From: Fibrobacter sp. | Lineage (GTDB): Bacteria > Fibrobacterota > Fibrobacteria > Fibrobacterales > Fibrobacteraceae | Reading direction: 5' to 3' | NCBI GenBank assembly: GCA_024398965.1 | Contig: JAKSIF010000007.1 | Location: forward strand, 62,001-126,000 | DNA length: 64,000 nucleotides | Shown here: in pieces, positions 1-64,000 of the stretch | Layout of the letters: each line of letters starts with the position of its first letter | Position numbering within the stretch: position 1 is the first letter of the stretch | The notes under the pieces: model-generated | Told to the model about the DNA's origin: nothing | Databases searched by the model: none | The model's input: only the letters and a program-made list of their open reading frames with translations | Made by a program: the position numbers and the translations under genes

Positions 1-1083
1 CCTGCAGGTACTGCGGTTCCATATAAAGCTTGACCTGGTCGCCCGGGTTGTAAATTTCGTCGGGGTCGGTCATCACACGAAGCTTGAGGCTTTCTGCATT
101 GCCTACGCCGGGAAGTTCTGCAATCAGCTCCCAGTAGTCGCCACGGAAAATACGTTCCAGAATGCGGGCGTCAAAGACGTTGTTCTCGAAGGATTCGCCG
201 GCGGTGCAAACGTGGATGTCTTCCATACGGATGGCGATGCCGCCGCAGGATTTGCCTACATTGTCGCCTTCGGATGATACTGCCCATTGAGGGTCTTTTT
301 CCAGAACCAGTTCGCCAAAGGCTACCTTTGCTAGTTTGTCTGCAACGCGCTCGCTTTCGAGGATGTTGCATTCGCCCATGAAGGTTGCCACAAAGCGGTT
401 TACCGGATGTTCGTAAACATCTTCGGGAGTGCCGTCCTGAACGATGGCGCCCTTGTACATCACCAGCACGCGGTCGCTAACGGCGATGGCTTCGTCCTGG
501 TCGTGGGTCACCATGATGAAGGTGGTGTCCGTCTTCTTCTGGACTTCCTTCAGTTCCACCTGGAGCTTCTTGCGGAGGTTTGCATCCAATGCGGAAAGGG
601 GTTCGTCCAGCAACAGAATGTCGGGCTCGTTCACCAGGGCGCGGGCGAGAGCCACACGCTGCTTCTGACCGCCGCTCAAGGTTGCGGGCATTTCGTTCTT
701 CAGGTCGGTGATGTTCACCATTTCCATCATGGCGTTTACACGCTTCTCGATTTCGTCTTTGGGAACCTTGTGGCTCTTGAGACCGAAGGCGATGTTGTTG
801 AAAACGTTTAGATGGGGGAACAGGGCGTAACTCTGGAACACCGTATTGATGGGACGGTGCGCCGGAGACTTGTTGGAGATGACTTCGCCACTGAGAATCA
901 CTTCGCCTGCGTCGGCCTTTTCGAAGCCTGCGATAATGCGAAGAAGCGTGGTCTTTCCGCAGCCGGAAGGACCAAGCAAGGTAACGAACTGACCGTCCTT
1001 GATGAATACGTCAATTCCCTTGAGCACGGCCTTTTCGCCGAAGCTCTTGGAAACATTCTTAACCTGAAGATCGAAAGATTTCA
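1..1083 (-). CDS. potA: Spermidine/putrescine-type ABC transporter ATP-binding protein (partial, left edge)
   Basis: The reading frame starts at the ATG on the complement of 1081-1083 and runs off the left edge without a stop, giving 361 residues. It shows a complete ABC ATPase core: Walker A GPSGCGKTT near residues 38-46, Q-loop in NTVFQSYALFPH, signature LSGGQKQRVALARAL, Walker B ILLLDEPLSALD and the H-loop histidine in MVTHDQDEA. After about residue 240 a TOBE-like regulatory domain begins, as in PotA and related importers of polyamines, iron or sulfate. It would hydrolyse ATP on the cytoplasmic side of an importer whose permease and binding protein presumably lie beyond the window. PotA is the closest match by eye (ECNILE after the core is typical), but the substrate is not proved here. 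Confidence 0.88.
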
Positions 1084-1084
1084 T

Positions 1085-1119
1085 ATTTGAGTTGTGAGTT
1101 TTGAGTTATGAGCTATGAG
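1085..1119. repeat. Heptamer tandem repeat, TTTGAGT-like, five units
   Basis: Five consecutive 7-base units read TTTGAGT, TGTGAGT, TTTGAGT, TATGAGC and TATGAGT. They lie directly upstream of the potA start and face a second array in inverted orientation at 1153-1180. Confidence 0.75.
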
Positions 1120-1126
1120 TCTTAAA

Positions 1127-1150
1127 AAGCGCGGCTACGCCGCCAAACAA
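1127..1150 (-). terminator. Rho-independent terminator after the aminotransferase
   Basis: On the minus strand the hairpin GCGGC-GTA-GCCGC is followed by GCTTTTT. It sits between the aminotransferase stop and potA and probably ends the aminotransferase transcript. Confidence 0.6.
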
Positions 1151-1152
1151 AA

Positions 1153-1180
1153 ACTCAAAGCTCAAGTCTCATTGCTCACT
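1153..1180. repeat. Heptamer tandem repeat, ACTCAAA-like, four units
   Basis: Four 7-base units (ACTCAAA, GCTCAAG, TCTCATT, GCTCACT) form the inverted partner of the array at 1085-1119. Together the two arrays could fold as a long imperfect stem around the terminator hairpin. Confidence 0.7.
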
Positions 1181-1181
1181 G

Positions 1182-2486
1182 CTAGCTATGCAAGTACTCG
1201 ATGATGGCGTCGTGGATGGTGGTGAACACGCTGCGCAGTTCCTTTTCATCTTCTTCAAGGAGGGTCACGCGGAAGCCCTTGAGGTCGGTGCTGAAACTGG
1301 TGCTCGGCACCACGCAGATTCCCTTGGCGCCCAACAGGTAGTACACGAAGCGGTAGTCCAGGTTGTCGGTCTTGGAGCACCATTCTTCAACCTTGGCCTT
1401 GATCAGCGGATTGTCAATCTTCATGGTCTGGTGGTTGTTCAGAACACCTTCACGGAAGATGATGGTGTTGTAGAATGCACCGTAGGTGGGGTTGAAGTAA
1501 AGTTCGGGAATGTCGCTCAAGATTTCGTTGATGATAGCGGAGCGGCGGCCGATCTTTTCGTTCAAAGCCTGGCGGTGTTCCATGAAGCGAGGATCGCCCA
1601 GTACGCGAGGAATGGTCATCTGGGGAAGCGTTGTGGAGCAAACTTCCACCATCTTGGCGTTGTCCAAAGCGCGGCAGAAGGCGTCGAACTGTTCGTCCTT
1701 GTCGCGGTTGTAGTATTCAACCCATCCGCAACGAGCACCCGGCCACGGGTATTCCTTGGAAATGCCCTTCATGGCAATAGCCGGAACGTCGCCGATGTAT
1801 TCGGCCAGGGCGTAGGCGTGAGCTCCATTGTAGGTAATCTTGTTGTAGATTTCGTCGCAGATGATGAAGAGGTTGTAACGCTTGGCGATATCAACGATCT
1901 TCTTCAAGATTTCCAGGGGGTACACCATGCCGGTGGGATTATCCGGGTTGAGAACCAGGATGCCTGCGATGCTGGGGTTGTACTTCACCTTATTTTCCAG
2001 TTCTTCAAGGTCCGGATACCAGTGGTTTTCGGGCTTGAGGCTGTAAGTAATGGCGGGTGCATGAGCGTGGGCAGCTTCTGCAGAGCTGTGGGTGCTGTAT
2101 GCAGGAGACGGTCCGATAATGCGGGTGGTCATGGACAGCAGGCTATAGAGCGTTGCGATAGCATCGCCAAGGCCGTTGAAGAACAGAATGTCGTCAACAG
2201 TAATCTGAGCACCGCCCAGCTTGTTGGTTTCCTTCACCAGGAATTCGCGGGTTTCCAGCATGCCCTTGGACGGGCAGTAACCATAGGAACGGTTGGTCTT
2301 GGAAAGGTCCACGACGATGTCCTTGATCCATTCAGGGACCTGGCACTTCTTTTCAATGGGGTCGCCGATGTTTTCCCAGTGGATGTTCGGCATGCCCAGC
2401 GTCTTAAGGAGGTTCGCCTTCTTAACGATCTCACGGATTTCGTAAGACAGTTCCTTGGCGCCATCGGTAAGCAAACGCTTTCTCAT
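1182..2486 (-). CDS. Pyridoxal-phosphate-dependent aminotransferase (class I/II)
   Basis: This 434-residue protein has the fold-type I aminotransferase landmarks: NPDNPTG near residue 181 for substrate and PLP contacts, CDEIYNKITY with the PLP-ring aspartate, and GISKEYPWPGARCGW, where Lys244 should form the Schiff base and the arginine binds the substrate carboxylate. The N-terminal region (IREIVKKANLLKTLGMPNIHWENIGDP) resembles alanine or aspartate aminotransferases of the AlaA/AspC branch. The ATG at 2486 has AGGAG seven bases upstream, which fixes the start. It is cytosolic and likely moves amino groups between glutamate and a 2-oxoacid; the specific substrate cannot be told from motifs. 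It stands alone between two terminators. Confidence 0.88.
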   Translation of the reverse strand: MRKRLLTDGAKELSYEIREIVKKANLLKTLGMPNIHWENIGDPIEKKCQVPEWIKDIVVDLSKTNRSYGYCPSKGMLETREFLVKETNKLGGAQITVDDILFFNGLGDAIATLYSLLSMTTRIIGPSPAYSTHSSAEAAHAHAPAITYSLKPENHWYPDLEELENKVKYNPSIAGILVLNPDNPTGMVYPLEILKKIVDIAKRYNLFIICDEIYNKITYNGAHAYALAEYIGDVPAIAMKGISKEYPWPGARCGWVEYYNRDKDEQFDAFCRALDNAKMVEVCSTTLPQMTIPRVLGDPRFMEHRQALNEKIGRRSAIINEILSDIPELYFNPTYGAFYNTIIFREGVLNNHQTMKIDNPLIKAKVEEWCSKTDNLDYRFVYYLLGAKGICVVPSTSFSTDLKGFRVTLLEEDEKELRSVFTTIHDAIIEYLHS

Positions 2487-2601
2487 TTTATACTCCTGTA
2501 TCGTACTGAAAAATTCAAAAATTTACCGCTTAATAATAGATAAAAATTGATTTTTGAATTTCCTTGTTTTGTGGTTTATGGTTTAAATTTGGCTAAAATA
2601 A

Positions 2602-2630
2602 AAAGGGCTGTCCTTGCGGGACTGCCCTTT
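2602..2630 (-). terminator. Rho-independent terminator of the small transcript
   Basis: The stem AAAGGGC-GTCC / GGAC-GCCCTTT has a one-base bulge on each side and is followed on the minus strand by TTTTTATTTTA. It separates the small unit at 2674-2778 from the aminotransferase downstream. Confidence 0.8.
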
Positions 2631-2673
2631 GAATTCCTTTTATCTGTTTCGCTAGTTGGTTACGTACAGACCT

Positions 2674-2778
2674 TTACAATTCCTGAACAGTCGCACACGA
2701 TTTAACGCAGGCTCGTGCTTCCGCCGCGCCCGCCGCAATCGCTGCTGCGATGATGTTCTGTTCAAAGACGTTCTTCAT
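2674..2778 (-). CDS. Putative 34-residue protein or small RNA from a strong promoter
   Basis: A short frame begins MKNVFEQNIIAAAIAAG and ends in VQEL, with an alanine-rich centre and two cysteines. No family is recognised. It deserves an entry because it is bracketed by a near-consensus promoter (TTGACG, 17 bases, TATATT at 2786-2814) and a good terminator (2602-2630), implying an independent transcript of about 180 bases. The predicted start of transcription falls on or next to the ATG, so translation would be leaderless; there is no Shine-Dalgarno sequence. It could equally be a non-coding RNA with a chance frame. The rest of 2487-2894 holds no other gene. Confidence 0.4.
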   Translation of the reverse strand: MKNVFEQNIIAAAIAAGAAEARACVKSCATVQEL

Positions 2779-2785
2779 ATTCTGT

Positions 2786-2814
2786 AATATACTTCAGAAA
2801 AAAGATTGCGTCAA
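2786..2814 (-). promoter_or_regulatory. Sigma-70-like promoter, TTGACG-N17-TATATT
   Basis: Read on the minus strand, TTGACG lies at 2809-2814 and TATATT at 2786-2791 with exactly 17 bases between. Seven bases separate the -10 box from the ATG at 2778. Confidence 0.7.
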
Positions 2815-2867
2815 GACGAAGCAAAAAAAAAATTATTTTTGTAACGGAAGCGAATGCTCCTTCTTGA

Positions 2868-2895
2868 ACCTTTAACCTTTATCCTTTCCGCTTTA
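2868..2895. repeat. Heptamer tandem repeat, ACCTTTA-like, four units
   Basis: Units ACCTTTA, ACCTTTA, TCCTTTC and CGCTTTA run up to the start codon of the next gene. They leave no room for a Shine-Dalgarno site. Confidence 0.6.
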
Positions 2896-3302
2896 TGCTC
2901 CTATACGATCCCATCCGCAAGAAGGATGTTCCTGCAACGCCCGAAGAACACGTGCGCCAGGCGACCATCCGCTACTTGCTGGATCAGGTGAAGGTTCCAG
3001 AACATCTGATTGCGGTGGAATTCCCTTTGGGATCCATAGACTCGAAGACAGATGACCGCGTAGACATTATGGTCCATAATTTCAGGGCTGGAGCTACTAT
3101 CGATAGGCCTTGGCTCCTGGTGGAATGCAAGGCTCCCGGTGAGTACACCTGGCCCCGCCTACAGCAGCAGCTGAACAAGTATTTGCAGATTCTAACGCCA
3201 AGCTATGTGATGCTTTCGTTGGGTGACGCTGTACGTTACTTTAAATTGGATCCCGCTACAAAGCGGTTTGAAAAAATCGAAACCCTGCCTCTGTTTCAAT
3301 AG
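2895..3302 (+). CDS. Stand-alone type I restriction HsdR N-terminal-like nuclease domain protein
   Basis: The 135-residue protein resembles the HSDR_N_2 family (PF13588): a small PD-(D/E)XK fold found alone in many genomes as well as in type I restriction subunits. Visible landmarks are an early glutamate in AVEFPLG, the aspartate in RVDIMVHN, and the VECKAP motif supplying the glutamate and lysine of the active site, followed by a helix with QQQLNKYLQ. No helicase, methylase or specificity subunit is nearby, so it is not part of a restriction system here. Its role is unknown; nuclease activity is an inference from the conserved core. The ATG at 2895 has no ribosome-binding site. Confidence 0.8.
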   Translation: MLLYDPIRKKDVPATPEEHVRQATIRYLLDQVKVPEHLIAVEFPLGSIDSKTDDRVDIMVHNFRAGATIDRPWLLVECKAPGEYTWPRLQQQLNKYLQILTPSYVMLSLGDAVRYFKLDPATKRFEKIETLPLFQ

Positions 3303-3319
3303 GAGTCTGCGGGGCAATC

Positions 3320-4618
3320 TTACTGCACTACAGAAGATACTTCACCATCCTTGAATCGGGTGGTGAGCCTGTCTCCGGATTTCAGCTGGCTTGCGTTACG
3401 GATAAACTTTCCATTAGCGTCAAGGGTGAGGGAATAACCTCGGGCCAGTGCTGTTGCCGGGTCTGCCGCCTTGACCTTGGTTTCGTATAAGTTAAATGTT
3501 GACTTGGCGAGATCTAGAATTTTTCTGGTTCCCTGCCTAAGGCCTTCGGTGTCTCTGTCGAGGCGGGCATTTTCATCGCGAAGGACGTAATGCAGGTCGC
3601 GCTTGAGATTGCTGGTGCAAACGGTCAGCTTTGTCTTTTCGCTTTGGATTCTTCCTGTAACCAACTGCTGTAGACTTGTTCCCATGGCAGCAAGATTTCG
3701 ATTTTCCTGCACAAGGGAGTCCTTGGCTGCAATGGCGATTTCTGAAGCGCGCTGCTGCATGTTTGCCCAGCTATCTGCAACCCGGTCTATGAGACGTTTT
3801 GCGGTGTCCGTAGGTGTGATACAGCTTTGGTAGGCGACTTCGTCAAGAAGGCTCTTGTCGATTTCGTGGCCGATTCCGGTGAATACGGGAATGGGATAGT
3901 TGGCCACAGCCCTGCACAGGGCTTCGCTGTCAAAGAAATTCAGGTCGGTCTTTGAACCGCCACCGCGGATGATGCAGACTACGTCGAGGTCGTCTACCTT
4001 GGACAGTTGCTCCAGGGCTGCAAGAACGGAGGGCTCTGTGTCGGCCCCTTGCATCTTTGCGTAGGCGGTCATGACCTTGAAGTGGAAGGGGGAATCTTTC
4101 AGCTTGGTTGTAAAATCGTTGTAGGCTGCAGTTCCTTCGCCGGTTATAAGTCCGATGCGGATGGGAATCTGTGCCAAATCCAGCTGCTTGTTCTTATCAA
4201 TCAGTCCTTCCAGGGCCAGTCGCTTTAAGATGGCGCTTTTGGTAAGAGCCAGTTCGCCAACAGTGTAAACCGGGTCGATATCAAGAACCTGGGCCTGCAA
4301 TTTTCCATAGGGAATGTACAGGTCTGCTTTGATCAGAAAGCTGACCTTGAGCTGTTCCTTTAATGCAAAAGGCGTTGCGCAACTTTCGGTCTTTGCACGA
4401 AGGGCGTTGAATTTTGCGCTGAAGCAGTACAACGGAATCGTTGCTAGGGGAGAAACGTTACCTTCTTCAAAATCCGCTATGCTCAGGTAAACAATCTTGG
4501 CCTTTTCATTAATCTGGGTAATGACCCCATGAACCCACACGGCCGGAGTTTCGTCCAGCCTGTGCTTTAAAGCTTTCATGTATTGGGTTACTGAAAAGGA
4601 TTTAATCTCTGCTTCCAC
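3320..4618 (-). CDS. xseA: Exodeoxyribonuclease VII large subunit
   Basis: The 432-residue protein matches XseA: an N-terminal OB-fold (SVTQYMKALKHRL, then VWVHGVITQI) for DNA binding, a central catalytic domain with VCIIRGGGSKTDLNFFD near residue 215 and IPVFTGIGHEIDKSLLDEVA, a long helical stretch, and a C-terminal LARGYSLT region. With XseB it degrades single-stranded DNA to oligonucleotides during repair; xseB is not in the window. The start is a GTG at 4618 and TATATT lies only six bases upstream (4625-4630 on the minus strand), so the message may be leaderless. It is divergent from the Phd antitoxin gene with a 40-base gap. Confidence 0.93.
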   Translation of the reverse strand: MEAEIKSFSVTQYMKALKHRLDETPAVWVHGVITQINEKAKIVYLSIADFEEGNVSPLATIPLYCFSAKFNALRAKTESCATPFALKEQLKVSFLIKADLYIPYGKLQAQVLDIDPVYTVGELALTKSAILKRLALEGLIDKNKQLDLAQIPIRIGLITGEGTAAYNDFTTKLKDSPFHFKVMTAYAKMQGADTEPSVLAALEQLSKVDDLDVVCIIRGGGSKTDLNFFDSEALCRAVANYPIPVFTGIGHEIDKSLLDEVAYQSCITPTDTAKRLIDRVADSWANMQQRASEIAIAAKDSLVQENRNLAAMGTSLQQLVTGRIQSEKTKLTVCTSNLKRDLHYVLRDENARLDRDTEGLRQGTRKILDLAKSTFNLYETKVKAADPATALARGYSLTLDANGKFIRNASQLKSGDRLTTRFKDGEVSSVVQ

Positions 4619-4658
4619 GGTGAGAATATAACTATTTCTTTTCTACTTTTACCGTACT

Positions 4659-4859
4659 ATGGCAAAAGTTGTATCTGCAATGGAAGTTCGTCAAAACTTT
4701 GGCTCTCTGCTGAACCAGGTTTCATTGAAGGACGAAGAAATCGTTATTGAACGCGCCGGCAAGCCCCTGGCTCGCCTGGTGGGTGTATCCGCTCCCACCG
4801 CCGGCAAGCTGGACTTCCGCGATATCGGTAAGCTTCCTAACCAGATTTGGGAAGACTAG
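4659..4859 (+). CDS. Phd/YefM-family antitoxin (orphan)
   Basis: The 66-residue protein has the Phd/YefM N-terminal DNA-binding and dimerisation core: VVSAMEVRQNFGSLLNQVSLKDEEIVIERAGKPLARLV. The C-terminal tail (KLDFRDIGKLPNQIWED) is short and would normally bind a toxin. No PIN, RelE or Doc-like toxin gene follows; the next gene is convergent and the stop codons overlap. It may be an orphan antitoxin that only represses, or a survivor of toxin loss. The start ATG at 4659 lacks a Shine-Dalgarno sequence. Confidence 0.82.
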   Translation: MAKVVSAMEVRQNFGSLLNQVSLKDEEIVIERAGKPLARLVGVSAPTAGKLDFRDIGKLPNQIWED

Positions 4860-6586
4860 TTCGCTGTCTTTGCAAAAATCTCTATTTCCAGCGTGTCGCG
4901 CTTAGAAGGGTCGGCCTTGCTTTCTGCTATCAGCTGGGCGGTTTCACCTTCGGCATTGGCTTGGACAACTAGATAATCTGACGAAATTTCCTGTTCTGCC
5001 TTACCATCGGCTTCGCAGTCGGAAATCTTGTAATTGTTGTTGATCTTTAAAAGGTCCTTGCAGGGAACGAACCAGGAAACGTCTTGGCCAACATACGTCC
5101 AGGCTTTGTCTTTGTAAGGCTCGGATGTGAACTGGAACTGGTTGAATCGAATCAGGTCGCCTTCGCTTGCTTCAATGGACTTGTAATATTCATCATTTTG
5201 TGGATCATAGAACTGCATGGACTTCAGAAGTCCCGGCTGTTGGATCTGGGTGAATAGCTGTAGTACATAACGAAGAGAGTCTGCAACCTGGTCCAAGGGC
5301 GATGAGTTGAGACGAAGATAATGCAGGTAGTAAGGGCCATCTGCAGGGATCTTGAGCGCGCCACCGTATACGGAACTAAGTTCAACCTGTCGCTTCTGTT
5401 TCTGGTCAAGAATTTCTAGAATGACAGGGCTGGTAAATTTGTCGTCGTCGTAATTGGAAATCCAGTGGGAGACGATCAGGGAATCGCCTTTCTTGTAGTC
5501 GCCAAGCCAAACGAACTGTTCCTGGCGAAGATTGTATCTGTAGATTGCGCTGTCTGGGGAATCCTTAGGACGAGTTCGCTTGAATACGCTACCGGGGTAG
5601 GGAATGGAATCCGGATTTGAAAAATATTCGCCTTTCTCTAATGCACGCGCTTTTGTTTTTGCTTCAAAGAATGCGTAAGGGCCGGTGTAGGCGTTGGAGA
5701 AGGATTCTGTGGAAATCTTCAAGGTCCAGTTGACGGAATCGTTGGGAACAAGGAGTGTGTCCAGATTCTTTGTATATGATCCGAGGACATTGTCTCCATC
5801 GTTTAACTGGTATTTTTTTACGTTCTTGCCGGAGGTGGTAAGGTTGACGCTGTAGCCGTCGTTGGCCGTGAAACCGATGCTGATGTAGTCCGGGGCGTCG
5901 TCAATGGAAACAATCCCGCGGATGGTGTCAGTCATGTTCATCTCAATTTCTTCTTCGTCTCCAGTAAAATTGTAGTAGGCAGTGTCGACTTGAACCAACA
6001 GACGCAAGTTGGAGTCGTCTGTAAACTTGCCTAGGATTTCTAGGTAATAGTGGTTCTTGCTGAATACGACAAACTGGTTGGAATCCTTGAATACGGCGCC
6101 GTCCTTGGATCCAAGGCTAGGAACGAAGTAGTTTGTGTACAGTGAATCCTTTTGATCTTTGGATTTGGGAATTGCAGTCAAGGTCTTGAGTTGATTGCCA
6201 AATTCACTGCGGATTTGGATCTTGTCGTCTTTGATGTCGTTTGTAGATGCGAAGACCTTGATGCGGCTTCCCTTGGGAAGGTCGCCGATATACAGGGGAA
6301 TGGATGTGACGGAGCTGTCGATATAGGTTTCACTGCTGTCTATTGAGGAAGAATCTCCCTTGGACAGTTCGATGTTAACCTTCATGGTGTCGTTGATGGA
6401 AATTTCGCCGCGATAGTCGATGTCGGCTCGAGTACTAAGAGAACTGCTTGAACTATAGGACGAAATGGAGGAACTGCTATCGGTGTTTTCCGTGGATGCA
6501 CTTGATGAATCGTCTCCACAAGCGGTGAAAACAGCTGAAGCGGCAAAGGATGCAAGACCGAATTTAAGGTTTTTTTTGAAACTCAT
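4856..6586 (-). CDS. Large lipoprotein of unknown function, serine-rich linker
   Basis: The 576-residue product starts with a lipoprotein signal (hydrophobic stretch ending FTACGDD, lipidated Cys about residue 22), followed by a serine-rich linker typical of Fibrobacter surface lipoproteins. The remainder is a series of predicted beta-rich segments with many D, S and N residues and no motif I recognise. The start has AGGAG seven bases upstream. It lies ten bases after the stop of the beta-helix protein gene, so both are probably co-transcribed and may act at the cell surface together. Its stop overlaps that of the convergent Phd gene. Confidence 0.75.
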   Translation of the reverse strand: MSFKKNLKFGLASFAASAVFTACGDDSSSASTENTDSSSSISSYSSSSSLSTRADIDYRGEISINDTMKVNIELSKGDSSSIDSSETYIDSSVTSIPLYIGDLPKGSRIKVFASTNDIKDDKIQIRSEFGNQLKTLTAIPKSKDQKDSLYTNYFVPSLGSKDGAVFKDSNQFVVFSKNHYYLEILGKFTDDSNLRLLVQVDTAYYNFTGDEEEIEMNMTDTIRGIVSIDDAPDYISIGFTANDGYSVNLTTSGKNVKKYQLNDGDNVLGSYTKNLDTLLVPNDSVNWTLKISTESFSNAYTGPYAFFEAKTKARALEKGEYFSNPDSIPYPGSVFKRTRPKDSPDSAIYRYNLRQEQFVWLGDYKKGDSLIVSHWISNYDDDKFTSPVILEILDQKQKRQVELSSVYGGALKIPADGPYYLHYLRLNSSPLDQVADSLRYVLQLFTQIQQPGLLKSMQFYDPQNDEYYKSIEASEGDLIRFNQFQFTSEPYKDKAWTYVGQDVSWFVPCKDLLKINNNYKISDCEADGKAEQEISSDYLVVQANAEGETAQLIAESKADPSKRDTLEIEIFAKTAN

Positions 6587-6596
6587 CGTCAGTCTC

Positions 6597-9500
6597 CTAG
6601 TTCAAAATGTAGAACTTCTGCTCTGCTGTAAAGGCCTCGCCGATAACCTTCAGGATGTACCGACCAGTGGGGAACGCCTTGGCCTTGAACTTGAAATTAG
6701 TTTTCTTTTCGCCTTCAAGTTCTCGTGCTGCAACGGTAAGCATTCTCTTGCCGAATTCATTCATGATTTCGATTTGAACGAATTGCGGGTAGCCTACAGT
6801 CAAGTCAAAATTGCATTCAAGGGAATAGATGTCGATCTGAACCTTGGTTAAGGTGTAGCCGCCGTCCATGGCTTCTCCTCCGACAGAACGGGTGTTGTCG
6901 AAGTAGCCTACGTATAGAGCAGGTGCGAACTGCTTGCCTGCAGCAGGGGAGTTGAGGACTGTTTCACCGGGTTCTACCGCGGTGAGAATCAAGGTGTACA
7001 GCCCGGAGCTATGCTTTCGTTTGAAAAAATCGGTGAGGGTGGGAGTCCTTAGGAATGCACCAAGAGGTGCCTTGGGATTAAGAGTGATGATGCCGAGGTA
7101 TTCTGCATACTTGGTGTCAACACCGCCGCCGGAATTCTTACGGATGTTGAACTGTCCTCCGGCCTGGGGGAGATTTGCGGGGGCGTTTTCCCAGGTAAGT
7201 TCGTTGTCTGGCCAATCAATGCCGAGCTTCTGGTCGCCAAAGTTCATGTCCTTGGAAGTTTCCTTGAGACCGAAGATATTGAACTGCACGGGCTTGGTTA
7301 TGCTGTCGGGCATGTCCAGCTGTAAAGCGACGTCAAATAGGGGGCCAGGAAGAGCGGAGAGGTCGTAACGTAGGTAGAGCTTGCCTGCGCTTCCGGATAT
7401 GTTTGCGACCCTCATTTCCGGGTCGGTATTGTGAGGGCTGTAGTTGTCGAATTCCGAAATCCAGGTGGCTGCGCCGCGACCGCTGGGAATATTGTCGCCG
7501 CTATGGTCCAGGGTTGTGTATTTCTTATCGAAAACGTAGATCTTGCCTGTGTCTGCTCCGGTCTGATAGCCGTCGTCACCTGTCATGATAATGTTGTAGC
7601 GACCGCTGGCGGTAAAAGAAACGTCGGTGGAGTAAGCCATGCTGTCGGAGAAGACAACCTTGCCGGGGCCAGTTCCTTTTTTCCAGCGGACAGGTACTTC
7701 GCAAAGTCCGTCTCCGCGGCCGTCGTCAATGACAGAACCTGTTACGCGGAGTCGGTTGGGCTGGACCAGGAGCATTTCCTTGGGGATGGTAACCTGAGGC
7801 TTTTCGTTGGCGCCCTGCTTGGGTGCGTAGCCGACGAAAAGGGGAAGCCTTGCTCCGCCTTCTTCGTTACGAGGGAGATCTTTTCCAAAGAGGGACTTGA
7901 TGGCAGAAGCCTGTCGTGATTCTTCGACAATCTTGTGATATGGATTTCCGCGGCGCAAGGTTTCCCTAAGTCCAGTAACGGAAAGTCCAGAGTTGTCATT
8001 GATGAACATGGGGCGGTCTTTTGCCTTGTCGCTTGCTTCGATTTCGACTCCAATCAGTTCGGCGTTCGCCTTGTTGAAGTTCTGCAGAATTGTATTGCCT
8101 TTCTTGGCGGTCAGTCCAAGAATCCAGATGGTGCCGCCGTTGTTGGTAATCTTGGGTCCCTTCGTGTCGCCAATCATGGTGACTTGACGGCCCCACAGTT
8201 TCTGGTGGTTAATCTGGATTGTTCCCACGGCAACGTCTTCAAGATAGACGTCTCCAGTACCGATTTCATCGGTTTCCAGGGATTTTACCATCATGTTTTT
8301 CAGCAAGATGGATCGGGTAGATTTCTGGATGATGCCGCTGCCGAATTCGGAGAATCGTTCAATGGTCAGTTCGTTAAAGGCGCCCTTCTCGATGATGAAC
8401 TTGCCCTTGCCATCGATGCGACCTTCGATGCCGATTAGACGGCGAACACGGTTGCGGATATAGATGTCTCTATTGATTGTCCAACGTCCTCCTGGAGGGA
8501 AGAATATGGTTTCTGCACCATCATCGATGGCGTCTTGAATTGCCTTGGAATCGTCTGATCCTGTGCTGGATTTTCCACCGTAATCGCCGGCAATGGTTAT
8601 CCAGTTGTCGGCCTTCTGTTCCGCAAAGTTGGGTGTTTCTGCAACAGCGACTCGCATAGACTGCTTTGGGCTGTGGCATAGCTGCTTGCTTTCTTCAGAA
8701 GTGAATTCAATAATCTCGTTTGGAATTTCTTCCTGATATCCTTTCTTTTTGCTCTTGATTGTTTTAGCGTATTTGCTGATTTTCATGGAACGGATGAATA
8801 ATCCGGCGTCGTTCATGATTGCTGTCGTTGGAACGGATTTCTTTTTACCTGGATCGTACTCTAGCAGACCATCTACAAGACTCAACATGGCGTAAGGACC
8901 ATGGTTATATACGGCTGGAACGCCGCCCTTGAAACGCAGGGCTCGCGCAGCAACGTTCATGTTCTCGTTTTCAAAACCGACTTTTTTCTGGCCACCGAGG
9001 GTGACATGCTCCAGGGTAATAGTACCCTTTTCGCCCTTGGCATATATGCCGATGTTGAATCCGCGAACTTCGACATTCTTGATTAAAAGTGGGCCTATGT
9101 TTTCACTGAAACTGAGGTCAACTCCGTAAACGCCGGTGCTGTCACCGGAATAGATTTTTACGTTAGAAAGGGTACCCTGGTTTGCTGCGTTAAACTGGAT
9201 GCCGATGGCACCGGGATTTCCCTTTCCGGTTCGAATGGTCATGTCTCGGACTGAATTTCTGATTTTCAGTTCTGGCCCCATGCCAGTAAAAATAACAGCC
9301 TTCGGAAAATCAGCGTTGTCGAACCCGTAGGTGGAATCAGCCAATTGGATGATTGTTCCGCCCATGCTTTGACCCTGCAGAATGGTTCTACGGCTGGAGG
9401 TTTCTGCCTTGCCAGTTTCTGGCCAAACCAGTTGTTCGGAGATTTTGTAAATCCCGTGAGGAAGGTAGATGATGTAGTCGCCGTCGGGATGGTCGTTTAA

Positions 9501-9659
9501 CGCCTGTTGGATGGCCTGGGTGTCATCGGTCTTGCCGTCAGCCTTGGCGAGGTAGGGTTCCTTGGTTACATTGATCACCGTCTTCCCTAGGGGAAATTCC
9601 ACCTGGGCAAAAAGGGATGCGGTAAACAGAGCCACAAAAAGCACGAAAACGCGATACAT
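6597..9659 (-). CDS. Secreted tandem beta-helix protein (Pectate_lyase_3/GH55-like) with T9SS-type C-terminus
   Basis: The 1020-residue protein has a signal peptide (MYRVFVLFVALFTASLFAQ) and two tandem Pectate_lyase_3-type beta-helix domains. The first opens with AKADGKTDDTQAIQQAL near residue 40; the second opens around residue 365 with GSDDSKAIQDAIDDGAETIFFPPG. Two such helices in a row recall GH55 exo-beta-1,3-glucanases, but other beta-helix hydrolases share this signature. A CBM96/DNRLRE-like domain (KLYLRYDLSALPG, then ELTWENAPANLPQAGG) follows, and the end (FPTGRYILKVIGEAFTAEQKFYILN region) resembles a T9SS sorting module. ATG 9659 is chosen because GGAGG precedes it by five bases; a TTG twelve bases upstream overlaps that site. 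Confidence 0.75.
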   Translation of the reverse strand: MYRVFVLFVALFTASLFAQVEFPLGKTVINVTKEPYLAKADGKTDDTQAIQQALNDHPDGDYIIYLPHGIYKISEQLVWPETGKAETSSRRTILQGQSMGGTIIQLADSTYGFDNADFPKAVIFTGMGPELKIRNSVRDMTIRTGKGNPGAIGIQFNAANQGTLSNVKIYSGDSTGVYGVDLSFSENIGPLLIKNVEVRGFNIGIYAKGEKGTITLEHVTLGGQKKVGFENENMNVAARALRFKGGVPAVYNHGPYAMLSLVDGLLEYDPGKKKSVPTTAIMNDAGLFIRSMKISKYAKTIKSKKKGYQEEIPNEIIEFTSEESKQLCHSPKQSMRVAVAETPNFAEQKADNWITIAGDYGGKSSTGSDDSKAIQDAIDDGAETIFFPPGGRWTINRDIYIRNRVRRLIGIEGRIDGKGKFIIEKGAFNELTIERFSEFGSGIIQKSTRSILLKNMMVKSLETDEIGTGDVYLEDVAVGTIQINHQKLWGRQVTMIGDTKGPKITNNGGTIWILGLTAKKGNTILQNFNKANAELIGVEIEASDKAKDRPMFINDNSGLSVTGLRETLRRGNPYHKIVEESRQASAIKSLFGKDLPRNEEGGARLPLFVGYAPKQGANEKPQVTIPKEMLLVQPNRLRVTGSVIDDGRGDGLCEVPVRWKKGTGPGKVVFSDSMAYSTDVSFTASGRYNIIMTGDDGYQTGADTGKIYVFDKKYTTLDHSGDNIPSGRGAATWISEFDNYSPHNTDPEMRVANISGSAGKLYLRYDLSALPGPLFDVALQLDMPDSITKPVQFNIFGLKETSKDMNFGDQKLGIDWPDNELTWENAPANLPQAGGQFNIRKNSGGGVDTKYAEYLGIITLNPKAPLGAFLRTPTLTDFFKRKHSSGLYTLILTAVEPGETVLNSPAAGKQFAPALYVGYFDNTRSVGGEAMDGGYTLTKVQIDIYSLECNFDLTVGYPQFVQIEIMNEFGKRMLTVAARELEGEKKTNFKFKAKAFPTGRYILKVIGEAFTAEQKFYILN

Positions 9660-9721
9660 ATTAACCTCCAAACTACCTTTTAATATATGTTTTTATTCAG
9701 GAATGGGGTAATATGTTGCAG

Positions 9722-10480
9722 CTAGTCTCCGCATTTCTCAAATACAAAGGGGTTATGGTCACCCTGAACCTTAAAAATACGGCGGTCGCGCTCACATTCC
9801 CTCGGTGTTACCGGGTACATTTTGTCCCAGGCTTCGAACAGCTTGCGGTCTTGTGAAGAAAGCTTGATTCCGTAGGTCTTTTCCATGTAGAAACTGACTC
9901 GGGCGATGATGCCGCGGGCTTCTTCGCGGGGCTGGGCCTTTTTCTCCTTGAAGTCAACGATTGTCTTGCATTTGCCGTACATGGGCGTAGGATCGTTGGT
10001 CCACTGGCTGTACATGAAGTTGTTGCGGTCTCCATTGACTTCGCCAATGGCCGGATAGAGGTTGTGGAGGTCACCTTCCATGATCTTGAAGGTTGTGTCG
10101 TTGGCGCTGCAGTTCTTGCGGCCACCCTCTTTCCAGCAGGGAAGGAAATGCCCCATGTTGTGGGCTGTCACGATATGCTCCCATTCGATGGACTGGGCTC
10201 GCTTGAAACTTTTTCTGTTGGGATTGTTTCGAGGTTCAAAGTCGCAGCTGCTGAAATCCACCGTCTTCTTGTCCAGATACTTGCAGCCACAGTAAAGGGT
10301 TTCCTGCAGGTCGCCGTAGTAGATGCGCCGCATCTGCTTTCCTGCATCGCGGTAGTTGTAATGCTGGGGCTTTGCCTCGGGATCAACCTTGGCGAAGGAT
10401 TCCGTAAAGAGAATCAACAAGACGATGGCAAGAAGAGCCAACATGGAAACTGGAGCAGATTTAGAAAACTTGCGACGCAT
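9722..10480 (-). CDS. Endonuclease I family secreted nuclease
   Basis: The 252-residue protein begins with a hydrophobic N-terminal helix (MLALLAIVLLILFTESFA) fitting a signal peptide or anchor. The body matches endonuclease I (PF04231; EndA/Vvn): QSIEWEHIVTAHNMG contains the conserved WEH with the catalytic histidine, and EGDLHNLYPAIGEVNGDRNNFMYSQW holds the metal-binding NL-P-NG-R-N pattern. Paired cysteines (CGCKYL, PCW, NCS) suggest disulphides as in periplasmic members. The likely role is degradation of extracellular or periplasmic DNA. It lies 62 bases upstream of the beta-helix gene on the same strand; a TATATT-like box in that gap leaves co-transcription uncertain. Confidence 0.88.
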   Translation of the reverse strand: MRRKFSKSAPVSMLALLAIVLLILFTESFAKVDPEAKPQHYNYRDAGKQMRRIYYGDLQETLYCGCKYLDKKTVDFSSCDFEPRNNPNRKSFKRAQSIEWEHIVTAHNMGHFLPCWKEGGRKNCSANDTTFKIMEGDLHNLYPAIGEVNGDRNNFMYSQWTNDPTPMYGKCKTIVDFKEKKAQPREEARGIIARVSFYMEKTYGIKLSSQDRKLFEAWDKMYPVTPRECERDRRIFKVQGDHNPFVFEKCGD

Positions 10481-10496
10481 GTATAAACCCGATATA

Positions 10497-10531
10497 AAAA
10501 AGACAGGACCAAGGAACCTTGGACTCCTGCC
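10497..10531 (-). terminator. Terminator downstream of queC
   Basis: On the minus strand the stem CAGGA-CCAAGG / CCTTGG-TCCTG closes a TT loop and is followed by TTTTTTATA. It separates the queF-queC unit from the endonuclease gene. Confidence 0.75.
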
Positions 10532-10604
10532 TTGAAAGTAGATTATTTTTGATCTGTTGTAATGAACTTGGTTTGCTGAGGCCCGCGATTACTAAGGCCT
10601 GCGA

Positions 10605-11324
10605 TTACAGCGCAGGGTCCTTGGCGTTGTTGGCAGCAAAGGCTGCTGCGCGATCGATGCAGGTTCCGCAAGTTCCGCAGGGCTTGTCTCCACCTTCATA
10701 ACAACTCCAGGTCAGTTCCAGAGGAGCCTTGAGGTTTAAACCTTCCCTTACCACATCGGCCTTGGTCATACCCGCGAAGGGTGCGAAGACCTTGACTTGG
10801 TTGTAGGTTCCGATGGAAATGGCCTTGCTGATGGTTTCCACAAATTCGGAACTGCAGTCGGCGTAGGCATTGCCGGCGGCATCGTCCCCGTGGGCACCAA
10901 GATAGAGCGTTACGTCGTCGTTTTCAAAAATGCTTTGGGCAAGGCTAGCGCAGGCGCTGAGCATCAGTCCGTTTCTGAAAGGAACGTAAGTGGATACCTT
11001 GCCGTTTGCGGCAGCGGAATTAGCCGGTGCCGTGGCAGCCTGTTCTGAAATTTGCTCCGCGTAGCTCTTGTGACTGATTTCCTGGGAGGAATTTGCCAGC
11101 AGGGAACAGTTGGAATACTGAAGAATAGTGGAAATGTCCAGCTCGTAATGGGGCAAGTTGTAGAAGTCTGCAACGGCCTTGGCGCTATCCAATTCCTTGC
11201 GATGTTTTTGCCCATAGAAAATGGATGTGGTGACCACGTTTTCGGCGCCAAACTTGGCTACAGCCATGGCGACACAGACGGTGGAATCCACACCGCCCGA
11301 TGAAAGAACGATTGCTTTTTTCAT
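10605..11324 (-). CDS. queC: 7-cyano-7-deazaguanine synthase
   Basis: The 239-residue protein has the PP-loop ATP pyrophosphatase motif SSGGVDSTVCVA at its N-terminus and the zinc-binding cysteines SCYEGGDKPCGTCGTC near its C-terminus. QueC converts 7-carboxy-7-deazaguanine plus ammonia and ATP to preQ0, the substrate of QueF. The gene follows queF by 41 bases on the same strand, and a CCAGGC/GCCTGG hairpin lies in that gap. The start is taken as ATG 11324; a TTG four codons upstream is possible. Confidence 0.95.
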   Translation of the reverse strand: MKKAIVLSSGGVDSTVCVAMAVAKFGAENVVTTSIFYGQKHRKELDSAKAVADFYNLPHYELDISTILQYSNCSLLANSSQEISHKSYAEQISEQAATAPANSAAANGKVSTYVPFRNGLMLSACASLAQSIFENDDVTLYLGAHGDDAAGNAYADCSSEFVETISKAISIGTYNQVKVFAPFAGMTKADVVREGLNLKAPLELTWSCYEGGDKPCGTCGTCIDRAAAFAANNAKDPAL

Positions 11325-11365
11325 GATAATGTCCAAGGTTCCAGGCGTGAGGCCTGGGCTGCTGT

Positions 11366-11890
11366 TTACTTCCAGGAGTTACGACGGTCAACGCTTGCGA
11401 ACAGGCGGTCTGTAGCCTTCTGTTCATAAACAGTACCCGGCTTGCCGTAGTTAGCGAAGGGGTAGATGGAAATGCCACCGCGGGGGGTGAAGATACCTTC
11501 CACTTCGATGTACTTGGGATCAAGAAGCTTAATCAGATCCTTCATGATGATGTTGGCACAATCCTCATGAAAGTCCCCGTGATTACGGAAACTGAACAGG
11601 TAAAGCTTTAGGGACTTGGATTCCACAATGTACTGGTCTGGAACGTAATTGATGCGGATTTCTGCAAAGTCCGGCTGACCAGTCTTGGGACAGAGGGACG
11701 TAAATTCAGGGCAGTTCAGCATGACCATGTAGTCGTTATCCGGATGCTTGTTTGGAAATTTCTCCAACACGTCCGGGTCGTAGTCGTACTTGTATTTGGT
11801 GTTCTGGTTACCGAGGAGTGTAACTCCTTCCAGTTCTTCGCTAGACCTGCCTGAATGCTGGTCAAAATAATCCGAAAAGATTTCGGCCAT
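11366..11890 (-). CDS. queF: NADPH-dependent 7-cyano-7-deazaguanine reductase (preQ1 synthase)
   Basis: The 174-residue protein is a short, type I QueF. The nucleophilic cysteine lies in [13 protein letters not shown], the NADPH-binding motif is [20 protein letters not shown], and the C-terminal [15 protein letters not shown] is typical. It reduces the nitrile preQ0 to the amine preQ1, which is then exchanged into tRNA for queuosine. It is the first gene of the pair queF-queC. AGGAG sits six bases before the ATG, and that site is predicted to be masked by a preQ1-I riboswitch (11897-11939). Confidence 0.95.
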
Positions 11891-11896
11891 AATGTG

Positions 11897-11939
11897 CTCC
11901 TAGTTTTGTTTTAAGACAGGCGGAATTTCGAACTGTCTT
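11897..11939 (-). promoter_or_regulatory. Candidate preQ1-I riboswitch controlling queF translation
   Basis: On the minus strand a stem AAGACAG/CTGTCTT (arms 11933-11939 and 11913-11919) closes a 13-base loop that begins UUC and ends in C. It is followed by the A-rich tail AAAACAAAACTAGGAG. Loop bases UCC (11922-11924) can pair with GGA of the Shine-Dalgarno site (11898-11900), giving the H-type pseudoknot of class I preQ1 riboswitches. The tail resembles that of the Thermoanaerobacter tengcongensis aptamer. The loop is slightly long and P1 is 7 bp, so the call is provisional. Confidence 0.55.
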
Positions 11940-12014
11940 CTCTTGCGATTATCCATAATATAGAAAAGTTTTTTGGATAGTAAGAGTCGGGACTGGGTTT
12001 GCTATATTTTGGAC

Positions 12015-13334
12015 ATGCAAAACGCTGGTATGGAATATCTTAATTCCCGACTGATGTTCGGGATGGTGCCCGGTCTGGAATCAACCAGAAAGCTCTGTGA
12101 AGCCATGGGAAATCCTCAGAAGAAATTCAAGACCATTCATGTGGTGGGAACCAACGGAAAGGGCTCCACCAGTTTTTATCTGGCCGGAGTGCTGCAAGCA
12201 CACGGTTTCAAGACAGGCTTGTTTACCAGCCCCCACCTTGTAAGCCTGCGTGAAAGGATCCGCGTAAATGACTTGCCTATCGGTGAAGAAGATTTGGATC
12301 GTCTTCTTTTGAAAGTGAAGGCTGCTGCAGACGCTATTAATTCTTGCGCTGGGGCAGGGGAGGCCATCGAGCCTACGTTCTTTGAGGTCCTTACGTTGGT
12401 TGGATTCCTATACTATGCGGAACAGAATCTTGATGTTGCTGTTCTTGAAGCGGGCATGGGAGGCCGACTTGATAGTACGGCGGTTGCCGAAGGTGAACTG
12501 ACGGTTCTTACCAGCATTGGCTTGGAACATACAGAAGTGCTGGGCGCAACTGAAAGCGCCATCCTGAAGGAAAAGATGGCTGTTGGCGGCAAGACCTATG
12601 TTGTTGGCGGGCTGTCACAGGAACTTCTGGAAGAGGCAAGGCTGTTCGCCGCTTCCCGTGGGGCGGAGTACGTCGTGCCGTCGATTCGTGATGATATTTC
12701 TCTGCCAAACTTGGGACAGCATTATGTAGAAAATGCAAGTTTGTCTCTTGCTGCCGCAAAGTTGTTCTGCGAAAAAGTTGCCGGGCGAAATGCTGCCAAA
12801 TCGGGCTGTGATGGCATCGCTTATGACGACGCTCTGGCCGTCCGTATCCTAGGGAAACGCTCCTGGGCTGGCCGCATGCAGACCCTGGCCAACCGCGAAG
12901 GCCGTGTGGATTACATTTTGGATGGAGCCCACAATTCTCACGCGGTTCGCCGTCTTGTCCAGGCTTTGGATCGCTACTATCCGGGTGTCAAGTTCCATTG
13001 CGTCTTCGGCGCCCTCAAGGACAAGGATGTGGACGAAATGCTTAAGCTGATGGCGCCTCATGTAAGTCATTGGCACATCACAAAGACTCCTTACCCGCGG
13101 TTTCGGGAACTGGATGACTTACGCTCCCAGCTGGCGGCCTTGAACTTGCCGGTAGCAACCGAGGGCCTGCTCAGTCGCGAATTCTTGGACCGTGTCCGCG
13201 CAGCATCAGAACTCCCCGTATTGATTACGGGAAGCCTTTACATGATTGGCGAAAGTGTGCAGGCCTTGAAGAAGGATTACGAGGGCCTTGCATTTTTCCG
13301 CGGGCTAGACCAAACAACAAACGAACATCGCTAA
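12015..13334 (+). CDS. folC: Folylpolyglutamate synthase/dihydrofolate synthase
   Basis: The 439-residue protein has the Mur-ligase-like FolC pattern: MEYLNSRLMFGMVPGLEST at the N-terminus, the P-loop HVVGTNGKGSTSFYLAGVL, FTSPHLVSLRERIRVN, and in the C-terminal domain YILDGAHNSHAVRRL. It adds glutamate to dihydropteroate and extends folate polyglutamate tails in the cytosol. ATG 12015 fits the family N-terminus; an earlier TTG at 11973 would add 14 residues unlike FolC. TATATT ends six bases before this ATG, so the message may be leaderless. The residue composition and length are normal for the family. Confidence 0.93.
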   Translation: MQNAGMEYLNSRLMFGMVPGLESTRKLCEAMGNPQKKFKTIHVVGTNGKGSTSFYLAGVLQAHGFKTGLFTSPHLVSLRERIRVNDLPIGEEDLDRLLLKVKAAADAINSCAGAGEAIEPTFFEVLTLVGFLYYAEQNLDVAVLEAGMGGRLDSTAVAEGELTVLTSIGLEHTEVLGATESAILKEKMAVGGKTYVVGGLSQELLEEARLFAASRGAEYVVPSIRDDISLPNLGQHYVENASLSLAAAKLFCEKVAGRNAAKSGCDGIAYDDALAVRILGKRSWAGRMQTLANREGRVDYILDGAHNSHAVRRLVQALDRYYPGVKFHCVFGALKDKDVDEMLKLMAPHVSHWHITKTPYPRFRELDDLRSQLAALNLPVATEGLLSREFLDRVRAASELPVLITGSLYMIGESVQALKKDYEGLAFFRGLDQTTNEHR

Positions 13335-13337
13335 CTC

Positions 13338-13417
13338 TGGCGGACACTAATAAAATCAGGTTGTCGCTGATAAAATTAGACGACCGCTATTGAAATCTGG
13401 CGGACGTTAATGAAAAA
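13338..13417. repeat. Four degenerate 20-base tandem repeats
   Basis: Four abutting 20-base units follow the folC stop. The first is TGGCGGACACTAATAAAATC and the fourth TGGCGGACGTTAATGAAAAA. The middle two diverge but keep the pattern GxC(G/C)xCxxTxxTGAAAT-like in phase. The array runs directly into the terminator hairpin. Confidence 0.65.
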
Positions 13418-13444
13418 ACGCGCGGTTTAAACCGCGCGTTTTTT
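13413..13444. terminator. Bidirectional terminator between folC and aconitase
   Basis: The perfect inverted repeat AAAAAACGCGCGGTTT / AAACCGCGCGTTTTTT has a run of A on one side and T on the other, so it can stop both converging transcripts. Confidence 0.9.
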
Positions 13445-13492
13445 GATGGGAGTTATCTGCACATGTCAAAATAGACTGTGCAGACCCTCGTC

Positions 13493-15766
13493 TTATTTAT
13501 TCATCTGCTTGATCAAGTTCAGAGCGGAACCGGCCTTGAACCATGCCCACTGCTGTTCGTTGTAGGTGTGGTTCAGGGTGATGTTGTCGGCGGAACCGTC
13601 TTTGTGGTGTGCCACCAAGGTGAGCGGCTTGCCCGGAGCAAACTCGGTGAGGCCGAGAATGTCGAACACGTCCTGTTCCTGGATCTTGTCGTAGTCTGCC
13701 GGGTTAGCGAAGGTGAGGGCCAGCATGCCCTGCTTCTTCAGGTTGGTTTCGTGAATACGAGCGAAGCTCTTCACGATCACAGCCTTAACACCCAGGAAGC
13801 GGGGTTCCATAGCAGCGTGTTCGCGGCTGGAGCCTTCACCATAGTTTTCGTCACCGATAACGATGGAGCCGATGCCCTTTTCCTTGTAAACCTTAGCAAG
13901 TTCCGGAACTTCCTTATAGGAACCGCACTGGCAGAGAACCTTGTTGGTTTCGCCGTTGAAAGCGTTCACAGCACCGATGAGCATGTTGTTGGAAATGTTT
14001 TCCAAGTGACCGCGGTAGTTGAGCCACGGACCTGCCATAGAAATATGGTCGGTGGTGCACTTGCCCTTGGCCTTAATGAGGATCGGAGCGCCCATGATGT
14101 CCTTGCCGTCCCATGCCGCGAACGGTGCCAGAGCCTGGAGACGCTTACTTTCCGGATTGATGGTCACGGTGATGGAGGAACCGTCTTCTGCCGGAGCCTG
14201 GAAACCAGCATCCTTCACTTCGAAGCCGTTGACCGGGAGTTCGCACTTTTCAGGAGGATCCAGCTTCACAGCCTTGCCTTCGCCATTGACGAGGGTATCG
14301 GTAGCCGGGTTGAAAGTGAGCTTGCCGGAGAGAGCTGCGATTACAGCCATCAACGGGGAAGCGACGAAAGCGTGAGTGTTGGGGTTGCCATCGGCGCGCT
14401 TTGCAAAGTTACGGTTGAAGGAGTGGACGATGGTGTTCAATTCCTTCTTGTCGGCACCAGCACGGTCCCAACGGCCAATGCAAGGACCGCAGGCGTTGGT
14501 CATGATGGTTGCGCCAAACTGCTTGAACAAGTCAATGAGGCCGTCGCGTTCAGCGGTGTAGCGGACCTGTTCGGAACCCGGGTTGATGATGAGCGGGCAC
14601 TTGGGGGTAAGACCCTTGGCCAGAGCCTGCTTGATCATGCTTGCAGCCATGAACAAATCTTCGTAGCTGGAGTTGGTGCAGGAACCGATGAGGGCTGCGC
14701 TAACTTCGTCCTTGGATTCCGGCTTTGCGTCTGTTGCCTTGATGGATTCTGCCATGTCGGTGATAGCGAAAGCGCGGTCCGGGCTGAAGGGGCCATTGTA
14801 ATGGGGAACGAGAGTGGAAAGGTCGATTTCCACAACGCGGTCGAAGTACTTTTCCGGTTCGGCTTCCACTTCGGGGTCAGCCTGGAGGTAAGAGGCAATC
14901 TTGTCGGCGGCTGCGGCAACGTCTGCGCGGCCGGTAACCTTCAGGTAGCGGCTCATGGAATCGTCGTAGCTGAAGGTAGAGCAGGTGGCACCCACTTCTG
15001 CACCCATGTTGGCGATGGTAGCCTTGCCGGTAGCAGAAAGGCTGCGAGCGCCTTCGCCGAAGTATTCGATAATAGCGTTGGTGCCGCCCTTAACGGTGAG
15101 GATGCCAGCCAGCTTCAGGATGATGTCCTTAGCGGTTGCGAAGCCCTGGAGCTTACCGGTGAGCTTCACACCGATCATCTTCGGGTACTTCAGTTCCCAG
15201 GGGAGGCCAACCATGGCGTCCACAGCGTCTGCACCGCCAACACCGATAGCCAGCATGCCGAGACCGCCTGCGTTCACCGTGTGGGAGTCGGTACCGATCA
15301 TCATGCCGCCCGGGAAAGCGTAGTTTTCAAGCACCACCTGATGGATGATGCCTGCGCCCGGGAGCCAGCAGTCAATGCCGTACTTTGCGGAAACGGACTG
15401 GAGGAAGTCGTACACTTCCTTACTGTCGGACTTTGCCTTGGGAAGGTCAATTTCCACACCTTCCTTGGCGATAATCAAGTGGTCGCAATGTACAGAACTT
15501 GGAACAGCGACCTTGGATTTTCCAGCAGTTGTAAACTGGAGGAGGGCCATCTGGGCGGTTGCGTCCTGCATTGCCACGCGGTCCGGATGGAATTCGGCAA
15601 AATCAGTACCACGAACATACTGCTTGGATTCTGCACCGTCGATCAAATGGGTGTAGAGAATCTTTTCTGTTAACGTGAGGGGGCGGCCAAGGAGCTTGCG
15701 TGCACCGTCAACGCGGACCGGCATCTTGGCATAGACCTTCTGGATCATGTCGAAATTAAAAAGCAT
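13493..15766 (-). CDS. Aconitate hydratase
   Basis: The 757-residue protein matches the aconitase branch that includes the mitochondrial enzyme. The 4Fe-4S ligands are visible as Cys in [11 protein letters not shown] and the pair in [12 protein letters not shown]. Substrate-binding signatures include [28 protein letters not shown] and the swivel-domain [22 protein letters not shown]. It interconverts citrate and isocitrate in the cytosol, feeding 2-oxoglutarate for biosynthesis in an organism whose main carbon flow goes to succinate. Upstream DNA at 15860-15920 carries motifs resembling those before the PL11 genes. It is a monocistronic gene closed by the bidirectional terminator at 13413-13444. 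Confidence 0.95.
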
Positions 15767-15780
15767 AGTTACCTCGAGTT

Positions 15781-15808
15781 AGTAGACAGTAGAAAGTAGA
15801 TGGTAGGA
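15781..15808. repeat. Heptamer tandem repeat, AGTAGAC-like, four units
   Basis: Units AGTAGAC, AGTAGAA, AGTAGAT and GGTAGGA lie just upstream of the aconitase start. The rest of 15767-16290 holds the upstream motifs at 15866-15920 and an unconvincing 73-codon frame, but no gene I can support. Confidence 0.65.
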
Positions 15809-15865
15809 AGTTGTTGCTTCGGCGGTCTACAGGCGACAGTCTTGAATTTCATGTGCATAAGTTAG

Positions 15866-15920
15866 AAAATGTCGAAACTTATGTTTGAAAGCTTGCAAAA
15901 ATTGTGCCAAAAATGCAGAC
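15866..15920. promoter_or_regulatory. Motif cluster upstream of aconitase shared with PL11 upstream regions
   Basis: The stretch holds AAAATGTCGAAAC, TTTGAAAGCTT (15884-15894) and GCCAAAAATGCAGAC (15906-15920). The same 11-mer TTTGAAAGCTT and the similar GCCAAAATGTAGAC occur at 30331-30365. Function is unknown. Confidence 0.35.
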
Positions 15921-16290
15921 GTAGGCAGTGTCTTGACTTTTGAAGATTATTCCCTTACATAAGATAAACTTTCATTCCTTCGTCCTTTAACCCTTGATAT
16001 ACATGGTGTCGATTTCGAAAAATATCAAGTACTTCTCCACGGATCTCCTTATAGCGTTCTTCGATTGTTAAAATTTCATTTATGTTGTCATTATGTATTT
16101 TTGTGGCGTTCTTGAAATATAGAAAAGGCTGAATGTCATAAAATGACAAAAGAACTGCTTTGGATGTAGATGCCAATTTTAGGTGTTGAAATTATGCGTG
16201 CGTTCTGTTTTTTTTCTCCAAAAAAATGTGGAATTATCTATGTTTAGTGTGTTGTAGAGCTTGATGAACGGTTTTAAGGAGGACGTTCTT

Positions 16291-17385
16291 ATGAACATGA
16301 AATTTATTAATGGTTTCTTTGCTGCTGTTTTGGCAACCTCCATGATCGTTGGCTGCGATGATGATTCGTCTTCTGTGTCCGCACCAAAGGATGATCCCGT
16401 GTCATCGTCTAGCGCTGAAGAACGTTCTTCGTCAAGTGTCATTCTGAGCGATAGCGATATAGAATCGTCGGGGACTTCGTCCCCTTACGAAATCTTATCC
16501 TCTGCTGAGGAAGAATCTAGCAGTTCTTCGGAAGTTGCAGTGAGTTCTTCTTCAATTGTTGCGAATTCGTCGAGTTCGAACGATGACGTGGATAGGTCTT
16601 CTTCATCTGACATTGAGGCGGAATCTTCATCCTCGTCATCCTGGAGCAGCGCAGCGGCGATAGGATCCAGTAGCAGCATCGCTTCGTCCAACAGTTTCAA
16701 TGACGGCAGCGAATATGACGCTACTGCAAACACATTGAAGGACCTTCGCGACGGTCATACTTACAAAACAGTAACCATCGGTACACAGATCTGGATGGCG
16801 GAAAACCTGAATTATGCCTATACAGGCGTACCTTACCAATTCGTCAAATATACAAGCTTCTCCTCGGACTCCACTAGTTGGTGCTATGACAATGAGGTTG
16901 CCAACTGCGACAAGTACGGTCGCTTGTATACTTGGGCTGCTGCCATTGACTCAGTGACTCTGGCAAATAATGCTGACAATCCACAGATTTGCGGATATGA
17001 CAAGACTTGTATGTTATCGACTGTTACTCGGGGCGTTTGCCCCTCTGGTTGGCACTTGCCCTCTATGGATGAGTTCATCACCCTGATGGATGCTGTTGGA
17101 GGTTATGCTACTTTGGGTATTGTTCTTAAGTCGCAAATTGGTTGGGAGTCAAAAGAAGGTGTGCCGGCAGGCACTGATGCCTACGGTTTCTCCGCGCTTC
17201 CCGCGGGCTTCGGGTTCTATGATGGTGTTTTCTCAATTGTCGGCAAATTAGCTTACTTTTGGTCTAGTAGCGAAGACCAGAGTGACGGTGCCTACGGCCT
17301 GGACTTGTCCTACGATGACGAGGAGGGCGACATAGTCGGCCGCATCAAGAGCTGCGCCTTCTCGGTACGTTGCGTAAAGGATTAG
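16291..17385 (+). CDS. Lipoprotein with one FISUMP domain
   Basis: The 364-residue product has a lipoprotein signal (hydrophobic segment to IVGCDDD, Cys about residue 19), a serine/glutamate linker of roughly 110 residues, then one Fibrobacter major paralogous domain (TIGR02145). Its marks are LRDGHTYKTVTIGTQIWMAENLNYAYTG, SWCYDNEVANCDKYGRLYTWAAA, GVCPSGWHLPS and the final SVRCVKD. The domain is extracellular and its function is unknown. The start ATG 16291 has AAGGAGG eight bases upstream. Part of the linker (16435-16466) is encoded by a copy of a dispersed repeat discussed in the findings. The 3' end abuts a truncated glyoxalase-like fragment on the other strand. Confidence 0.88.
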   Translation: MNMKFINGFFAAVLATSMIVGCDDDSSSVSAPKDDPVSSSSAEERSSSSVILSDSDIESSGTSSPYEILSSAEEESSSSSEVAVSSSSIVANSSSSNDDVDRSSSSDIEAESSSSSSWSSAAAIGSSSSIASSNSFNDGSEYDATANTLKDLRDGHTYKTVTIGTQIWMAENLNYAYTGVPYQFVKYTSFSSDSTSWCYDNEVANCDKYGRLYTWAAAIDSVTLANNADNPQICGYDKTCMLSTVTRGVCPSGWHLPSMDEFITLMDAVGGYATLGIVLKSQIGWESKEGVPAGTDAYGFSALPAGFGFYDGVFSIVGKLAYFWSSSEDQSDGAYGLDLSYDDEEGDIVGRIKSCAFSVRCVKD

Positions 17386-17399
17386 ACGCTGTGTTACGT

Positions 17400-17515
17400 G
17401 TTGGGCGATAATTTTCGCGAATAATCTCAAATCCAAGCTTTTCCACATAGAATTGCTTTAAAACTTCGTAGTTTGAAACGATGATGACAACGTGGTGGAT
17501 TTGATCAAATTTCAT
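17400..17515 (-). pseudogene. N-terminal fragment of a VOC/glyoxalase-family gene
   Basis: The minus-strand frame from ATG 17515 reads MKFDQIHHVVIIVSNYEVLK and continues FYVEKLGFEIIRENYRP, which is a clear N-terminus of a vicinal-oxygen-chelate (glyoxalase I-like) protein. The metal-binding His of IHHV is kept. After about residue 38 the similarity stops and the frame runs through the FISUMP gene in antisense to a stop at 17345. The other two thirds of the domain are missing, so this is a remnant. The breakpoint lies 15 bases from the FISUMP stop codon, suggesting that DNA carrying the FISUMP gene replaced the rest. Confidence 0.65.
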
Positions 17516-17585
17516 GAGTTAGCTTCTATATTGAGAAATATAACATCAACGGGATTCCTTTCTTTTTTCCTATTTTTGCGGCATA

Positions 17586-19781
17586 ATGAAAATCCTTCAG
17601 ATCAACAAGATTTTTAATCGCTTGGGTAAGTTCCAGACAGCCCATCGTCGTGGAATTCTTATTGGGATTATTCTTTTTACTCTGGCTGCCGCTGCCGGCA
17701 TTTTACGTTTTGAGTTCAGTTTTACAAATGATGGCTGGTTTCTGGAAGGGGACCCGGCCAAGGTCAATGCGGAAAAGTTCCGGGAGCATTTTGGAAACGA
17801 CGCCAGCGTTGTGGTTCTGGTAACTGCGCGTGAAGTTGGTAATGTCGCAGAATCCGCGCCAAGTGTCCGTGATTCCGCAATCCTTGAAATGCGGGATACT
17901 CTTTCTCGCTACATGCTGGCGAACATTCCTCTGGCAAAGGAAATCCATTCCATCGAAAACACCGCAGGTACCGAGGCGCTGCTTCACCTGAGTCTAGAAC
18001 GTTACACGGATCCGGCTGATGATGCTGCAAAAATTGGCCGCGCAGTAGCGGACATGTTGAAGCGTCCGGAGTTTAAGTCTGAAAAGTGGGACTTGAACGC
18101 CGGCGGCGAACCCTATCTTGAGGTGGCGAAGAACGATTCCACCATGCCCCAGGCGGCACGTTCCGTAGTTATCGGCGTGTTCATCATGATTTTCTGCCTG
18201 GCCTTTTTCACCCGAAGTAAATTCGGTGTGCTGGTGCCCCTGATGGCCATTGCCTTTGCCATGGCTTCTGTGTTTGGCATTTGCGGCTGGCTGGGCGTTA
18301 AGCCTGACTTTACCTTGTTTACGTTGCCCTTGGTGCTGGGCATGGCCTTAAGCGTAGGCTATTCCATCCACTACATAAACAGTTTCAAGCAAGCATATCA
18401 GCGACTGGAAACCTGCTTTGGCAATCGCCCGAAAAATCGTGATGAAGCCCTGGTGGAAGCGGTAACGGAAACGGGCTGGCCCATCTTCTTTACGGTGGTG
18501 ACTACGGTTGCTTCCATGTTGTCATTTTTGGTTGTGGAAATGCCTGTGATGAAAATCGTGGGCTCCATTTGCGCCGCCATGGTTTTTGCAGTTTACCTGT
18601 ACGTGATTATTCTGGTGCCCATCTTGTTTAGTTATGACGGTAAGGGCAAAAAAGCGGTCGCGAAACTTGCAAACGATGAAGGCCGAATTGAAAAAATCCT
18701 GGTGAAGATAGGTGGCAAGGCTTTGAACATGAAGCTGCCGATTGCCTTGGCTTCTGTTGCCGTTGCCGTAGCCAGCGCCATTGGATGCATGGGGCTGAAG
18801 GTGAATATGGAATATGTGGAAATGTTCGGTACCAAGTTGCCTTTTGTGGAGCGCCTGGTAGAACTGATGGATTCCGAACTGGCCAATGTTTATTCCTACA
18901 ACGTGATGATTGATTTGGGCGATGATTCTGATTCCGCGTCCTTCAAGAATCCCGAAAAATTCGCCGCTTTGGACAGTGCCGTTACGGACTTGTCAAACCT
19001 GCCTCTGACCAAGTTCACCGAAGGAAAGGCCCGTGTGATGGTGGGTGGCGTTACCGACGATTTTAGCACCGCCTACATTCATGTGGAACTGAAGGAGTGG
19101 AATTCCAAGCAGATTGATGTTGATATCGACAGCGCCCAGGCTCTTGTTCGCCATTATTTCCCTAAGGCCGATGTGGGTGTAGAAGGTTATGCCGTGGAAC
19201 AGGCTTCCATGAATAACAAGCTGGTGAAGGGTGAAATCAAGTCCGTGTGCGTATCCTTTGTGATGATAGTCCTGCTTTTGATTGCATCGTTCATGAGCGT
19301 GAAAACGGGATTGATTGGCATGATTCCCAACGTGGCTCCTATTCTCGTGATTGGCGCAGTCATGGGCTACTGCGATTTTAGCATGGACATGATGACCATG
19401 ATGGTGATTCCCATGGCCATCGGTATAGCGGTGGACGATACCATCCACTTTGTCAATCATTCCAAGCTTTGCTTTGAACGATGCGGTAACTATCGCGAAT
19501 CTGTTCTTGCCACCTTCAGGGACGTGGGCAAGAGCATGGTGAGCACCACCATTATTCTTTGCATGATGTTCCTTGCCTACATGGTAAGCCCTGTGACCAT
19601 CTTCTTTAGGGTGGGGCTTATGGCAAGCATTGGCCTTGTGACTGCCCTGGTGGCGGACTTTACCATTACGCCGGTGCTGATCGTGCTGACAAAACCCTTC
19701 GGTAAAGGTTTTAAAAATCAAAAATCGGCTGGATTACTCCAACCGATTATATTGCAAAATTTGTGCCAAGAATTGAAGTGA
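17586..19781 (+). CDS. RND-superfamily exporter (MMPL/COG1033 type)
   Basis: The 731-residue membrane protein has an N-terminal helix, an extracytoplasmic loop, a bundle of about five helices around residues 200-350 (including VFGICGWLGVKPDFTLFTLPLVLGMALSVGYSIHYINSF), a second loop and another bundle near the end with MMVIPMAIGIAVDDTIHFVNHSK. The aspartates in that last motif resemble the proton-relay residues of RND pumps. It is of the shorter COG1033/HpnN-like kind that moves lipids or hydrophobic solutes, not the tripartite AcrB kind. No adaptor or outer-membrane channel gene is adjacent. The substrate is unknown. Confidence 0.85.
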   Translation: MKILQINKIFNRLGKFQTAHRRGILIGIILFTLAAAAGILRFEFSFTNDGWFLEGDPAKVNAEKFREHFGNDASVVVLVTAREVGNVAESAPSVRDSAILEMRDTLSRYMLANIPLAKEIHSIENTAGTEALLHLSLERYTDPADDAAKIGRAVADMLKRPEFKSEKWDLNAGGEPYLEVAKNDSTMPQAARSVVIGVFIMIFCLAFFTRSKFGVLVPLMAIAFAMASVFGICGWLGVKPDFTLFTLPLVLGMALSVGYSIHYINSFKQAYQRLETCFGNRPKNRDEALVEAVTETGWPIFFTVVTTVASMLSFLVVEMPVMKIVGSICAAMVFAVYLYVIILVPILFSYDGKGKKAVAKLANDEGRIEKILVKIGGKALNMKLPIALASVAVAVASAIGCMGLKVNMEYVEMFGTKLPFVERLVELMDSELANVYSYNVMIDLGDDSDSASFKNPEKFAALDSAVTDLSNLPLTKFTEGKARVMVGGVTDDFSTAYIHVELKEWNSKQIDVDIDSAQALVRHYFPKADVGVEGYAVEQASMNNKLVKGEIKSVCVSFVMIVLLLIASFMSVKTGLIGMIPNVAPILVIGAVMGYCDFSMDMMTMMVIPMAIGIAVDDTIHFVNHSKLCFERCGNYRESVLATFRDVGKSMVSTTIILCMMFLAYMVSPVTIFFRVGLMASIGLVTALVADFTITPVLIVLTKPFGKGFKNQKSAGLLQPIILQNLCQELK

Positions 19782-19784
19782 AAG

Positions 19785-20411
19785 CTAGTTGCAGTTATCC
19801 GGGATATCCAGGGTGTAGGAACCGTCTGCTTTGAAAAGGGTGTCGGGGACGCAAGATGGCTCCTCGAAAGCGTCGTTGCCGGCGGGTACTTCGTAGTCAA
19901 GGTCTTTTTGCTTACATTTCTTGATAGCCTGTTCCTTTGTCCTCGCGATTGCGATAGAATCGGACACTGTATATGAACCGAATGCGACTTCTTTGATGTA
20001 ATCATCTTCGCAAACCACGTACGCACCATTGGCTGTATCAGCGCTTTGGGTCATTTGGTTACACATGTCTTCCATGGTCATTTTTGTATAAGGTTCCATG
20101 CCGACGAAAACAGTTACTGTGATGCTGTCGTTTTTGATGAGGTTGCGGTATATGGCCTTGATTTCAAATCCTGATTGAAATTCAATGGAGGATTCAATGA
20201 CTTCATTTCCTTTTTCATAAACGGAACATTGGAATCCATTGATGGAATCGCCTTTGGCAACTGAATAAATTTCACTTCCGTAACCTGCAGGATTGTTTGC
20301 CCAGCGCTCGGGGAAAACGCCGCTGGTTTCATCGGCATCGGTGCCGCTGGAACAGGCGTTGATTAATGCGATGGCGAATGCGCTAACCCAAATAAACTTT
20401 GACTTGATCAT
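19785..20411 (-). CDS. Hypothetical lipoprotein
   Basis: The 208-residue product starts MIKSKFIWVSAFAIALINACSSG, a lipoprotein signal with lipidated Cys about residue 20. The mature part has several cysteines (QCSVYEK, DMCNQMT, VVCEDD, PDNCN) and a short VSDSIAIARTKEQAIKKCKQ stretch, but no family I recognise. AGGAGG lies 11 bases before ATG 20411 and 5 bases before a TTG at 20417, so the true start may be the TTG (two residues longer). It is convergent with the RND exporter gene and separated from cobW upstream by a terminator. Confidence 0.7.
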   Translation of the reverse strand: MIKSKFIWVSAFAIALINACSSGTDADETSGVFPERWANNPAGYGSEIYSVAKGDSINGFQCSVYEKGNEVIESSIEFQSGFEIKAIYRNLIKNDSITVTVFVGMEPYTKMTMEDMCNQMTQSADTANGAYVVCEDDYIKEVAFGSYTVSDSIAIARTKEQAIKKCKQKDLDYEVPAGNDAFEEPSCVPDTLFKADGSYTLDIPDNCN

Positions 20412-20454
20412 AGTCAAATAAACCTCCTAATTTCTGTATGCAAAAAAAATAGAA

Positions 20455-20487
20455 AAAAGTCCTGCGATTTGGCTCGCAGGGCTTTTT
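20455..20487 (-). terminator. Terminator downstream of the CobW-family gene
   Basis: The stem AAAAAG-CCTGCGA / TCGCAGG-CTTTTT is followed on the minus strand by further T-rich sequence. It is symmetrical but only the minus transcript needs it. Confidence 0.8.
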
Positions 20488-20506
20488 GTTGAACTAAGTC
20501 TGTTAA

Positions 20507-21850
20507 TTACTTGTCCAGACAATCGTCCAGGACAGCGATAATCTTTTTCTTTTCCATATGCTGGCCGATGAAGACGAGGCGAATGATACGGTCTCCGTAT
20601 TCATCGTCCCAAACCTTCTTCAGGTCAGGATTCTGGGCAAGAATGTATTCCTGAGTTTCCTTGCTTTCGGCAGCGAACCAGCGGCCGAAATTCTGGGCGG
20701 TAGCCTGCTTGCCAGCCTGTTCGAACAGGTAGCTTTCGGTACGTTCGTCTGAGAACCACAGGAGACCCTTGGTGCGGATGATTGCGTTAGGATAGTCATC
20801 CAGGAATGCTTCGAACTTCTTGCGATCGAAGGGACGGCGGCGTTCATACACGAAGGTAGAAATGCCGTATTCGTCACCATGGGGATGATCCTTGTCGTGA
20901 TGATGACCGCAGTGGCAAACGCCGTGTTCGTGATCGCAGTGGCTGTGGTCTTCGTCATCGTGATGGTGATGATGCTCGTGATCATCGTCGTCGTCATCAT
21001 CGTGGTGATGGTGGCAAACGCCATGTTCATTGTCGCAATCGCTGTGGTCTTCGTCGTCATGATGGTGGTGATGTTCGTGTTCGTCTTCATCGTCATCATC
21101 ATCGTGGTCATCGTCGATCTTGTTCAGTTCGATGGCCCAGGCGGCACCTTCAGCAACCTTGTCGAAGTCAAACTGCTTGGTGTCCAGGATTTCCTTCATT
21201 TCCACCTTGCCGAAGTTGGTCTCGATCATCTTGGCGGTGGGCTGCAGGGCCTTCACCACAGCCTTCACATGTTCCAGGTCATTCTTTGCAAGGCTGTCCA
21301 CCTTGTTCAGGATGATGGTGTTGCAGAATTCGATCTGCTGGATCAGCAGGTTTGCAATGTCGGTTTCTTCCAGGTCCTTCTGGAGAAGCTTGTCGCCACC
21401 GGCGAATTCGTCGGCCAAACGGCAAACGTCCACCACTGCGGTTACGCTGTCCAGATGGCAGGGGAGAGGTTCGCCATTCTTGCTCTGGAGCTGGGAACCG
21501 GCCATGCAAATGGTCTGTGCGATAGGTACGGGTTCGCAAATGCCGCTGGCTTCAATAAGGATGTAGTCGAACTTGCCGGTTTCAAGAATTTCGGCAATCT
21601 GTTCCAGCATGTCCTGCTTCAGGGAGCAGCAAATGCAACCGTTGGAAAGGGGCACCAACTTGCCGGAATCTTCCTTGGTGATGTTTCCGCCCTTTTCGAT
21701 AAGGGTCTGGTCAATATTGACTTCGCCAATATCGTTGACGATAACAGCTACGTGATAGCCTTCCTGATTGTTAAGAACGTAGTTGAGGAGAGTAGTTTTA
21801 CCGGCTCCTAAGTAACCGGTGAGCACTGTAATAGGTACTGATTTTTTCAT
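20507..21850 (-). CDS. CobW/COG0523 G3E GTPase with His/Asp-rich metal-binding insert
   Basis: The 447-residue protein is a G3E-family metallochaperone GTPase. It has the P-loop GYLGAGKTTLLNYVL near residue 12, the CxCC metal site NGCICCSLKQDM near residue 70, IEASGICEP and NKVDSL as G motifs, and a C-terminal CobW_C domain (FERRRPFD-like YERRRPFDRKKFEAFL, RTKGLLW). Between them, about residues 250-325, lies an extreme His/Asp/Glu tract with two copies of a segment EHHHHHDDEDHSxCDxEHGVCH. The family delivers zinc, cobalt or other metals to client enzymes. The tract suggests metal storage or buffering. No obvious Zur box was seen upstream. Confidence 0.9.
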   Translation of the reverse strand: MKKSVPITVLTGYLGAGKTTLLNYVLNNQEGYHVAVIVNDIGEVNIDQTLIEKGGNITKEDSGKLVPLSNGCICCSLKQDMLEQIAEILETGKFDYILIEASGICEPVPIAQTICMAGSQLQSKNGEPLPCHLDSVTAVVDVCRLADEFAGGDKLLQKDLEETDIANLLIQQIEFCNTIILNKVDSLAKNDLEHVKAVVKALQPTAKMIETNFGKVEMKEILDTKQFDFDKVAEGAAWAIELNKIDDDHDDDDDEDEHEHHHHHDDEDHSDCDNEHGVCHHHHDDDDDDDHEHHHHHDDEDHSHCDHEHGVCHCGHHHDKDHPHGDEYGISTFVYERRRPFDRKKFEAFLDDYPNAIIRTKGLLWFSDERTESYLFEQAGKQATAQNFGRWFAAESKETQEYILAQNPDLKKVWDDEYGDRIIRLVFIGQHMEKKKIIAVLDDCLDK

Positions 21851-21929
21851 GGTCGATAATCTAGCAATTTATTCATTTCTAGGCTAGAGCAGACTGTTTG
21901 GGGTGTTTTCATTTTTGTATTTTAGGGGC

Positions 21930-23105
21930 ATGAACTTGAATTTTGTAATCTTTTTAAGCATAGTTCTCGTTGTTCTTTTGCTTTGCATGTTCGTGGTGAA
22001 TCCTATTGCCCGAAAAATTGCAGAAAAGACTCCCAACAAGTTTGACGATCTCCTTGTAGAAAAACGGTTCTTTTCTAGGGCTTTGCAGCTTGTTCCTGCA
22101 ACGATTTTTAGCGCGGCCTTTGCCCGCTTTGTAGAACAGCAGTCCCTTGTGTACGATATTTGTACCCGTGTTTCTGCAGTATGGTTTGCCCTGATTGCCT
22201 TTGCTGCGGGAAGTTCCTTCTTTGATGTGGTCGAAACCTTGAACGACCAGAACCAAAGACGAAAGAACAAGTCTTTCCACGGAACATTCCAGGCGGTTAA
22301 ACTGATTTTGTTCTGCGTTTGTGCCATTGTTGTCATATCGCAGGTCATTGGCAAGAGCCCCGTATTTATACTCTCTGCTATGGGTGCCGCCGCAACCATC
22401 TTGATGTTGATCTTTAGGGATTCCATTCTGGGCGTAGTTTCGGGTATCCAGATTAATTTGTCTGACTTGCTCCGCAAAGGGGATTGGATTGAGATTGAAC
22501 GTCACCATACTGATGGTACGGTCATCGACATTACGCTTACCTCTGTGAAAATCCGTAACTGGGACAAGACCATCTCGGTAATTCCTGCTTATGACCTCAT
22601 TACCAACAGTTTCAAGAACTGGCGCGGAATGGAAGAATCCGGCGGTCGTCGCATTAAGCGTTCGCTCTTCATTGACCAGCAGAGCATCCGCTTCTTGACA
22701 GAAGAAGAAATCGAACGATTGTCTAAGATTGAAATCTTGAAACCCTACATGGATGAAAAGCGCGTAGAGTTGGCTTCGGAATTTACCGCCAAGTATGGCG
22801 AAGGTGCTGTGCCTACGGAGCTGGACATGGTGAACAGTCGCCACATGACTAACATCGGAACTTTCCGCGCCTATTGTACCGCTTATTTGCGCTCTCTAAA
22901 AAATGTGGCGCAGGACATGACCTTGATGACACGCCAGCTGGCGCCAACTCCTGAAGGCTTGCCTCTTGAAATTTATGCATTCGCCAATGTGACCCAGTGG
23001 GTGGCCTATGAAACAATTCAGGCGGATATCTTTGACCACCTGATTGCAGTGCTTCCGGAATTTGGCCTTAGTTTGTTCCAATACGTGGCTTGGACGCGGA
23101 AGTAG
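21930..23105 (+). CDS. MscS-family mechanosensitive ion channel (YbdG-like)
   Basis: The 391-residue protein has about five transmembrane helices and an MscS core. The pore-lining helix region is FILSAMGAAATILMLIFRDSILGVVSGIQI, followed by the beta domain DLLRKGDWIEIERHHTDGTVIDITLTSVKIRNWDKTISVIPAYDLITNSFKNW, typical of the YbdG/MscM branch. It would release solutes from the cytoplasm on osmotic downshock. The start is taken as ATG 21930; a GTG nine codons earlier is possible. A TATTTT box ends six bases before this ATG. It is divergent from the CobW gene. Confidence 0.9.
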   Translation: MNLNFVIFLSIVLVVLLLCMFVVNPIARKIAEKTPNKFDDLLVEKRFFSRALQLVPATIFSAAFARFVEQQSLVYDICTRVSAVWFALIAFAAGSSFFDVVETLNDQNQRRKNKSFHGTFQAVKLILFCVCAIVVISQVIGKSPVFILSAMGAAATILMLIFRDSILGVVSGIQINLSDLLRKGDWIEIERHHTDGTVIDITLTSVKIRNWDKTISVIPAYDLITNSFKNWRGMEESGGRRIKRSLFIDQQSIRFLTEEEIERLSKIEILKPYMDEKRVELASEFTAKYGEGAVPTELDMVNSRHMTNIGTFRAYCTAYLRSLKNVAQDMTLMTRQLAPTPEGLPLEIYAFANVTQWVAYETIQADIFDHLIAVLPEFGLSLFQYVAWTRK

Positions 23106-23255
23106 TTGCCACATTTGCAGAGCATTTTTCTTTTCCAACGGGCTGAAATTGTCTCCTATGATTCCTGTCACGGGCAAGAACCTGTAAATTAAGTTATACT
23201 TGAAATGTTGATGCATGGTGCGAGTATGTAAACCTGGCCCCAGGGAGTAGATTCG

Positions 23256-24533
23256 ATGAATGGGAAAATTTTTGGAAATAGTCTGGTTAAGGCGGGCTTT
23301 GTAGCTTTTGCTTTGGCTTTGGGCCTTGCCGCATGTGGCGACGGCGAATCTTCAAACGGACCGACTAATAACCATGAGGACACAAACATTTCTTTTGTTG
23401 GTTCTGAAGATGATTTGCCCAGTTGTACAGAAAGCAGGGATGGTTTCGTAAACTTTATAGACGGGACGAAGGAAGGCTTTGTTTGCAAGGATCGTAAGTG
23501 GGTTCATTACGATATGATTGCTGACGTTGAAGAAAATCTGCCTGGCTGTACTGGCTCAAGAGAAGGCCTGTCAGCTTACCTTTATGAAGAAGACCGCGAG
23601 TTGAATTGCGTGGAAGGCTCCTGGGATGTTGTTGGCGAGGTTGCAAGCTCCTCTTCCAGTGTCATCCTGAGCGATAGCGAAGGATCTAGCAGTTCTTCTG
23701 CAAAGAGTAGCAGCTCTGTAGCCTCTTCAAGTTCCGTAACATCCTCTTCTTCTGTCGCAAGTAGTTCTTCTTCGAGTGTCATCCCGGGCACCGACCCGGG
23801 ATCTTCTTCCTCTTCCAGCGTCATTCAGAGTTCGTCGAGCGAAGGAACTAGCATCAAGGATGGAAGTAAATACGATGCGTCGGCAAATACCTTGACCGAC
23901 CTCCGCGACAACAAAATCTACAAGACCGTCACCATCGGCACCCAGACATGGATGGCCGAGAACCTGAACTACGCATACACTGGCGTGAAGTACAAATACA
24001 TCAGTTACACTTCCGATTCCACCAGTTGGTGCTACGAAAACAAGGCTTCCAACTGCGACAAGTACGGTCGCCTTTATACCTGGAGTGCAGTGATGGATAG
24101 TGCTGCCCAGTTCAATGTAAATGCGGGAACCAAGTGTGGCTATGGCAAGACCTGTACCCCCAATAGCCCCCACCGCGGCATTTGCCCCGAAGGCTGGCAT
24201 GTGCCCACGGACGAGGAGTACAGTACTCTGTACACCTACATCGGAGGTTCCGACACCGCTGGTTCGTTGTTGAAATCCACCAGTGGCTGGGATGATTATT
24301 ACGGCAAGAGCGGTAACGGTACCGACAAGTATGGCTTCTCGGTGCTCCCCGCCGGAAGCAGGAGCGAACATGGCAGTTTCAGCTATGAGGGCTGCTACGC
24401 CCTCTTGTGGTCTGCTTCTGAGAAATTTAGCAGCTACGCGTGGTACCAGTACTTCGGCTACGATTACGACTACGCAGGCCAGTACAACATCTACAAGGAC
24501 AACGGTCGAAGTTTGCGTTGCCTCAAGGACTAA
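23256..24533 (+). CDS. Lipoprotein with FISUMP domain and long serine linker
   Basis: The 425-residue product has a lipoprotein signal ending GLAACGDG (Cys about residue 26). Two short cysteine-containing repeats follow (LPSCTESRDGFVNFIDGTKEGFVC and LPGCTGSREGLSAYLYEEDRELNC). A serine-rich linker of about 70 residues and one C-terminal FISUMP domain (TIGR02145: IYKTVTIGTQTWMAENLNYAYTG, SWCYENKASNCDKYGRLYTW, GICPEGWHVPT, SLRCLKD) complete it. AGGGAG precedes ATG 23256 by eight bases. Three linker segments derive from dispersed repeat DNA (23659-23690, 23775-23804, 23819-23848). The domain is expected on the cell surface; its function is unknown. Confidence 0.88.
   Translation: MNGKIFGNSLVKAGFVAFALALGLAACGDGESSNGPTNNHEDTNISFVGSEDDLPSCTESRDGFVNFIDGTKEGFVCKDRKWVHYDMIADVEENLPGCTGSREGLSAYLYEEDRELNCVEGSWDVVGEVASSSSSVILSDSEGSSSSSAKSSSSVASSSSVTSSSSVASSSSSSVIPGTDPGSSSSSSVIQSSSSEGTSIKDGSKYDASANTLTDLRDNKIYKTVTIGTQTWMAENLNYAYTGVKYKYISYTSDSTSWCYENKASNCDKYGRLYTWSAVMDSAAQFNVNAGTKCGYGKTCTPNSPHRGICPEGWHVPTDEEYSTLYTYIGGSDTAGSLLKSTSGWDDYYGKSGNGTDKYGFSVLPAGSRSEHGSFSYEGCYALLWSASEKFSSYAWYQYFGYDYDYAGQYNIYKDNGRSLRCLKD
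23659..23690 (+). repeat. Dispersed repeat copy inside a FISUMP linker
   Basis: The DNA begins GTGTCATCCTGAGCG and ends GCGAAGGATCTAGC, matching the ends of the repeat in the UvrA paralogue gene. Here it is read as SVILSDSEGSS. Confidence 0.65.
23775..23804 (+). repeat. Second type of dispersed repeat inside the same linker
   Basis: After GTCAT the segment holds the perfect inverted repeat CCCGGG-CACCGA-CCCGGG followed by ATCT. It is read as SVIPGTDPGSS. Confidence 0.5.
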
Positions 24534-24550
24534 AGCGATGGTGACCTTTG

Positions 24551-24692
24551 ATCACTTAGTGCTTTAGCACTTATGTGATTCATGGCCCCCTTTAGGGGGA
24601 TGTTGCGCAGACAAACATGTTTGTCTGCATAACCGAGCCTGAGCGTAGGCGCTTTAGCACCCTCGAATTAGGCATTGCGTAAGCCAAGCCTA
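24551..24692. repeat. Chain of four intergenic hairpins
   Basis: After the FISUMP gene come four inverted repeats: ATCAC...GTGAT with inner AGTGC/GCACT (24551-24579), CCCCC-TTTA-GGGGG near 24586-24599, the perfect 22-base palindrome with arms GCAGACAAACA (24607-24628), and TTAGGC...GCCTAA (24667-24692). None has a clear T tract. They may act as transcription or mRNA-end structures. Confidence 0.55.
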
Positions 24693-24732
24693 ATAGCGGC
24701 CTAGGCTAGGTGAACGAAGTATTTCCTGTCTA

Positions 24733-24761
24733 TTGACATATCCGTCAAATAGATTTATATT
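24733..24761 (+). promoter_or_regulatory. Consensus-like promoter TTGACA-N17-TATATT and long leader
   Basis: TTGACA (24733-24738) and TATATT (24756-24761) are exactly 17 bases apart. Transcription from about 24768 would give an untranslated leader of about 330 bases before the Rpn-type gene at 25102. The leader includes the hairpin TCGGTA-GATAA-TACCGA near 24943-24959; I see no known riboswitch or gene in it. Confidence 0.6.
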
Positions 24762-25101
24762 CTCCTTGACATTCGATAATCCGTCTGATAGTGGTGTGAA
24801 GTTTTTGCAGACACGCTGGCTTCCGAGTCCCAGGGCGGCAGTTGCATCGTTTGGCATTAGCGGTAAAAAAAGCAGGATTTGGGTCGGTGAGTAACGCGGC
24901 TGACTAGGGGAGTGGGCCTCCGCCTGCGAAATGCCAAGCACATCCTCGGTAGATAATACCGAATTTCACAAAAAATGTTGTTATGCCAATGCACGTTATG
25001 CGTGTATTGGTTCTGCGTATCGTTCCTAGAAATCGCATCAGGTTTCTGGGTGTGATATGTTGTCTTAAATCCTTAAAATTTCAAACCCTAATGAGGTAAA
25101 A

Positions 25102-26118
25102 ATGAATAGAAACCAGTATGCAAAAATGATGCAGGATATTCACGAAACCCGCATCGCTGGTGGCGACGTCGCCGCCTGTATTACCAAATATCGTGAAATG
25201 TACAAGTATGTTTATGTCTATAACGATTCGTGCTTCAAGAAAATTTTTGGAGCCATTGAAAACAGGGGGCTGGCCGCCAGTTTCCTGAATGCAATCCTTA
25301 ATCTGGAAGGCCCTAGGTGCATCGGCAAGTTGGATTTTATCGATCCTTCTGTTCCTGGCGGACCTTTCGTTAAGTCGGTGACTTCGGACCTTGTTGCAGA
25401 AGATCCCGACAAGAACCGCATTGTTATCGAGGTTCAGCACAAGGGAAATTCGACCTTCAAGGATCGCCTTGTTTTCTACACGGCCTGCCACACTTTGCAG
25501 AGCAAGGTTCCTGGAGACACCTTTACCCTGCGCCATGTGGATTACATTGCCCTCCAGATGTTCGATGCGTATTCCGATAGCGAAGACTATAAGCATGTTG
25601 TGCAGTTGAAGGATCAGCATAATGTACTGTACCACGGAAAGAACGTATTGACCATTGTGGAAATCGAGAAGTTCCTGAATGGGAATTACGATACTGACGA
25701 CAGTCGCTTGGCAGATTGGCTCCGCGCTATCGATCTGGTGAATAACGAGTTCAATGGTGAGGTCAAAAATCGGTATTTGGTGGACTTGCAAAACGCCGCG
25801 AAGTTGAGTAATTTTGATATGGATTACTTGCTGACGGAGGCAAAGAACATGTCTGACCACGCTTATGAACTGTCTGTTGAACGTGACGAAGCTCGCCTTG
25901 AAGGCATTGCCGAAGGACGTGCAGAAGGCATTGCCGAAGGTCGAGCAGAGGGCCGTGCAGAAGGTCGTGCGGAAGGTCGTGCAGATGGTCTTGCTGAAGC
26001 TAAGCGTTCCGCTGTAATCAAGGCCCTGAAACGCGGCAAGCTTACGGTAGATGAAATCGCCGAAGATAACGATCTGCCTCTTGAAGAAGTTCTTAAGATT
26101 CAGAAGGAACAGCCTTAA
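25102..26118 (+). CDS. Rpn/PD-(D/E)XK nuclease transposase-family protein
   Basis: The 338-residue protein matches the PDDEXK_2/Rpn family (PF12784): YNDSCFKKIFGAIENRGLAASFLNAILN, the aspartate in GKLDFIDPS, and RIVIEVQHKGNSTFKDRLVFYTACHT carrying the E-x-Q variant of the nuclease core. Rpn proteins promote RecA-independent recombination. The C-terminal part (residues about 265-300) is a run of EGRAEG/EGIAEG repeats forming a predicted helix, a hallmark of the family, then a short helix-turn-helix-like end (KRGKLTVDEIAEDNDLPLEEVLKIQ). GAGG stands about six bases before the ATG. It belongs to a multi-copy, mobile-like family but no terminal repeats or target duplication were seen. Confidence 0.88.
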   Translation: MNRNQYAKMMQDIHETRIAGGDVAACITKYREMYKYVYVYNDSCFKKIFGAIENRGLAASFLNAILNLEGPRCIGKLDFIDPSVPGGPFVKSVTSDLVAEDPDKNRIVIEVQHKGNSTFKDRLVFYTACHTLQSKVPGDTFTLRHVDYIALQMFDAYSDSEDYKHVVQLKDQHNVLYHGKNVLTIVEIEKFLNGNYDTDDSRLADWLRAIDLVNNEFNGEVKNRYLVDLQNAAKLSNFDMDYLLTEAKNMSDHAYELSVERDEARLEGIAEGRAEGIAEGRAEGRAEGRAEGRADGLAEAKRSAVIKALKRGKLTVDEIAEDNDLPLEEVLKIQKEQP

Positions 26119-26165
26119 GATATCTTGAGAAAATCTTTATCTTAGTAACGACTTGAAAGTTGTAG

Positions 26166-26196
26166 TTCTAGCTGAGAAATCGGCTAGAATTTTTTA
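26166..26196 (+). terminator. Terminator after the Rpn-type gene
   Basis: TTCTAGC and GCTAGAA flank a 10-base loop and are followed by TTTTTT. Confidence 0.8.
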
Positions 26197-28635
26197 TCTA
26201 CTCAATTCCACCACGTAATCGGCGGCGTTGACGAAGTCTTGCGCATGTTCGATGGCTACGACGGTGTGTCCTGCCTCGGTTAGGCCTTTAATCAATTCCA
26301 GCAGGTGCAGGATGTCTACCTGATGGAGACCCCGGGCTGGTTCGTCAAATAAGAAAAGTGTATTGGGGGCCTTTGCGCGGGCCAGGGCGATGGAGAGACG
26401 CAAACGGGCTCGTTCACCGCCGGACATGTGGGCGGTGGATTGTCCTAAACGCAGGTAGTCCAAGCCTGTATCCACCAGAGGTTTCAGCTTGTCGGCGAAG
26501 GGTTTCATGTTGGCGAAAAGCTTGTAGGCGTTGCCAATTTCCATGTCCAGGATGTCGGCGATGGAAAGACTCTTGAATCGAATTTCAAGAACTTCGTCAC
26601 GGAAGCGCTTGCCCAGGCAGACGGGACATTCCGTTTCTTCGTAGCCGGAGGGGTCCAGGATGACGCCTTCGCCCTTGCAGTTTTCGCAGCGGCCGCCTGC
26701 AGCGTGGGTTGCGAATTTGCCGGCGGCGTATCCGCGGACTTTGCTTTCGGGAAGCTTTGCGAACAGGTCTCGCAGCAGGTTTCCCATGTTGATGGCACTG
26801 AGGACTGTGCTGCGGCGGTTCCCGTGGAAATCCCCTGTGGAAAGGATGGAAAGGGCGTCGATGCCGAGGGAGGAGAATTCACCTGCCTTTGCGCGGACAG
26901 CCAGATTCTTGAACATGAGGGTGGATTTTCCGCTGCCGCTTTGGCCGGTGATGACACTGAACTTTTTCAGCGGGAAATCTGCGGAAACAGATTTCATGTC
27001 GAAGAGGGCGAAATCCTTGACAGAGATTGCTAGATCCTTCGACTTCGCTGCGCTCCGCTCAGGATGACACGGGGAGGGTCGCTCAGGATGATGTTCCGCG
27101 CGGGTTCCCTTCAAATACTTAATCCAATTTCCCGTGGGGGAGGCGGGATTCTTCAAAACTTCTGCAGCAGGGCCCATGAACAGCACTTCGCCGCCTTTTT
27201 CGCCGGCGCCAGGGCCCATTTCAATGATCCAGTCCGCCTTTGCAATAATGCCGGGATTGTGTTCGATCAAAACCAGGGTGTTGCCTCGGGACTGGACTTT
27301 CTTCAGCACTTTCCAAAGGGCGTCCACATCCGTGTGGTGGAGGCCGCTGGCCGGTTCATCCAACGCAATCAAAAGACCGTTCAAATGTCCGGTGGAAAGG
27401 CTTGCCAATCGCAGGCGCTGCATTTCACCGCCGGACAAGGTCGTGCCGGAGCGGCCTGCCGTTAGGTAGCCGATGTCCAGTTCGTTTATCGCCTCGATGC
27501 GGTCCAGCAGACTATTTAGGGTAGGGAGCAGGTTTTGTTTGATGCGTCCCTCGAAGAGGCCACGGACTTTTTTCTCCAGCAGGGAGAAAGGCGTGTTCAA
27601 AATCTCGGCCCAGGTAACGCCCTCGATGGTTGCGTTGAGAAATTCCTTTTTCAAACGCAGACCGCCACATTCGGGGCAGTCTACGTTGTTTTCTTCATCA
27701 ACGTCTGCGTTCGTTCCCGTAAGGGAACTGTCCACGACGCCTTTACCTCCACAGCGGGGGCAAGCAGCCGTTCTAGAGTACGGTGAAAGATCCGTTGCGT
27801 CCAGGGCTTTTGCCATATCGGGGGTCCCGTGTTCCTTACAGCAAGGAACGGTACTGAATTCAACTCGTGCGCCGTTCTCGTCCAGCGTCAAGTGCGAATG
27901 GGTCAGTTTCAAAACTCCATCCACCGCTTCGGCGATTCGGGTTCGTGTATTTTCGCGGACAATGACGCGGTCTACGACAATGAAGAATTCCTTGGGGCAG
28001 ATTTCCTTTTCTGCGTCGGTCAAGTCGGCCAGGGAATAAACCACTCCGTCAGCCATGGCGCGGGTGTAGCCCTGTGCCAAGAATACAGCGGACAACTTGT
28101 CCAGCGACTGGCCGGCGCTTTTCTTACCCGCGGCACTCTTGTCTCCTGCGACATCCTCACGACCCGTGCTCACACGGGCAAAAAACTGCAGTTTGGTTCC
28201 TTCTGGTCTGCTGGCGATCTGCTTGATGATTTCTTCGCGGCTGATACTTTCCATGGGCTTGCCGCAAACAGGGCAAGCCGGCTTTGCAAATGCGGCGAAC
28301 AAGGTGCGAAGTGCACTGTCGCATTCAGAAATGCTTAAGGCGTAAGCCTTGGCGGGGGCTTCTCCGTGGCTAGGTCCAATGGCTAGGCTTGCGGATAATC
28401 CTTCGGCGCTGTCTAGGGGAATGTTCCTACGGCCGCCCAGCAGTTCGCAGGCAAAAGGCGACAATGTTTCAAGGTAACGTCGCTTGGATTCCCCATGCAA
28501 AGTGTCCAAGACCAGTGTGGATTTTCCGCAACCGGAAGGACCGCATACGACGGTAATCTTTCCCAACGGGAACTGGGCGTCCACATTCTTCAGGTTGTGG
28601 AGCCTACATCCGCGAAGAGAAATGAAATCAGACAT
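26194..28635 (-). CDS. UvrA paralogue (short excinuclease ABC subunit A-like ATPase)
   Basis: The 813-residue protein has two ABC modules arranged as in UvrA: Walker A CGPSGCGKST near residue 31, the first signature SGGEMQRLRLAS, a second Walker A TGQSGSGKSTLMF, the zinc module CENCKGEGV...CPVCLGKRF and the second signature MSGGERARLRLSIALA. UvrA recognises distorted DNA and loads UvrB. This copy is about 130 residues shorter than usual; the region where UvrB binds looks reduced, so it is probably a second UvrA-like protein rather than the main one. Between the two modules (27031-27093) a dispersed repeat is read in frame as CHPERSAAKSKDL. It follows an outer-membrane protein gene on the same strand. 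Confidence 0.85.
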   Translation of the reverse strand: MSDFISLRGCRLHNLKNVDAQFPLGKITVVCGPSGCGKSTLVLDTLHGESKRRYLETLSPFACELLGGRRNIPLDSAEGLSASLAIGPSHGEAPAKAYALSISECDSALRTLFAAFAKPACPVCGKPMESISREEIIKQIASRPEGTKLQFFARVSTGREDVAGDKSAAGKKSAGQSLDKLSAVFLAQGYTRAMADGVVYSLADLTDAEKEICPKEFFIVVDRVIVRENTRTRIAEAVDGVLKLTHSHLTLDENGARVEFSTVPCCKEHGTPDMAKALDATDLSPYSRTAACPRCGGKGVVDSSLTGTNADVDEENNVDCPECGGLRLKKEFLNATIEGVTWAEILNTPFSLLEKKVRGLFEGRIKQNLLPTLNSLLDRIEAINELDIGYLTAGRSGTTLSGGEMQRLRLASLSTGHLNGLLIALDEPASGLHHTDVDALWKVLKKVQSRGNTLVLIEHNPGIIAKADWIIEMGPGAGEKGGEVLFMGPAAEVLKNPASPTGNWIKYLKGTRAEHHPERPSPCHPERSAAKSKDLAISVKDFALFDMKSVSADFPLKKFSVITGQSGSGKSTLMFKNLAVRAKAGEFSSLGIDALSILSTGDFHGNRRSTVLSAINMGNLLRDLFAKLPESKVRGYAAGKFATHAAGGRCENCKGEGVILDPSGYEETECPVCLGKRFRDEVLEIRFKSLSIADILDMEIGNAYKLFANMKPFADKLKPLVDTGLDYLRLGQSTAHMSGGERARLRLSIALARAKAPNTLFLFDEPARGLHQVDILHLLELIKGLTEAGHTVVAIEHAQDFVNAADYVVELSR
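27031..27093 (-). repeat. Dispersed repeat inserted in the UvrA paralogue gene
   Basis: On the minus strand one full copy begins GTGTCATCCTGAGCG and ends GAAGGATCTAGC, preceded by a partial copy CATCATCCTGAGCGA. It adds an in-frame linker encoding CHPERSAAKSKDL. Confidence 0.65.
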
Positions 28636-28650
28636 GATTCGCCAATCGTG

Positions 28651-28671
28651 AAATCGTCTTTGGGACGATTT
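28651..28671 (-). other. Hairpin between outer-membrane protein gene and UvrA paralogue
   Basis: AAATCGTC and GACGATTT form an 8-bp stem with a five-base loop. No T tract follows, so it may process or stabilise a shared mRNA instead of terminating it. Confidence 0.4.
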
Positions 28672-28674
28672 ATC

Positions 28675-29283
28675 CTATTCCTTGATGGTGAATCTCAGTT
28701 CGCCAAAGGGAGTGCAGAAGTCCAGATTCTCCAGATTGTTCTTTTCGATTCCGGCAAACATGCGGTAGCCGCCGCCGATGGAAACTTCCAACATGCGGGT
28801 TACGCGATAGTTGAACTGGGCAGACATGTCTGCTACAAAGAAGTAGTCTTCGGGAGAGAAAGCTTCGTCGCCTCTTTCAATGATGTTGACCACGCCGCCA
28901 CCTACGTTGATGGGAATGGAAATGGAAAATTCTCCCATGCGGAAAGGAGTGAGTTCAACCTGTGCGCCAAAGGCGTTGTAATTAATCAATTCGGTACCAG
29001 CAACGTTATAGTTTCGGACGTCGCTGGCGATAAAGGAAGCCCATACGCCGGTTGCCAGCAGAGGGTTCCATTCGATGCCGATGCGAAGATTTATGAAAAT
29101 GGTGCCGTCGTCGGCAATCATGGAGTTTCCTCCGCCAAAGCCCAGGTAGGCGGACCAGCCGTCATTCTGCTTTTCTTCGGGAGTGAAGCTTCTTGATCTC
29201 AGCTCTGCATTAGCGGAAGTGGTTGCAACGAGAGCCAGGACGAGAGCTGCCAAGGCAATTTTAACGTTCAAAAACTTTCTCAT
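28675..29283 (-). CDS. Predicted outer-membrane beta-barrel protein
   Basis: The 202-residue product begins with a signal peptide (MRKFLNVKIALAALVLALVATTSANA). The rest alternates polar and hydrophobic residues with glycine and aromatic girdles (WSAYLGFGGGNSMI, FINLRIGIEWNP, QFNYRVTRMLEVSIGGGYRMFAG), as in small barrels of about eight strands, and ends with a beta strand GELRFTIKE. No named family is recognised. Its first bases overlap the end of the YihY-family gene by four, so the two are translationally coupled. Confidence 0.7.
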   Translation of the reverse strand: MRKFLNVKIALAALVLALVATTSANAELRSRSFTPEEKQNDGWSAYLGFGGGNSMIADDGTIFINLRIGIEWNPLLATGVWASFIASDVRNYNVAGTELINYNAFGAQVELTPFRMGEFSISIPINVGGGVVNIIERGDEAFSPEDYFFVADMSAQFNYRVTRMLEVSIGGGYRMFAGIEKNNLENLDFCTPFGELRFTIKE

Positions 29284-30251
29284 AAATCCTCCGAGATGCC
29301 GAGCCAGTTCCAGTTGTGCTTTCCGGCTTCGGGCCAGTTACAGATTGCCCATACAAGGCTGTTTCCGCACAGGATGATTGCCCAGATTCCAAAAACAAGA
29401 ATCAGGACCAGGGGAATGAACGCTAGGGAGCCGTAGAAAATAGACATTCTAGTCACCATGGCGGTCTGGATCAGCATCAAGATCTTTACGTAAATGTGGA
29501 TTGCTGCCCAGGCCAAAACGGTAATACCCAAGGAGGACAGAACCAGCTTTTTCTTGGTGTAGTTCTTGGCCTTTTCCTTTGGCCTGGAAGGCAGGGCGTA
29601 AAGGGCGAGGAAAATCAGGAAGATGATGATTGCCTGCAGGGAAATGTTCCAGAAGGCGTTGACCAGGGTCTTCAGGACGCTGTGGTCAAAGTGCAGTTCC
29701 TCGATGAAAATGACGTTCAATGCCTTTTGTACGCTGTTCACGAAACCTGCGTATAGACCAATCAAAAGAGCGATCGCCATTAAAAACGGAGTGTAAATCT
29801 GGATTTGCTTGTACAGAGGGCGGGAAGTCTTGTTTTCCCAGACCACATTGAAATTGGACTCCAGACTGCCGAAGGCGAGGATGAAGGTTACAAACAAGCC
29901 GAGGGCGCCGATGAAACCGAGCCTTCCGATAGGAATGTTTTCGGCGTTCTTGATGATGTCTACCAGCTGCTGGGTGGGCCAGTCCAGGCCAAGCATGTCG
30001 AAAATGTGGGGAATGTAGTCCGAAATGAAGTTGCTGAAGCCGATGGCGATGGTAATGGACGTCAGGATGATCAGCAGCGGGACCACGGCCAGGAAGGTGG
30101 TGTAGGTCAGGGACGCTGCACGGGTAGGCCCGTGGAAATACAGAAAGGACTTGCCGGCGGTAACCGCAATCTTAACGGGGGTGGGGGACCTGTCGGCTAA
30201 GCCGTCAAAAATCCGTTCCCAGGAAAAATTTTTGAACCACTCGGGCATCAT
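29280..30251 (-). CDS. YihY/BrkB-family inner-membrane protein
   Basis: The 323-residue protein shows the YihY/BrkB family (PF03631) pattern: RAASLTYTTFLAVVPLLIILTSI near residue 40, followed by five more hydrophobic helices, GSLESNFNVVWENKTSRPLYKQIQIY, and a C-terminal SIFYGSLAFIPLVLILVFGIWAIILCGNSLVWAI. Such proteins were once misnamed ribonuclease BN; their actual function is uncertain. Two ATGs stand at the start (30251 and 30248) without a clear Shine-Dalgarno site. It forms a coupled pair with the downstream barrel protein gene. Confidence 0.88.
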   Translation of the reverse strand: MMPEWFKNFSWERIFDGLADRSPTPVKIAVTAGKSFLYFHGPTRAASLTYTTFLAVVPLLIILTSITIAIGFSNFISDYIPHIFDMLGLDWPTQQLVDIIKNAENIPIGRLGFIGALGLFVTFILAFGSLESNFNVVWENKTSRPLYKQIQIYTPFLMAIALLIGLYAGFVNSVQKALNVIFIEELHFDHSVLKTLVNAFWNISLQAIIIFLIFLALYALPSRPKEKAKNYTKKKLVLSSLGITVLAWAAIHIYVKILMLIQTAMVTRMSIFYGSLAFIPLVLILVFGIWAIILCGNSLVWAICNWPEAGKHNWNWLGISEDL

Positions 30252-30333
30252 GGCCCAAATGTAGTAAAGTTGACGGAGTGCCTTTTGTTAAAAAAGCTTT
30301 ATGAAAAATGCTCTTTTTGACCGTTTTTTAGCC

Positions 30334-30412
30334 AAAATGTAGACTTTCTAAACGTTTGAAAGCTTTTATTTATCTTGAATTTTGTAAAAATGCGTCAAAA
30401 ATGTTGACTTTT
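30334..30412. promoter_or_regulatory. Repeated AAAATGTNGAC motifs upstream of the first PL11 gene
   Basis: AAAATGTAGACTTTC (30334-30348) and AAAATGTTGACTTTT (30398-30412) occur in a 307-base gap between divergent genes; AAATGTAGATTT follows at 30423-30434. TTTGAAAGCTT lies between the first two at 30355-30365. The motif recurs before the second PL11 gene and the TIGR02147 gene, so it may be an operator. Confidence 0.45.
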
Positions 30413-30432
30413 AATAAAAATAAATGTAGATT
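30404..30432 (+). promoter_or_regulatory. Promoter TTGACT-N17-TAGATT for the PL11 leader
   Basis: TTGACT (30404-30409) and TAGATT (30427-30432) are 17 bases apart. The -35 box lies within a copy of the AAAATGTTGACTTTT motif, so binding there would block or modify initiation. Confidence 0.5.
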
Positions 30433-30439
30433 TAGAACC

Positions 30440-30517
30440 ATGAAGAACGTAAGTGAGTTAATAGAGCTGTGTTGTCTGTGGACTACGGGTTGTTTATTGA
30501 TTCTTTTCGCTCTTTAG
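30440..30517 (+). CDS. Possible leaderless 25-codon upstream ORF
   Basis: ATG 30440 begins seven bases after the TAGATT box, so the mRNA could start at this ATG. It encodes a short peptide starting MKNVSELIELCC and ending in a hydrophobic LLILFAL before TAG at 30515. It stops 41 bases before the PL11 start. It has no recognised function and may be chance, but the placement is suggestive of a leader peptide. Confidence 0.3.
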   Translation: MKNVSELIELCCLWTTGCLLILFAL

Positions 30518-30558
30518 GATGTGAATGTAATTTAAGGGAAACCTTAAGGAGTGTGTTT

Positions 30559-33348
30559 ATGGGTTTTGGATTGATGAAGGCTGTAATGGCCTTTGGTTTG
30601 GGCCTTGGCTTGGCTGCTCAGGCAAATGCCGCCGCCCGTCAGATGGAAAATCTTAACCGCGGCCTAGTTTCGGCCAACGTGGGTAACGGTATGCTGGTGA
30701 GCTGGCGTCTTTTGGGTACAGATGCGCCCACCACCGCTTTCAACCTCTATCGCGACGGAACGAAAATTGCCACCATTGGCGGCTCTGAACCGACCAATTA
30801 CCTGGATGCCAAGGGCACCGCAACATCTAAGTATACCGTTGCCGCAGTAGTGAACGGTGTGGAAGGAACTCAGGAAGGCCTTTCCCTGGTTTATGACCAG
30901 ACTTACAAGGACGGGAACAGCAAGATTTCCTTCCCCTACAAGGTTCTGAACCTGAAGGCTGCAGCTCCCGCCAACCAGACAATGCCCGACGGCAGCACTT
31001 GCGTCTACAGCATTAACGACATGAGCACTGGCGACCTGGACGGCGACGGCACGCTGGATCTGGTGATCAAGTGGGACCCGAACAATTCTAAGGATAACGC
31101 CAACTCCGGTTACTCCGGCAGCGTTTTCATCGACGGCGTCAAGCTGGATGGAACCCGCCTGTGGCGTATCGACCTGGGCAAGAACATTCGTGCCGGCGCG
31201 CACTATACCCAGTTCATGGTCTTTGACTTCGACGGCGACGGTGTTTCTGAAATCGCCATGAAGACTAGCGACGGCACCGTAGATGGAACCGGTAAGGTCA
31301 TCGGCGACGCCTCCAAGGATTACCGCACGGGTAGCGGTACCATCATGAGCGGTAATGAATTCTTGACGATTTTCAACGGCACTACAGGTGCAGCCATCAA
31401 TACTGTCAACTTCTGGCCTGCTCGCGGCAAGATTTCCGGTGACAATTACGGTAACCGCGACAACCGTATGCTGGCCGCTGTTGCTTACTTGGATGGAGTT
31501 CATCCCAGCTTGATTACTTCCCGCGGCTACTATACCGAGGCGTACGTTGCCGCCTACGATTTCGATGGCAAGAAGCTGAACACCAAGTGGCAGTATTCTG
31601 CATCGACTGCTGGTCAGGGGCTTTACGGTCAGGGCAATCACAACCTGAGCATCGCCGATGTAGACAACGACGGCAAGGACGAAATTATCTGGGGCGCAGG
31701 CGCTTTGGATCACGACGGTACTTTTATGTATCGCACGGGCCTTGGTCATGGTGACGCCATGCACGTGTCCGACATGGATCCGGATCGCCCGGGTCTTGAA
31801 GTTTGGGACGTTCACGAAGAAACTAACGCTGCTTACAGCGATGAACTTCATACCGCCGAAGGCGGCAAGATTATCTGGGGCACCAAGCAGACCGGTGGCG
31901 ACAACGGTCGCGGTCTGGCTGCAGATTTGGATTCCACCAACCGCGGTTTTGAAATGTGGAGCTACGCCAGCGGTGCCATTTATAGCGCCACCGGCAAAAA
32001 ACTTTGGGACGTCCTCCCGTCCCAGAATTTCCGCATCTACTTTGACGGCGATCTTCAGGACGAATTGCTGGACGCCGTGGGTTCTCCCAAGGCAGGCACT
32101 TACGCCTACAACACCGGTGGAAAAATCGACAAGTGGAATCAAAGCTCCAAGGGCATTGACCGCTACTTCAGTTTCTACAATGTGGAAGGCTCCAGCCTGA
32201 ACAACTACACCAAGGCTAATCCCTGTCTGGTGGCGGATATTCTGGGCGACTGGCGCGAAGAACTGATTACCCGTTCCGGCTCCGACCAGAACAAGATCAT
32301 CATTTTCTCCACTGCGGTGACTTCTCCTCATCGCGTCTATACCTTGATGCATGATTCCCAGTACCGTCTGGGCATTGCTTGGCAGAATGTGGCTTACAAC
32401 CAGCCGCCACACCTGAGCTATTACCTGCCGGATAACGTGGGCAAGAACCTGAAGCAGCCCAGCCTTTATACCGTTGGCAAGGGTGGCGCTGTGGTTTACC
32501 CGAATAGCTCTAGCAGTTCCGTGACTCCCGCTGTTTCTAGCTCTTCTGTCACTCCGGCCGAGTCTTCTTCCAGCGTTGTTCCGGCTTCCAGCTCCAGCGA
32601 AACTCCCGCCGTGTCCAGCTCCAGCAAGACTTACGTCACCGCTTTGGACGCTTCCGCTCCGGATGAAGGCGCAGGTGTCTTTGAAAATACCAACGCCGGC
32701 TGGCAGGAAAAGGGCTATTACAACTTCGACAATAGTACAGAAAGCTTCGGTACATGGAATATCTATTCCAAGTCCGCTACAGAAGCTACCTTGACTATCC
32801 GCTATGCTAATGGCGGCAAGGCTGAACGCAACATGAATCTTACTGTCAACGGAGAAAAAGTTGGCGAAGTGAAGATGGACATGACCGGTGCCTGGACCAC
32901 TTGGGAAACCGTGGATGTAAAGGTGATGCTTGTCGAAGGCAAGAATGTTCTGACCCTTTCCTCTATTACCGCTGATGGCGGTGCCAATGTGGACATGCTC
33001 TACTTTGACAAGGCCGACATTTGCCTCTATAGCGACTATGAATCCGGCAAAGTGAAGTTTGAGGAAGAAAATGGTGAGGATCCCTCCGCAGTTCAGAATG
33101 TGGCGAAGGTTGTCGGTTTCAATAGTTACAACGCCGTAACCGGAGTGCTGAACGTTCGTGAGGCGGGCTTTGCTGAAATCTACTACTTCGATATGCAGGG
33201 CAATATGCGAGTGGGGCACTCAGCCTACGTTCCTGCCGGCGAGTCGGTTTTCAAGGCTCAGACTGATATGCTGCCTAAGGGAGTTTTCTTTGTGAAGGTT
33301 AGGCTGAACGGTCGACTGGTGGCTCAAACTAGAATGTCAAACCCCTAG
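30559..33348 (+). CDS. PL11 rhamnogalacturonan lyase with CBM35-like and sorting modules
   Basis: The 929-residue protein has a signal peptide (AFGLGLGLAAQANA) and a PL11 catalytic propeller of about 600 residues: RQMENLNRGLVSANVGNGMLVSWRLLG, WDPNNSKDNANSGYSG, NIRAGAHYTQFMVFDFDGDG and DWREELITRSG are typical of YesW-like lyases. They cut rhamnogalacturonan I by beta-elimination, using calcium held by repeated DxDGDG loops. A serine linker, a CBM35-like domain (GYYNFDNSTESFGTWN, IRYANGGKAERNMNL, ITADGGANVDMLYF) and a C-terminal beta module ending VFFVKVRLNGRLVAQTR follow; the last resembles T9SS sorting domains. ATG 30559 has AAGGAG seven bases upstream; the frame remains open further upstream without a better start. 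Confidence 0.93.
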   Translation: MGFGLMKAVMAFGLGLGLAAQANAAARQMENLNRGLVSANVGNGMLVSWRLLGTDAPTTAFNLYRDGTKIATIGGSEPTNYLDAKGTATSKYTVAAVVNGVEGTQEGLSLVYDQTYKDGNSKISFPYKVLNLKAAAPANQTMPDGSTCVYSINDMSTGDLDGDGTLDLVIKWDPNNSKDNANSGYSGSVFIDGVKLDGTRLWRIDLGKNIRAGAHYTQFMVFDFDGDGVSEIAMKTSDGTVDGTGKVIGDASKDYRTGSGTIMSGNEFLTIFNGTTGAAINTVNFWPARGKISGDNYGNRDNRMLAAVAYLDGVHPSLITSRGYYTEAYVAAYDFDGKKLNTKWQYSASTAGQGLYGQGNHNLSIADVDNDGKDEIIWGAGALDHDGTFMYRTGLGHGDAMHVSDMDPDRPGLEVWDVHEETNAAYSDELHTAEGGKIIWGTKQTGGDNGRGLAADLDSTNRGFEMWSYASGAIYSATGKKLWDVLPSQNFRIYFDGDLQDELLDAVGSPKAGTYAYNTGGKIDKWNQSSKGIDRYFSFYNVEGSSLNNYTKANPCLVADILGDWREELITRSGSDQNKIIIFSTAVTSPHRVYTLMHDSQYRLGIAWQNVAYNQPPHLSYYLPDNVGKNLKQPSLYTVGKGGAVVYPNSSSSSVTPAVSSSSVTPAESSSSVVPASSSSETPAVSSSSKTYVTALDASAPDEGAGVFENTNAGWQEKGYYNFDNSTESFGTWNIYSKSATEATLTIRYANGGKAERNMNLTVNGEKVGEVKMDMTGAWTTWETVDVKVMLVEGKNVLTLSSITADGGANVDMLYFDKADICLYSDYESGKVKFEEENGEDPSAVQNVAKVVGFNSYNAVTGVLNVREAGFAEIYYFDMQGNMRVGHSAYVPAGESVFKAQTDMLPKGVFFVKVRLNGRLVAQTRMSNP

Positions 33349-33396
33349 TTAATGTATCGTCCAACTTGGAATATGAATCTATGTGAATTGGGTAAA

Positions 33397-33532
33397 AAAA
33401 GTCAACATTTTCCTAATGGCTGAAATTGTGCTTGATTTTGCGTAAATTCATATTCTGATGTTGAAAAACGTTTTTTTTGCGGAAAAATAGAGGGTCTTGA
33501 AAGCTTTTCTATGGATAAAATGTCAACGATTT
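33397..33532. promoter_or_regulatory. AAAATGTNGAC-type motifs upstream of the second PL11 gene
   Basis: AAAATGTTGACTTTT occurs in reverse at 33397-33411 and AAAATGTCAACGATTT forward at 33517-33532. TTGAAAGCTT is again present (33497-33506). A TATAAT box follows at 33575-33580. Confidence 0.45.
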
Positions 33533-33626
33533 GAGCTTGAATTTTTGGTCGTTTTTTGCGGTATATATATACATTATAATGGTGTAAATATATCCCCGTT
33601 TTAACGAACGTGATAAGGAGCGTGTT

Positions 33627-36335
33627 ATGGGTGCGAAATTTAGTTGTTTTAGGTCTGTTTTAGCCTTCGGTCTTGCTGCTGGCGTGGCAACCTCCGTTTA
33701 CGCTGCCCCTAAGCAGATGGAAAATCTTAGCCGTGGCCTCCTGGTGTCCAATGTGGGCCAGGGTGTGTTGGTAAGCTGGCGTCTTCTTGGTGTCGAAGAT
33801 CCCGCCACCGAATTCAATCTTTATCGCGATGGTGCAAAAATTGCAACTATCAAGGGTAACGAAGGTACCAACTATCTCGACAAATCCGGCAAGACAACCT
33901 CCAAGTATGCAGTTTCTGCCGTGGTTGATGGCAAGGAAGGCTCCAAGTCCGATGTTTCTGTGGTTCTTGACCAGACTGTCGCAAATACAGGTCTTTCTGT
34001 CCCTTACAAGACCATCAAGCTGCAGCCTCCTGCAAATCAGACCATGCCCAATGGTGAAGTTTGCACTTATACTCCTAACGACGCAAGCGCTGCCGACCTG
34101 GATGGCGACGGCGAATACGAAATTATCTTGAAGTGGGATCCCTCTAACGCCCACGATAACTCTCAGACCGGCTATACGGGCACCGTATTTATTGATGCCT
34201 ACAAGTTGGATGGCACCCGTCTGTGGCGCATCGATCTTGGACCGAACATCCGTGCGGGCGCTCATTATACCCAGTTCCAGGTCTTTGACTACGATGGCGA
34301 CGGCAAGGCTGAGATGATCGTGAAGACTTCCGATGGAACTATCGACGGCAAGGGCAAGGCCATTGGCGACAAGTCCAAGGTTTATCGCGATGGTAACGGC
34401 TTGGTTCTTACTGGAAACGAATTCCTGACTGTTTTCCGCGGTGTCGATGGTGCTGCCATTAGTACCATTAATTTCGTTCCTCCCCGCAATATCTTGAAGT
34501 CCGAAAAGGGCAAGAACGGTGCCGGTTACTGGGGCGATAACTACGGTAACCGTAGTGAACGTTACATTGCTGCAACCGCCTATCTGGATGGCGTTCATCC
34601 TAGCGCAATCTTTGCTCGCGGTTATTACACTTCTTCCTATGTTGTTGCCTACGACTTTGATGGAACCACATTAAAGCAGCGCTGGTACCACAAGTCCGAA
34701 ACTCCGGGTCAGGGCCTTTACGAAGAAGGTAACCACAACATTACCACCGGTGATATCGATGGTGATGGTTTCGATGAAATTGTCTTTGGTGCTGCATCCC
34801 TGAATCACGACGGTACCTTGCGCTACCGCACTGGCCTTGGCCATGGCGACGCTGGCCACTTGGGCGACCTGGATCCGGATATCCCGGGCCTTGAATTCTT
34901 CGGTGTCCAGGAACATACCACAGCAAAGTGCACCGACGACCTTCGCGATAAGGACGGAAAGTTCCTTCATTGTAGTCCTCAGGGCGGTAACGATAACGGC
35001 CGCGGTATTGCTGCCGATATCGACTCCACTCATCGCGGCTATGAATTCTGGTCTGCTAAGGGCGGTGGACTTCACACCATCAAGGGTGAAGTCCTGGGAA
35101 CTCCCGCTCTTGCTCAGAATTTCCGCATCTACTTCGATGGCGACGCATACGATGAACTGCTGGATGGCGGCTATGTGACCAAGTACGATCCCATTGCGAA
35201 GAAGGCTAATGTCTATTTCGATGGTCCGGGCGCCTTGAAGGCCGCCGGCTGCAACGGCACCAAGAATACTCCGTCCCTGGTGGCCGACCTCTTCGGTGAC
35301 TGGCGCGAAGAAATGGTGCTCCGTAAGGATGGCGATCCTACCACCCTGTACATTGTGTCTACTCCGGTGACCTCTCCTCATCGCGTTTACACTCTGATGC
35401 ACGATCCGGTTTACCGTACTGCAATCGCCTGGCAGAACACGGCTTACAACCAGCCGCCGCACCTCGGTTACTACCTGCCGGATATGGTCAAGAACCTGAA
35501 ACAGCCCGAAATCCAGATGGTGGGCGAGCCCATTGTTTCTGTTCCCGACGAAACTGCTGACTATCCGGTTGTTAAGGATGGCAAGTCTTCCTTGGAAATT
35601 TGCAAGCCTGTAGAATTCGATGGCTTTGTATGCCAGACTGACAATGTGGGCTTCGAACAGGATGGTTTCTTCAATTTCGCAAATTCTATTTCCAGTTACG
35701 GTGTGTGGGAAATCTTCTCTCCGAAGGATGCCAAGACCACTTTGACCATCCGCTTTGCTAACGGCGGTACGGCAAACCGCAATATGGCTCTCTCCGTGAA
35801 CGGTAAGTCTGCAGGTGTTGTTGAATTTGCTGCTACTGGCTGGACCACTTATAAGGAAGTTTCTGTAGATGTAGCCCTGAAGGCTGGCAAGAATACAATC
35901 AAGCTTACTTCCATGACTTCCGATGGCGGCCCCAATGTAGACCAGTTTACTTTCGCTATGGATGGCATTGAAATCTATGCCGACCAGAAGGTTCCCGAAG
36001 TAAAGGATCCTGAAACTCCGAAGGACTCTACCGAAACCCCGAAGGATTCCACGGAAAATTCCGATCCGACGGCTATTATGGGTGTACCCGCTGTTGCTGG
36101 ATTTAATTCTTACAACCCTGCAACCGGCATGCTCCGAACCAATTTGGCAGGTTCCGCCGAAGTGACCATCTTCGATATGCGTGGCCAGCTGGTGGGAAGC
36201 ATCTACAAGAGCGTTTCTGTTGGAATGAATTCTGTGGTTATCGATCAGGAAATGCTGCCTCAGGGCAAGTATATTGTCCGCGTCAAGGTCAATGGAAAGG
36301 CTGTTGCCAAGAACGTGTTTACAATCAAGAAATAG
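33627..36335 (+). CDS. Second PL11 rhamnogalacturonan lyase with CBM35-like and sorting modules
   Basis: The 902-residue protein parallels the preceding one: signal peptide (SVLAFGLAAGVATSVYA), PL11 domain (KQMENLSRGLLVSNVGQGVLVSWRLLG, LKWDPSNAHDNSQTGYTG, NIRAGAHYTQFQVFDYDGDG, DWREEMVLRKDG), CBM35-like domain near residues 655-780 (GFFNFANSISSYGVWE, RFANGGTANRNMAL, MTSDGGPNVDQFTF), a PETPKDSTE linker and a C-terminal sorting-type module (ATGMLRTNLAGSAEVTIFDMRGQ, QGKYIVRVKVNGKAV). The linker differs from the serine type of the first copy. AAGGAG lies six bases before the ATG. It probably differs in endo/exo action or substrate length from its neighbour. Confidence 0.93.
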   Translation: MGAKFSCFRSVLAFGLAAGVATSVYAAPKQMENLSRGLLVSNVGQGVLVSWRLLGVEDPATEFNLYRDGAKIATIKGNEGTNYLDKSGKTTSKYAVSAVVDGKEGSKSDVSVVLDQTVANTGLSVPYKTIKLQPPANQTMPNGEVCTYTPNDASAADLDGDGEYEIILKWDPSNAHDNSQTGYTGTVFIDAYKLDGTRLWRIDLGPNIRAGAHYTQFQVFDYDGDGKAEMIVKTSDGTIDGKGKAIGDKSKVYRDGNGLVLTGNEFLTVFRGVDGAAISTINFVPPRNILKSEKGKNGAGYWGDNYGNRSERYIAATAYLDGVHPSAIFARGYYTSSYVVAYDFDGTTLKQRWYHKSETPGQGLYEEGNHNITTGDIDGDGFDEIVFGAASLNHDGTLRYRTGLGHGDAGHLGDLDPDIPGLEFFGVQEHTTAKCTDDLRDKDGKFLHCSPQGGNDNGRGIAADIDSTHRGYEFWSAKGGGLHTIKGEVLGTPALAQNFRIYFDGDAYDELLDGGYVTKYDPIAKKANVYFDGPGALKAAGCNGTKNTPSLVADLFGDWREEMVLRKDGDPTTLYIVSTPVTSPHRVYTLMHDPVYRTAIAWQNTAYNQPPHLGYYLPDMVKNLKQPEIQMVGEPIVSVPDETADYPVVKDGKSSLEICKPVEFDGFVCQTDNVGFEQDGFFNFANSISSYGVWEIFSPKDAKTTLTIRFANGGTANRNMALSVNGKSAGVVEFAATGWTTYKEVSVDVALKAGKNTIKLTSMTSDGGPNVDQFTFAMDGIEIYADQKVPEVKDPETPKDSTETPKDSTENSDPTAIMGVPAVAGFNSYNPATGMLRTNLAGSAEVTIFDMRGQLVGSIYKSVSVGMNSVVIDQEMLPQGKYIVRVKVNGKAVAKNVFTIKK

Positions 36336-36343
36336 GGATAAAT

Positions 36344-36374
36344 GAAATCCGCGTAGGAAACTGCGCGGTATTTC
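36344..36374 (+). terminator. Weak hairpin between PL11 and first esterase gene
   Basis: GAAAT-CCGCG and CGCGG-ATTTC form a stem with a short U-poor tail. It may only partly terminate, leaving read-through into the esterase genes. Confidence 0.45.
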
Positions 36375-36411
36375 TTTGCTTAAGTTGAAATCATTTTTTT
36401 GAGTGTTCGGT

Positions 36412-38334
36412 ATGAAAAAGAATTTCTTCAATAAGTTTTGGCAGGGTATTGTCGCTGGATCTTTGCTTGTGGCTCCAGCTACCTACGCTGGTGTAACCAT
36501 CTACATGCTTGGTGATTCTACCATGCAGGACTGGGCTTCCGGTTATTACCCTAAGCAGGGCCAGGGCCAGGATTTCCATTTCTGGTTTGATAAGGCTGTC
36601 GTTGTAAATCGCGGCCAGGGCGGTATGTCCCTTGGTGGTGGTGGCCTTGACAAGAAGGGCAATACAGCCGTGGGTTACTATGATATGTTCTGGAAGCATG
36701 GTTGCACATCTGGCAGCAATTGTATTGTCGATAAGGTCCAGGCTGGCGATTATGTGGTTATCCAGTTTGGTATCAACGATGTCAGCTACAGTACCGAAGA
36801 TTTCTTTGCATCCAACATGAGAAAGCTGGTGGCAGAAGCCAGGGCTAAGGGCGCCTATCCCATTATTATGAGCCCGATTCGCCGTCTCTACTACGATTCT
36901 CCGACCGCAATCCATAATAGTTATCGTGGCTATCCGGCTTTGAACCAGAAACTGTCCGAGGAACTGGATGTTCCGTTCATTGACATGAGTGAAATGGTTG
37001 CCAACTACATGATTTCCGTTGGTGAACAGTATGCCGCCCAGTTTATCTTCAACTATGCAACTAGGGATGAATACAGCAATTTGGGTAGTGACCAGGCTGA
37101 CCAGGTTCATTTGCAGATGAATGGTGCTAATGCCTTTGGTCGTATCATTACCGAACAGATGCGCGCCAATAAGGATCCTATGGTCAAGAAGTTGGGCGAC
37201 TACATGGCTCCCATGTATCAGGTGGACGTTAAGGTTTCTCCCGAAGGTGCTGCTGAAGCAACTTCTATCGGAGCCTACTATCCTGAGGGCATGACTGTGA
37301 TGCTGAAAACCATTCCTAAGTCTGGCAAGAAGTTCCTTGGCTGGTACGATGGCAATGGAAATAAGGTCAGCGGCAATGCCGTTTCTACAGTAAAGTCTCC
37401 GTACATTTACACCTTTAAGATGGGCAATAAGTCTACGCAGTATACTGCAGTTTATGAAGGCGGTACCGCTCAAAAGTACACTGGTGATGGCAAGGCTTTG
37501 ACAGCATTCCCTACAACCACACCCAAGAGCCTTGCTGATGTGACCTTTGAACCCTTTACCCCCATTGGTGGTACAACGGAAACTTCTGTTGCCGTTGACA
37601 AGAATATCAAGAAATTCTTTGATGCTGCTAAACCCGATGATCAGGGCGTTGGTTGGACTGAAAGCAATAATGCTGGATTTACAGGTGATGGCTTCTATAA
37701 TTTTGACAATTCGAATAAGTCTTTTGCAACCTATAAGGTGAACTTCCCAGGTGCGGGCTATACCACTTTGGCAGTTCGCTATGCAAACGGTGGCAACACA
37801 GACCGTATGTTCAATGCGTATCTGGATCACGATTACTATGTGAGTGCACCTCCTACCGGAGGCTGGGACAAATGGGATACCGCTTATGTTGTTCTCGATG
37901 CTCCCGCGGGTGAAGCTGAACTGAAGCTTATGTCCATCACCTCTGATGGCGCACCCAATATCGACGCATTCGGCTTTAGCCTTGAAGGTGTCTGCCGTGC
38001 AGGCGACGAGAAGTGCATTGAAGCCTCTGCTCCGAAGGATCCTGAAACTCCGGAGACTCCTGAAGTTCCCGAAACTCCGGAACAGCCAACGGATTCCACT
38101 GGCGATACGACAACCTTTGTGCATGCCAATTCCTTGTTGCTGAATCAGGCGGGCTTGGCAGACATTCGTGTGTTTGATATGTCTGGCAAGCAGGTTCTTA
38201 GAACTCAGATGACTATGGGCGTTGAATTCCCGCAGCAGCAGATCGCTTCCATGATTAAGGGCTCTGGCCTTTATCGAGTAATTGTCCGTAAGGGCAATCA
38301 GATGATGAACCGCACCTTGGTCAAGACAAAGTAG
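36412..38334 (+). CDS. CE12-like SGNH acetylesterase with repeat, CBM35-like and sorting modules
   Basis: The 640-residue protein has a signal peptide (to ATYAG) and an SGNH-hydrolase domain with the nucleophile Ser36 in LGDSTMQDW, block III VIQFGINDVSY and the catalytic pair in DQADQVHLQMNGAN. This fits CE12 rhamnogalacturonan acetylesterases. A repeat-like domain near residues 275-345 (EGMTVMLKTIPKSGKKFLGWYDGNGNKV) resembles bacterial InlB-type repeats. A CBM35-like domain follows (GFYNFDNSNKSFATYK, VRYANGGNTDRMFNAYL, ITSDGAPNIDAFGF). A PETPETPEVPETPE linker leads to a sorting-type C-terminus. It would deacetylate pectin so that the lyases can act. No Shine-Dalgarno sequence precedes ATG 36412. 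Confidence 0.88.
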   Translation: MKKNFFNKFWQGIVAGSLLVAPATYAGVTIYMLGDSTMQDWASGYYPKQGQGQDFHFWFDKAVVVNRGQGGMSLGGGGLDKKGNTAVGYYDMFWKHGCTSGSNCIVDKVQAGDYVVIQFGINDVSYSTEDFFASNMRKLVAEARAKGAYPIIMSPIRRLYYDSPTAIHNSYRGYPALNQKLSEELDVPFIDMSEMVANYMISVGEQYAAQFIFNYATRDEYSNLGSDQADQVHLQMNGANAFGRIITEQMRANKDPMVKKLGDYMAPMYQVDVKVSPEGAAEATSIGAYYPEGMTVMLKTIPKSGKKFLGWYDGNGNKVSGNAVSTVKSPYIYTFKMGNKSTQYTAVYEGGTAQKYTGDGKALTAFPTTTPKSLADVTFEPFTPIGGTTETSVAVDKNIKKFFDAAKPDDQGVGWTESNNAGFTGDGFYNFDNSNKSFATYKVNFPGAGYTTLAVRYANGGNTDRMFNAYLDHDYYVSAPPTGGWDKWDTAYVVLDAPAGEAELKLMSITSDGAPNIDAFGFSLEGVCRAGDEKCIEASAPKDPETPETPEVPETPEQPTDSTGDTTTFVHANSLLLNQAGLADIRVFDMSGKQVLRTQMTMGVEFPQQQIASMIKGSGLYRVIVRKGNQMMNRTLVKTK

Positions 38335-38341
38335 GTTGAGT

Positions 38342-40165
38342 ATGAAGTTCGCTAATGCCGCAAAATTTATTGTAGCTGCAGCCGTATTTACTGGCGTTGC
38401 AATCAGTGACTCTACGTCATTTACCATTCACGTGATTGGCGACTCTACTGTTTGTAATTACAAGGAAAGTGCCTATCCGCAAACAGGTTGGGGCCAGGTT
38501 CTCGCTCCCTTCTTTGATGATTCCCGTGTAAAGGTCATCAACTACGCCATTGGCGGCCGCAGCTCCAAGTCTTTCATCAACGATGGTCGCCTGACCGAAG
38601 TGCTGAACAACACTCAGCCCGGCGACTACATCTTCGTGCAGATGGGCACCAACGACCGCGACTACTCCAAGGCCGACCGCTACGTTCCCATTGACTCCAG
38701 TGCCTACTGGTTCCAGAAGTACGTTGATGGTGCCAAGAGCAAGGGGGCTCACATTGTGCTCATGAGCCCTCTGATGCTGAATACTTACCCGCGTAATGTG
38801 TTTGACAACAATCTTACCGATGCGTCTCACAAGGGTAAGGAATATCCTGTAAAGGATAAGATTGCTGAAGTTGCCAAGAAGAACGGCGTTCCCTTTGTCG
38901 ATCTTACCACCAAGACTTACAATCTGTATAAGCAGCTCAGTTCCGCCTATATTTCCCGCTACATCTTCAAGATGTTCCTGCCGGGTGAATATCCCAATTA
39001 TCCCGCTGGCGTAACCAACGACGGAACCACCCATTTCCAGGAAACAGGCTCTGTGGTGCATGCCCAGATGATTGCGGAAGGCCTGCGCGAGAACTTGAAC
39101 AATTCCAGCGTGAACGCTTCCGAAAAGGCTGCCTTGACGACCTTGGTCGGAACACTCAAGCCGACTTTCAAGTTGACCGTAAAGGCAAACATTTCCGGTA
39201 GTGGCCTTATTACTCACAATCAGTATCTGCCGGGTGGTGCAGCCTTGAATCTTCATGTTTCTCCGGGCAGTTTCGGCAAGAGGTTCCAGTATTGGGCCGA
39301 CGATGACTGCAATAAGGTGACTGCCGACTCCAACTACTATAAGGTGGCCATGCCGTATCGCGACATCACTTACACGGCAATTTTTGAAGGTGGTGCCCAG
39401 TGTGTTACGACCGCTCATGGTGCGGAAAATACGCCGAATCCTGGCTCTAGCTCTAGCGCCGGTGACGTAGGGCCTTCTTCTAGCAGCAGTGAGGTAGTCC
39501 GGTTTGAAATTCTGAAGGGTACGGCAGATTGGCCTAGTGTCAGCGATATGTCTTATCCGAACATTGGTGAAGATAGTCAGGGTTGGACCGAAGCAAACCA
39601 TGTCGGCTTCGAAGGCAAGGGCTTCTTTAACTTTGACAACCGAATTGGCTCCTACGCAACCTACAAGATGACCTCTTATCAGTCCGCTTCCAATGCAAGA
39701 ATGTTTATCCGTTACTGCAACGGTAAAACAACTGCAAGCAAGATGAGCGTCAAGGTAGACGCCAAGACTTACGAAGTGGAATTCCCGCCTAGCGGTTCCT
39801 GGGATAAGTGGGACACGGTCTATGTGGATGATGTATGGCTGGATGCCTGCGATTTCGACTTGATCATGACCTCCCTTACTTCTGATGGTGGCCCCAATGT
39901 GGACATGATCGGCTTTGACATCAAGGACGTTTATCGCATTGGCGCTGAACCTGAGGAAACTCCGGTGGAATCCAGTAGTTCCAGCAGCTCCGAAGTCGAA
40001 ATTGCCCCTGGTAGCAGTTCCAGTAGTGATGATTCTGTCACTGCCATAGTAAGGCGTTATGTGCCGCAATACGAAAACCTGAAACAAGGTCGTTCTGTGA
40101 ATCTTTTAGGACGAACCGTTTCTGGTTCCAAGCAGGCTCACGGTCGATATTTCAAGACTAAGTAG
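38342..40165 (+). CDS. Second CE12-like SGNH acetylesterase
   Basis: The 607-residue protein starts seven bases after the stop of the previous esterase gene, so the two form an operon. It has a signal peptide, Ser35 in VIGDSTVCNYKESAYPQTGWGQ, block III FVQMGTNDRDYSKAD and the histidine of GTTHFQETGSVVHAQMIAEGL. This matches CE12 more closely than the first copy. A short InlB-type repeat (YLPGGAALNLHVSPGSFGKRFQYWADDDC), a serine linker and a CBM35-like domain (GFFNFDNRIGSYATYK, SLTSDGGPNVDMIGFD) follow. The end is basic (KQAHGRYFKTK) and shorter than in the others; a clear sorting module is absent. Confidence 0.88.
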   Translation: MKFANAAKFIVAAAVFTGVAISDSTSFTIHVIGDSTVCNYKESAYPQTGWGQVLAPFFDDSRVKVINYAIGGRSSKSFINDGRLTEVLNNTQPGDYIFVQMGTNDRDYSKADRYVPIDSSAYWFQKYVDGAKSKGAHIVLMSPLMLNTYPRNVFDNNLTDASHKGKEYPVKDKIAEVAKKNGVPFVDLTTKTYNLYKQLSSAYISRYIFKMFLPGEYPNYPAGVTNDGTTHFQETGSVVHAQMIAEGLRENLNNSSVNASEKAALTTLVGTLKPTFKLTVKANISGSGLITHNQYLPGGAALNLHVSPGSFGKRFQYWADDDCNKVTADSNYYKVAMPYRDITYTAIFEGGAQCVTTAHGAENTPNPGSSSSAGDVGPSSSSSEVVRFEILKGTADWPSVSDMSYPNIGEDSQGWTEANHVGFEGKGFFNFDNRIGSYATYKMTSYQSASNARMFIRYCNGKTTASKMSVKVDAKTYEVEFPPSGSWDKWDTVYVDDVWLDACDFDLIMTSLTSDGGPNVDMIGFDIKDVYRIGAEPEETPVESSSSSSSEVEIAPGSSSSSDDSVTAIVRRYVPQYENLKQGRSVNLLGRTVSGSKQAHGRYFKTK

Positions 40166-40175
40166 TTTGGAAAAA

Positions 40176-40208
40176 TAAAACTCAGGGTGAAATTCCTTGA
40201 GTTTTTTT
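40176..40208 (+). terminator. Terminator after the esterase pair
   Basis: AAAACTCAGG and CCTTGAGTTTT form a stem with one mismatch around an eight-base loop, followed by a T run. It separates the esterase operon from the regulator operon. Confidence 0.75.
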
Positions 40209-40247
40209 GATTCAAAACACTTTTTACACGGAAAAAGACCGTGTATT

Positions 40248-40310
40248 AAAAAATGTGGACAAAAATTTGTCTCAAAGTGTGGACTTTTAGCTATATTGTA
40301 GGGGTATAAT
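40248..40310 (+). promoter_or_regulatory. Promoter region of the TIGR02147 gene with two GTGGAC motifs
   Basis: AAAAAATGTGGACAAA (40248-40263) and AAAGTGTGGACTTTT (40274-40288) precede TATAAT at 40305-40310. The second copy lies in the -35 region, so the encoded protein could regulate itself. Confidence 0.45.
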
Positions 40311-40334
40311 TTACCTGTAAATATTTATTGCACG

Positions 40335-41282
40335 ATGATTAATTTATTTGAATATCTGAACTACCGTGATTTCTTGAAAGACGCTTACGAAGAACGCCAT
40401 GCTGGCGATTGGCGCTTTAGCCACCGCTATATTGCAGAGAAGGCCGACTTTGATGCATCTATGTTCAATAAGATTCTGCAAGGCAAGCGTAATCTGACGC
40501 CTCGACTTGTGTCGGTTTTTGCAGATATTTTTTGTAATGATGATCGTGAGAAAAAGTATTTTGCTGACATGGTGGCCTTCAACCAGGCCAAGAACCATTC
40601 TGAAAGCCGCCAGTACCTAGAAAAGCTGGTTGCAACTAAGGAATGCAAGGTTGAAAATGTGGCCAAGGACCAGTTCGAGTACTTCGATAACTGGTACCAT
40701 GCGGTAATTCGTGAATTGGTGACTTTCTACCCCTATGTGGGAGACGATGCCGCCCTCGGTTTGATGGTGCGTCCGCCTATTACCGCCAGCCAGGTCAAGT
40801 CTTCCATTGCCCTTCTTGAACGCTTGAATATGATCAAGAAGAACGAGCAGACCGGTTTTTATGAACAGACCCAAGGCTTGATTTCCAGCGGTACGGAATC
40901 TTACAGTACCGCCGTGAATTCCTACATCCAGCAGAATTTGAAGGTTGCTCAAACTGCCATAGACCGATTTGAACGTGACGAACGCAATCTTTCCACTTTG
41001 GCTTTTGGTTGCAACGAAGATACCTATAAGGAACTTGTCGAAATGGTTCGCCGTTTCCGTCGCGAGGTCCTGGCAAAGGTAGGGCAGTGTCAAAAGCCCA
41101 ATCGTGTTTTTCAACTGGGCATGCAGTTGTTCCCGTTGTCCGACCCCTATCCTCCTCCTCAGCGCCGAGGACGTAAACGCCGTATTCGCGGTGCAGAAAT
41201 AAAAGACGGGGAAGGCCGCGCAGTCAATGGCTCTGGCAACGAGCCGGTCCAGGAATTGCCGGAGGAGGTGAACAATGGCTAA
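40335..41282 (+). CDS. TIGR02147-family putative transcriptional regulator
   Basis: The 315-residue protein matches TIGR02147, the second large paralogous family of Fibrobacter. The first 90 residues (NLFEYLNYRDFLKDAYEER, FSHRYIAEKADFDASMFNKILQGKRNLTPRLVSVFADIF) contain a Cro-like helix-turn-helix. The middle is a helical DUF4423-like domain (YDNWYHAVIRELVTFYPY, LLERLNMIKKNEQTGFYEQT). The C-terminal 45 residues are basic and proline-rich (PPPQRRGRKRRIRG). No signal or membrane segment is seen, so it is cytosolic. Its stop overlaps the pectate lyase start by eight bases. A role as regulator of the surrounding pectin genes is inferred from the fold and the neighbourhood only. Confidence 0.85.
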   Translation: MINLFEYLNYRDFLKDAYEERHAGDWRFSHRYIAEKADFDASMFNKILQGKRNLTPRLVSVFADIFCNDDREKKYFADMVAFNQAKNHSESRQYLEKLVATKECKVENVAKDQFEYFDNWYHAVIRELVTFYPYVGDDAALGLMVRPPITASQVKSSIALLERLNMIKKNEQTGFYEQTQGLISSGTESYSTAVNSYIQQNLKVAQTAIDRFERDERNLSTLAFGCNEDTYKELVEMVRRFRREVLAKVGQCQKPNRVFQLGMQLFPLSDPYPPPQRRGRKRRIRGAEIKDGEGRAVNGSGNEPVQELPEEVNNG

Positions 41283-43470
41283 GATGAAAATGCTTCAATT
41301 GGCATCTGCGTCCCTTGTTTCCTTGCTGATGCTTTCAGCCTGTTCCGAAAACAGCAAGACTGCTGCCGGAGGAACCGAGGCCGAGTCTACCATCGCCCTG
41401 CAGGTTCGACTGGCTGATGGTACGGCGGCTGCAAATGCCCGTGTACGCGCCCTGCCCGAAGGCTATCTTGCTGATGGTTTGCAGTCTGCGGAATGGACTG
41501 TGGCTGATGAATCCGGCTTTGTTGAGTTCAATGACATGGAACCGGGTGCCTATATGGTGGAAGCCCGCAATTCTGATGAGTCCAAGGACGTTTCCGGTGC
41601 TGTTTTCTCTGTTGTCTTGGATTCGGCGGTTGCTCGAGCTGTAGATACACTGCAGCTAGACAGCCTTACCCGTATTGAAGGCTATGTGACACCGGGGCAG
41701 GGCCCCTCAGTCATCCGTATTCCGGGCCTGGAGCGCTTTGTGGTTCCCGACAGTTCCGGACATTTCGTGGTGGATAATCTTCCTGCTGGAAATTTTGACC
41801 TGGTAATCGAAAGCCGTTCCAACCGCGGTACGGTTAAACTTTCCGCTACTGCTGGCGAGACTGTTCCGGAGGTCAACTTGGGTAAGCCCCGCGGCTTTGC
41901 CGTAGAGGACTTTGAACGCTTTAGCGGAATTTCTGCTACGGGCGAAATCCTTGGAGATGGCTGGTGGTATACTTTGGATGCCGACGGCAAGAACATTATG
42001 CCCCTGTGGGACGAAACCTTGACTCGAACCTATTCCGGCAGCGATGGCTGTGCATCTGGTGGATGTGCCCGCACAACGAACCGTTTAGGATTCCTGCTGG
42101 GCGGTTTCGAAACGGAATATGCACTGCCTGGTCTTGAAACCCTGATGTTCTCTGCACGCGGTTCTGGAACCCTCCGTGTTTCCCTGGCCTATGGCAGTAC
42201 CGACGATGCTTCTGAAAATGGCTTTGAGTACGAAGTAGAATTGTCCAAGGTATGGGAAGGCTATTCTATCGACATCTCCAAGATGAAACCTTATGGAAAG
42301 GCTTCCCTCAAGAATGTCAAGGTTAGCAGAATCGACTTTAGGGTAGGGAAGGGCGATACCCTCTTCCTGGACGATGTGTTCCTTGGCGGAATCAATGAAG
42401 AATCTCTGTCTTCTGTTGCTACAGTTGAAGATGAACTGGCTTCTGACTATCCCAAGGATTGGAAGGATCACGATGCTCTGTTAAAAGAACTTGTTGGATA
42501 TGGCGTTGGTACTCGAGGTGGCGCAGGCCTTCTAGACGAAAAGGAAATCACGGGTGAAATCTGTGTGGTGACCACTACGGACGACTATATCATTGTGGAA
42601 GATACCACCAACGTAGATTCCCTTGGAAATGCTGCAACTACCGCCATCATTGCTCCGGGATCCCTTAGAGACTGTGCTTATAGGGATACCGCTTCGTGGA
42701 TTATCTTTGAAAAGAGTGGTGTCTACAACCTTAGCACGCCCTTGAGAATGAAATCCAACAAGACTATCGATGGTCGCGGTCGCGATATCCGTATTACTGG
42801 CATGGGAGTTCTGACCGATGTCTCTGAGAACCTGATTTTCGAGAATTTGACCTTTACTGCCCCGACAATTGCAACCAAGGATACCAGTTCACGCAGAGCA
42901 TTGTCTATTCATAATGGGACACACCATGTATGGATCGACCATTGCACCTTTGAGGAATATCCTCTGGTAGAACTGGATGTCAAGCGTGGCTCTCATTCCG
43001 TAACGGTTTCCTGGTCCCGTTTTGAAAATGCTCAGACTGGCATTCTCTTTGGCCTTCCTCCGGAATCCTTTAAGGAATCGGAACAGACCATGACCATGCA
43101 CCATAACTACTTTGCCAATATGGATTGGTCTGCTGCCTTTGCACGAGCCGGCACTCTGCACGCCTATAATAACTTCTTTATGGACTTGGCACACTATGGC
43201 GTGGAATGTACTGATTCTGCCCGTTGCTACATTGAACGTAATGTCTTTAACATCGACAATACGGTGTCCCTCTATCGCCTTTGGGATGACAAGGGTGTTG
43301 CGATAGACTCTACCGTAGGTTTTGTAAAAATGGTGGACAACTGGAATGCTGTTGTCAGCGATCCCATTCTAGGTGATGCTAACGGATACAAGCCTGACTA
43401 TTCCTATGAGGCAGAATCGGCTGATGCTGGGCTTGCTTGGAAAGTAAAAAAGCTGGCTGGTCCACGATAG
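41275..43470 (+). CDS. Lipoprotein pectate lyase (PL1) with regulatory-like N-terminal domains
   Basis: The 731-residue protein has a lipoprotein signal (SLVSLLMLSACSEN, Cys about residue 23). Two carboxypeptidase-regulatory-like beta domains follow (IALQVRLADGTAAANARVRALPEG; TRIEGYVTPGQGPSVIRIPG), then a CBM11-like jelly roll (VEDFERFSGISATGEILGDGWWYTLD). From about residue 400 comes the PL1 parallel beta-helix: KSNKTIDGRGRDIRITGMG, HHVWIDHCTFEEYPLVELDVKRGS and MHHNYFANMD...RAGTLHAYNNFFMD. It would cleave homogalacturonan at the cell surface. GGAGG precedes the ATG, and the start overlaps the regulator stop, so the two are translationally coupled. Confidence 0.9.
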   Translation: MAKMKMLQLASASLVSLLMLSACSENSKTAAGGTEAESTIALQVRLADGTAAANARVRALPEGYLADGLQSAEWTVADESGFVEFNDMEPGAYMVEARNSDESKDVSGAVFSVVLDSAVARAVDTLQLDSLTRIEGYVTPGQGPSVIRIPGLERFVVPDSSGHFVVDNLPAGNFDLVIESRSNRGTVKLSATAGETVPEVNLGKPRGFAVEDFERFSGISATGEILGDGWWYTLDADGKNIMPLWDETLTRTYSGSDGCASGGCARTTNRLGFLLGGFETEYALPGLETLMFSARGSGTLRVSLAYGSTDDASENGFEYEVELSKVWEGYSIDISKMKPYGKASLKNVKVSRIDFRVGKGDTLFLDDVFLGGINEESLSSVATVEDELASDYPKDWKDHDALLKELVGYGVGTRGGAGLLDEKEITGEICVVTTTDDYIIVEDTTNVDSLGNAATTAIIAPGSLRDCAYRDTASWIIFEKSGVYNLSTPLRMKSNKTIDGRGRDIRITGMGVLTDVSENLIFENLTFTAPTIATKDTSSRRALSIHNGTHHVWIDHCTFEEYPLVELDVKRGSHSVTVSWSRFENAQTGILFGLPPESFKESEQTMTMHHNYFANMDWSAAFARAGTLHAYNNFFMDLAHYGVECTDSARCYIERNVFNIDNTVSLYRLWDDKGVAIDSTVGFVKMVDNWNAVVSDPILGDANGYKPDYSYEAESADAGLAWKVKKLAGPR

Positions 43471-43489
43471 TTGTCCTAAGGTAATAAGG

Positions 43490-43519
43490 AACGTCCCCAC
43501 GGAGTGGGGCGTTTTTTTT
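43490..43519 (+). terminator. Terminator after the pectate lyase gene
   Basis: AACG-CCCCAC / GTGGGG-CGTT is followed by eight T. Its last T and the next bases also form TATAAT (43519-43524), a -10 box for the next gene. Confidence 0.85.
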
Positions 43520-43531
43520 ATAATTCGTTGC

Positions 43532-43828
43532 ATGAAACAAAAACTACCTGCCTTTATTCTGATGTTGGCGATGCCTTTTTCCATTATTGCCTATATCAAA
43601 GTTGCCGCCATGAGTGGCTCGGAACTTTTGGGTGTGCTGGCGGCCATGGGCCTTTACATTTTTGTGTTTATCTTGCTTGCCAAGATTTTCAATTCTCGAA
43701 ATAGCGAGGGATCGGAACCAGCTCCTGCGCCTTTTGATGAAATGGAAGCTACTCGAAATTTGGCTGCTAGGCTAGGAAAGGTGGCGGATGCAGCGGCGGA
43801 AAAGAAAAATTCCGAACAGACGAAATAG
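43532..43828 (+). CDS. Small membrane protein of unknown function
   Basis: The 98-residue protein has two hydrophobic helices (LPAFILMLAMPFSIIAYIKVA and LLGVLAAMGLYIFVFILLAKIF) separated by a short loop. A charged C-terminal tail (ATRNLAARLGKVADAAAEKKN) is probably cytosolic. No family is recognised. TATAAT ends seven bases before the ATG, and no ribosome-binding site is present, so the mRNA may be leaderless. Confidence 0.65.
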   Translation: MKQKLPAFILMLAMPFSIIAYIKVAAMSGSELLGVLAAMGLYIFVFILLAKIFNSRNSEGSEPAPAPFDEMEATRNLAARLGKVADAAAEKKNSEQTK

Positions 43829-43841
43829 AATCTTCGTTGTG

Positions 43842-43858
43842 GCATGCTTTTTGCATGC
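43842..43858. other. Short GCATGC hairpin
   Basis: GCATGC, five T and GCATGC can fold back; it lies between the small membrane protein gene and the M32 gene. It may be a weak terminator. Confidence 0.35.
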
Positions 43859-43904
43859 TTTATTTGTTTAACCCTTTTTAAAAAGGCTGATTGCCAGGTG
43901 GAAT

Positions 43905-45458
43905 ATGTCTGAAAAATTGAAGGAAGCTCTTGAACTTGTTAAGCGGACCCTTAAGGAAGTAAGAACCTATAACCAGGCTTCCTCTGTCCTGAATTTTGAC
44001 CAGCAGACCATTTGTCCTTCTGCCGGTATGGAAGAACAGGGCAATATTGCCGCATTTCTTTCCAACAAGGCTTTTGCCTTGACGAAGGACTCTGCATACA
44101 TTGAAGCCTGCCAATTCATTTACGATCATAGGGGAGAGCTGACCGCCGAAGTGTGCGGCGACGAAACTGCTGCGGAGTTCGACTGTGCCCTTGCAGAAAG
44201 TCTTCATCGTGATTTTGCCCGAGAAAAGAACATTTCTGCCGAGATGCAACTGGAACACTCTCAGGTCTACAACCGCGCCTTCGTCAACTGGATCAACGCC
44301 AAGAAGGCTGCCGACTTCAGTTTATTTGAAAAGTCCCTGGGCGAGGTCCGCGAAGCGCAGCTCCAGGCCGAATCCTTGAACGATGACCGCAAGGAGACCC
44401 CCTACGATACCATCTTCGACGGTTACGAACGGGGCCTTACCTGTGCCGATCTCGATGCTGTCTTCAACCGCTGCAAGGAACGCCTGGTGCCGCTTCTCAA
44501 ACGCATCATGGCAAGTCCAAAGAAGATTCGTACTGACTTCATGAGCCGCCCTGTAACAGACGAGGCTCAGAAGAAAATGGCCCAGTATCTGCTGGAACTG
44601 ATGGGCTTTGACTTCAGTCGTGGAGCATTTTCTACTGCAGAACATCCTTTTACAACGGAACCGGGACAAAATGACGTCCGCGTGACAACCCATTACTATC
44701 CCAATGCTTTCTACTCCAGCATGTTCAGCATCATCCATGAAGGTGGCCACGCCCTGTTCGAACAGAACCAGCCGGCGGAAAACTTCAGCCACTATATCGA
44801 GTACAACAAGACCATGGGCATGCACGAGTCCACCAGCCGCTTCTACGAAAACCGTATTGGCCGTAGCAAGGAATTCATTCACCTGATTTTCCCCAAGTGC
44901 AAGGAAATTTTCCCGGAAGTCTTCTGCGATGTGACTGAGCAGGAATTCTATGAGGCCATGAACATCGTAACGCCCAGCTTTATCCGCACCGAGGCCGATG
45001 AGTTCACCTACACCTTCCACGTCATCATCCGCTACGAAATCGAGAAACTGATCGTGAACGGAAATGCGGACGGCACCCCGGTGAACATCGCCGACCTGCC
45101 CAAGCTTTGGAACGACAAGTACGAGGAGTACCTGGGCATCCGTCCCGCAAACGATAGGGAAGGTATTCTCCAGGATGTGCACTGGACCAGCGGATTCGGC
45201 TATTTCCCCACCTACGCCATCGGCAACATGTACAATGCCATGTATTACAACAAGATGGCCACGAACTTCGACTTGCCCGCCGCAGTCCGCTCCGGGGATT
45301 TCGCAAAAATCAACGGCTGGATGAAGGAAAACGTCTGGACCCGAGCTGACCGCGAAGCCCCCAAGGATTGGCTCCGTCAAATCACGGGCCGTGAACTGAC
45401 GCCCGATGACTTTTTGGATTATCTGGAAGCAAAGTATTCCGAAATCTACGAACTGTAA
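43905..45458 (+). CDS. M32-family metallocarboxypeptidase
   Basis: The 517-residue protein matches carboxypeptidase Taq (M32). The zinc-binding HEGGH lies near residue 278 (IIHEGGHALFEQ), followed by HESTSRFYEN with the third ligand, HVIIRYEIEKLI, and GYFPTYAIGNMYNAMYYNKM close to the C-terminus. The long N-terminal helical part closes over the active site. It removes C-terminal amino acids from peptides in the cytosol and needs a divalent metal. A GGTGG-like site stands before ATG 43905. It is preceded and followed by hairpins, so it is likely monocistronic. Confidence 0.93.
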   Translation: MSEKLKEALELVKRTLKEVRTYNQASSVLNFDQQTICPSAGMEEQGNIAAFLSNKAFALTKDSAYIEACQFIYDHRGELTAEVCGDETAAEFDCALAESLHRDFAREKNISAEMQLEHSQVYNRAFVNWINAKKAADFSLFEKSLGEVREAQLQAESLNDDRKETPYDTIFDGYERGLTCADLDAVFNRCKERLVPLLKRIMASPKKIRTDFMSRPVTDEAQKKMAQYLLELMGFDFSRGAFSTAEHPFTTEPGQNDVRVTTHYYPNAFYSSMFSIIHEGGHALFEQNQPAENFSHYIEYNKTMGMHESTSRFYENRIGRSKEFIHLIFPKCKEIFPEVFCDVTEQEFYEAMNIVTPSFIRTEADEFTYTFHVIIRYEIEKLIVNGNADGTPVNIADLPKLWNDKYEEYLGIRPANDREGILQDVHWTSGFGYFPTYAIGNMYNAMYYNKMATNFDLPAAVRSGDFAKINGWMKENVWTRADREAPKDWLRQITGRELTPDDFLDYLEAKYSEIYEL

Positions 45459-45501
45459 CTTGTTGATTGTCAACGGGTTACGTGGTGTGTTTGCCGAGAA
45501 T

Positions 45502-45536
45502 TGCCGATTTTGAGCAAAAAACGGCAAAAATCTTTA
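45502..45536 (+). terminator. Hairpin after the M32 gene
   Basis: TTGCCG and CGGCAA close a stem whose inner part pairs TTTT with AAAA; the tail AAATCTTT is only moderately U-rich, so termination may be partial. Confidence 0.45.
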
Positions 45537-45589
45537 AAAAGTAGGCCTAAAATACTATCTTTGAATTTGTAATCTTAAAGGAGCTACTA

Positions 45590-46873
45590 ATGCTTAAATC
45601 TACTCTGCAGCAGACCGATAAGGCAATCTTCGACATCATCCAGGAAGAAGCCGAACGTCAGGAATATGGCATCGAACTGATCGCCTCCGAAAACTACACC
45701 TCCAAGGCCGTCATGGAAGCTATGGGTTCCGTGCTGACCAACAAGTACAGCGAAGGCTACGTTGGCAAGCGCTACTACGGTGGTAACGAAGTGATCGACA
45801 AGATGGAAGCTCTCGCCATCGAACGCTGCAAGCAGCTCTTTGGTTGCGACCACGCAAACATCCAGCCCCTTTCCGGTTCTCCGGCAAACGCTGCTGTTTA
45901 CATGGGCGTCCTCAAGCCGGGTGACAAGGTCCTTGGCCTCAAGCTCGACCACGGTGGACACCTTTCTCACGGCCATCCGGTGAACTTCTCCGGTATGCTC
46001 TACAACTTCGTCCAGTACGAAGTGGATAAGGAAACTGGCCGCATCGACATGGACAAGGTCCGTGAAATCGCTCTTAAGGAAAAGCCCCGCATGATCCTCG
46101 CTGGCTTCTCTGCATACAGCCGCAACCTTGACTGGAAGAAGTTCAAGGAAATCGCCGACGAAGTTGGCGCTCTCACCATGGCTGACATTTCTCACGTTGC
46201 TGGCCTCATCGCTGGTAAGGCTATCGAATCTCCGGTTCCTTACTTCGATATCGTCACCACCACCACTCATAAGACTCTCCGCGGTCCCCGTTCTGCAATC
46301 ATCATGTGCAAGGACAAGATGATCAAGAAGATCGTCAAGGGCGAAGAAAAGGAAGTCTCCCTGCCCAAGGCAATCGACGCAGGTCTGTTCCCGGGTATGC
46401 AGGGTGGTCCCCACGACCACATCAACGCTGGTAAGGCAGTTGCATTCCTCGAAGCTCTCCAGCCGGAATTCCAGGCTTATGCCCAGAACATCATCAAGAA
46501 CGCTAAGGCTATGGCCGACGAACTGATGAAGCTCGGTTACAAGATCATTTCCGATGGTACCGACAACCACCTCATGGTTGTGGACATGACTTCCAAGGGT
46601 ATCGGTGGTAAGGATGCCGAAGTCGCAATGGAAAAGGTTGGCATCTCCTGCAGCCGTTCTACCATTCCGTTCGACACTCGTAAGCCCATGGATCCGTCCG
46701 GCGTACGTCTTGGCACTGCAGCCATCACTACCCGTGGCTTCGACGAAAATGATTCCCGCTTGGTTGCTCAGATCATCGACCGTTGCATCCAGAACAAGGA
46801 CAACGAAGAAGGCCTGAAGGCTATCCGTCAGGAAATCATCGAACTCTGCAAGAAGCACCCGCTTTATAAGTAA
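45590..46873 (+). CDS. glyA: Serine hydroxymethyltransferase
   Basis: The 427-residue protein is a typical bacterial GlyA. It has ELIASENYTSKAVMEAMGS at the N-terminus, NVQPLSGSPAN-like NIQPLSGSPANAAVYMG, the PLP lysine in TTTTHKTLRGPRSAII near residue 228, and PGMQGGPHDHINAGKAVAF. It converts serine plus tetrahydrofolate to glycine and methylenetetrahydrofolate, linking to FolC in this window. AAAGGAG is seven bases before the ATG. The leader of 130 bases shows no glycine or tetrahydrofolate riboswitch. Codon use is strongly biased, as for a highly expressed gene. Confidence 0.97.
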   Translation: MLKSTLQQTDKAIFDIIQEEAERQEYGIELIASENYTSKAVMEAMGSVLTNKYSEGYVGKRYYGGNEVIDKMEALAIERCKQLFGCDHANIQPLSGSPANAAVYMGVLKPGDKVLGLKLDHGGHLSHGHPVNFSGMLYNFVQYEVDKETGRIDMDKVREIALKEKPRMILAGFSAYSRNLDWKKFKEIADEVGALTMADISHVAGLIAGKAIESPVPYFDIVTTTTHKTLRGPRSAIIMCKDKMIKKIVKGEEKEVSLPKAIDAGLFPGMQGGPHDHINAGKAVAFLEALQPEFQAYAQNIIKNAKAMADELMKLGYKIISDGTDNHLMVVDMTSKGIGGKDAEVAMEKVGISCSRSTIPFDTRKPMDPSGVRLGTAAITTRGFDENDSRLVAQIIDRCIQNKDNEEGLKAIRQEIIELCKKHPLYK

Positions 46874-46912
46874 GGCAAGCTTCGCGCGAAGAGCGCTAGT
46901 AAGCGCTAAAAA

Positions 46913-46940
46913 GACCGTCGGAACAAACCGGCGGTTTTTT
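46913..46940 (+). terminator. Terminator after glyA
   Basis: ACCGTCGG and CCGGCGGT pair with one mismatch around AACAAA and are followed by TTTTTT. Confidence 0.8.
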
Positions 46941-46945
46941 ATTGT

Positions 46946-46986
46946 ACTTTTGTATCACGACTATTGACTTTGCATGATACAAAAGT
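46946..46986 (+). promoter_or_regulatory. 12-bp dyad enclosing the -35 box of the triple-FISUMP gene
   Basis: Perfect arms ACTTTTGTATCA (46946-46957) and TGATACAAAAGT (46975-46986) are separated by 17 bases. TTGACT (46964-46969) lies in the spacer and TAAATT follows 17 bases later at 46987-46992. This arrangement fits an operator overlapping a promoter. Confidence 0.55.
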
Positions 46987-47028
46987 TAAATTAAGTGATA
47001 TAAAGACAAAAGGGGTTGGAGGTTTTTT

Positions 47029-49167
47029 ATGAACGTGCTTAAAATATTGATTCCGTTTTCAGTAGTGGCAGCCTTGTTGGCTTGCTCCGATGATGCTACG
47101 TCTAATGCTACGGAGAATAAAGAAGATCCTTCTTCTCTGGAGGACGTGTCTTCGGCTGATGATGTTTCGTCATCAAGCGTCTCGGATGAGGCTGTTGTAT
47201 CAAGTTCTTTGGAGTCGCAGCTTTCTTCGTCTTCTGTAGTTCCTGATACGGCGCGTTTTGATGCCGATGGAAAAATAGGGGAGTTTACAGATTCTCGTGA
47301 CGGTCATGTCTATAAGATTGTAAAAATCGGTGATCAGGTTTGGATGGCTGAAAATTTAGAGTTTGGCCGCTCTAAAAAAAATCCGGGATATTCCTGGGCG
47401 GAGGCAATGGATTCTTCCTCGACGGGATGCGGTAATGGCAAGTTCATTGTGGATGGCCAGGAGTTTAGTGCTTGTCCTGTTCCAAAGCCTGTTCAGGGCA
47501 TTTGCCCTGCGGGTTGGCATTTGCCTTCTGTTGAAGAATATGAAACACTGATTGATTTTGTGGGTGGCGCTTCTGTAGCTGGAGAAAAACTGAAATCCAC
47601 ATCTGGATGGAATGGTGTTGGAAATGGTACCGACGCCTACGGCTTCAATGCGCTGCCATCCCCGTACAATCGCTTTGCAACGTCTGATGTAAAAAATAAT
47701 GGAGACGTGGTTTATGTAGAGCTGAGCCATGAGAGTCGTTGGGCCAAATTATGGAGTGGAGACAGAAAATTCTTCAAGGATTTCTCTGTTCGCTGCGTCA
47801 TGGGGCAAGGACATGATGCTTCTGATATTGTCATTCCTGAAATACCTAAGGAAACCTATACCGGCGATTACGGAACTTTTGTGGATTCGCGCGATGGCAG
47901 AACGTACAAGACAGTAGAAATCGGAAATCAAACATGGATGGCTGAAAATCTGAATTACATCTACGACGAAGAGCTAAGTTATGGGTGTACCGTGGGCGAG
48001 GGCGTAGATTGCAATGGTAATGGACTTTATTACTCCTACGATGAGGCTTTGGACTCAAAAAGAACGAATTGCTCTGTTGAAAATTTGACAGGGGAAGATT
48101 TCTTTACAAATTGTGGCGTAGCCTTGCCCATGCAGGGAATTTGTCCCGACGGTTGGCACTTGCCTTCCAAAGAGGAGTGGATGACCCTTGTTGCCTATGT
48201 GACGGGATACGAGTCCGGTGAAATGCTTCATGGAAGTAAGGATGCTGGCTATTTGCTGAAAACGTCAAAGGAATGGCCCGTTGGCTCTATGGGTATCAAT
48301 GCTTTTGGTTTCTCTGCGTTGCCTGTAGAAGATCAACGGGACAGAATCATTACAGGTTACGAAGACTCGTTTGAAGTTTGCTATTGGGCTGGGTCAATCA
48401 GCGATAATCTTCCCTGGTTTAGTCATGACTTTTTCTGCATCGATGGAAAATCTGCGTATGTAGGCACGTACATGGTTGATGGCGCAGCTGCTCCTGTTCG
48501 CTGCGTCAAGGGCGAAGGCAACATCAAGTGGCAAAAAGAATTGAACTCTTCCTCTTCCGCGGAAATTTCCTCTTCTAGCGTGAGTTACGGGCAATTGACG
48601 GATGAACGTGATGGCAACGTCTATAAGACGGTAAAGATTAATGACCGCGTCTGGATGGCTGAGAACTTGAAGTATAAGGTTGCTGATGGCAAAAGTTTCT
48701 GCAACTGCGGTGATACCTCATCTTGCGATGGCTGGGGCTTGCTCTATACGATGAATGCTGCAAAGGATTCTTCTCTTTGCCCTGTCGGCTGGCATGTTCC
48801 CTCAAAGACAGAAATGGATAAGCTTGTATATGAAGTAAATGGTTTTGGCAAAACTGATGTGATGCTGAGATCCAAGGATGGCTGGCGGACTGTTGCGGAT
48901 AGCTATCTTCGCGGAACAGATGACTTTGGTTTTGGTGCTGTTCCTGCAGGAATTTTGTGGATGCCCATGGATGACTATTATGAGGAAACCTCATACTGTG
49001 GAACTCTTCCGGATGATGAAAGTGAATATGCCGCCTTCTGGACTTCCGATGGTTCGCTCATGGGTATTGCTGTTAACTATAATTCCGAAATGATAAAGTA
49101 TACGGATCCAAGTGAACTTAATGAGGGCGAATTTGCGTTCTCCGTCCGTTGCGTCCAGAATGAGTAA
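47029..49167 (+). CDS. Lipoprotein with three tandem FISUMP domains
   Basis: The 712-residue product has a lipoprotein signal (SVVAALLACSDD, Cys about residue 19), a serine/aspartate linker and three Fibrobacter major paralogous domains (TIGR02145). They open with VYKIVKIGDQVWMAENLEF (about residue 90), TYKTVEIGNQTWMAENLNY (about 295) and VYKTVKINDRVWMAENLKY (about 530). Each has the GICP-GWHLPS-type motif and ends in VRCV. A second serine linker precedes the third domain. The domain function is unknown; repetition suggests binding or display on the cell surface. GGAGG lies six bases before the ATG. A dyad with the promoter inside lies upstream. Confidence 0.88.
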   Translation: MNVLKILIPFSVVAALLACSDDATSNATENKEDPSSLEDVSSADDVSSSSVSDEAVVSSSLESQLSSSSVVPDTARFDADGKIGEFTDSRDGHVYKIVKIGDQVWMAENLEFGRSKKNPGYSWAEAMDSSSTGCGNGKFIVDGQEFSACPVPKPVQGICPAGWHLPSVEEYETLIDFVGGASVAGEKLKSTSGWNGVGNGTDAYGFNALPSPYNRFATSDVKNNGDVVYVELSHESRWAKLWSGDRKFFKDFSVRCVMGQGHDASDIVIPEIPKETYTGDYGTFVDSRDGRTYKTVEIGNQTWMAENLNYIYDEELSYGCTVGEGVDCNGNGLYYSYDEALDSKRTNCSVENLTGEDFFTNCGVALPMQGICPDGWHLPSKEEWMTLVAYVTGYESGEMLHGSKDAGYLLKTSKEWPVGSMGINAFGFSALPVEDQRDRIITGYEDSFEVCYWAGSISDNLPWFSHDFFCIDGKSAYVGTYMVDGAAAPVRCVKGEGNIKWQKELNSSSSAEISSSSVSYGQLTDERDGNVYKTVKINDRVWMAENLKYKVADGKSFCNCGDTSSCDGWGLLYTMNAAKDSSLCPVGWHVPSKTEMDKLVYEVNGFGKTDVMLRSKDGWRTVADSYLRGTDDFGFGAVPAGILWMPMDDYYEETSYCGTLPDDESEYAAFWTSDGSLMGIAVNYNSEMIKYTDPSELNEGEFAFSVRCVQNE

Positions 49168-49180
49168 AATTGTAAATACC

Positions 49181-49264
49181 AATTACGAAGTACGATTTAC
49201 GAGATAGATAATCGTAGCGATGTCGCCTAACATTCTCTCATAATTCATAACTCATAATTCATAA
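49181..49264. repeat. Two heptamer tandem arrays
   Basis: AATTACG, AAGTACG, ATTTACG (49181-49201) and, further on, CTCATAA, TTCATAA, CTCATAA, TTCATAA (49237-49264) are 7-base units in phase. The second array is the complement type of the TATGAGT units near 1100. Confidence 0.7.
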
Positions 49265-49266
49265 TT

Positions 49267-49306
49267 AAAAAACGTCTGTCAGCTTTAGCTGCCGGACGTT
49301 TTTTTT
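49267..49306 (+). terminator. Terminator after the triple-FISUMP gene
   Basis: AAAAAACGTC and GACGTTTTTT flank an inner CAGCT/AGCTG stem and a T run follows. Confidence 0.85.
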
Positions 49307-49341
49307 GGGTTTGTGCTGCAGTCTTTTCTATATTCTTCCCT

Positions 49342-50196
49342 ATGGCTGCGATTTATCTAGAAAATGTTTCTTTTCGCTATCCGGGCGCTACTGCTGAAGC
49401 TCTCTCTCAGGTGAATCTTGAAATTCCAGAAGGAAGCTTCTTTGCGCTGCTGGGGCCCAATGGGGCCGGGAAGACAACTCTTCTTCGATTGCTTTGCGGT
49501 CGGTTTCCTTGTTTTAAGGGAAAAATTGAAATTGCCCAGGAGTTCCGTGGCAAGAATGGATTCCTTGATCCTTCCGTTTTTGGGGTGCTGCTTGAAAATC
49601 CGGGAATCTATCCCAGGCTTTCCATAGAAGAATACGTGGAATATTTTGCAGGATTCTATGGCTTTGGGGAGTCTGGCATCAGCCGAAAAAATGAGTTTAA
49701 GAAAAGAATTCGTGATCTGTCCAATAAGTTGGAATTGCCTGATTTAAGCACCAAGATGTCAGCCCTTTCTCTGGGAAATCGTCAGAAGGTTCAGCTTCTC
49801 CGTTCCATGGTACCATCTCCGAGGCTGTTAATTCTTGACGAGCCTGTTGCCAACCTGGATCCTGCATCCCGCGAGATGGTCTGGTCTTTGATTGCTGACT
49901 GGCGAAAAAACGAGGGCGGTACGGCCATTGTTTGTTCTCATATCCTTGCTGAAATGGAAAGCGAAGCCACCGACTATGCCATCATCGAACGCGGTCGCGT
50001 TTTGAAATCTGGAGCTGTCGCCTCCGCTATTGCGGCTGATTCTTCCAACGGAAATCGCTTTAGCCTGACTCTTGAAAAGGGCGTGTCGGAGGAACAGATT
50101 CTTCAGGCACTTTCTGCTGCAGGAATTGCGAACGCTTCTGTGCATGCCGCCAATAAGAACCTTTCTGACTTGTATCGCGAAACGGTAAACCGATAA
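49342..50196 (+). CDS. ABC transporter ATP-binding protein
   Basis: The 284-residue protein has Walker A LLGPNGAGKTTLLRLL near residue 34, a Q-loop region GVLLENPGIYPRLSIEEYVEYFAGFYG, signature ALSLGNRQKVQLLRSM (a variant lacking the second glycine of LSGGQ), Walker B LLILDEPVANLDP and the H-loop in IVCSHILAEM. It resembles ATPases of ABC-2-type exporters such as CcmA/NatA. No permease gene follows on this strand; the next gene is convergent. TTGGGT-N18-TATATT ends seven bases before the ATG, so the message may be leaderless. Confidence 0.88.
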   Translation: MAAIYLENVSFRYPGATAEALSQVNLEIPEGSFFALLGPNGAGKTTLLRLLCGRFPCFKGKIEIAQEFRGKNGFLDPSVFGVLLENPGIYPRLSIEEYVEYFAGFYGFGESGISRKNEFKKRIRDLSNKLELPDLSTKMSALSLGNRQKVQLLRSMVPSPRLLILDEPVANLDPASREMVWSLIADWRKNEGGTAIVCSHILAEMESEATDYAIIERGRVLKSGAVASAIAADSSNGNRFSLTLEKGVSEEQILQALSAAGIANASVHAANKNLSDLYRETVNR

Positions 50197-50248
50197 TCGG
50201 TTATAAGCCCGACAACCGGGTTGTTGCTATACCTTAAGCAAACTGTGG

Positions 50249-52135
50249 CTAGAATGTTTGGGACAGGTCGAAGGCGAATCTGCCTGTGGCGAAGTGTTCC
50301 AGGTCCCAGTTATCCAGATGTTTCTTGAAGGCATAATCCAGGCGGAATGTCAAGAACTGCCATTGGTAGCGAAGTCCAAGACCTAGACTTTCGTCGGTTT
50401 CCGGGGCGTAAATTTCGTCGACGTCAGTAACCTTGGCCCAGTCGTAGAATTGAACGATTTGCCAGTGTCTGGCGCTCTTCCATGGTAATGTCCAGCGGAT
50501 TTCCTGATTAAATCGGAAGTAGGTGGGGGTAAGGCCAGTATTGATTATGGTTTCGCCTTCCTTTTCAGGATCCGGTTCTTCGTAGCTTGCGTAGATACTT
50601 CTGAATCGGTAACCACGTACCGACCTGGAACCGCCCTGATAGAACATGCGGGCATCGTCTTCAAGGGCCTTGGCAAAGAACTTGCCCGTGCTTCCGCTGA
50701 GAGCTCCGTTGAATGTCCAAAATAGCGGAATGTAGATGTTGGCTGTAAATTCTCCGTAGGAGTACGGGTCGCCGATCATGGTTAGGGAGTAAATGTCTCC
50801 ATCCCAGTTTGTGCCGGCGCCAACAGTAGGTGCAAGACGGATTCCCTTTGTTGGATTGAAGTAGTCGTTGGTATAGTCGAAGGTCAGAGCGACTTCTCCC
50901 TTCAATTTGAACATTTCATCTGTAATTTTATTCACATATCGTGTATCCAGTGTACCACGGAATTTGATATGCTTGGTAATGCCGAAGGTAAGGTCGCCAC
51001 GGTTAATGACTTCGTATCGCTCTTCAATGCTGTCGGGATATGCCGGCGGATTGATTTTTTCGTGATTTAGCGTGAGACGGTCTTCAAATCGGATAGCGGT
51101 GGGAATGAAGCTGAACGATGTTCCGAATAGCAACGGATTGGCGTAGCCTACGGATGCTTCCTGTTTATGTTGGGCAACAAGGGCGCTGGTTGAAAATTCA
51201 TTGAACCGGCCGAAGAAATTTTTGTGTCGTGCATACACCTGGGCGCCAAATCCGTAGATCTCTTCATAGAAGAATCCGTATCGGTTTTCTCCAGGAATTC
51301 GCTCTGTCACGTTCATGTGAACGTCCGAAAGGCCGTCTTCTCTTAGGGAGTCGCTGAGCTTGATTTGTGTAAACAACTGCGTTGAGAACAGCTTTGACTT
51401 GAAGGAATTATACTGGTCTCCGTCAATGGTTTCGCCCTGCGGAATTCTCCAAAGGGACGATAGCCATGCCGTGTCGGTCAAACCGGCTTCGCTGATGGAA
51501 TCGCTCTTGACGCTGGGCGTGACGGATCTCTTGCTGCTGCTGACCATGTTGCCCATCATTACCTTGGGTCCGGGCTCTACGGTAATCTCCACGTAAATCT
51601 TTTTGCGGGTCGTATCCAGCATTTCGATGGAAGAAACATAGGCATGCAGGAATCCTTGCTTGCGGTAGGCTCGCTGAATGTTCTGCAAGTCTTCGGAAAT
51701 GTCGTCGTGATTGTAGAATCTGTCCTTGGATGTGTTCAGGCTGGTTTCGTCAATGTGAATCTTGCTGTCTTCGGGAACTTTAAGCTTGACGCCGTTAAAG
51801 CGGTAACGCTCACCGTCACGAATGTTAAAGTAATAGCCGCGGACGACACTGTCCTGGCTGATTCTGTCTCTATGTACGTCCAGGACGATATCAAGGCTGT
51901 AGTAGCCGCGGGAATAGTATAGAGATTTTATGTTCTCCAAGGACAGACGCATCAAGAAGTCTTGCTTGGTGGAGTCCATCTGGCCGAATTCTTCCGGAAT
52001 GTCCAACTGTTCTTCCAGCTGGTACGAAGAGAATGCCTTATTTCCGCTAATGTCGATGTACCAAGGATGTTTGACACCCTCGTCTGCAAAAAGTATTGCG
52101 GTGAGTATGAAAAGGAGTCCTAGAATCTTTCTCAT
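50249..52135 (-). CDS. tamA: Omp85/BamA-family outer-membrane protein, TamA-like
   Basis: The 628-residue protein has a signal peptide (KILGLLFILTAILFA), POTRA-like domains (VKHPWYIDISGNKAFSSYQLEEQL; YYSRGYYSLDIVLDV; YRKQGFLHAYVSSI) and a C-terminal Omp85 barrel. In the barrel FFGRFNEFSTSALVAQ, FYQGGSRSVRGYRFRSI (the conserved VRGY/F loop) and the final FAFDLSQTF with terminal Phe are typical. It starts inside the last four bases of the TamB-like gene, so both are co-translated. TamA and TamB form an envelope-spanning system for outer-membrane protein or phospholipid transport. This identity rests on the pairing; a plain BamA is less likely. Confidence 0.85.
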   Translation of the reverse strand: MRKILGLLFILTAILFADEGVKHPWYIDISGNKAFSSYQLEEQLDIPEEFGQMDSTKQDFLMRLSLENIKSLYYSRGYYSLDIVLDVHRDRISQDSVVRGYYFNIRDGERYRFNGVKLKVPEDSKIHIDETSLNTSKDRFYNHDDISEDLQNIQRAYRKQGFLHAYVSSIEMLDTTRKKIYVEITVEPGPKVMMGNMVSSSKRSVTPSVKSDSISEAGLTDTAWLSSLWRIPQGETIDGDQYNSFKSKLFSTQLFTQIKLSDSLREDGLSDVHMNVTERIPGENRYGFFYEEIYGFGAQVYARHKNFFGRFNEFSTSALVAQHKQEASVGYANPLLFGTSFSFIPTAIRFEDRLTLNHEKINPPAYPDSIEERYEVINRGDLTFGITKHIKFRGTLDTRYVNKITDEMFKLKGEVALTFDYTNDYFNPTKGIRLAPTVGAGTNWDGDIYSLTMIGDPYSYGEFTANIYIPLFWTFNGALSGSTGKFFAKALEDDARMFYQGGSRSVRGYRFRSIYASYEEPDPEKEGETIINTGLTPTYFRFNQEIRWTLPWKSARHWQIVQFYDWAKVTDVDEIYAPETDESLGLGLRYQWQFLTFRLDYAFKKHLDNWDLEHFATGRFAFDLSQTF

Positions 52136-55100
52136 TTCTTATCCTCCTTTTCTTCATTAGGTTGGCTGTATACACTTTCGCATTTTCCTAACCCAAGAAG
52201 GCAAGGATTCCAGTAGCGGTAAGTGTAGTTTATGCCCACATTCTTTTCCATTCGGTTTTCGTTTCCGCCGGTTGTACCGGTATTGGTAAGATATTGCTTT
52301 TGGATTAGCAGAGCATTAAGGGATAGCGACGGAGAAATATGATTCTTGTGAGAATACTCAGCTTCCTGGAAAACGGGGAGCGTGTAGTTTACGCCGAACT
52401 GGAGTGCTTGATCGTAGGTGGGGTTTTCACTCTGGTCCTGGGTGTAGCCGAAAATAAGGCTGAGGTTGTTTACCCAGCGGTCAAGGGAAATGGGAACCTT
52501 TACGTAGCTCGAATCCTTGTCGCTTGAGGAGTTGTTTTCGAACAACATAACCTTCATGTCGATATCGCCGATGTAGTCACCGCCAAGGGTTTTGTTTGCC
52601 GTTGTGGAAATAACCTTACCGATGGCCTTTCCTGCAAGTTTGTTCCAGTCTGTAGCCTCGCCGGAGTCGTCTGCAATACAGCCCAGGAATATGTTATAGT
52701 AAATGGCTGCTGCGGAAGATTCTGTTCCGCAGTTAGAAGACGGCATTGGCTGCGGGTTGGTTATGGTACCTTGAATGTCAAGATTGATGGGGCAGGTTTC
52801 GTTTTCCTTTTCCTCGGTGTCATTACAGTAGGGCAGATTCTGGATACTGCTGACATCGATTACTCCGTGCTGCCAAGGAACGTCGTTCCAGGATATTTGG
52901 AATGCGTTCAAGTCAAACTGATAAATTTCCTTGACTCCGATAAAGCCGCTATTTGTGTTGGTAATATCGCCTCGCAGTAGCGGACGGTTTGTGCTTCCAA
53001 GAATCCAAATGTCTACAGTAAAGGGGAAGGTGGCGAAGGGGGTCACGATGGCGATAGAGTCTTTCTGTGTATCACTGATATGCAAAGAAAGATTGATGGG
53101 GCTTGCAGTAGAAAGCTTGGCTTCCTGCTGGGTCTCCTTCTGTCTGAGTTTTGCAATGGAGTTGTTTAGCAAGGTAAGGTACTTGTCCAATGCGGTGGGC
53201 GTAACCTCGATGTCGAATTCCTTGTAGTACGTTAGACGGTCTATGGAAAGGTTTCCGAAGATGGTGTTGTTCTTGATGATGCCTTCAGTACTGTGCGGAA
53301 TGCTGAAACCTACATCCGCATGTCCAAGTGCATCGGCCTTACCGTAAATATCATGATTGAACTGATAGGTAATCTTGGGAATCTCTGCAGAAATCAACAG
53401 GGAATCAGCGTTGTCTTCCATGTGTCCGTTGATGTCTTCAAGAACAATGGAATGCTCATCCAGATCAATGGTGAACTGCTTCGACTTCACGTCGATTGCT
53501 TCAAGCATCAAGCTGTCTATGTTGAACTTGAGTGTAGCAAGGATGGACTCTCCACGTTTGTTGGTTGTGCTGGCTCGAGTTACGTTGAGTACTCCGTTTT
53601 CCACATTTCCTTCTAGGCTGAACGGTATCAGAAGATTCATCTTCGGGGGCTGGTACGTTGTGGAACTTGTCTTGAAGTTCGCCGAGATTCCATGAAGTCC
53701 CTTTCTTATGTCGGCTGTCAAATCCATATGTAAGTCAGTGTTCTTGATTTCACTGATGGTCTTAGGAATGTACCATGAACCATTGGCGTCGACGGTGCCC
53801 GTAAAGATAAGGTCGTTGTCGATGAAGCCTTCTGCCCAGAGGGTTCCACCGTTATCACTGCCGTGAGAGAAACTGACGTGGCGCTTGTCGTTGAAAATGT
53901 GATCCAAAATGACCTGGGTGTTTCCTGTCCATCCGCCACCGCCGATGTCTAGATAGGCGTTCAGCTCGGCCTTGTCACCTTCGGCGAAAATGTTCAATTT
54001 CTGAATGTTGAAAACGTTTGATGGAATGTTGGAAAATTCAATGTTAAAGAAGTTCAGGTTTCCGATAAGTCCCTGTCCTTCGTTGTATGCCAGTTCGCCG
54101 GTCAGCATACCGGAGGCGAAGGTCGTGTCTTGCAACGGTTCCAGAAGCAGAGGGATGCTGAAGTCCTTGGACGAGATCCAGGCGTTCAGGACCTGTATGG
54201 GCAAGAAGCTAGTTGGCTTGAATTCCGGATTGGAATCGTTGGGGATGATGAACGAACCATTTGCCATGACACTGTTCTTGTTATGGAATGCGTTCGCCTT
54301 GTCTACGAAAATGGTATCGCCGTTCTGCCTTACCACAAGATCTGCGGAGACATTGAACGCGTCAAGTTCACCATCGATGGTCACCTCGGCAAGACCGATG
54401 TTGTTGTCGAAGTCCTGGTGCCACTCACCGGTCACCTTTCCATTGATTTTTTCGTTGAACTTGAAGTTCGCAAAGGGGATGGTTGCTAGAACGGTGTGTT
54501 CTGCCTTCACGTCTAGTGTGATGGTGTCTCCAATGCCGATATAGGCGCTGGCCTTGCCTCCATTGCGCTGGGTTACGTTCCAGGAAGTGTGGGGGTGCGG
54601 GTCGTTCCACTTCACATCGCCGTCGAAGTCGAAAGTTTCTTTAGGAGTGTAGATGATGCCTTTACTGAAATCAATGCCCTTGGTGTTCAGTTCCAGATAG
54701 ACTTCCAGGGAATCTGCAGTCATGTGGTAGGCGTAGGGGACTGTGTCGAACTTGGCCAGGACACGCAGCTTATGCAAGTCGAACGTGCCATAAAGCTTTG
54801 GATTGGTCGTGAATTCCAGGTTGCCGTGAGTCCAGTCTATGGCCCATGGCTCATAAGGGGAAATATCTCCTACGAAGTCGATGTACAGGGAATCCTCGAA
54901 ATCTAAGGTTCCGGTTACGACAGATCCTTGTCGTGTTACCACGACTGCATCGATCTTGTTGCCGGTTTTGCGGGCCCCTTCGATTTCAAGATCCAGCGGC
55001 ATCATCTGGGGGCCGAACAGGGCGTTCATGTTTTCCACTTGAACGTCGAATACACCATCCAGGTTTTTGTCAAAATCGCCTTCAATATGGATGGTTCCTC

Positions 55101-56031
55101 CTTCGTTGTTCTCCATGGTAATGTCAGTATGGAATTGTTCAGCGTCGCCCTTCAGCTTGATGGTGATGTCTTCGGGCTCCAGAGGCCATAGGGCGCCTAC
55201 ATGAGTTTGAACGGTTGCGTTGTACTGGGCGCTGTTCTTCTTGGTATCGACGGTTGCGTCTACGTCTACTTTCAGTTTACCGATGCCTGGCAGGGCTTCG
55301 GGCAGCTTGAAGGGCAGCCAGTCCTCGGGCGAGTTTACCGTAACCTTGGTACTTGTATTGACTACAGAAAGATTGTTCTTCGGTGCGTCTGCCTTGACTA
55401 TGACAGAGTCCGTAGCTGTCTTAACCTTGGCATCAAGCTTCAGGTTTTCGCCCTCGAAGTCGGCTTCTAGATTGATCGCGGCGGGACTTATCAGGAAGTC
55501 GCCGGATACGGAATCGATTTTAAGTGCGGCGGCCTTTTGCCCCTGGCTCTTTATGTCTAGCTGGGAAACCTCCCAGTGCTTCCCGTCAGAAAGTTTGACG
55601 TTTGTTTGGGCTATATTGACATGGGCCGGCAGGTAGAACTTCATTTTTTCGGGAACTGCCGGGGTGAAACTGGAGTCGGGTTGCTCTTCCACCTTGGTAG
55701 AATCGCCTTGTGGAAGGCTTACATAGGCATCCACCGTGTCAACCTTGAACTCAATGCCCTTTACGTCGCCGAAAATGGTAATGTCCAGGCTCGGGTTGGT
55801 CACCTTGACTTCGGTGCTGTCCACGGAGACCCGGACGGAGTCGAAGCTGTGGGTCAACAGTCCGTCCATCTTGTGACCATAGGGGGTTATAGTCACGCCG
55901 TTGATGGTATGGGGGGTAGAAAGGATTCTTTCCACGAGTGCACGGCAAAACCAAGCGCCAAGAGCAATGGCGCTAACAACAACTGTTGCAATGACAGCTG
56001 TTCCTGCAAATGTGGAAATTCTACGTTTCAC
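52132..56031 (-). CDS. tamB: TamB-like translocation/assembly module protein
   Basis: The 1299-residue protein begins with one membrane helix (GTAVIATVVVSAIALGAWFC). It continues as a long run of amphipathic beta strands characteristic of the bridge-like TamB/AsmA group. The C-terminal part (TNRPLLRGDITNTNSGFIGVKEIYQFDLNAFQISW, then LDIQGTITNPQPMPSS) matches the TamB domain (DUF490), ending close to a barrel-like tail. TamB spans the periplasm as a hydrophobic groove for lipids. The start is a GTG at 56031 with no Shine-Dalgarno site. A 27-base dyad lies 28 bases upstream. The stop overlaps the tamA start. Confidence 0.87.
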   Translation of the reverse strand: MKRRISTFAGTAVIATVVVSAIALGAWFCRALVERILSTPHTINGVTITPYGHKMDGLLTHSFDSVRVSVDSTEVKVTNPSLDITIFGDVKGIEFKVDTVDAYVSLPQGDSTKVEEQPDSSFTPAVPEKMKFYLPAHVNIAQTNVKLSDGKHWEVSQLDIKSQGQKAAALKIDSVSGDFLISPAAINLEADFEGENLKLDAKVKTATDSVIVKADAPKNNLSVVNTSTKVTVNSPEDWLPFKLPEALPGIGKLKVDVDATVDTKKNSAQYNATVQTHVGALWPLEPEDITIKLKGDAEQFHTDITMENNEGGTIHIEGDFDKNLDGVFDVQVENMNALFGPQMMPLDLEIEGARKTGNKIDAVVVTRQGSVVTGTLDFEDSLYIDFVGDISPYEPWAIDWTHGNLEFTTNPKLYGTFDLHKLRVLAKFDTVPYAYHMTADSLEVYLELNTKGIDFSKGIIYTPKETFDFDGDVKWNDPHPHTSWNVTQRNGGKASAYIGIGDTITLDVKAEHTVLATIPFANFKFNEKINGKVTGEWHQDFDNNIGLAEVTIDGELDAFNVSADLVVRQNGDTIFVDKANAFHNKNSVMANGSFIIPNDSNPEFKPTSFLPIQVLNAWISSKDFSIPLLLEPLQDTTFASGMLTGELAYNEGQGLIGNLNFFNIEFSNIPSNVFNIQKLNIFAEGDKAELNAYLDIGGGGWTGNTQVILDHIFNDKRHVSFSHGSDNGGTLWAEGFIDNDLIFTGTVDANGSWYIPKTISEIKNTDLHMDLTADIRKGLHGISANFKTSSTTYQPPKMNLLIPFSLEGNVENGVLNVTRASTTNKRGESILATLKFNIDSLMLEAIDVKSKQFTIDLDEHSIVLEDINGHMEDNADSLLISAEIPKITYQFNHDIYGKADALGHADVGFSIPHSTEGIIKNNTIFGNLSIDRLTYYKEFDIEVTPTALDKYLTLLNNSIAKLRQKETQQEAKLSTASPINLSLHISDTQKDSIAIVTPFATFPFTVDIWILGSTNRPLLRGDITNTNSGFIGVKEIYQFDLNAFQISWNDVPWQHGVIDVSSIQNLPYCNDTEEKENETCPINLDIQGTITNPQPMPSSNCGTESSAAAIYYNIFLGCIADDSGEATDWNKLAGKAIGKVISTTANKTLGGDYIGDIDMKVMLFENNSSSDKDSSYVKVPISLDRWVNNLSLIFGYTQDQSENPTYDQALQFGVNYTLPVFQEAEYSHKNHISPSLSLNALLIQKQYLTNTGTTGGNENRMEKNVGINYTYRYWNPCLLGLGKCESVYSQPNEEKEDKK

Positions 56032-56058
56032 GTAATCAATAAGTTAGCAAAGATGCGT

Positions 56059-56085
56059 GTAACTCATTGATGCTCAATGAGTTAC
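56059..56085. promoter_or_regulatory. Perfect 12-bp dyad between tamB and the PPIase gene
   Basis: GTAACTCATTGA and TCAATGAGTTAC are separated by TGC. It lies 28 bases upstream of the tamB start in a divergent region. There is no T tract, so it is more likely an operator or 5' hairpin than a terminator. Confidence 0.55.
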
Positions 56086-56250
56086 AGACGTCGTAAATGC
56101 GGCCGTTTCTTAGTGTTAGTGAACAAGTGTGTACTCCTGTTGTTCGATTTGATGTTTCTTTGGGGTTTTAGAACCATCAGAAATTCATTACTTGCTATAT
56201 TCTGGGCGATTAATTCGCCTTTCAGGCTCTTTGGGAAAATTGAGGTTTCT

Positions 56251-58344
56251 ATGACTTTACGCTCGGTAGTTCTTGCTGGCCTTTGCTCTGCAGGTGCTTT
56301 CTTGTTTTCTGGTTGCGATGGCTTTGGGGAAAAGGATTCGATCCTTGCTAAGATCAACGACGAGAAAGTTTTTCAGGAAGACGTCACCTATTATTACCAG
56401 AACAATGGAACAGCCCTTAAGGTAGAGAAGAATAAGTTCCTTTACGACAACTTTTATGCCAAGGCTGCTCTTGTTTCCAGGGCGTTGAAGGAATATCCCG
56501 ACTTGAAGAAAGAGTGGGAAGACTACTATAAGGAAATTGACCCTCGCATTTTAACCATGGTGTACCAGCGTTTCTATGCCATGGAGAAGATGACCTATAG
56601 CGATGAGGAACTGCGTAACTTCTACTACGCAAACCGTAATCTGTTCCCTACGGATACCTTGGGCCAGTATGAGCTTATGCGAGGCGAGGCTGCCGCAGAA
56701 TATTACCTCAACAGCCATAAGGATTCCCTGGATAAGTTCTTGGCAGAAATGCTGAAGAATGCCGGTGCTCCCAATGCCGACGATACCTTGGGACTTCGCA
56801 AGCGCTTTGTGCACATGCGACGTCAGGAAATCCGTACTGAATTGAGCGAAAATCTCCTGGAGAAAAACGGCATTCAGATCAATGAACTTCCCGCGGTTGA
56901 TGGGGAGGCCTACTACAATTCCCATAAGTCGGAATACATGACTGTGCCGGGTTATGAACTGTATCATGTAGAGGGAACTGATTCCGCATCTCTTGCCGGG
57001 ATGTTCAAGGAGGGAATCTCTCTGGAACAGTTCAAGCAGCTGGCTGCAACCAAGAGCAAGAATGCAAGTACGGCCAAGGACAGTGGGTACGTCGGCGTCG
57101 TGAAGAAGGATTTCTCCTTGCCCTATGGCATTGGCATGGTTCCGACCTTGTCCTTGGCTCTTGAAGGCAAGGATGCTGGCTTTGTAACAGGAGCACTCCG
57201 CTCTGAACCCACTGGAATCTTCCATCGTTTCTTCCTGGTCAGGAATGTTCCCGCTGAAGTCAAGCCTTATGACCGCGTTGCCGGTATGGTGAAGGCTGAT
57301 GCTGCATCTGGAGCAATCTTTGAATTGGCTCCTGAATTTGTACTGGTTTCCAAGAATGGCAAGGCTTTGTTGACAGAAAAGGAACTGTTGGAATTCAAGG
57401 CTCGTAATTACGCCAGCTATGGCTACGACAGAAACTTCCATGACCGTTTGGTCAAGATGCTCGCCGACAACATGGCTTACGCCGATGCCGCCAGGGCCCT
57501 TGCACTCAACGAAACCGCAGACTACAGGGCTGTAGTTCGTAGCGCACGAATTGACTTCATTACCGAAAAGTACTTGGATCGCAAGCGTGGTCTTAAGGAT
57601 GTGCCGGAAGATACTTTGAAGGCCTGGTACCAGCGTGTCGGTTCTCCCATCCATGTGGGTTACGACTATGAAAAGGCCAAGGATGACCTGCGTCTTATTG
57701 CCACATTCCCGAAGAATCTTTACGACCATCAGTACAACTTCGGCTACAGGGTGATCTATGCTGGAAAGACTTATGAACAAAGTATTCCTGCAATCTACCA
57801 GAAGCGCGGTGACGAATGGCTTAATTTGTACAGAGCCAGACTGAGTGCCGAGGCTTATAGCACAGCAAAGGTCTCCCTCTACGATAATTCCATTCCTGAA
57901 TTCAAGCCGGAACTGCTGGCCGATGTCATGCTGTCTCGAGTAGACTCCCTTCACAAGGCTGGCAATCTGACTCCGTCTTACAACGGCTACCGCATGCTGA
58001 TGTATGCCTACGCCGAGGATGACGAACTGTTCCAGAAGGTTGCCTACGAAATGGCTCAGATCCAGGCCGAAAATGAGGAGTTCCTGGATGCGGACGCAGA
58101 ATACAACGCCTTCTACAAGATGTGGCCCCAGAATGAAAATGCGGAAAAGGCTCTCTTTAGCCGCGGTTTCATCTTGAACGAGAACCTGGGGATGAACGAT
58201 GTCGCCCTGGAAGTTTTCAAGGAATTCAACGAAAAGTATCCCAACAGTGAACTGAAGGAGTCGGTGGACTGGCTTGTCAAGAACATCGAAACCAACGGAA
58301 AACTGGCGGAAGACCTGATGAAGAAGATTGAAAGTGCCGAATAG
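56251..58344 (+). CDS. Lipoprotein peptidyl-prolyl isomerase-like protein with TPR end
   Basis: The 697-residue product starts MTLRSVVLAGLCSAGAFLFSGCDGFG, a lipoprotein signal with Cys about residue 23. The N-terminal helical region (EKDSILAKINDEKVFQEDVTYYYQN) is like SurA/PrsA chaperones. A parvulin-like segment lies about residues 235-340 (AATKSKNASTAKDSGYVGVVKKDFSLPYGIGMVP, ALEGKDAGFVTGALRSEPTGIFHRFFLVRN). The last 100 residues look like TPR repeats (NAFYKMWPQNENAEKALFSRGFIL, VFKEFNEKYPNSE). It probably helps fold outer-membrane proteins, in line with its position opposite tamBA. GAGG lies five bases before ATG 56251; the frame is open upstream but without signal-like sequence. Confidence 0.8.
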   Translation: MTLRSVVLAGLCSAGAFLFSGCDGFGEKDSILAKINDEKVFQEDVTYYYQNNGTALKVEKNKFLYDNFYAKAALVSRALKEYPDLKKEWEDYYKEIDPRILTMVYQRFYAMEKMTYSDEELRNFYYANRNLFPTDTLGQYELMRGEAAAEYYLNSHKDSLDKFLAEMLKNAGAPNADDTLGLRKRFVHMRRQEIRTELSENLLEKNGIQINELPAVDGEAYYNSHKSEYMTVPGYELYHVEGTDSASLAGMFKEGISLEQFKQLAATKSKNASTAKDSGYVGVVKKDFSLPYGIGMVPTLSLALEGKDAGFVTGALRSEPTGIFHRFFLVRNVPAEVKPYDRVAGMVKADAASGAIFELAPEFVLVSKNGKALLTEKELLEFKARNYASYGYDRNFHDRLVKMLADNMAYADAARALALNETADYRAVVRSARIDFITEKYLDRKRGLKDVPEDTLKAWYQRVGSPIHVGYDYEKAKDDLRLIATFPKNLYDHQYNFGYRVIYAGKTYEQSIPAIYQKRGDEWLNLYRARLSAEAYSTAKVSLYDNSIPEFKPELLADVMLSRVDSLHKAGNLTPSYNGYRMLMYAYAEDDELFQKVAYEMAQIQAENEEFLDADAEYNAFYKMWPQNENAEKALFSRGFILNENLGMNDVALEVFKEFNEKYPNSELKESVDWLVKNIETNGKLAEDLMKKIESAE

Positions 58345-58448
58345 GAGTCTAAAACAGGCGTTTTTGGAATTCAATCTCGATCCGTCAGTCTAATGAATCT
58401 CGACTAAAAACCTATATTTAACTCACTCACAATAAAAGGTGGTATACC

Positions 58449-58901
58449 ATGGAAATGACTTTCGCTATGATCAAGCCCAATGCCGTTAAGTCCGGTTTGG
58501 TTGGTCAGATTATTGCCCGTTACGAAGCTGCAGGCCTCTCTGTCTGCGCTATCAAGATGCATCAGATGTCCAAGAAGGACGCTCGCGGCTTCTACGCCGA
58601 ACACGTCAAGAAGCCCTTCTTCCCGGAACTGGAAGCCTACATGACTAAGGGCCCGTCCGTGATGCTCGCTCTGGGTGGCGAAAATGCAATTGCCAAGGTT
58701 CGCGCTATCAATGGTGCTACCAATCCTGCTAAGGCAGAACCGGGTACCCTCCGTTACGACTTTGCTCCTTCCATGACCGAAAACGTTGTTCACAGCTCTG
58801 ATAGCCCCAAGAGCGCAAAGCGTGAACTGGATTTCTGGTTCACCAAGAAGGAACGCTACGCCTACGAAGCTGCAAGCAAGAAGGCTTGCTGCATCCTCTA
58901 A
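58449..58901 (+). CDS. ndk: Nucleoside diphosphate kinase
   Basis: The 150-residue protein has the Ndk pattern: TFAMIKPNAVKSGLVGQIIARYEAAGL at the N-terminus, GPSVMLALGGENAI, and the phosphohistidine in ENVVHSSDSPKSAKREL near residue 115. It transfers phosphate from ATP to other nucleoside diphosphates through that histidine. Length is normal. AAAGGTGG lies seven bases before the ATG, with a TATATT box at 58413-58418. It lies 65 bases upstream of the succinate dehydrogenase operon. Confidence 0.96.
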   Translation: MEMTFAMIKPNAVKSGLVGQIIARYEAAGLSVCAIKMHQMSKKDARGFYAEHVKKPFFPELEAYMTKGPSVMLALGGENAIAKVRAINGATNPAKAEPGTLRYDFAPSMTENVVHSSDSPKSAKRELDFWFTKKERYAYEAASKKACCIL

Positions 58902-58966
58902 TGGCAGTTTAAGGTCTAAAAAAGAATTACAAACAAAAAAAGACCCCCTCAAGGAGACACAAAACA

Positions 58967-59803
58967 ATGCAATGGATCATTAAGTACCTTACCTCTTCCA
59001 TTGGTAAGAAACAGATCATGGGATGCTCTGGTGCGTTCCTCGCTCTGTTCATCCTCGTCCACATGTGCGGCAACCTCCAGTTGCTGAACTTTGATCAGTC
59101 TGCAGCACAGGCATCCTACAATGCCTATACTGAATTCCTGACCAGCTTCAACCCGCTCCACTTCCCGGTAAAGTTGATTTACCTCATGGAACTGGGCATG
59201 GTTGCTGCATTCGGTCTCCATATCGGTCTCGGCGTTTTGCTGAAGCTCGAAAACAAGAAGGCTCGTGGCGCTGTGGGTTACGAAGTCAACGCTCGCAAGG
59301 GTAACAAGTCCTTCGCTACCTTCACCATGATCTGGACCGGCCTTATCATTCTCGGCTTTGGCATCCAGCATCTCGCTAACCTCAAGTTCGGTGCTCACTA
59401 CCTGTACCAAAACGCTGCCGGCGAAATCGTCCGAGACATGTGGCTCACCACCATCGACATGTTTGCTAACCCGGTTTGGACCGTGTTCTACCTGGTTGCC
59501 ATGCTCGTTATCGGCATCCACCTGTTCCACGCCATCTCCTCTGCCTTCCAGACCCTCGGTCTTGCTCACCAGAAGTGGACTCCGGTTGTTGAAGTCCTCG
59601 GCATCGTGTACAGCATCGTGATTGCAGTTGGCTTTGCTATCGAAGCTGGTTTCTCCTGCTACATCGCTCACCAGCCGGAAACCGAAGCTCTCCGCGCCAA
59701 GTCTCATGAACTCCAGCAGCAGCTGGAACAGAAGAAGGCTGCTTCCGAAGCTAAGACTTCTTTCGTTGTTCCGTCTGTGGGCATCATTTCCACCAACGTT
59801 TAA
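58967..59803 (+). CDS. sdhC: Succinate dehydrogenase/fumarate reductase cytochrome b subunit
   Basis: The 278-residue membrane protein matches the b558-type SdhC family: five hydrophobic helices with conserved His in FILVHMCGNLQLL, GLHIGLGVL, GIQHLANL and GIHLFHAISSAFQTLG, which ligand two hemes. It anchors the flavoprotein and iron-sulphur subunits and exchanges electrons with menaquinone. The last 50 residues (ETEALRAKSHELQQQLEQKKAASEAKT) form an added predicted coiled coil not common in the family. AAGGAG precedes the ATG. Gene order C-A-B with short gaps indicates one operon. Confidence 0.93.
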   Translation: MQWIIKYLTSSIGKKQIMGCSGAFLALFILVHMCGNLQLLNFDQSAAQASYNAYTEFLTSFNPLHFPVKLIYLMELGMVAAFGLHIGLGVLLKLENKKARGAVGYEVNARKGNKSFATFTMIWTGLIILGFGIQHLANLKFGAHYLYQNAAGEIVRDMWLTTIDMFANPVWTVFYLVAMLVIGIHLFHAISSAFQTLGLAHQKWTPVVEVLGIVYSIVIAVGFAIEAGFSCYIAHQPETEALRAKSHELQQQLEQKKAASEAKTSFVVPSVGIISTNV

Positions 59804-59818
59804 TGGAGACCATAACAA

Positions 59819-61732
59819 ATGATTCTTGATTCTAAAATTCCTGGTGGTTCCATTTCCGAAAAGTGGACCAAGCATAAGTTTGAATTGAAGCTCGTGAACC
59901 CCGCCAACAAGCGTAAGTTCACCGTTCTCGTGGTGGGTACCGGTCTTGCTGGTGCATCCGCTGCAGCTTCCCTCGCAGAACTGGGCTACAATGTTAAGTC
60001 CTTCTGCATTCAGGACTCTCCCCGTCGTGCTCACTCCATTGCTGCCCAGGGTGGTATCAATGCTGCTAAGAGCTATAAGAACGATGGTGACTCCGTCTAT
60101 CGTCTTTTCTACGATACCGTTAAGGGCGGTGACTTCCGCGCTCGCGAAGCCAACGTTCATCGTCTCGCCGAAAACTCCAACCTGATCATCGACCAGTGCG
60201 TCGCTCAGGGTGTTCCCTTCGGTCGTGAATACGGTGGCCTTCTGGACAACCGTTCCTTCGGTGGTACCCAGGTTTCTCGTACCTTCTACGCCCGCGGTCA
60301 GACCGGTCAGCAGCTCCTCCTCGGTGCATACCAGGCTCTCATGCGCCAGGTTGCAGCAGGCAAGGTAACTCTCCTTCCGCGTCGTGAAATGATGGACCTC
60401 GTGGTTGTCGACGGTAAGGCTCGCGGTATCATCGTTCGTAACCTCGTTACTGGCGAACTGGAAAGCCACGTTGGCGACGCAGTCTGCCTTTGCACCGGTG
60501 GTTATGGTAACGTCTACTACCTGTCCACCAACGCTCAGGGTTCCAACGTTACTGCAGCATTCCGCGCTTACAAGAAGGGTGCAGCATTTGCTAACCCCTG
60601 CTACACTCAGATTCACCCGACTTGCTTGCCCCGTCATGGAGACCTGCAGTCCAAGCTGACTTTGATGTCTGAATCTCTCCGTAACGATGGTCGTATTTGG
60701 GTTCCTCGTAAGCCCGGCGACAAGCGTTCTCCGGACCAGATTCCTGAAAACGAACGTTACTACTACCTCGAAGAAAAGTACCCCAGCTTCGGTAACCTCG
60801 TTCCTCGTGACGTGGCTTCCCGTAATGCTAAGCAGGTTTGCGACGCCGGCATGGGCGTAGGCAACACCGGCCTTGCAGTTTACCTGGACTTCGCCGACGC
60901 TATCAAGCGCATGGGCGTTGCAGGCGTTTCTGCTAAGTATGGTAACCTCTTCCAGATGTACGAAAAGATCGTTGACGAAGACCCGTACAAGGTTCCGATG
61001 CGCATCTTCCCGGCAATCCACTACACCATGGGTGGTCTGTGGGTTGACTACGATTTGATGTCCACCATCCCGGGCTGCTTCGTTCTCGGTGAAGCTAACT
61101 TCTCTGACCACGGTGCTAACCGTCTCGGCGCATCTGCTCTTATGCAGGGCCTTTCCGATGGTTACTTCGTGATTCCGTTCACCATCGGTGGCTACTTCGC
61201 AGGCACCAAGCTGGAAAAGGTTTCCGAATCTGATCCTGCTTTCGAAGACTGCAAGAAGCAGACCGCAGAAAAGATTTCCAAGCTCCTCTCCATCAAGGGG
61301 CACCGCACTGTTAACGATATCCATCGTCAGCTCGGTAACATCATGTGGGAATACGTTGGCATGGCCCGTAACAAGGCTGGCCTCGAAAAGGCTCTCCAGG
61401 AAATCCCCGCACTCCGCGAAGAATTCTACCAGAACGTCAATGTCGTCGGTTCCGAAGGTTCCTTCAACCAGAACCTGGAACGTGCCGGCCGTCTGGCTGA
61501 CTTCCTCGAATTCGCAGAAGTCCTCACCCTCGACGCCCTCCACCGTGAAGAATCTTGCGGCGGTCACTTCCGTGAAGAAAGCCAGACCGAAGAAGGCGAA
61601 GCAAAGCGTGATGACGAAAACTTCTGCTACGTCGGTGCTTGGGAATACAAGGGCGACAATGTTAAGCCCGAACTCCACAAGGAACCGCTTACATTCGATA
61701 ACGTCCACCTCGTTACTAGGAGCTACAAATAA
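59819..61732 (+). CDS. sdhA: Succinate dehydrogenase/fumarate reductase flavoprotein subunit
   Basis: The 637-residue protein has the FAD-binding [18 protein letters not shown], the covalent-FAD histidine in [15 protein letters not shown], substrate-binding [10 protein letters not shown] and the catalytic arginine region in [43 protein letters not shown]. With SdhB and SdhC it interconverts succinate and fumarate. In Fibrobacter the net direction is fumarate to succinate, the main fermentation end product. Its last base is shared with the start of sdhB, and the strong codon bias fits high expression. Confidence 0.96.
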
Positions 61733-62514
61733 TGAGCAACGGCAACATGAATTTGACTTTGAAGATTTGGCGTCAGAAGGACTCCAAGACCAAGGGACAG
61801 TTCGAAACTGTCAAGATCAGCGACATTTCTCCCGACATGTCCTTCCTGGAAATGCTGGACATTGTCAACGAAGAACAGATGAAGCAGGGCAAGGAAGGCT
61901 TTGCATTCGACCACGACTGCCGCGAAGGCATTTGCGGTATGTGCTCTCTGGTCATCAACGGTATGCCCCATGGTCCCGACCACGGCATCACCACTTGCCA
62001 GCTGCACATGCGTAAGTTCAAGGATGGCGATACCATCGTGATCGAACCGTGGCGCGCTGCCGCATTCCCGGTTATCCGTGACTGCGCTGTGGACCGTTCC
62101 GCATTCGACCGCATCATCGCTGCTGGCGGCTACGTTTCCGTCAACACCGGTGCCGCTCCCGAAGCTTCCGTGATCCCCGTTCCCAAGGCTGATGCAGACC
62201 GCGCATTCGACGCTGCTGCTTGCGTTGGTTGCGGTGCTTGCGTTGCTGCATGTAAGAACGCTTCCGCTATGCTCTTCGTCTCTGCTAAGGTTTCTCACCT
62301 CAGCTTCTTGCCCCAGGGCAAGGTCGAAGCCAAGAAGCGCGTGCTCGCTATGGTGGCACAGATGGACAAGGAAGGCTTTGGTAACTGCACCAACCTTTAC
62401 GAATGCCAGGCTGCTTGCCCGAAGGGTATCACCGTGGATTACATCGCCAAGATGAACCGCGAATACCTCATGGCAACCGCTACCTACGCTGAAAAGGTTT
62501 ATGGTAAGGACTAA
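61732..62514 (+). CDS. sdhB: Succinate dehydrogenase/fumarate reductase iron-sulphur subunit
   Basis: The 260-residue protein carries a [2Fe-2S] motif in [17 protein letters not shown] and two C-terminal cluster motifs, [14 protein letters not shown] and [15 protein letters not shown], for [4Fe-4S] and [3Fe-4S]. It passes electrons between the flavin and the quinone site. It starts at the last base of the sdhA stop codon, so the genes are translationally coupled. A terminator follows. Confidence 0.96.
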
Positions 62515-62540
62515 TTAGTCCTCCCTAGCCTAAAAAGCTT

Positions 62541-62585
62541 AAAGAACTCCGTTCGGGTAAACTCCGGGCGGGGTTCTTTTTTTTG
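62541..62585 (+). terminator. Terminator of the sdhCAB operon
   Basis: AAGAAC-CCG and CGG-GTTCTT pair with small bulges and are followed by a run of eight T. Confidence 0.8.
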
Positions 62586-62651
62586 TGGGGTGTGATAATT
62601 AGTTGTTTTGCGTTGCTGGCAAAATAGGTGAAATTTTAGATATATTTGTAT

Positions 62652-62665
62652 GTGACGTACGTCAC
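62652..62665. promoter_or_regulatory. CRP/FNR-like palindrome GTGACGTACGTCAC
   Basis: This perfect 14-base palindrome lies 5-19 bases after a TATATT box (62641-62646), at the likely transcription start of the following lipoprotein gene. TGTGA half-sites are typical of CRP-family regulators; at this position binding would repress. Confidence 0.55.
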
Positions 62666-62713
62666 GTGCCCATATGCTTTGCGGGCTGAACGGATGGTGT
62701 TGGAGGTTTGATT

Positions 62714-63607
62714 ATGATGAAGAAGGTTTGCGGATTATTCGCTGGAATCGTGCTTGCGCTTGTGTGCGGCGGATTTGCGGGGTGCAGCGACGATGTGACA
62801 TATCAACTGTCTGAAAATTGGATAAATGCCGAAGTTGTGGGGTTCATTGATGATTCGCTTGTAATGGTAGAGGATTACCGGTATTGGTATGAATTTAGAG
62901 AGTCGTGGAATGGCGCTTATTCTGAAGATTCTGGATGTGAAAATACGCGGCTTTGTGTTTACAATTATCGGGTTCAAGAGGATGGGCCAAGATCGTGTGA
63001 TACCTCAATTGGTTACGCAGGTTATAGTGGGCAACTTACTGATTCTGTAGTTTGGTACGGAATTTTTGGTTCGCGCAGCTCGTTGCAATTGTGGAAAGTC
63101 GGCGAAAACGGTAGGAAACATTACAGCCTTGATGTCGTTAATGATGGGTGTGGCGTTGGCTTTGATGGTGCGCGTGCGCATGAGTGGCTTGATGGAAAGT
63201 TTATCGTAATCGGAAAACAGTCGCTGTCTGCGGGTAATGACAGTTGTCAGTATGCGGTATTGGATACTATGAAAAGAACGCTTACGTACAAACGGCTTGA
63301 TGAAAACTTGAAGTGGATTCAGAAATGCGATGACGTAAGGGCGTGGGGCGAGGATGTGTATTGCTTACAAACGATTCCTAATGCTGATCAAATAGGGCAT
63401 TTGTTGGTAAATGGCGTGGACCAAGGGATGTTGAAAATTAATGCCGCAATCGGTCCGTTTTGGGGGAATATGCTTGAGTTATGGAATAACTTATGTGAAC
63501 TTTCTGATGAAGGAATATTGAAATGTTTGTCTGTTCGTTGGCTTGGTGGTACGGAAAAGGCGAAATTTGTCGATGAAAATGGAAATACAATTTATTTGGG
63601 AGAATGA
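62714..63607 (+). CDS. Hypothetical lipoprotein, beta-propeller-like
   Basis: The 297-residue product has a lipoprotein signal (LFAGIVLALVCGGFAGCSDD, Cys about residue 23). The body has short repeated beta segments such as AEVVGFIDDSLVMVEDYRYWYEF, KHYSLDVVNDG and WLDGKFIVIGKQ, reminiscent of propeller blades, but no family is recognised. GGAGG lies seven bases before ATG 62714. The composition is more AT-rich than the neighbouring sdh genes, which could mean more recent acquisition or low expression. Confidence 0.7.
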   Translation: MMKKVCGLFAGIVLALVCGGFAGCSDDVTYQLSENWINAEVVGFIDDSLVMVEDYRYWYEFRESWNGAYSEDSGCENTRLCVYNYRVQEDGPRSCDTSIGYAGYSGQLTDSVVWYGIFGSRSSLQLWKVGENGRKHYSLDVVNDGCGVGFDGARAHEWLDGKFIVIGKQSLSAGNDSCQYAVLDTMKRTLTYKRLDENLKWIQKCDDVRAWGEDVYCLQTIPNADQIGHLLVNGVDQGMLKINAAIGPFWGNMLELWNNLCELSDEGILKCLSVRWLGGTEKAKFVDENGNTIYLGE

Positions 63608-63766
63608 TTAAAACGAGGTTGGTTGAAAATGGAAAAACTGCTATTAATCGTGTTATCTTTTGCTATCGGAGGTTGGGCTATACCCAGGCCCATGGAATGT
63701 TTAACGAATTTTTTTGTTTTACATTTTTAACTACATTTACCATTGTAAATTTAAAGGAGTTACACA

Positions 63767-64000
63767 ATGAAATTTTTCACAAAGATTGCAATGGTTGCCT
63801 GCTGTGCCGCCTTTTTGTTCGGCTGCAACGAACAGAAGAATGATAACGCAGCACAGGCTGACGAATCCCTGAACAAGGTGAAGGCTGCAGGCACTTTCGT
63901 GCTTGGCCTCGATGACTCTTTCCCGCCCATGGGCTTCCGCGACAAGGACAACAACATTGTGGGCTTTGACATTGACTTGGCTGCTGAAGTTTGCGCCCGT
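63767..64000 (+). CDS. Amino-acid ABC transporter substrate-binding lipoprotein (partial, right edge)
   Basis: The first 78 residues are present. A lipoprotein signal ends AAFLFGCNEQ (Cys about residue 20). Then LNKVKAAGTFVLGLDDSFPPMGFRDKDNNIVGFDIDLAAEVCAR is the classic opening of family 3 solute-binding proteins (SBP_bac_3) for polar amino acids. It would capture an amino acid outside the membrane for an ABC importer whose other genes lie beyond the edge. AAAGGAG stands seven bases before the ATG. Confidence 0.9.
   Translation, partial: MKFFTKIAMVACCAAFLFGCNEQKNDNAAQADESLNKVKAAGTFVLGLDDSFPPMGFRDKDNNIVGFDIDLAAEVCAR

Follow-up and report, generated by a model that had tools for sequence, protein, structure and literature searches.

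The original three-type classification of preQ1 riboswitches is said to go back to McCown in 2014. In type I, as the structural parts of PMC8752633 and PMC11625349 describe it, the bases U6, U7, C17, A30 and C31 bind a stack of two preQ1 molecules, U16 contacts the second of them, and C8-A12-U32 forms the roof of the pocket. The part of PMC11625349 that deals with type I gives the dinucleotide UC as always present. In type III, according to the portion of PMC10622847 on the linker between P1 and the poly-A strand, this linker varies, and shortening it raises affinity.

The window, a 64-kb stretch of Fibrobacter DNA, contains a related 43-base element at 11897-11939 on the minus strand, which consists of AAGACAG, UUCGAAAUUCCGC, CUGUCUU, AAAACAAAAC, UA and GGAG and ends 6 bases 5' of the queF start codon (11890-11888, minus strand). 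A preliminary description of the locus had placed a 7-bp stem, a 13-base loop, an A-rich tail and a Shine-Dalgarno site here, and all are present. All parts are on the minus strand. The P1 5' strand AAGACAG (11933-11939), which includes the family core GACAG, makes 7 bp with the 3' strand CUGUCUU (11913-11919), and both strands are defined by sequence and covariation. The 13-base loop UUCGAAAUUCCGC (11920-11932) comprises L1, the 5' part of P2 and the specificity C. It starts with UUCG (11929-11932), or U6, U7, C8 and G9 in the Carnobacterium (Can) type I numbering; these four bases are invariant in our alignments A1, A2, A5 and A8, and their roles are covered in the structural parts of PMC8752633 and PMC11625349. 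The loop also includes a CC (11922-11923), the proposed anti-Shine-Dalgarno partner of GG at 11899-11900, and the dinucleotide GC directly 5' of the P1 3' strand (11920-11921), in which C is the specificity base and G, as comparison of 225 elements indicates, stands in place of the usual U (U16). The A-rich L3 strand AAAACAAAAC (11903-11912) is conserved in A1 and ends with a conserved C (C31); after P1 the A-rich strand reads AAAACAAAACUA in the window and is conserved in A1, A5 and A8. The Shine-Dalgarno sequence GGAG (11897-11900) lies within the conserved element.

Both the CUA of the tail (11901-11903) and the UU that follows the P1 5' strand (11931-11932) are found in the window element, and every pocket and roof base of type I is retained (U6, U7, C8, A12, C17, A30, C31 and U32) except U16. 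Judged by its sequence, the element is class I and type I-like (CUA tail, U6/U7/C8), with G replacing U16; we file it as type I-like, and not as type I, because it has GC instead of UC. This substitution was absent from the preliminary description.

The first gene downstream, queF (11366-11890, minus strand), codes for a 174-residue NADPH-dependent preQ0 reductase, or preQ1 synthase (TIGR03139, 173.1 bits at a cut-off of 86.9). It is followed by queC (10605-11336, minus strand), which encodes 7-cyano-7-deazaguanine (preQ0) synthase (TIGR00364, 156.2 bits at a cut-off of 150.3) and is presumably co-transcribed with queF. The leader is very probably a preQ1 riboswitch of class I that acts on translation as an OFF switch; the class, the gene and the translational layout proposed in the preliminary description are supported. 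By analogy with the described systems, we infer that the element binds preQ1, forms P2 and represses queF and queC. When preQ1 is scarce, only the P1 hairpin would form, the tail ACUAGGAG would be open to the ribosome, and QueF and QueC would be made. When preQ1 is plentiful, it would pair with the C 5' of the P1 3' strand, and the tail would fold onto the loop to form P2, in which an A-U step lies at the ceiling of the pocket and CC pairs with the Shine-Dalgarno GG; the A-rich strand would settle in the groove of P1, and the Shine-Dalgarno sequence would be hidden. Since the latter sits in the strand taken up by P2, preQ1 should lower the translation of both queF and queC.

Control of transcription would instead rely on a terminator-like hairpin just inside queF (11872-11886, minus strand), which matches a terminator pattern with six pairs. 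Against this, 0.4 such matches are expected by chance, the hairpin is inside the coding region, and the Shine-Dalgarno site is overlapped by the element, so that we reject attenuation as very improbable here; it is the relatives from Clostridia that have terminator-like sequences downstream, as read by eye.

Rfam reported nothing in the 64-kb window at gathering cut-offs, as expected from the earlier suggestion that standard models might miss this variant. With the cut-off relaxed, RF00522 (PreQ1) was the best of 4227 families over positions 11700-12100, with a score of 16.6 bits (E 0.7), and no further preQ1 family was found there among matches to E 10. In two relatives searched in the same relaxed manner RF00522 was the sole listed match (24.3 bits in L001 and 19.8 bits in L074), and a hairpin-inserted relative, L030, had no Rfam match at E <= 1. 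At gathering, RF00522 was reported in 0 of 36 loci with subgroup elements (16 + 20), and a Neisseria queF leader (L109), included as a control in that search, passed at 50.6 bits. The gathering threshold of RF00522, 39 bits, is the curators' cut-off, and the whole sampled subgroup lies below it; because this common form is missed, annotations based on Rfam undercount the class.

Three covariance models were built from our own alignments: R1 from 16 Fibrobacter queF leaders (A1), R2 from A5, used for the order-, genus- and family-wide searches, and R3 from 16 non-Fibrobacter elements (A8). In a search of the whole 64 kb, R3 matches 11897-11940 at 49.8 bits (E 6.9e-12), with a runner-up of only 9.2 bits (E 1.1). 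R3 is not fully independent of the genus, because its sequences were originally found through matches to the Fibrobacter-trained R1 or R2.

Taken by itself, the P1 stem is unremarkable, with a folding z-score of -1.06 and 32 of 200 shuffles folding equally well. The compensatory changes sought in the preliminary description are present in related leaders: within A1, where 99.0% of the P1 cells are paired, one stem pair alternates between A-U and U-A; 21 mixed sequences have both-side changes at 4 of 6 P1 pairs; and 70 distinct wider relatives (alignment A9) have them at 5 of 6 pairs, in 94 cells. The P1 covariation score of A9 was reached by 0 of 500 shuffles; its members are a hand-chosen 73 of the R2 matches from the Treponema genus and the Acetatifactor family, fitted to the model, which favours pairing. 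Overall, 98-99% of P1 cells are paired, and the closing G-C is found in all. The R3 match and the covariation of P1 relative to shuffles lead us to reject a chance hairpin. The specificity C stands just 5' of the P1 3' strand in 225 of 225 elements, window included, as counted by a script that set this strand by the closing C and best pairing.

For the pseudoknot the support is modest. The pairing proposed initially, UCC of the loop with GGA of the Shine-Dalgarno site, holds in its CC:GG part, which is conserved and, on the sequences compared, plausible, but the base 5' of CC varies (A, C, U or G). CC:GG is without covariation support because loop CC and tail GG hardly vary: of the 60 loop/tail combinations parsed, 59 have GG in the tail, in a parse that required CC in the loop and left out L206, L326 and L334. 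Among the same 60 distinct combinations, the pocket-ceiling pair 12-32 is A-U in 49, G-C in 4 and has other letters in 7; this numbering is mechanical and unsafe for longer loops. As for the proportions of the hairpin, at first thought unusual, the family-wide stem is 5-6 bp, and loops of 12-14 bases are ordinary here.

Within the genus, QueF (PF14489) is found in 53 of 80 genomes, in 52 of them over the cut-off, and aptamer and tail precede queF in 51 of the 53 loci. The two exceptions are L041, with the tail only, and L053, a below-cut-off QueF match with neither aptamer nor tail. The queF leader of L041 retains GCCUAUAAACCAAAACUAGGAG, with P1 and the loop gone, and may be a decayed or misassembled switch. 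At another locus (L052 in genome G010) the queF match is split (86766-86891 and 86944-87078); the gene is possibly frameshifted, and the switch is intact. R1 matches occur in 54 of the 80 genus genomes and, across the phylum, in 58 of 167 genomes, confined to 2 of 40 genera; these and the other large-set searches (genus, phylum, order, Treponema and Acetatifactor) were run under stricter filters. A site is present in 52 of 52 queF-positive genomes of the genus and in 2 of the 28 others (G023 and G061; Fisher p 4.9e-19), an association that supports specificity and does not amount to discovery, because R1 was trained on queF leaders.

A pattern search of 107 loci extracted 104 Fibrobacter sites, 51 before queF, 39 before queC and 14 before queD, so that 104 of 104 precede one of these three genes. 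Repeat queF loci (L054-L063 and L068) and loci with no pattern match (L041, L053 and L180, the last of them matched by the model) were left out before counting, and the extraction required five P1 pairs, which makes its pair table conditioned on pairing. The sites represent 53 distinct elements, with loops of 12-14 bases and with 5-8 bases between GG and AUG. Just 5' of P1, Fibrobacter leaders L001-L052 have a recurring TTTTCTATCTTTG-like motif that looks by eye like a promoter element, and transcripts may begin almost at P1.

The genome of the window has a second copy (G000:C3:90671-90716, minus strand), located before queD (TIGR03367, 94.8 bits), which is followed by queE (TIGR03963, 246.4 bits, slightly below the cut-off of 260.1). 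One copy thus lies at the head of queF-queC and the other at the head of queD-queE. These genes bear on the identity of the ligand. Were it preQ0 or another 7-deazaguanine, one could point to the fact that preQ0 is made by QueC and consumed by QueF, and that type III strongly prefers preQ1 over preQ0 and type II does not, as stated in the portion of PMC10622847 on ligand preference; the pocket bases, however, match those of the preQ1-binding type I, and the element also stands before genes for de novo steps, from queD through queF. We consider a ligand other than preQ1 improbable.

Of 225 elements, 220 have UC 5' of the P1 3' strand, 4 have GC and 1, a weak match, has AC. All four GC carriers are Fibrobacter queF leaders (L003, L007, L022 and L008, the last being that of the window), and UC stands in the queD copy of the genome to which the window belongs. 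On the queF tree the four are scattered, requiring 4 changes, at least 3 of them forced. The queF leaders L003 and L009 are identical at 60 of 60 upstream bases, yet their aptamer loops differ as a block, which suggests local exchange of the loop. Given the scatter and this identity, more than one origin or transfer of the GC loop is probable.

It is possible, although we lean against it, that the G standing for U16 disrupts or remodels the second (beta) preQ1 site; the window copy would then, like types II and III, bind one preQ1 and the queD copy two. In the structures as reported in parts of PMC8752633 and PMC11625349, the O4 atom of U16 contacts the beta-preQ1, and types II and III have a purine 5' of the C; the rarity of GC (4 of 225), set beside the UC of the queD copy in the same genome, fits as well. 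On the other hand, G also has a keto oxygen, the C8, C31 and U32 of type I are retained, and the assignment to U16 is uncertain because the window loop has an extra base.

Among the best 80 of 595 GTDB queF loci, 22 matched R1 at E <= 0.01; four of these are Fibrobacter records, and the others belong to Treponema, Victivallales, various Clostridia and Acholeplasmataceae. Several Clostridia have the element before a membrane protein upstream of queF, which we take, from its motif, to resemble QueT. For the order to which a Victivallales locus belongs, R2 matches were present in 10 of 47 genomes; for the genus of one Treponema locus the count was 79 of 146, and for the family of one Acetatifactor locus it was 163 of 250. 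In three Treponema-group loci (L217, L221 and L245, each at 1501-1544) the R2 element precedes an uncharacterised membrane protein (...DRQDWKMLLRSLPAVVVALF...) whose gene is no obvious queuosine gene, and in L218 and L219 (1501-1544) the element, with its Shine-Dalgarno sequence, lies directly before a radical-SAM-like protein (...GCSWKKCAFCDYHLDFST...) that might function in queuosine salvage.

Of the 51 Fibrobacter queF leaders, 22 (representing 18 distinct sequences) have a hairpin inserted between P1 and the A-rich strand, against 0 of 39 queC and 0 of 14 queD leaders; the window's own copy is without it. The four basal pairs of the insert form in 18 of 18 sequences, with one both-side change, at the fourth pair, and its folding averages 2.7 standard deviations below shuffles, although not everywhere (L046, z 0.09). 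In Victivallales an unrelated hairpin occupies this position, and its second pair is A-U, G-C or G-U (8 distinct strings). Isolated examples are found in Acetatifactor (L107/L204), L293, L294, L333 and Candidatus Treponema equifaecale (L101). The insertion is independent in Fibrobacter, Victivallales, Treponema and the relatives of Acetatifactor; on the queF tree its presence requires 6 changes, at least 4 of them forced. Because the type III linker varies and gives higher affinity when shorter, at least in the systems treated in that portion of PMC10622847, the insert is probably a tolerated elaboration. A consensus fold of the hairpin-inserted relatives proposes an alternative hairpin, CCUA with the Shine-Dalgarno UAGG. 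When the 18 distinct sequences are folded one by one, 16 prefer the insert helix (probability at least 0.78), and only the L038 set (L038, L042 and L049) and L048 prefer the CCUA:UAGG hairpin; we therefore do not offer the latter as a general mechanism.

The insertions also bear on whether the element could be an operator in the DNA, bound by a protein that represses queuosine genes, and not an RNA sensor, as might be argued from P1, which is palindromic in DNA as well and changes symmetrically. Such an operator would have to accommodate a spacer that varies between 12 and 14 bases, asymmetrically conserved loop and tail, inserted hairpins that add as many as about 90 bases beside the stem (L101) and the likeness to RF00522 (at the three scores given above), and it would include a Shine-Dalgarno sequence at a fixed distance from AUG. 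These features lead us to reject the operator, which is scarcely credible, and to retain the riboswitch.

Literature searches on preQ1 riboswitches in Fibrobacter found no report for this lineage, and the phyla of Fibrobacter, rumen Treponema and Victivallales, to which preQ1-I control is here extended, are missing from the type I list of the 2024 review; the published type I set of 1577 sequences may already include the subgroup. The mechanism is known, and what is new is the variant and the breadth of an unlisted subgroup. Copies with G for U16 are a natural experiment on the number of ligands per pocket in one of the smallest riboswitch folds, and the repeated hairpin insert is another, on how much extra structure the P1-L3 linker tolerates. 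Speculatively, and with doubts on our part that outweigh the attraction of the idea, the locus would be a naturally occurring class I switch whose beta-ligand position holds G, accompanied in the genome by a conventional UC copy at queD-queE, so that one-ligand and two-ligand switches with different response curves would act in one cell on two halves of the pathway, and in relatives the class I pocket would have repeatedly gained a hairpin and so become a class I pseudoknot of three stems, laid out like class II.

Of the known systems, class I type I, in the Carnobacterium antarcticus structure (PMC8752633) and the consensus (PMC11625349) so far as the relevant parts of these sources show them, shares with the window element the closing G-C of P1, UUC at the start of the loop, C 5' of the P1 3' strand, the A-rich L3, a tail of CUA followed by the Shine-Dalgarno sequence, and queuosine genes downstream; it differs in UC where the window has GC, in the window's 13-base loop, and in C10, which would pair with the Shine-Dalgarno G34 and is A in the window. 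RF00522 aligns with our elements end to end, over 45 model positions, but at 16.6-24.3 bits, below its gathering threshold. The E. coli class I type III switch, as presented in part of PMC10622847, likewise draws the Shine-Dalgarno sequence into P2 and has a variable linker from P1 to poly-A, whereas the window has the CUA tail of type I; type III is characterized in the corresponding part of PMC11625349 by a pyrimidine-rich stem-loop and AC 5' of the P1 3' strand. Finally, class II is a three-stemmed pseudoknot (by the accounts in parts of PMC11625349 and PMC11262651), and the hairpin-inserted relatives from Fibrobacter and Victivallales share its layout of a hairpin, an inserted hairpin and a pseudoknot strand with the Shine-Dalgarno sequence, but combine this layout with a class I pocket sequence, and the copy in the window has the class I pocket without the inserted hairpin.
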